From Solirubrobacteraceae bacterium (GTDB lineage: Bacteria; Actinomycetota; Thermoleophilia; Solirubrobacterales; Solirubrobacteraceae): a DNA stretch of 10,561 nt. The position numbers and the translations under genes were made by a program. Position 1 is the first letter of the stretch; every line of letters begins with the position of its first letter. The notes under the pieces were generated by a model. It saw only the letters and a list, made by a program, of their open reading frames with translations, searched no databases and had not been told where the DNA came from. Positions 1 through 10,561 of this stretch are shown here, in pieces. The stretch lies in the NCBI GenBank assembly GCA_030043235.1, contig JASHYF010000475.1, positions 1 through 10,561 of the forward strand, given 5' to 3'.

Positions 1-741
1 ATCGGAGGGCCGGCCGACCAGACGGTCATCAACGGCGTGGTCCAGGAAATCGACATCGCCACGGGCAAGGTGCTGTTCCAGTGGAACAGCGAGGATCACG
101 TGCCGTTCAGTCAGAGCGAGCAGCCGCTGCCGGCCTCACCGAGCACGCCGTGGGACTGGTTCCACATCAACGCGGTGAGGCTCGACAGCGACGGCAACCT
201 GCTGATCGACGCACGTGACACGTGGACGACCTACAAGGTCAACCGGTTCAACGGGAACATCATCTGGCAGCTCGGCGGCAAGGATTCGAGCTTCACCCTC
301 GAGGCGGCCCCGGGGCAGGTTCTCGACAGCGCCGGAGAGATCTTCGCCTGGCAGCATGACCCGCAGGCGCTCGGCAACGGCGTGTACACGTTCTTCGACA
401 ACGAGTCATCGGGCACGCCATTGCTGCCCTACAGTCGCGCAATCACCGTGAAGTTGAACGAATGGACCCACGTCGCGACGCTGGTGGCGTCCGACGACCA
501 GCCGGAGGGGCTCTCCGCCGCGGCGGAGGGCAATGCCCAGACGACGGATGACGGCGATCTGTTCGTGGGCTGGGGAGTGCTTCCGTACTTCTCGGAGTTC
601 ACTCCCACCGGCCAGCTCATCTTCAACGCCGAGTTCCCGGCTGGAGTGAACACCTACCGCGCCTACCTGCTTCCGTGGAGCCACGGAGGATTCGGATTCC
701 CCTTCCTGGCCACGGCGCAGCGGCGGCTTCGACGACGCTGA
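1..741 (+). CDS. Arylsulfotransferase (ASST)-family protein, 3' part only
   Basis: The frame is open from base 1, so the true start lies outside the window; 246 codons precede the TGA at 739-741. The protein shows the repeated beta-propeller style of the ASST family (Arylsulfotran_2 type): an EIDIATGKVLFQW blade, the DWFHINAVRLDSDGNLLID motif with a conserved His, the blade-end NGNIIWQLGG, then FAWQHDPQAL with a second His and FDNES. In characterised ASSTs, conserved His residues carry the sulfate-transfer chemistry between phenolic sulfate esters and phenols; many actinobacterial homologues are untested and predicted to be exported. The C-terminus is odd: shortly after TYRAYLLPW it turns into a low-complexity Arg-rich tail (QRRLRRR) and stops exactly where a dispersed repeat begins. 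Relatives I recall continue further, so the end may be truncated or frameshifted. Family assignment is fairly secure; substrate unknown. Confidence 0.8.
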   Translation: MGGPADQTVINGVVQEIDIATGKVLFQWNSEDHVPFSQSEQPLPASPSTPWDWFHINAVRLDSDGNLLIDARDTWTTYKVNRFNGNIIWQLGGKDSSFTLEAAPGQVLDSAGEIFAWQHDPQALGNGVYTFFDNESSGTPLLPYSRAITVKLNEWTHVATLVASDDQPEGLSAAAEGNAQTTDDGDLFVGWGVLPYFSEFTPTGQLIFNAEFPAGVNTYRAYLLPWSHGGFGFPFLATAQRRLRRR

Positions 742-788
742 GGCCCCCAGCCGGAAGCTCTCTTGCCCGCCCCGCACCGGTGCGGGGC
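740..788. repeat. Dispersed 49-bp repeat with perfect palindrome, copy 1
   Basis: This stretch matches 7349-7397 at 47 of 49 positions, in the same orientation. Its right half is the perfect 20-base palindrome GCCCCGCACCGGTGCGGGGC (769-788). Similarity continues weakly to about 803 (accgccaccca here, gccgccaatca in copy 2) after a small gap. It lies in the 139-base gap between two convergent genes and overlaps the last two bases of the upstream stop codon. Neither strand has a T-tract after the stem, so a standard intrinsic terminator is not supported. A REP- or MITE-like element is the best description. Confidence 0.75.
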
Positions 789-880
789 TGGAGGACCGCC
801 ACCCAAACTCCTACGAGAACCCGGACGACCGGCGTGGCCTCGGCCAGCTGTTGGTCGCCTGTCTCTCGCAATGTGGCGTG

Positions 881-1543
881 TCAGGGTGTGCTCGCGAGTA
901 CAAGCCCGGTCTGGTAGGCGACGACGACGAGCTGCGCGCGGTCGCGGGCACCCAGCTTTGCCATCGCCCGATTGATGTGCGTCTTGGCCGTCGCTGGGCT
1001 GATCGTGAGCAGCTTGGCGATCTCGACGTTGCTCATGCCCGTGGCAACCAATGCCATGATCTCGCGCTCGCGCTCGGTCAAGGCGGAGAGCTCCACCGGG
1101 GGCGAGCGGTCACGCTCGGGAGCCGCGAATTTGGTGATCAACCGCCGCGTGACGCTTGGCGAAAGCAGCGCATCCCCGCTGGCGACGACCCGCACGGCGC
1201 GCAGCAGTTCGGTCGGCTCAGCGTCCTTGAGCAGAAAGCCGCTTGCGCCGGCGCGTAGCGCGTCGAACACGTACTCGTCGCTCTCGAACGTCGTCAGGAT
1301 CAGCACCTTCACGTCATCGAGCTGCTCGTCGGCGGCAATCTGGTGTGTGGCCTCCAGTCCATCCAGCACGGGCATGCGAATGTCCATCAGGATCACGTCG
1401 GGAAGCGCCTGGCGCGCCAGCGTCACAGCTTCCGCACCGTTGGCCGCCTCGCCGATCACGGCGATGTCGCACTCGCCCTCGAACAGGACGCGCAATCCTG
1501 CGCGTACCAGCGGCTGGTCATCGACGATAAGTACGCGGATCAT
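881..1543 (-). CDS. NarL/LuxR-family response regulator
   Basis: 220 residues, the usual length for this family. The N-terminal receiver domain (residues 1-120) has the acidic pair D8-D9, the phospho-acceptor D54 in ILMDIRMP, T84/T85 and the conserved K106. The C-terminal LuxR-type HTH (about 150-212) contains LTEREREIMALVATGMSNVEIA and the recognition-helix segment ATAKTHINRAMAKLGARDR. The start is the ATG at 1543, which overlaps the stop of the histidine kinase as ATGA; an extension to 1597 would add 18 residues that do not look like a receiver. There is no clear Shine-Dalgarno sequence, consistent with translational coupling. It is the expected partner of the kinase encoded just upstream. 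Target genes are unknown; the linked decarboxylase operon is a reasonable guess. Confidence 0.95.
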   Translation of the reverse strand: MIRVLIVDDQPLVRAGLRVLFEGECDIAVIGEAANGAEAVTLARQALPDVILMDIRMPVLDGLEATHQIAADEQLDDVKVLILTTFESDEYVFDALRAGASGFLLKDAEPTELLRAVRVVASGDALLSPSVTRRLITKFAAPERDRSPPVELSALTEREREIMALVATGMSNVEIAKLLTISPATAKTHINRAMAKLGARDRAQLVVVAYQTGLVLASTP

Positions 1544-2730
1544 GATGGCTCGGTGATCGGCAGCCGGGCGCGTACGCGAAAGCCGCCATGCGTGCAAGGA
1601 CCGGCCTCGAGCTCGCCGCCGAGGGCGTGTGCGCGCTCGCGCATACCCACGATTCCGTGCCCCTGAGCGTTCAGCCCACGTCCGTTTGCGTTGCTCGACA
1701 CGCCCGTCGTCCCGTGTCCATCGTCATCGACGCTGATGAGCATCGTGTCCGCGGTGCAGGCGATCTCCACCACAGCGGTTGCGGGTCCGGCGTGGCGCAC
1801 AACGTTGGTCAGCGACTCCTGCACGATGCGGTAGGCGGCTAGGTCCACGGTTGCAGGCAGCGGTGGCAGGCCCCCGCAGATCGTCACCCGCGTTGGAACT
1901 CCCGCCTCGCTCGTGGCGTCGATGAGACGGTGGAGCTGACTCAGACCGGGGGGGGGTTCGCGTGGCTCGGTATCGTCAGCTGCCCGCAGGACGCCCAGGA
2001 TGTTTCGTAGCTCACGCAGCGCGTCCTTGCTGGTCGCCTTGATCGTTCGCAGTGCCTCCGCGGCGCTGTCGGGGCGCTCACGGAGTACGTGGGCGGCAAC
2101 GCCCGCCTGCACGTTGATCGTCGCGATACCGTGCGCCAGCACGTCGTGCAGCTCCCTGGCAATCCGCAGACGCTCGGCATCGACCCGGCGACGCGCCTCG
2201 TCCTCGCGCGTCCTCTCGGCCTGATCGGCACGGGCTTTGATCGACGCGATGTACGCTCGCTCGCTGCTCACCGCCCAGCCCAAGAACAACGCCGCCAGCA
2301 CCGCCGCAGGCTCGGCGGCCGTCCTGGAATCCGACCAGCCCTTGTACTGGAGCAGGCCGCGAACGAGCCCCAATGCGAGTCCGGCGAGTACCGCCAGGAC
2401 CGCTGCACGACGGCGCTCTTGAACCTGCGCAAGCGTGTAAACGGCGATCACTACGGACAGCGAAATCGCGCCGCTGGGAGGGGCGAGCGCAATCGCGATC
2501 GCGGCAAGAGCCAGGGTGCTCGCGAAGACCGCTAGCGGCCAGCGACGCCTTCCCGCCACCGCCAACGCCGCGAACACGGTCAGCGCGTAGCCAAACCAAC
2601 CAGCACGCTGCAGACCGTGAGCCTCAAGCGCGCGCGCACCGACGAGCACCACAGCCAGCACGGTCGCCAGCAGCCAATCGCCCCAAGCCGACAGCCGAGA
2701 CGCTCGCGACACGAGCAACCGATTTCTCAT
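1540..2730 (-). CDS. NarL/DesK-type sensor histidine kinase
   Basis: 396 residues from the ATG at 2730; a TTG at 2739 would add three, and neither has an obvious Shine-Dalgarno sequence. The first ~160 residues are a run of hydrophobic segments, probably five or six membrane helices, with no large extracytoplasmic domain. A charged linker (ADQAERTREDEARRRVDAERL) leads into a HisKA_3 dimerisation domain with the phospho-acceptor His195 in ARELHDVLAHGIA. The HATPase_c domain follows: N-box QESLTNVVRHAG (304-315), G1 box SVDDDGHG, G2 box GHGIVGMRERAHALGGELEAG. It should phosphorylate the response regulator whose gene overlaps it by 4 bases. The membrane-embedded sensor suggests a membrane-associated or intramembrane cue rather than a periplasmic ligand. 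Ligand unknown. Confidence 0.94.
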   Translation of the reverse strand: MRNRLLVSRASRLSAWGDWLLATVLAVVLVGARALEAHGLQRAGWFGYALTVFAALAVAGRRRWPLAVFASTLALAAIAIALAPPSGAISLSVVIAVYTLAQVQERRRAAVLAVLAGLALGLVRGLLQYKGWSDSRTAAEPAAVLAALFLGWAVSSERAYIASIKARADQAERTREDEARRRVDAERLRIARELHDVLAHGIATINVQAGVAAHVLRERPDSAAEALRTIKATSKDALRELRNILGVLRAADDTEPREPPPGLSQLHRLIDATSEAGVPTRVTICGGLPPLPATVDLAAYRIVQESLTNVVRHAGPATAVVEIACTADTMLISVDDDGHGTTGVSSNANGRGLNAQGHGIVGMRERAHALGGELEAGPCTHGGFRVRARLPITEPS

Positions 2731-2762
2731 CAGCGACAAGGTAGACGTGACACGACAGCACC

Positions 2763-2791
2763 ACCATACTGCATGCCGAGCATGACCTGAA
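2763..2791 (-). promoter_or_regulatory. Candidate promoter with internal dyad ahead of the two-component genes
   Basis: On the minus strand, a TTCAGG hexamer (2786-2791) and a TATGGT hexamer (2763-2768) are separated by exactly 17 bases. They match the sigma-70 consensus at 3/6 and 4/6 positions. The spacer contains the perfect dyad CATGC-CGA-GCATG (2772-2784), placed like an operator. The site lies in the 63-base gap between the membrane-anchored protein gene and the kinase start. It would let the two-component pair be expressed apart from the upstream operon. Chance occurrence is possible. Confidence 0.35.
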
Positions 2792-2793
2792 GT

Positions 2794-3645
2794 TCAGCGA
2801 AGTATCAGCACGACGATCAATCCGACAACGACAAGCTCCAGGGATGCGCCCCACAAGAAAAGCCGATAGTGAAACAGCTTGTCGCTAAGCGTTTCATAGG
2901 TCTGCTCAACGTCTTCGACGAGACCGTCGATGCCCTTCGCCCACGTCGCAATGTCCAACTTAGCGGCCAGGGTTTCACAGGCCGTGATCGCAGCCTCAGA
3001 TGTGCAGGACCGACGCGGGTCGGCCGCCGGTCCGGAGAAGAAGATCCAGTCGGAGACCCGGTCGCGCACGTCTAGCGAGGTTTCAGTGACACGCCGCTGT
3101 GTGAGGCGACTCGTCTCAACCGAGTGATGGCGGGCGCGGCGGGCCTGGACCTGCAACTGTAGAAAGTGGCGCTCGACGGCGCAGTACCGTGCGTACAGGG
3201 CCACGTAAAGCAGGACGGGCTCCGCCAGCGTCGCCCACACGGCCTCATCGGCGAATAGTTCGGCGCCCATCGGCCCCACCACCAACGTCAACTCGGAGTC
3301 AGAGGGCCCCGGACCCGCCAGACGGACCGTGCGCGTAGGCCCGTCCTTCCGTAGCCGGGTTCCGGCTCGATCGATGGCGGACTGATCGGAATGATGATGC
3401 ACGGAGACTCGCAGCAGCTCCCCGTTCGCGTCAGATCCATCTGCCAAAGCGAACGAGAAACCCATCGGCGAGGCGAGTCCATGGGACGAGGCCAGATATC
3501 CGTCTTCGAACGCCGTCGGTCCGCTTGCCGCCAGTTCCTCTGCACACCACAGGGGATCGTTGGTCAGATCGACGGCGACCAGCTCGACCCCCGGGGCTCC
3601 AAGAGGCTCAGAGGACTCAAACGGCGTGGCTGCCGACAAGGCCAT
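2794..3645 (-). CDS. C-terminally membrane-anchored protein of unknown family
   Basis: 283 residues from the ATG at 3645, chosen because AGGGAG lies about 8 bases upstream; the frame extends upstream but that part is Arg-rich and overlaps the previous gene more deeply. I do not recognise the family with certainty. Residues 1-150 look like a soluble alpha/beta domain without a signal peptide. Residues ~150-195 (RYCAVERHFLQLQVQARRARHH) are basic and helical, and ~215-260 form a further helical, probably coiled-coil segment. A single hydrophobic helix (LELVVVGLIVVLIL, about 268-282) ends the protein, so it is likely tail-anchored with the bulk in the cytoplasm. The helix-then-terminal-TM layout recalls the RMND1/Sif2 (DUF155) architecture, but I see no diagnostic motif. 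The gene overlaps the DUF3326 gene by 29 bases, implying coupled translation and a shared job. Confidence 0.8.
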   Translation of the reverse strand: MALSAATPFESSEPLGAPGVELVAVDLTNDPLWCAEELAASGPTAFEDGYLASSHGLASPMGFSFALADGSDANGELLRVSVHHHSDQSAIDRAGTRLRKDGPTRTVRLAGPGPSDSELTLVVGPMGAELFADEAVWATLAEPVLLYVALYARYCAVERHFLQLQVQARRARHHSVETSRLTQRRVTETSLDVRDRVSDWIFFSGPAADPRRSCTSEAAITACETLAAKLDIATWAKGIDGLVEDVEQTYETLSDKLFHYRLFLWGASLELVVVGLIVVLILR

Positions 3646-5005
3646 CCTCGCCACTCCCTTCGGACGCCACGAGCTCAGGCTCGAACGTCTCGACCACCTT
3701 TCGGTTGATCGGAGCCATCGATATCGGGCGACGCACCGAGCCTGGGGCGACGCCGGCCTGCATCGCACAGAGCACGCCGGCGGCCTCCCAGTAGTTCTCC
3801 ACCACCCAGTACTGACCGGGTGCCCACGGAAGTGTGCCCAAATCGTTCCGCATGAGGTTCTCGTTCTCCCTCACCGCGATCACCGGAATGCCCTGCTCGA
3901 GCGCTGCCAGCACCGGCAGACCGAGACATCCGTCCGGAATGACCAGACACGACACGTCCGCCGCGGTGAGGACTCCCGGAGACCCCATCGCCTCGCCGGT
4001 GACAATGCGCGGACTACGCTGCAAGCCCTTCAATATGCACTGGAGGAAGCTCATCGAGACGGCCTCGGCAGCCATCCGCGGGTCAACGAGCCCCGTGTCC
4101 ATCTCCATGATCTCCTCGTCCTCGCACATAGGCGAGTGGGCGGAAGGAAGGTCGTACAGCATCGACACCGCGTGCGTGAAAATGGCCTCGACTCCGCCCC
4201 AGGGATTGACCATCTGCCCGTCACTCTTGAAATAATCCATATGATAGCTGCGTGGCACGTCGATAATAGACGCGAGCGCGATCGCGTCGAAAGTTCCCGC
4301 AAACGGCTCCAAAGCCGTGACGAGATTCTCGAGGTTCTCGACTGTCCCCACCGCACGACCCGTGGAGGAATACCCGGCCTTCAGTCCGACTGGCGGCTTG
4401 AGGAGCACGATTTCCGGACAGTCCAGGCCGTATGTGGCGCGCGCCGCGTTGATCGAATTGACAGACACCTCGGTCAGCATCTCGATCTCATGCTCATCGA
4501 GAACGCACAGCACGCGGTTAGCGCGGACCCTTTGAAGACCTGCCGTTCCCATTAGGAATCGACAGATGACGCTTCCCTCCACGTACAAGCCGTTCGCCGG
4601 AAGCTCGTTGATGTCGGACGCGTTGACCACGTTCGGGTGGGTTATGAGGTGATCGCAAATCGACCCGAGCAGAATCGCCGCCGGACCGGCGTCGCCTGCG
4701 TGGCCACCGATAGTGGCTCCCACCCCGGTGGGAACGAGCATCACAACGTTGAACTTGTCGGGATTATCCGCCGACCGCCGACGCAGCTCGAAGATCGAGC
4801 CCCGCCGGGCTGCCGGTGGGATGTCGCTTCCCGACATCATGCCGATCTCGCATCGATAGCCGGTGGCATCGGTAGCGCTGACCGCGAATCGAACCGGGAT
4901 TTCGTCCGTTCCCATCCGCTCCAGCACCTCCCTCGCAAAATGTTCACGCAGGTCTACGTGATCAACAACGAGGGGGATCTCGAACTCCCGCTCAGATACT
5001 TGCAT
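3617..5005 (-). CDS. DUF3326-family protein
   Basis: 462 residues from the ATG at 5005, preceded on the minus strand by AGGAGAGGAAG, a strong ribosome-binding site. The family is recognised from PTGVGATIGGHAGDA (92-106), the following HLITHPNVVNASDINELP (119-136), and the C-terminal pair CLGLPVLAALE (360-370) and GIPVIAVREN (372-381). The family has no established biochemical role that I know of. The glycine-rich N-terminal motif and the C-terminal alternating strand/turn segments look like ligand- or nucleotide-binding loops. A Cys/acid-rich stretch, CEDEEIMEMD (294-303), could bind a metal; these readings are inference. No signal peptide or membrane segment is visible, so it is probably cytosolic. 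Its start overlaps the decarboxylase stop by 14 bases and its end overlaps the membrane-anchored protein gene, which suggests it acts on the decarboxylase's substrate or product. Confidence 0.88.
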   Translation of the reverse strand: MQVSEREFEIPLVVDHVDLREHFAREVLERMGTDEIPVRFAVSATDATGYRCEIGMMSGSDIPPAARRGSIFELRRRSADNPDKFNVVMLVPTGVGATIGGHAGDAGPAAILLGSICDHLITHPNVVNASDINELPANGLYVEGSVICRFLMGTAGLQRVRANRVLCVLDEHEIEMLTEVSVNSINAARATYGLDCPEIVLLKPPVGLKAGYSSTGRAVGTVENLENLVTALEPFAGTFDAIALASIIDVPRSYHMDYFKSDGQMVNPWGGVEAIFTHAVSMLYDLPSAHSPMCEDEEIMEMDTGLVDPRMAAEAVSMSFLQCILKGLQRSPRIVTGEAMGSPGVLTAADVSCLVIPDGCLGLPVLAALEQGIPVIAVRENENLMRNDLGTLPWAPGQYWVVENYWEAAGVLCAMQAGVAPGSVRRPISMAPINRKVVETFEPELVASEGSGEDGLVGSHAV

Positions 5006-6194
5006 GCGCTTCCTCTCCTAGTCTGCTGACGAAATCGTCGTACGTAAATCTCCTTCGCAGCGCCGTGTCACCGTTCTCGGCGACCCAGTAGGTCGTAGGA
5101 AGGTTGATGCCGTTGAACATGTGAGCCTTCACCGTGGTGTATGCGCCCATGTCGGCGAACACAACACGCGAACCGATTTCAAGCGGTGTATCAAAGGCGT
5201 AGCTCCCGAACATGTCTCCAGCCAGGCAGGTGCTCCCCACAAGCCGGTAGCGGAACTTGCCCTTGCCGACGTGGCCGACCACAGTCGGTTCGTACTGATA
5301 CTCGTACACCTCAGGCATGTGGTTGACAGTCGTGTCGAGGAAGGCGAGCGTCTCGCCACGGCTGCTGACTACTAGGTCGATGACGGTGGACACGAGGTAT
5401 CCGGCCTCACGAACGAGTGCCGTACCGGGCTCGATGAACACCTCGACGCCATAGCGGTCGGTCAAGAGGGCGATCGCTTCGCACAGGGGCTCGACCTTTG
5501 CCTGCTTCGAGAACAGATACCCGCCGCCGACGTTCACCCAGGATACCTGCGCCAGGAGGCGGCCTATCTTCTTCGAGAGGTGGCGCACCGTCTTGAGCAG
5601 CGGCGCATGAGTCCCCGAATCGCAATTGGAGTGAAAATGCACACCATCAACTGCACCCAGGGCCGCGAAGTCTGTTTCGACGAGGTCGGCCAGTTGGCGA
5701 AGCGGGACCCCGAGCTTGGAATGCGCCCGGCACGGGTCATACCGGGCATCCTTGACGAACGAGCGTTCAGGATTCACCCTCAAGCCGATGCTGGTATCGG
5801 TGAACGCCGTCGTGAACCGTTCCAACTGCGACAGGGAATTGAGCGCGACGTAGTCACACAGCTCATTGAGGCGGTCGACCTCGTCGGGTCGGAATCCAGG
5901 CGTCGTGATGTGAACCGAGCCGGCATCGCCGAGCAGCGACCTGGCAAGTTCGGCCTCGAACAGCGAACTGGCGGAGAATCCCGATACATGCCGCCGCAGA
6001 ACGTCAAGAACGTCCGTGTTTGCCTGTGCCTTGATGGCATAGAGCAGGTGGGCGCCGGTCACGGATATGGCGCGCTGCACGTTACCGACCGCGTCGAGGA
6101 GGCGACGCTCGTCGATGATGAAGCTTGGGCTGTCTGCCTCCTTGAACGTGTCCATAGCGGACGCGCCCTTGGTAAGCGAGTTACGAAGAATCAC
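4992..6194 (-). CDS. NspC-like fold-type III PLP decarboxylase
   Basis: 400 residues from a GTG at 6194, chosen because AGGGAGG ends 6 bases upstream; the ATG at 6155 (387 residues) has only a weak AAGGGCG. It belongs to the Orn/DAP/Arg decarboxylase group 2, closest in motif layout to carboxynorspermidine decarboxylase (NspC). Features from the GTG: the PLP lysine K55 in LLYAIKAQAN, SASSLFEAELA, NSLSQLERF, HFHSNCDSGTH (186-196), the glycine-rich VNVGGGY (220-226), the phosphate-binding EPGTALV (255-261), the catalytic Cys323 in TCLAGDMFG, and Y352 in AYTTVKAHMFNGINLP. NspC decarboxylates carboxy(nor)spermidine in the alternative spermidine pathway. No carboxynorspermidine dehydrogenase is in the window, so the substrate may be another amino acid or polyamine precursor. 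It is first in a tight operon. Enzyme class is secure, substrate is not. Confidence 0.9.
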   Translation of the reverse strand: MILRNSLTKGASAMDTFKEADSPSFIIDERRLLDAVGNVQRAISVTGAHLLYAIKAQANTDVLDVLRRHVSGFSASSLFEAELARSLLGDAGSVHITTPGFRPDEVDRLNELCDYVALNSLSQLERFTTAFTDTSIGLRVNPERSFVKDARYDPCRAHSKLGVPLRQLADLVETDFAALGAVDGVHFHSNCDSGTHAPLLKTVRHLSKKIGRLLAQVSWVNVGGGYLFSKQAKVEPLCEAIALLTDRYGVEVFIEPGTALVREAGYLVSTVIDLVVSSRGETLAFLDTTVNHMPEVYEYQYEPTVVGHVGKGKFRYRLVGSTCLAGDMFGSYAFDTPLEIGSRVVFADMGAYTTVKAHMFNGINLPTTYWVAENGDTALRRRFTYDDFVSRLGEEAHASI

Positions 6195-6479
6195 ACCCAG
6201 CCTCCCTGCGGCGCACGAGTATGACGCGCTGAGAGCGCCGCTGCGCGGACGATAGTCCGACTCGGGACCATTGGCGATGTCTTTGCGAAGGTGATCGCGG
6301 GCGAGCATCGCCAAGCGCCGGCGTGTTTGCGGAACTTCCCGGAACCACCCCAGCGCAATGAAAAGCGAGACACCGTGTTGGCGGGCATGTCTGTCAGCGT
6401 GCGCGCCAAAGCCGCCGCCCGCGGCGCCTGCCGGACGCGCCGATCGGACAGCCCCTGGAAGATCACCGACCCCGTCATT

Positions 6480-6554
6480 GGAACCTCATGCGCCTTGTTT
6501 ACCTGGAACCTCATGCGCCTTGTTTACCTGGAGCCTCATGCGCCTTGTTTACCC
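6480..6554. repeat. Three tandem 25-bp repeats
   Basis: Three head-to-tail 25-base units start at 6480, 6505 and 6530. Units 1 and 2 are identical (ggaacctcatgcgc followed by cttgtttacct); unit 3 differs at two positions (gga-g-cct, and a final c). The core is CATGCGCCTTGTTTACC. There are no spacers, so this is not a CRISPR. Multiple terminal repeats of an IS21-like or similar element, or an iterated protein-binding site, are the main possibilities. Confidence 0.9.
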
Positions 6555-6594
6555 TCCGAGACCCATCTTGTCCGTCCGAGACCCACCTTGTTGT
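6555..6594. repeat. Two tandem 20-bp repeats adjoining the 25-bp array
   Basis: TCCGAGACCCATCTTGTCCG (6555-6574) is followed directly by TCCGAGACCCACCTTGTTGT (6575-6594), with three or four differences concentrated at the 3' end. They share the CTTGT core with the adjoining 25-bp units. The five CTTGT cores therefore begin at 6494, 6519, 6544, 6567 and 6587, spaced 25, 25, 23 and 20 bases, which suggests one composite array. Confidence 0.8.
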
Positions 6595-6929
6595 GAACGT
6601 AGTGTGCTCGACCTCCAAGTGGAACGTGACGCCCCACGGGAGGCAATGCTCGGCTCTGCATCCCTGCTCTTCTCCCCTTCTCCTTCTCGTTCTCCGTTCC
6701 AAACCGCCCGGCTATCACGTCGCGACCCCGCCCAAGACTTGAGCGAAGGACATTGTAGTGTTCGCAGAATGTGCCTGTCATTGGCCAGCCGTGGTATCTG
6801 CCTGTACAGCGTCTGTCGTATGGTCCGCCGCCAGCGCTGCGTGTGACGCGACGGACGAACTACGCGACCGGATGCACGCGGCGAGGCGAGGCGACTCGGC
6901 TCGCCGACGTTCTGCCTGCGCGGGTGGCC

Positions 6930-7070
6930 CGAGCGCGCGGTCTATCTCCTCGCGCCGCTGGGTGAGGCGCTCGTGCTCGGCTTGCGTGTGGGCCGCTAGC
7001 GACGGGGCGCGTACCGACCCACTTGGTATGGCCTCTGTACGAGACGACTCCTACGTAGCGTCGTTTGCGG
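6930..7070 (-). pseudogene. Possible frameshifted fragment of a phage-type integrase N-terminus
   Basis: On the minus strand one frame (about 7070 down to 7010) reads RRKRRYVGVVSYRGHTKWVG, which resembles the arm-DNA-binding N-terminus of tyrosine integrases (basic strand, aromatic strand, 'kwvGT'). The resemblance then moves to another frame (about 7004 down to 6931) reading AAHTQAEHERLTQRREEIDR, like the helix that follows in such domains. No catalytic domain follows, so the gene, if it was one, is frameshifted and truncated. This is pattern reading only; a chance match in high-GC DNA remains possible. Confidence 0.3.
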
Positions 7071-7176
7071 CGCGTTCCCGATGACGCGGCATCTCTACCC
7101 CTCACTGACATTCAACGGTGGAGGTGGGTCGTACGTGAAACGCGCACGTGCGAGCTTGCTCTGTCGGTGCGGGGGC

Positions 7177-7347
7177 TCAGACTTGGGTGCGGACGTTCTC
7201 GGCGAACCGCTTGCGGGCGGCCTGACGAGAGACGCCGGGCGCGATGCCGATCTCTCCCCATGACCGGCCGTTGACGCGTGCTCGGGCGACCAGCTCGCGG
7301 ACGCGAGCCTCGCCGGCGCGCACGCTGTCTACGGCCTCTGTCAACAC
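7177..7347 (-). CDS. Small helix-turn-helix protein
   Basis: 56 residues from a GTG at 7347, preceded on the minus strand by GGGAG at a spacing of 5 bases. A longer reading through the upstream repeat would need a TTG and would translate the palindrome, so it is less likely. The sequence EARVRELVARARVNGRSWGEIGIAPGVSRQAARKRF is a sigma-factor/Trp-repressor-like HTH: 'SWgEIG' is the first helix and 'GVSRQAARKRF' the recognition helix. A Pro in the turn (IAPGVS, where Leu is common) could weaken the fold. No other domain is present. It may be a free-standing small DNA-binding protein or the surviving end of a larger gene. It ends 236 bases or more from its nearest intact minus-strand neighbour and is not in an operon. 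Confidence 0.5.
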   Translation of the reverse strand: MLTEAVDSVRAGEARVRELVARARVNGRSWGEIGIAPGVSRQAARKRFAENVRTQV

Positions 7348-7348
7348 C

Positions 7349-7397
7349 GAGGCTCCCAGCCGGAAGCCCTCTTGCCCGCCCCGCACCGGTGCGGGGC
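7349..7397. repeat. Dispersed 49-bp repeat with perfect palindrome, copy 2
   Basis: It matches 740-788 at 47 of 49 positions. Here the palindrome is extended to 26 bases (7375-7400) because CCCG- and -CGGG flank the 18-base core CCCGCACCGGTGCGGG plus C/G. Read on the minus strand, the element ends one base before the GTG of the small HTH gene and supplies its GGGAG ribosome-binding site, so it forms that gene's leader. Confidence 0.75.
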
Positions 7398-7565
7398 GGG
7401 CCGCCAATCACGGAGCGTTCTCCTCGGTTGGGTCGAGCGACTGCTGCTCATGCTCGTGGCCAGGGTGGGTCGTGTGTTGGGAATCGGTCATCACGCCAGG
7501 ATGGGCGGGACTCGCCGTACGCGAAATCGATGGCGATGAGAAGCACTCTCAGGCGCCGGGCAAGC

Positions 7566-7610
7566 GAGACGGTGTCTCACTATGGCCGCTTCAGCGGCTA
7601 GGATGGGGCC
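7566..7610 (+). promoter_or_regulatory. Candidate zur promoter region with two dyads
   Basis: Two perfect inverted repeats precede the regulator gene: GAGAC-GGT-GTCTC (7566-7578) and GCCGCT-TC-AGCGGC (7585-7598). A TAGGAT hexamer (7599-7604) matches the -10 consensus at 4/6 positions and ends 6 bases before the ATG, the spacing expected for a leaderless transcript. No convincing -35 is visible. Either dyad could be an operator, possibly for autoregulation, but neither matches a Zur box I can name. Confidence 0.35.
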
Positions 7611-8057
7611 ATGTCGACGGCAAGCGCATCGGAGTGGGCGGAGCATGCCCGCGCCGTGATGGACCAGGCTGGGCACCGCAAGGGAGGGGCGCGGAATGCG
7701 ATCATCGACCTGCTGGCTGAGCAGCCCTGCGCTCTCAGTGCGATCGAGATCGAAGACCATCTGCGGCGAAGCGATCGCTCGGCCTCGCGCGCGAGCATCT
7801 ATCGCATCCTCGAGTTGCTTCAGGACCGAGGCCTGGTCGTCCGTCTGGACGTCGGAGACGCTTCATCGCGATACGAGCTGATCGATCCAGGTGGCGAGCA
7901 CCACCATCATCTGCTCTGCGAGTCGTGTGGACGCCTGGTGCCCTTCGATGACGCCGGCCTCGAGCGCTCGATCGATCGCGTCTCGCGTCGCATGGGGTTT
8001 CGCACGCACGGCCACGAGGTCGTCCTGAGGGGCGACTGCGTGGCCTGCCAGCACTGA
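7611..8057 (+). CDS. zur: Zinc-uptake (Zur)-type regulator of the Fur family
   Basis: 148 residues, normal for the Fur family. The N-terminal winged helix (about 20-85) includes GARNAIIDLLAEQPCALSAIEIEDHL and SRASIYRILELLQDRGLV, the usual recognition region. The dimerisation/metal domain has the HHHH cluster (97-100), CESC (C103, C106) and a C-terminal CVAC (C143, C146), the paired CxxC motifs that hold structural zinc; H133/H135 lie between them. Placed directly before a Zn/Mn ABC uptake system in the same direction, it most likely represses that system when metal is replete. Fur, Mur or PerR function cannot be excluded from sequence alone; the gene context favours Zur. The ATG at 7611 may be leaderless; a downstream in-frame ATG (residue 17) is an alternative. 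Confidence 0.85.
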   Translation: MSTASASEWAEHARAVMDQAGHRKGGARNAIIDLLAEQPCALSAIEIEDHLRRSDRSASRASIYRILELLQDRGLVVRLDVGDASSRYELIDPGGEHHHHLLCESCGRLVPFDDAGLERSIDRVSRRMGFRTHGHEVVLRGDCVACQH

Positions 8058-8085
8058 GCAGGAATAGGACTCAGTATTGTGTTAT

Positions 8086-8121
8086 GGTCTCCCGGCCGGC
8101 TGCTGCCGGCCGCGCGAGACC
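8086..8121 (+). promoter_or_regulatory. Strong hairpin in the 5' leader of the metal-uptake operon
   Basis: GGTCTC (8086-8091) pairs with GAGACC (8116-8121), and CGGCCGGC (8093-8100) pairs with GCCGGCCG (8105-8112) around a TGCT loop, with a small CGC bulge. It sits between an AT-richer stretch (8063-8085, with -10-like TATTGT and TATGGT hexamers) and the start codon at 8150. No T-tract follows, so it is not a clear terminator. It could stabilise the transcript or act as an attenuator-like structure. A Zur box is expected near here, but I could not identify a convincing one. Confidence 0.5.
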
Positions 8122-8149
8122 CCGCTCATATCGATCTGGAGATTGCCCC

Positions 8150-9115
8150 ATGCACACGGTCTTCAAGCGTCTTGCCGACCTGCGTCCCCGCCCTGCGCTC
8201 GTCGCGGCGACGGCCGCCCTGGTTCTGCTCGCGGCGGGATGCGGCAGCAGCTCCTCGCCTACCTCGGCCACCGCGGCGTCTTCGGGCAGCCCGATCGTGG
8301 CGGTTGGCGCGGAGAACGAGTACGCGAACGTGATCGAACAGATCGGCGGCAAGTACGTGAAGGTCACCGCGATCGAGAGCAACCCGAACACCGACCCCCA
8401 CACCTTCGAGGCCAGCCCCAGCGTCGCCCAGGCGGTCAGCGCGGCCAGCCTGATCATCGAAAACGGGGTCGGCTACGACACCTACATGGCAAAGATCGAG
8501 GCCGCGTCGCCGAGCTCCTCGCGCAAGGTCATCGACGTCCAGAAGCTCCTCGGTCTCTCTGAATCCACCCCGAACCCGCACCTCTGGTACAAACCGACCA
8601 CGATGCCGGCGGTCGCGAGCGCGCTGGTCGCGGACCTGTCGGCGCTGCGGCCCGCCGGTGCCGCGTACTTCCGGGCGAACGCCGCGAAGTTCGATGCGTC
8701 GCTGGGGCCGTGGCTGGCGGCCATCGCGCACTTCAAGACCAACTATCCGAACACCCCGGTGGCGACGACCGAGCCGGTGGCCGACTACATGCTCGAAGCC
8801 GCCGGCGCCAAGAACATGACGCCGTTCCCCCTGCAGGCGGACATCATGAACGGAACGGATCCCTCGCCCCAGGACGTGACCTTGCAGAACGGGCTGTTCT
8901 CCGGCCACGAGGTGAGGGTGTTCGTCCACAACCAGCAGGTGACGGACTCGCTGACCGAAAGCTTCGTCGCCGCGGCCAAGCGCGAGGGGATCCCCGTGGT
9001 CGGGGTCTACGAGACGATGCCGGCCCCCGGGTACGACTACCAGTCCTGGATGCTCGCCGAGGTCAAGGGGCTGGAAGAAGCCGTCGCGCACCACCGCTCG
9101 CTGGAAAAGCTGTGA
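8150..9115 (+). CDS. znuA: Zn/Mn-type ABC transporter substrate-binding lipoprotein
   Basis: 321 residues from the ATG at 8150, with GGAG about 9 bases upstream; reading from 8084 would put the hairpin inside the gene and delay the signal peptide. Residues 1-31 are a lipoprotein signal ending in the lipobox LLAAGC (Cys31), followed by a Ser/Thr/Ala-rich linker. The cluster A-I (ZnuA/PsaA) motifs follow: DPHTFE (His84), a long alpha-helix from about 88, NPHLWY (His144), TEPVADYM (Glu208) and VYETMPAPGYDY (Glu288). The third ligand position holds Glu, as in Mn-type PsaA/MntC, rather than the His of many ZnuA proteins, and the usual His-rich loop is absent. It should capture metal outside the membrane and pass it to the permease. 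Zn is favoured by the adjacent zur; Mn remains possible. Confidence 0.88.
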   Translation: MHTVFKRLADLRPRPALVAATAALVLLAAGCGSSSSPTSATAASSGSPIVAVGAENEYANVIEQIGGKYVKVTAIESNPNTDPHTFEASPSVAQAVSAASLIIENGVGYDTYMAKIEAASPSSSRKVIDVQKLLGLSESTPNPHLWYKPTTMPAVASALVADLSALRPAGAAYFRANAAKFDASLGPWLAAIAHFKTNYPNTPVATTEPVADYMLEAAGAKNMTPFPLQADIMNGTDPSPQDVTLQNGLFSGHEVRVFVHNQQVTDSLTESFVAAAKREGIPVVGVYETMPAPGYDYQSWMLAEVKGLEEAVAHHRSLEKL

Positions 9116-9120
9116 GAACG

Positions 9121-10032
9121 ATGGAGAGACAGGTGAGCGCGGACATCCTCGAGGTGCAGGGCCTCGACGTGCGGCTGGGCGGGCGCAAGATCCTCGACCA
9201 GGTGAGCTTCACGATCGCGCCCGGCCAGTTCACCGGCCTGATCGGCTCGAACGGCGCGGGCAAGACGACCCTCTTCCGGGTGATCCTCGGGTCGCAGGCT
9301 CCAAGCGCCGGGCGGGTGGTCTTTGGTCCCACCCACCCTCCAACCCTCCCGCGCGCCCACCGGTCGAAGATCGGGGGCACACGGCCCGATCCAGCGCTGC
9401 GCGCTGTGTGCCCGCCGGGTCGGCATGACCGGCTGATCGGATACGTGCCCCAGAAGTTCCTGCTGGAGGCGGATCTGCCGCTGCGAGCACGCGACCTCGT
9501 GGGACTCGGCCTCGACGGGCAGCGCCTCGGCATCTCGTGGCCTTCGCGCAAGCGTCGTGCCCTGGTCGAGGAGATGCTCGAGGCGCTCGACGCGAGGAGC
9601 TTTGCGGACACACGCGTGGGCCGGCTCTCCGGCGGCGAGCAGCAGCGAATCCTGATCGCCCACGCCCTGATCGCGCGGCCCGGGCTGCTGCTGCTGGACG
9701 AGCCGCTGGCGAACCTCGATTTGCGAAGCGCGCACGAGGTCGTCGCGCTGCTCGCTCGCATCGCACGCGAGCAGGAGATCGCCGTCCTGATCTCCGCACA
9801 CGAGATCAACCCGCTCGTCGGGGTCATGGACCACGTCGTCTACCTGGCCCACGGGCGTGCCGTCAGCGGCACGACAGAGGAGGTGGTGCGCGCCGACGTG
9901 CTGAGCGCGCTCTACGGATACCACGTCGACGTGCTGGACGTCCATGGCCGCGTCCTCGTGGTCGCGGGCGCCGGCGATCACACCGACCTCGCCGGTCACG
10001 AGGGAAGCTTCCCGGGGGTGCTGGCCTCGTGA
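9121..10032 (+). CDS. znuC: Zn/Mn-type ABC transporter ATP-binding protein with in-frame insertion
   Basis: 303 residues, about 30 or more longer than expected for this type. Walker A is GSNGAGKT (42-49), the Q-loop Gln is in YVPQK (111), the signature is LSGGEQQR (169-176), Walker B is LLLLDEP (189-195), and the H-loop is His227. All catalytic elements are present. A foreign-looking stretch, residues ~70-100 (rich in Pro, Arg, His), separates the VVFG strand from LIGYVPQ. It corresponds to a 93-base insertion described separately. It starts 5 bases after the binding-protein stop. The ATG at 9121 lacks a strong site; a GTG at 9133 has GGAGAG just upstream and is a good alternative start. The stop overlaps the permease start by 4 bases. 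It should power metal import if the insertion is tolerated. Confidence 0.9.
   Translation: MERQVSADILEVQGLDVRLGGRKILDQVSFTIAPGQFTGLIGSNGAGKTTLFRVILGSQAPSAGRVVFGPTHPPTLPRAHRSKIGGTRPDPALRAVCPPGRHDRLIGYVPQKFLLEADLPLRARDLVGLGLDGQRLGISWPSRKRRALVEEMLEALDARSFADTRVGRLSGGEQQRILIAHALIARPGLLLLDEPLANLDLRSAHEVVALLARIAREQEIAVLISAHEINPLVGVMDHVVYLAHGRAVSGTTEEVVRADVLSALYGYHVDVLDVHGRVLVVAGAGDHTDLAGHEGSFPGVLAS
9325..9417 (+). repeat. 93-bp in-frame insertion between GGTC direct repeats, with hairpin
   Basis: GGTC occurs at 9325-9328 and again at 9418-9421, exactly 93 bases (31 codons) apart in the same codon phase. Deleting one interval leaves VVFG-RHDRLIGYVPQ, an ordinary ABC ATPase sequence. The insert's left half is C-rich (cccacccaccctccaaccct). 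Its right half forms a hairpin: GGGCACA (9375-9381) pairs with TGTGCCC (9407-9413), and CAGCGC (9392-9397) pairs with GCGCTG (9401-9406). This resembles an in-frame palindromic element with a 4-base target duplication, although terminal inverted repeats are not evident. Confidence 0.6.
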
Positions 10033-10561
10033 GCCTTCCGGCTGGCGCGCTGTTCGCACCCGGCTTCTTCTCCAGCGAAGCCGTCCACATCGCCGCGGGC
10101 GCCGGCGCGCTGGTGGCGATCGTGACGAGCGTCGTCGGGGTGTTCACGGTGATGCGCGGGCAGTCCTTCGCCGGCCACGCTCTCGGTGACACCGGGACAA
10201 CCGGCGGCTCCGGGGCATACCTCGTGGGCGTCGGGCCGCTGTGGGGGTTCGTGGTGGGCAACGTGATCGCCGTAAGTGCGATGGAGCTGATCGGCATCCA
10301 ACGACCGCGCGGCCGCGACCTCGCGACCGGGATCGTTCTCGGCGCCTCGATCGGCCTGGCGGCGCTGTTCCTGTACTTCACCACCACATCCCAGAGCACC
10401 ACAGGGGCGACCGTCACGATTCTCTTCGGGTCGGTGTTCGCGATCACGAGCTCGGCGATTCCCCTGATCCTCCTGCTCGGTGCGATCGCCGTCGCAGCGG
10501 TGCTCGCGATCTACCGGCCGCTGCTGCTCAGCACCGTGAGCGTCGATATGGCGACGACGCG
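10029..10561 (+). CDS. znuB: Zn/Mn-type ABC transporter permease, 5' part only
   Basis: 177 codons are present before the window ends. The start is a GTG at 10029 that overlaps the ATPase stop as GTGA, with translation probably coupled. The protein is strongly hydrophobic: helices at about 20-42 (AAGAGALVAIVTSVVGVF), 69-90 (YLVGVGPLWGFVVGNVIAV), 104-121 (TGIVLGASIGLAALFLYF) and beyond. The family motif RGQSFAGHALGDTGTTGGSGAYLVG (about 45-69), with the conserved SFAGHAL, identifies the ABC-3 (ZnuB/MntB) permease family. It would form the membrane channel for the metal delivered by the lipoprotein. No defect is seen in the part available. Confidence 0.88.
   Translation, partial: MSLPAGALFAPGFFSSEAVHIAAGAGALVAIVTSVVGVFTVMRGQSFAGHALGDTGTTGGSGAYLVGVGPLWGFVVGNVIAVSAMELIGIQRPRGRDLATGIVLGASIGLAALFLYFTTTSQSTTGATVTILFGSVFAITSSAIPLILLLGAIAVAAVLAIYRPLLLSTVSVDMATT

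Follow-up and report, generated by a model that had tools for sequence, protein, structure and literature searches.

A short palindromic element in frame in a znuC-like gene, with copies in unrelated genes of one Solirubrobacteraceae genus

The znuC-like gene and the extent of its insert

The window, meaning the whole 10,561-nucleotide stretch of DNA that was analyzed, is contig C188 of a Solirubrobacteraceae assembly (G000) that spans 2.67 Mb and is 59% complete. NCBI taxonomy places the Solirubrobacterales within the Actinomycetota, and the GC content of the window is 65.5%. On its plus strand, genes for a Fur-family regulator (7611..8057; PF01475, E 2.2e-24) and a znuA-like substrate-binding protein (8084..9115; PF01297, E 1.8e-41) are clustered with a gene for a 303-amino-acid znuC-like metal ABC transporter ATPase (9121..10032; PF00005, E 2.4e-27). 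The last of these is the host of the element described here.

A first-pass annotation of the DNA had proposed that 9325..9421 is a precise 93-bp insert flanked by GGTC. Copies of GGTC are indeed present at 9325-9328 and 9418-9421, with a spacing of 93 nt that keeps them in one codon phase. The stretch is also open in the reading frame, and it contains the two-part stem that was reported, with 7 bp (GGGCACA/TGTGCCC) and 6 bp (CAGCGC/GCGCTG). However, an identical in-phase copy 60 to 120 nt downstream was found for 204 of the 908 four-mers of the znuC-like gene, and GGTC occurs 66 times on the plus strand of the window. Because such in-phase copies are common in the gene, the GGTC flanks are meaningless, and we rejected them as a target duplication in favor of chance recurrence.

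A 97-nt unit was also rejected. When the stretch was compared with its own genome by BLAST, other copies were found, and they match only its 3' half. Positions 9373-9421 are 90% identical to a copy in dxs (contig C339; E 1.6e-12) and 9372-9421 are 86% identical to a sequence on C467 (E 2.4e-10), with weaker matches on C351 and C447. The repeated part therefore starts only at 9372/9373, and there was no strong match to the 5' part (9321-9372) in the fetched loci, which cover part of the genome. Two insert-free homologues (P0017 and P0087) read GGPTHP where the window has GPTHPPTLPRAHRS. This indicates that 9325..9372 on the plus strand is a native, length-variable loop that was wrongly counted in the insert.

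For homologue comparisons, we used the best 120 listed of 7,291 proteins, minus the window's own, which left 119. Walker A and IGYVPQ are 32 to 67 amino acids apart in the 114 of these that could be measured and 62 apart in the window. Removing 93 bp would leave only 31, below this range, which argues against a precise 93-bp insert. The element peptides were absent from all 119 of these homologues, and P0002 to P0004, which are up to 89% identical over the alignment, are without the element. Six relatives also lack the insert, of which five belong to the same genus and the other to the family. The net difference at znuC is +78 nt, a figure that includes native loop variation. Thus, insert-free orthologous ATPases exist. 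We found neither of the two patterns that had been named beforehand as counting against an insert, which were a conserved segment of similar length in all distant orthologues, or the lack of both another genomic copy and an insert-free orthologue. The annotation was partly supported, being correct about the kind of element and mistaken about its extent.

The natural variability of this loop might suggest that the ZnuC segment reflects nothing more than variation in loop length, or drift of a low-complexity protein stretch, with no mobile DNA involved. Besides the absence of the peptides from the listed homologues, that explanation has to contend with the occurrence of the same DNA in unrelated genes, where it is found on either strand and in all six frames, and with hairpin pairs that covary (see below). 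We find it scarcely credible, and in our view the copies in dxs, gcvT, ribD, hisZ, and other genes already refute it.

As shared with the dxs copy in a 53-nt alignment, the element occupies 9373..9425 and encodes ATPase residues ~85 to 101 (GGTRPDPALRAVCPPGR). It is assigned to the minus strand, which is the strand with the GNA triloop, and covariance model R1 (see below) matched it at 9373-9418 (53.6 bits, E 2.7e-8). In plus-strand terms, the outer arm GGGCACA (9375..9381) pairs with TGTGCCC (9407..9413), which on the minus strand is the conserved GGGCACA arm. The inner hairpin, CAGCGC-TGC-GCGCTG (9392..9406), has a 6-bp stem formed by CAGCGC (9392-9397) and GCGCTG (9401-9406), and its minus strand reads CAGCGC-GCA-GCGCTG. 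The hairpin foot on the minus strand (9388..9391) is GATC in this copy. The 97 nt alone folded no better than shuffled sequences (z −0.34). This single-copy fold is not significant, and the evidence for a hairpin is covariation between copies.

The annotation had placed the insert between Walker A and the Q-loop and suggested that the protein may tolerate it there. Placement in a tolerant loop was supported. AlphaFold2 predicted a low-confidence loop, with residues 75-103 lying between two strands at a pLDDT of <50 and most of the core higher, although the models were of modest quality (mean pLDDT of 73.2 for the best and 39.5 for the worst of five). For ribD, residues 243-267 had a predicted pLDDT of <50, again with higher values over most of the core (best mean, 79.3). 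In the two proteins examined, these models suggest that the inserts sit in a loop or at the surface.

Copies, hairpin covariation, and distribution

Copies were sought with a duplicated-copy query, with patterns, and with R1, a covariance model made from 13 copies. R1 had 35 hits in six species, all of one genus: 12 in the window's own genome (G000), nine in G019, eight in G007, three in G023, two in G005, and one in G013. Some of the hits that score under ~30 bits may have arisen by chance. G002, a seventh species of the genus, has one weak hit (E 0.022) that was excluded from the 35. The core of the element is GGGGCACA, followed by a 6-bp stem with mostly a GNA triloop and then by GGTC(GG). 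Element lengths are 27 nt on C447, 42 nt net in gcvT and ribD, and 53 nt for the part common to znuC and dxs. A second outer arm is present in some copies (znuC, dxs, and gcvT), and most of the 13 seed copies are without a clear one. The gcvT copy is an inverted repeat from end to end (GGGGCAC...GTGCCCC). The core is stop-free in all six frames and has no TA at its ends. Among 28 cores, GTAG was absent from both strands and CGTC occurred away from the foot in three. Copies are able to expand. The folC copy (L004 236-342, on C351 of G000) contains 5.9 tandem 18-nt units in frame, and the hairpin is doubled in the lhr copy.

The covariation sample was 34 of the 35 genus hits, with L188 excluded for an indel. 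Across these copies, 95.1% of stem cells are paired, and all six pairs are changed on both sides in some copy. There were 17 double-change cells, compared with a shuffle mean of 2.2 (none of 500 shuffles was as high) and at most six for slid structures. A first count on 28 copies, which excluded eight weaker genus hits and included one G103 copy, had given 97.6% paired and 11 double-change cells. The 13 seed copies gave 100% paired and three double-change cells. Of the 34 copies, 30 have GGTC (GACC on the opposite strand) as the foot, and none has GTAG or CGTC there. A GNA loop is present in 29 of them, not in all. GNA-type DNA triloops are unusually stable. The seeds had already passed a filter for hairpin-like text and the model contains the hairpin, which biases both the hits and the pair counts toward a hairpin. 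We regard the covariation as supportive of the hairpin and not as independent of model building.

In the family as a whole, R1 matched 12 of 146 genomes at an E value of ≤0.05. Six of these are beyond the main carriers and have one hit each: G002 and five genomes of other genera, of which only G103 is strong. A survey of the class matched 7 of 399 genomes at an E value of ≤0.001, with more than one hit in this genus only; G005 and G007 are not among the genomes of that survey listed with a match. Hits in G222 and G252 were rejected because they resemble each other and look like one ordinary sequence. The single G103 hit (L163; E 1.8e-5) is in frame in nadA, and its stem (CCGCCC/GGGCGG) has paired changes. 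NadA of G103 is nine residues longer than the distant enzyme in PDB 4hhe, and an insertion there is possible.

The exact pattern GGGCACACAGCSCGNAGSGCTGGRTC was found at six places in genome_contigs, from which the window's own genome was possibly left out, and all are in Solirubrobacterales/Solirubrobacteraceae assemblies. These assemblies are palsa_609, palsa_744, and Chersky.18_22, which are the carriers G005, G007, and G019. Because differently named isolates carry the element, a single-assembly artefact is unlikely. A looser pattern, CAGCSCGNAGSGCTGG, occurred in 64 of the 146 family genomes, mostly as background comparable to a reversed control, and 7 of 17 fetched places had the arm and foot of the element. 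There were no matches to the full pattern in viral_contigs. One viral match to a shorter pattern was judged to be chance, with the foot absent and the stem mismatched, and a virus as the vector was rejected. Rfam gave no match at gathering scores in eight sources, so no insertion in known structured RNAs was seen.

A FastTree phylogeny of the dxs, gcvT, and hisZ proteins covered 23 of the 24 genus genomes and has several weak nodes. The carriers are scattered on it. G007 (eight hits) is beside G008 (none) with a support of 0.999, G019 (nine hits) is near G009 and G012 (none), and G000 (12 hits) is near G011 (none; weakly placed). Several hit-free genomes are >90% complete, and incomplete assemblies can hide copies. 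Among the carriers in which the gene was found, the dxs, gcvT, and hisZ insertions are not shared (no gcvT was found in G000). This distribution looks like repeated gain, with some copies being old. A maximum of 12 copies, in these incomplete assemblies, is few for a REP.

Host genes and insert-free sites

We scanned 28 ORFs of the 35 hits with Pfam, including that of the window and with frames chosen by GC3. Twenty-six match a Pfam family and two match none. In 24 cases, the hit is inside the ORF of a recognized gene, either deep in the chain or no earlier than the first domain. Four of the 24 are in C-terminal tails (a gltB end, pspA, a response regulator, and recA). Several of the 24, namely those in gltB, a glycosyltransferase gene, and recA, are weak hits (24 to 34 bits). 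Two others precede the domain near the ORF start (ylxR and an aminotransferase gene) and may be upstream of the gene. Seven hits were outside the scan, four of them intergenic by inspection and three ambiguous. Host genes include dxs, lhr, ribD, folC, gcvT, a squalene-hopene cyclase gene, menB, hisZ, rimP, sucD, and meaB, as well as gltB, which is found on two contigs that perhaps represent one gene. All six reading frames are used among the in-gene copies, which yield peptides such as TQPxGLG, AHSPxGWVG, and GHTAxxAGS from one strand and DPALRAVCP, PTQPSGLCA, and RPSPPGCVP from the other. Because the element is read in six frames, protein sequence is hardly the thing that is conserved.

Net insertions in multiples of three are expected in intact genes. 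For RibD, 114 of the 119 listed homologues (of 2,759) are without exactly 14 amino acids (42 nt). Among the remaining five, two are without 15 amino acids, one without 12, and one without 19, and P0124 has a related peptide. The gcvT gene of G007 has a net +42 nt that is absent in 20 of the 20 readable genomes among 21 others that matched (DNA compared in seven). Its hisZ gene has a net +24 nt, absent in 20 of 21 readable others (DNA compared in nine). At the dxs site, the linkers in the other genomes that could be read are different, vary in length, and are mostly shorter. In comparison with PDB structures, MenB has an additional 17 amino acids (2iex) and GltB about 22 (7mfm).

P0124 is the RibD protein of another member of the Solirubrobacteraceae. 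It is 72% identical and has GHRGTRSEGPGRS at the same ribD site. A single stem pair that changed from A-T to G-C, with the hairpin kept, would most simply account for its Q-to-R and L-to-P changes taken together. In G016, hisZ (L251) has, at the G007 insertion site, a decayed sequence that resembles the element and may reflect shared ancestry or a hot spot. The ribD and hisZ sites may hold old or repeated insertions. A paired change that keeps the hairpin might also be expected of a functional signal under selection, such as a protein-binding, uptake, or segregation site, and not of a parasite; the strong conservation of GGGGCACA and GGTC would agree with that. However, there are only 1 to 12 hits per carrier genome, none was found in several near relatives, and the sequence arises by insertion and not by substitution. 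We consider a functional signal very unlikely.

On C447 (L005 1451-1690), the element is within a different GC-rich repeat that is present three times and is itself a hairpin with a GGA loop (GCCGGCC-GGA-GGCCGGC). Two of the three copies read GGCC-GGAGGC-CGGC; in the remaining copy, 27 nt replace the central six (net +21). There is no target duplication at this site in comparison with the two empty copies on the same contig. None was seen at hisZ or gcvT either, but protein identity to the orthologues reaches only 84% for hisZ and 77% for gcvT, so small duplications could be missed. Some target bases were apparently lost at these sites. This bears on whether the element is a MITE. Such an element would derive from a DDE transposon by deletion, would end in terminal inverted repeats, and would duplicate a target sequence of fixed length. 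Dispersal and patchiness fit a MITE, as do the end-to-end inverted repeats of some copies, including that in gcvT. However, target bases that seem to be lost instead of duplicated, and seed copies that mostly lack a clear second outer arm, make a MITE origin improbable.

The C447 insertion inside another palindrome also fits a different explanation, which is template switching from hairpin to hairpin during replication. The polymerase would hop between single-stranded palindromes, with no dedicated enzyme. Growth of the folC copy into tandem units and doubling of the hairpin in lhr could arise in the same way. Even so, most hits are coding, where an unsystematic look noticed no host hairpin, and a trans-acting factor is suggested by species with 8 to 12 hits whose near relatives have none. 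Template switching is a live rival, albeit one that we think unlikely.

Relation to known elements and possible movement

We are confident that 9373-9425 is one copy of a dispersed, nonautonomous, REP/RPE-like palindromic element, and we are surer still that it is a dispersed palindromic element inserted in frame. The first-pass annotation had suggested an element analogous to Rickettsia palindromic elements (RPEs) in an actinobacterium, and the copies in unrelated genes and the insert-free orthologues bear this out. In passages of PMC2229807, PMC10969869, and PMC3767692, RPEs (ten families) and the WPEs of Wolbachia are likewise dispersed palindromes in frame in conserved protein genes, at solvent-exposed places. 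Predicted models of znuC and ribD suggest surface or loop insertion here too. Passages of PMC10969869 describe one conserved peptide per RPE, whereas six frames are used here. RPEs are also longer (~100 to 150 bp, compared with about 27 to 53 nt), and their host is an intracellular alphaproteobacterium, unlike the present GC-rich actinobacterium. This comparison is by published description. We know of no mobilizing enzyme for RPEs in general, nor of how they move. Passages of PMC3733652 give no known mobilizing enzyme for RPE-4 and RPE-6, which are of the CGTC type.

GTAG and CGTC REPs share with the element a short hairpin, a conserved unpaired tetranucleotide at one foot, and some intragenic copies. 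The CGTC class is without a dedicated transposase (passages of PMC3733652), and none was found with the element. The GTAG foot of the REP/RAYT system is in none of the 34 copies, and a RAYT (Y1_Tnp) gene flanked by the repeat was not found in the carriers, several of which are incomplete. CGTC REPs are described in PMC3733652 as having an 8- to 9-bp stem, a 4- to 5-nt loop, and a CGTC foot, compared with 6 bp, 3 nt, and (mostly) GGTC here; the element also differs in being mostly inside genes instead of downstream of them. The phyla named in passages of PMC3733652 do not include the Actinobacteria, and the word is absent from its main text. Passages of that paper do report REP-like repeats without a tag in M. 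tuberculosis, which means that short actinobacterial palindromes are no novelty in themselves. According to passages of PMC2229807 and PMC10969869, bacterial MITEs (RUP, NEMIS/Correia, and ERIC) are similarly nonautonomous, dispersed, and palindromic, and they can be fused to reading frames. They are longer, and they contrast with an element that has no detected target duplication and no TA at its core ends. The element appears to work like an RPE and look like a REP, and to depart from RPEs in length and peptide and from both REP classes in tag and stem.

IS200/RAYT enzymes were considered as the mobilizer. Y1_Tnp was found in 1 of 24 genus genomes. There was one full and one partial match, neither beside the element within the stretch fetched. 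The only full match is in G007 (L156 1486-3311, on contig C232), and the element is absent from the stretch fetched around it. Beside this match is a divergent 461-amino-acid ORF that is TnpB-like by eye. G019, which is 95% complete and has nine hits, has no Y1_Tnp match.

We propose, at somewhat less than even odds, movement as single-stranded DNA by an enzyme acting in trans. The element would be recognized as a folded single strand, as the compensatory changes and the loop type suggest; recognition of a folded strand would be expected to leave such changes. A candidate enzyme supplied in trans would then copy and paste the element, which would insert without a detected target duplication while a few target bases are lost. 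Most insertions would be purged, and the survivors would be those in loops or tails with a frame-keeping length. It is conceivable, and we put it forward with reserve, that GGTC-footed elements form a third REP-like class, in which GNA-triloop single-stranded DNA hairpins spread through a GC-rich actinobacterial genus by means of an enzyme other than Y1/RAYT and give conserved metabolic proteins stop-free peptides in any of the six frames. The annotation had also called the element selfish. Dispersal, patchiness, and six-frame use suggest a selfish nature.

Rickettsia and Wolbachia are the main bacteria in which in-frame palindromic insertion is known (passages of PMC3767692 and PMC10969869), and intragenic REPs occur in some other bacteria (passages of PMC3733652). 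Among the open-access papers listed in our searches, mostly as titles and abstracts, there was no description of this element and none of in-frame insertion on such a scale in actinobacteria. If the GGTC-footed reading is true, in-frame protein remodeling by palindromes is not peculiar to reduced intracellular genomes. A genus in which a short element varies little, with 0 to 12 hits per species and several clear empty sites, is a new system in which to study palindromic insertion. Presence or absence in strains could reveal how targets are chosen, as well as the polarity and rate of insertion, and RibD, HisZ, GcvT, and MenB proteins that carry the insert could be assayed alongside natural orthologues that lack it.

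The window has other repeats. A 57-nt repeat at 735-791 and 7344-7400 is 91% identical between its two copies and contains the palindrome GCCCCGCACCGGTGCGGGGC. It had no further copy among the loci fetched, which are part of the genome, and it is perhaps a second palindromic repeat family. At 6479-6553, a 25-nt unit is present in three tandem copies with 98% matches.
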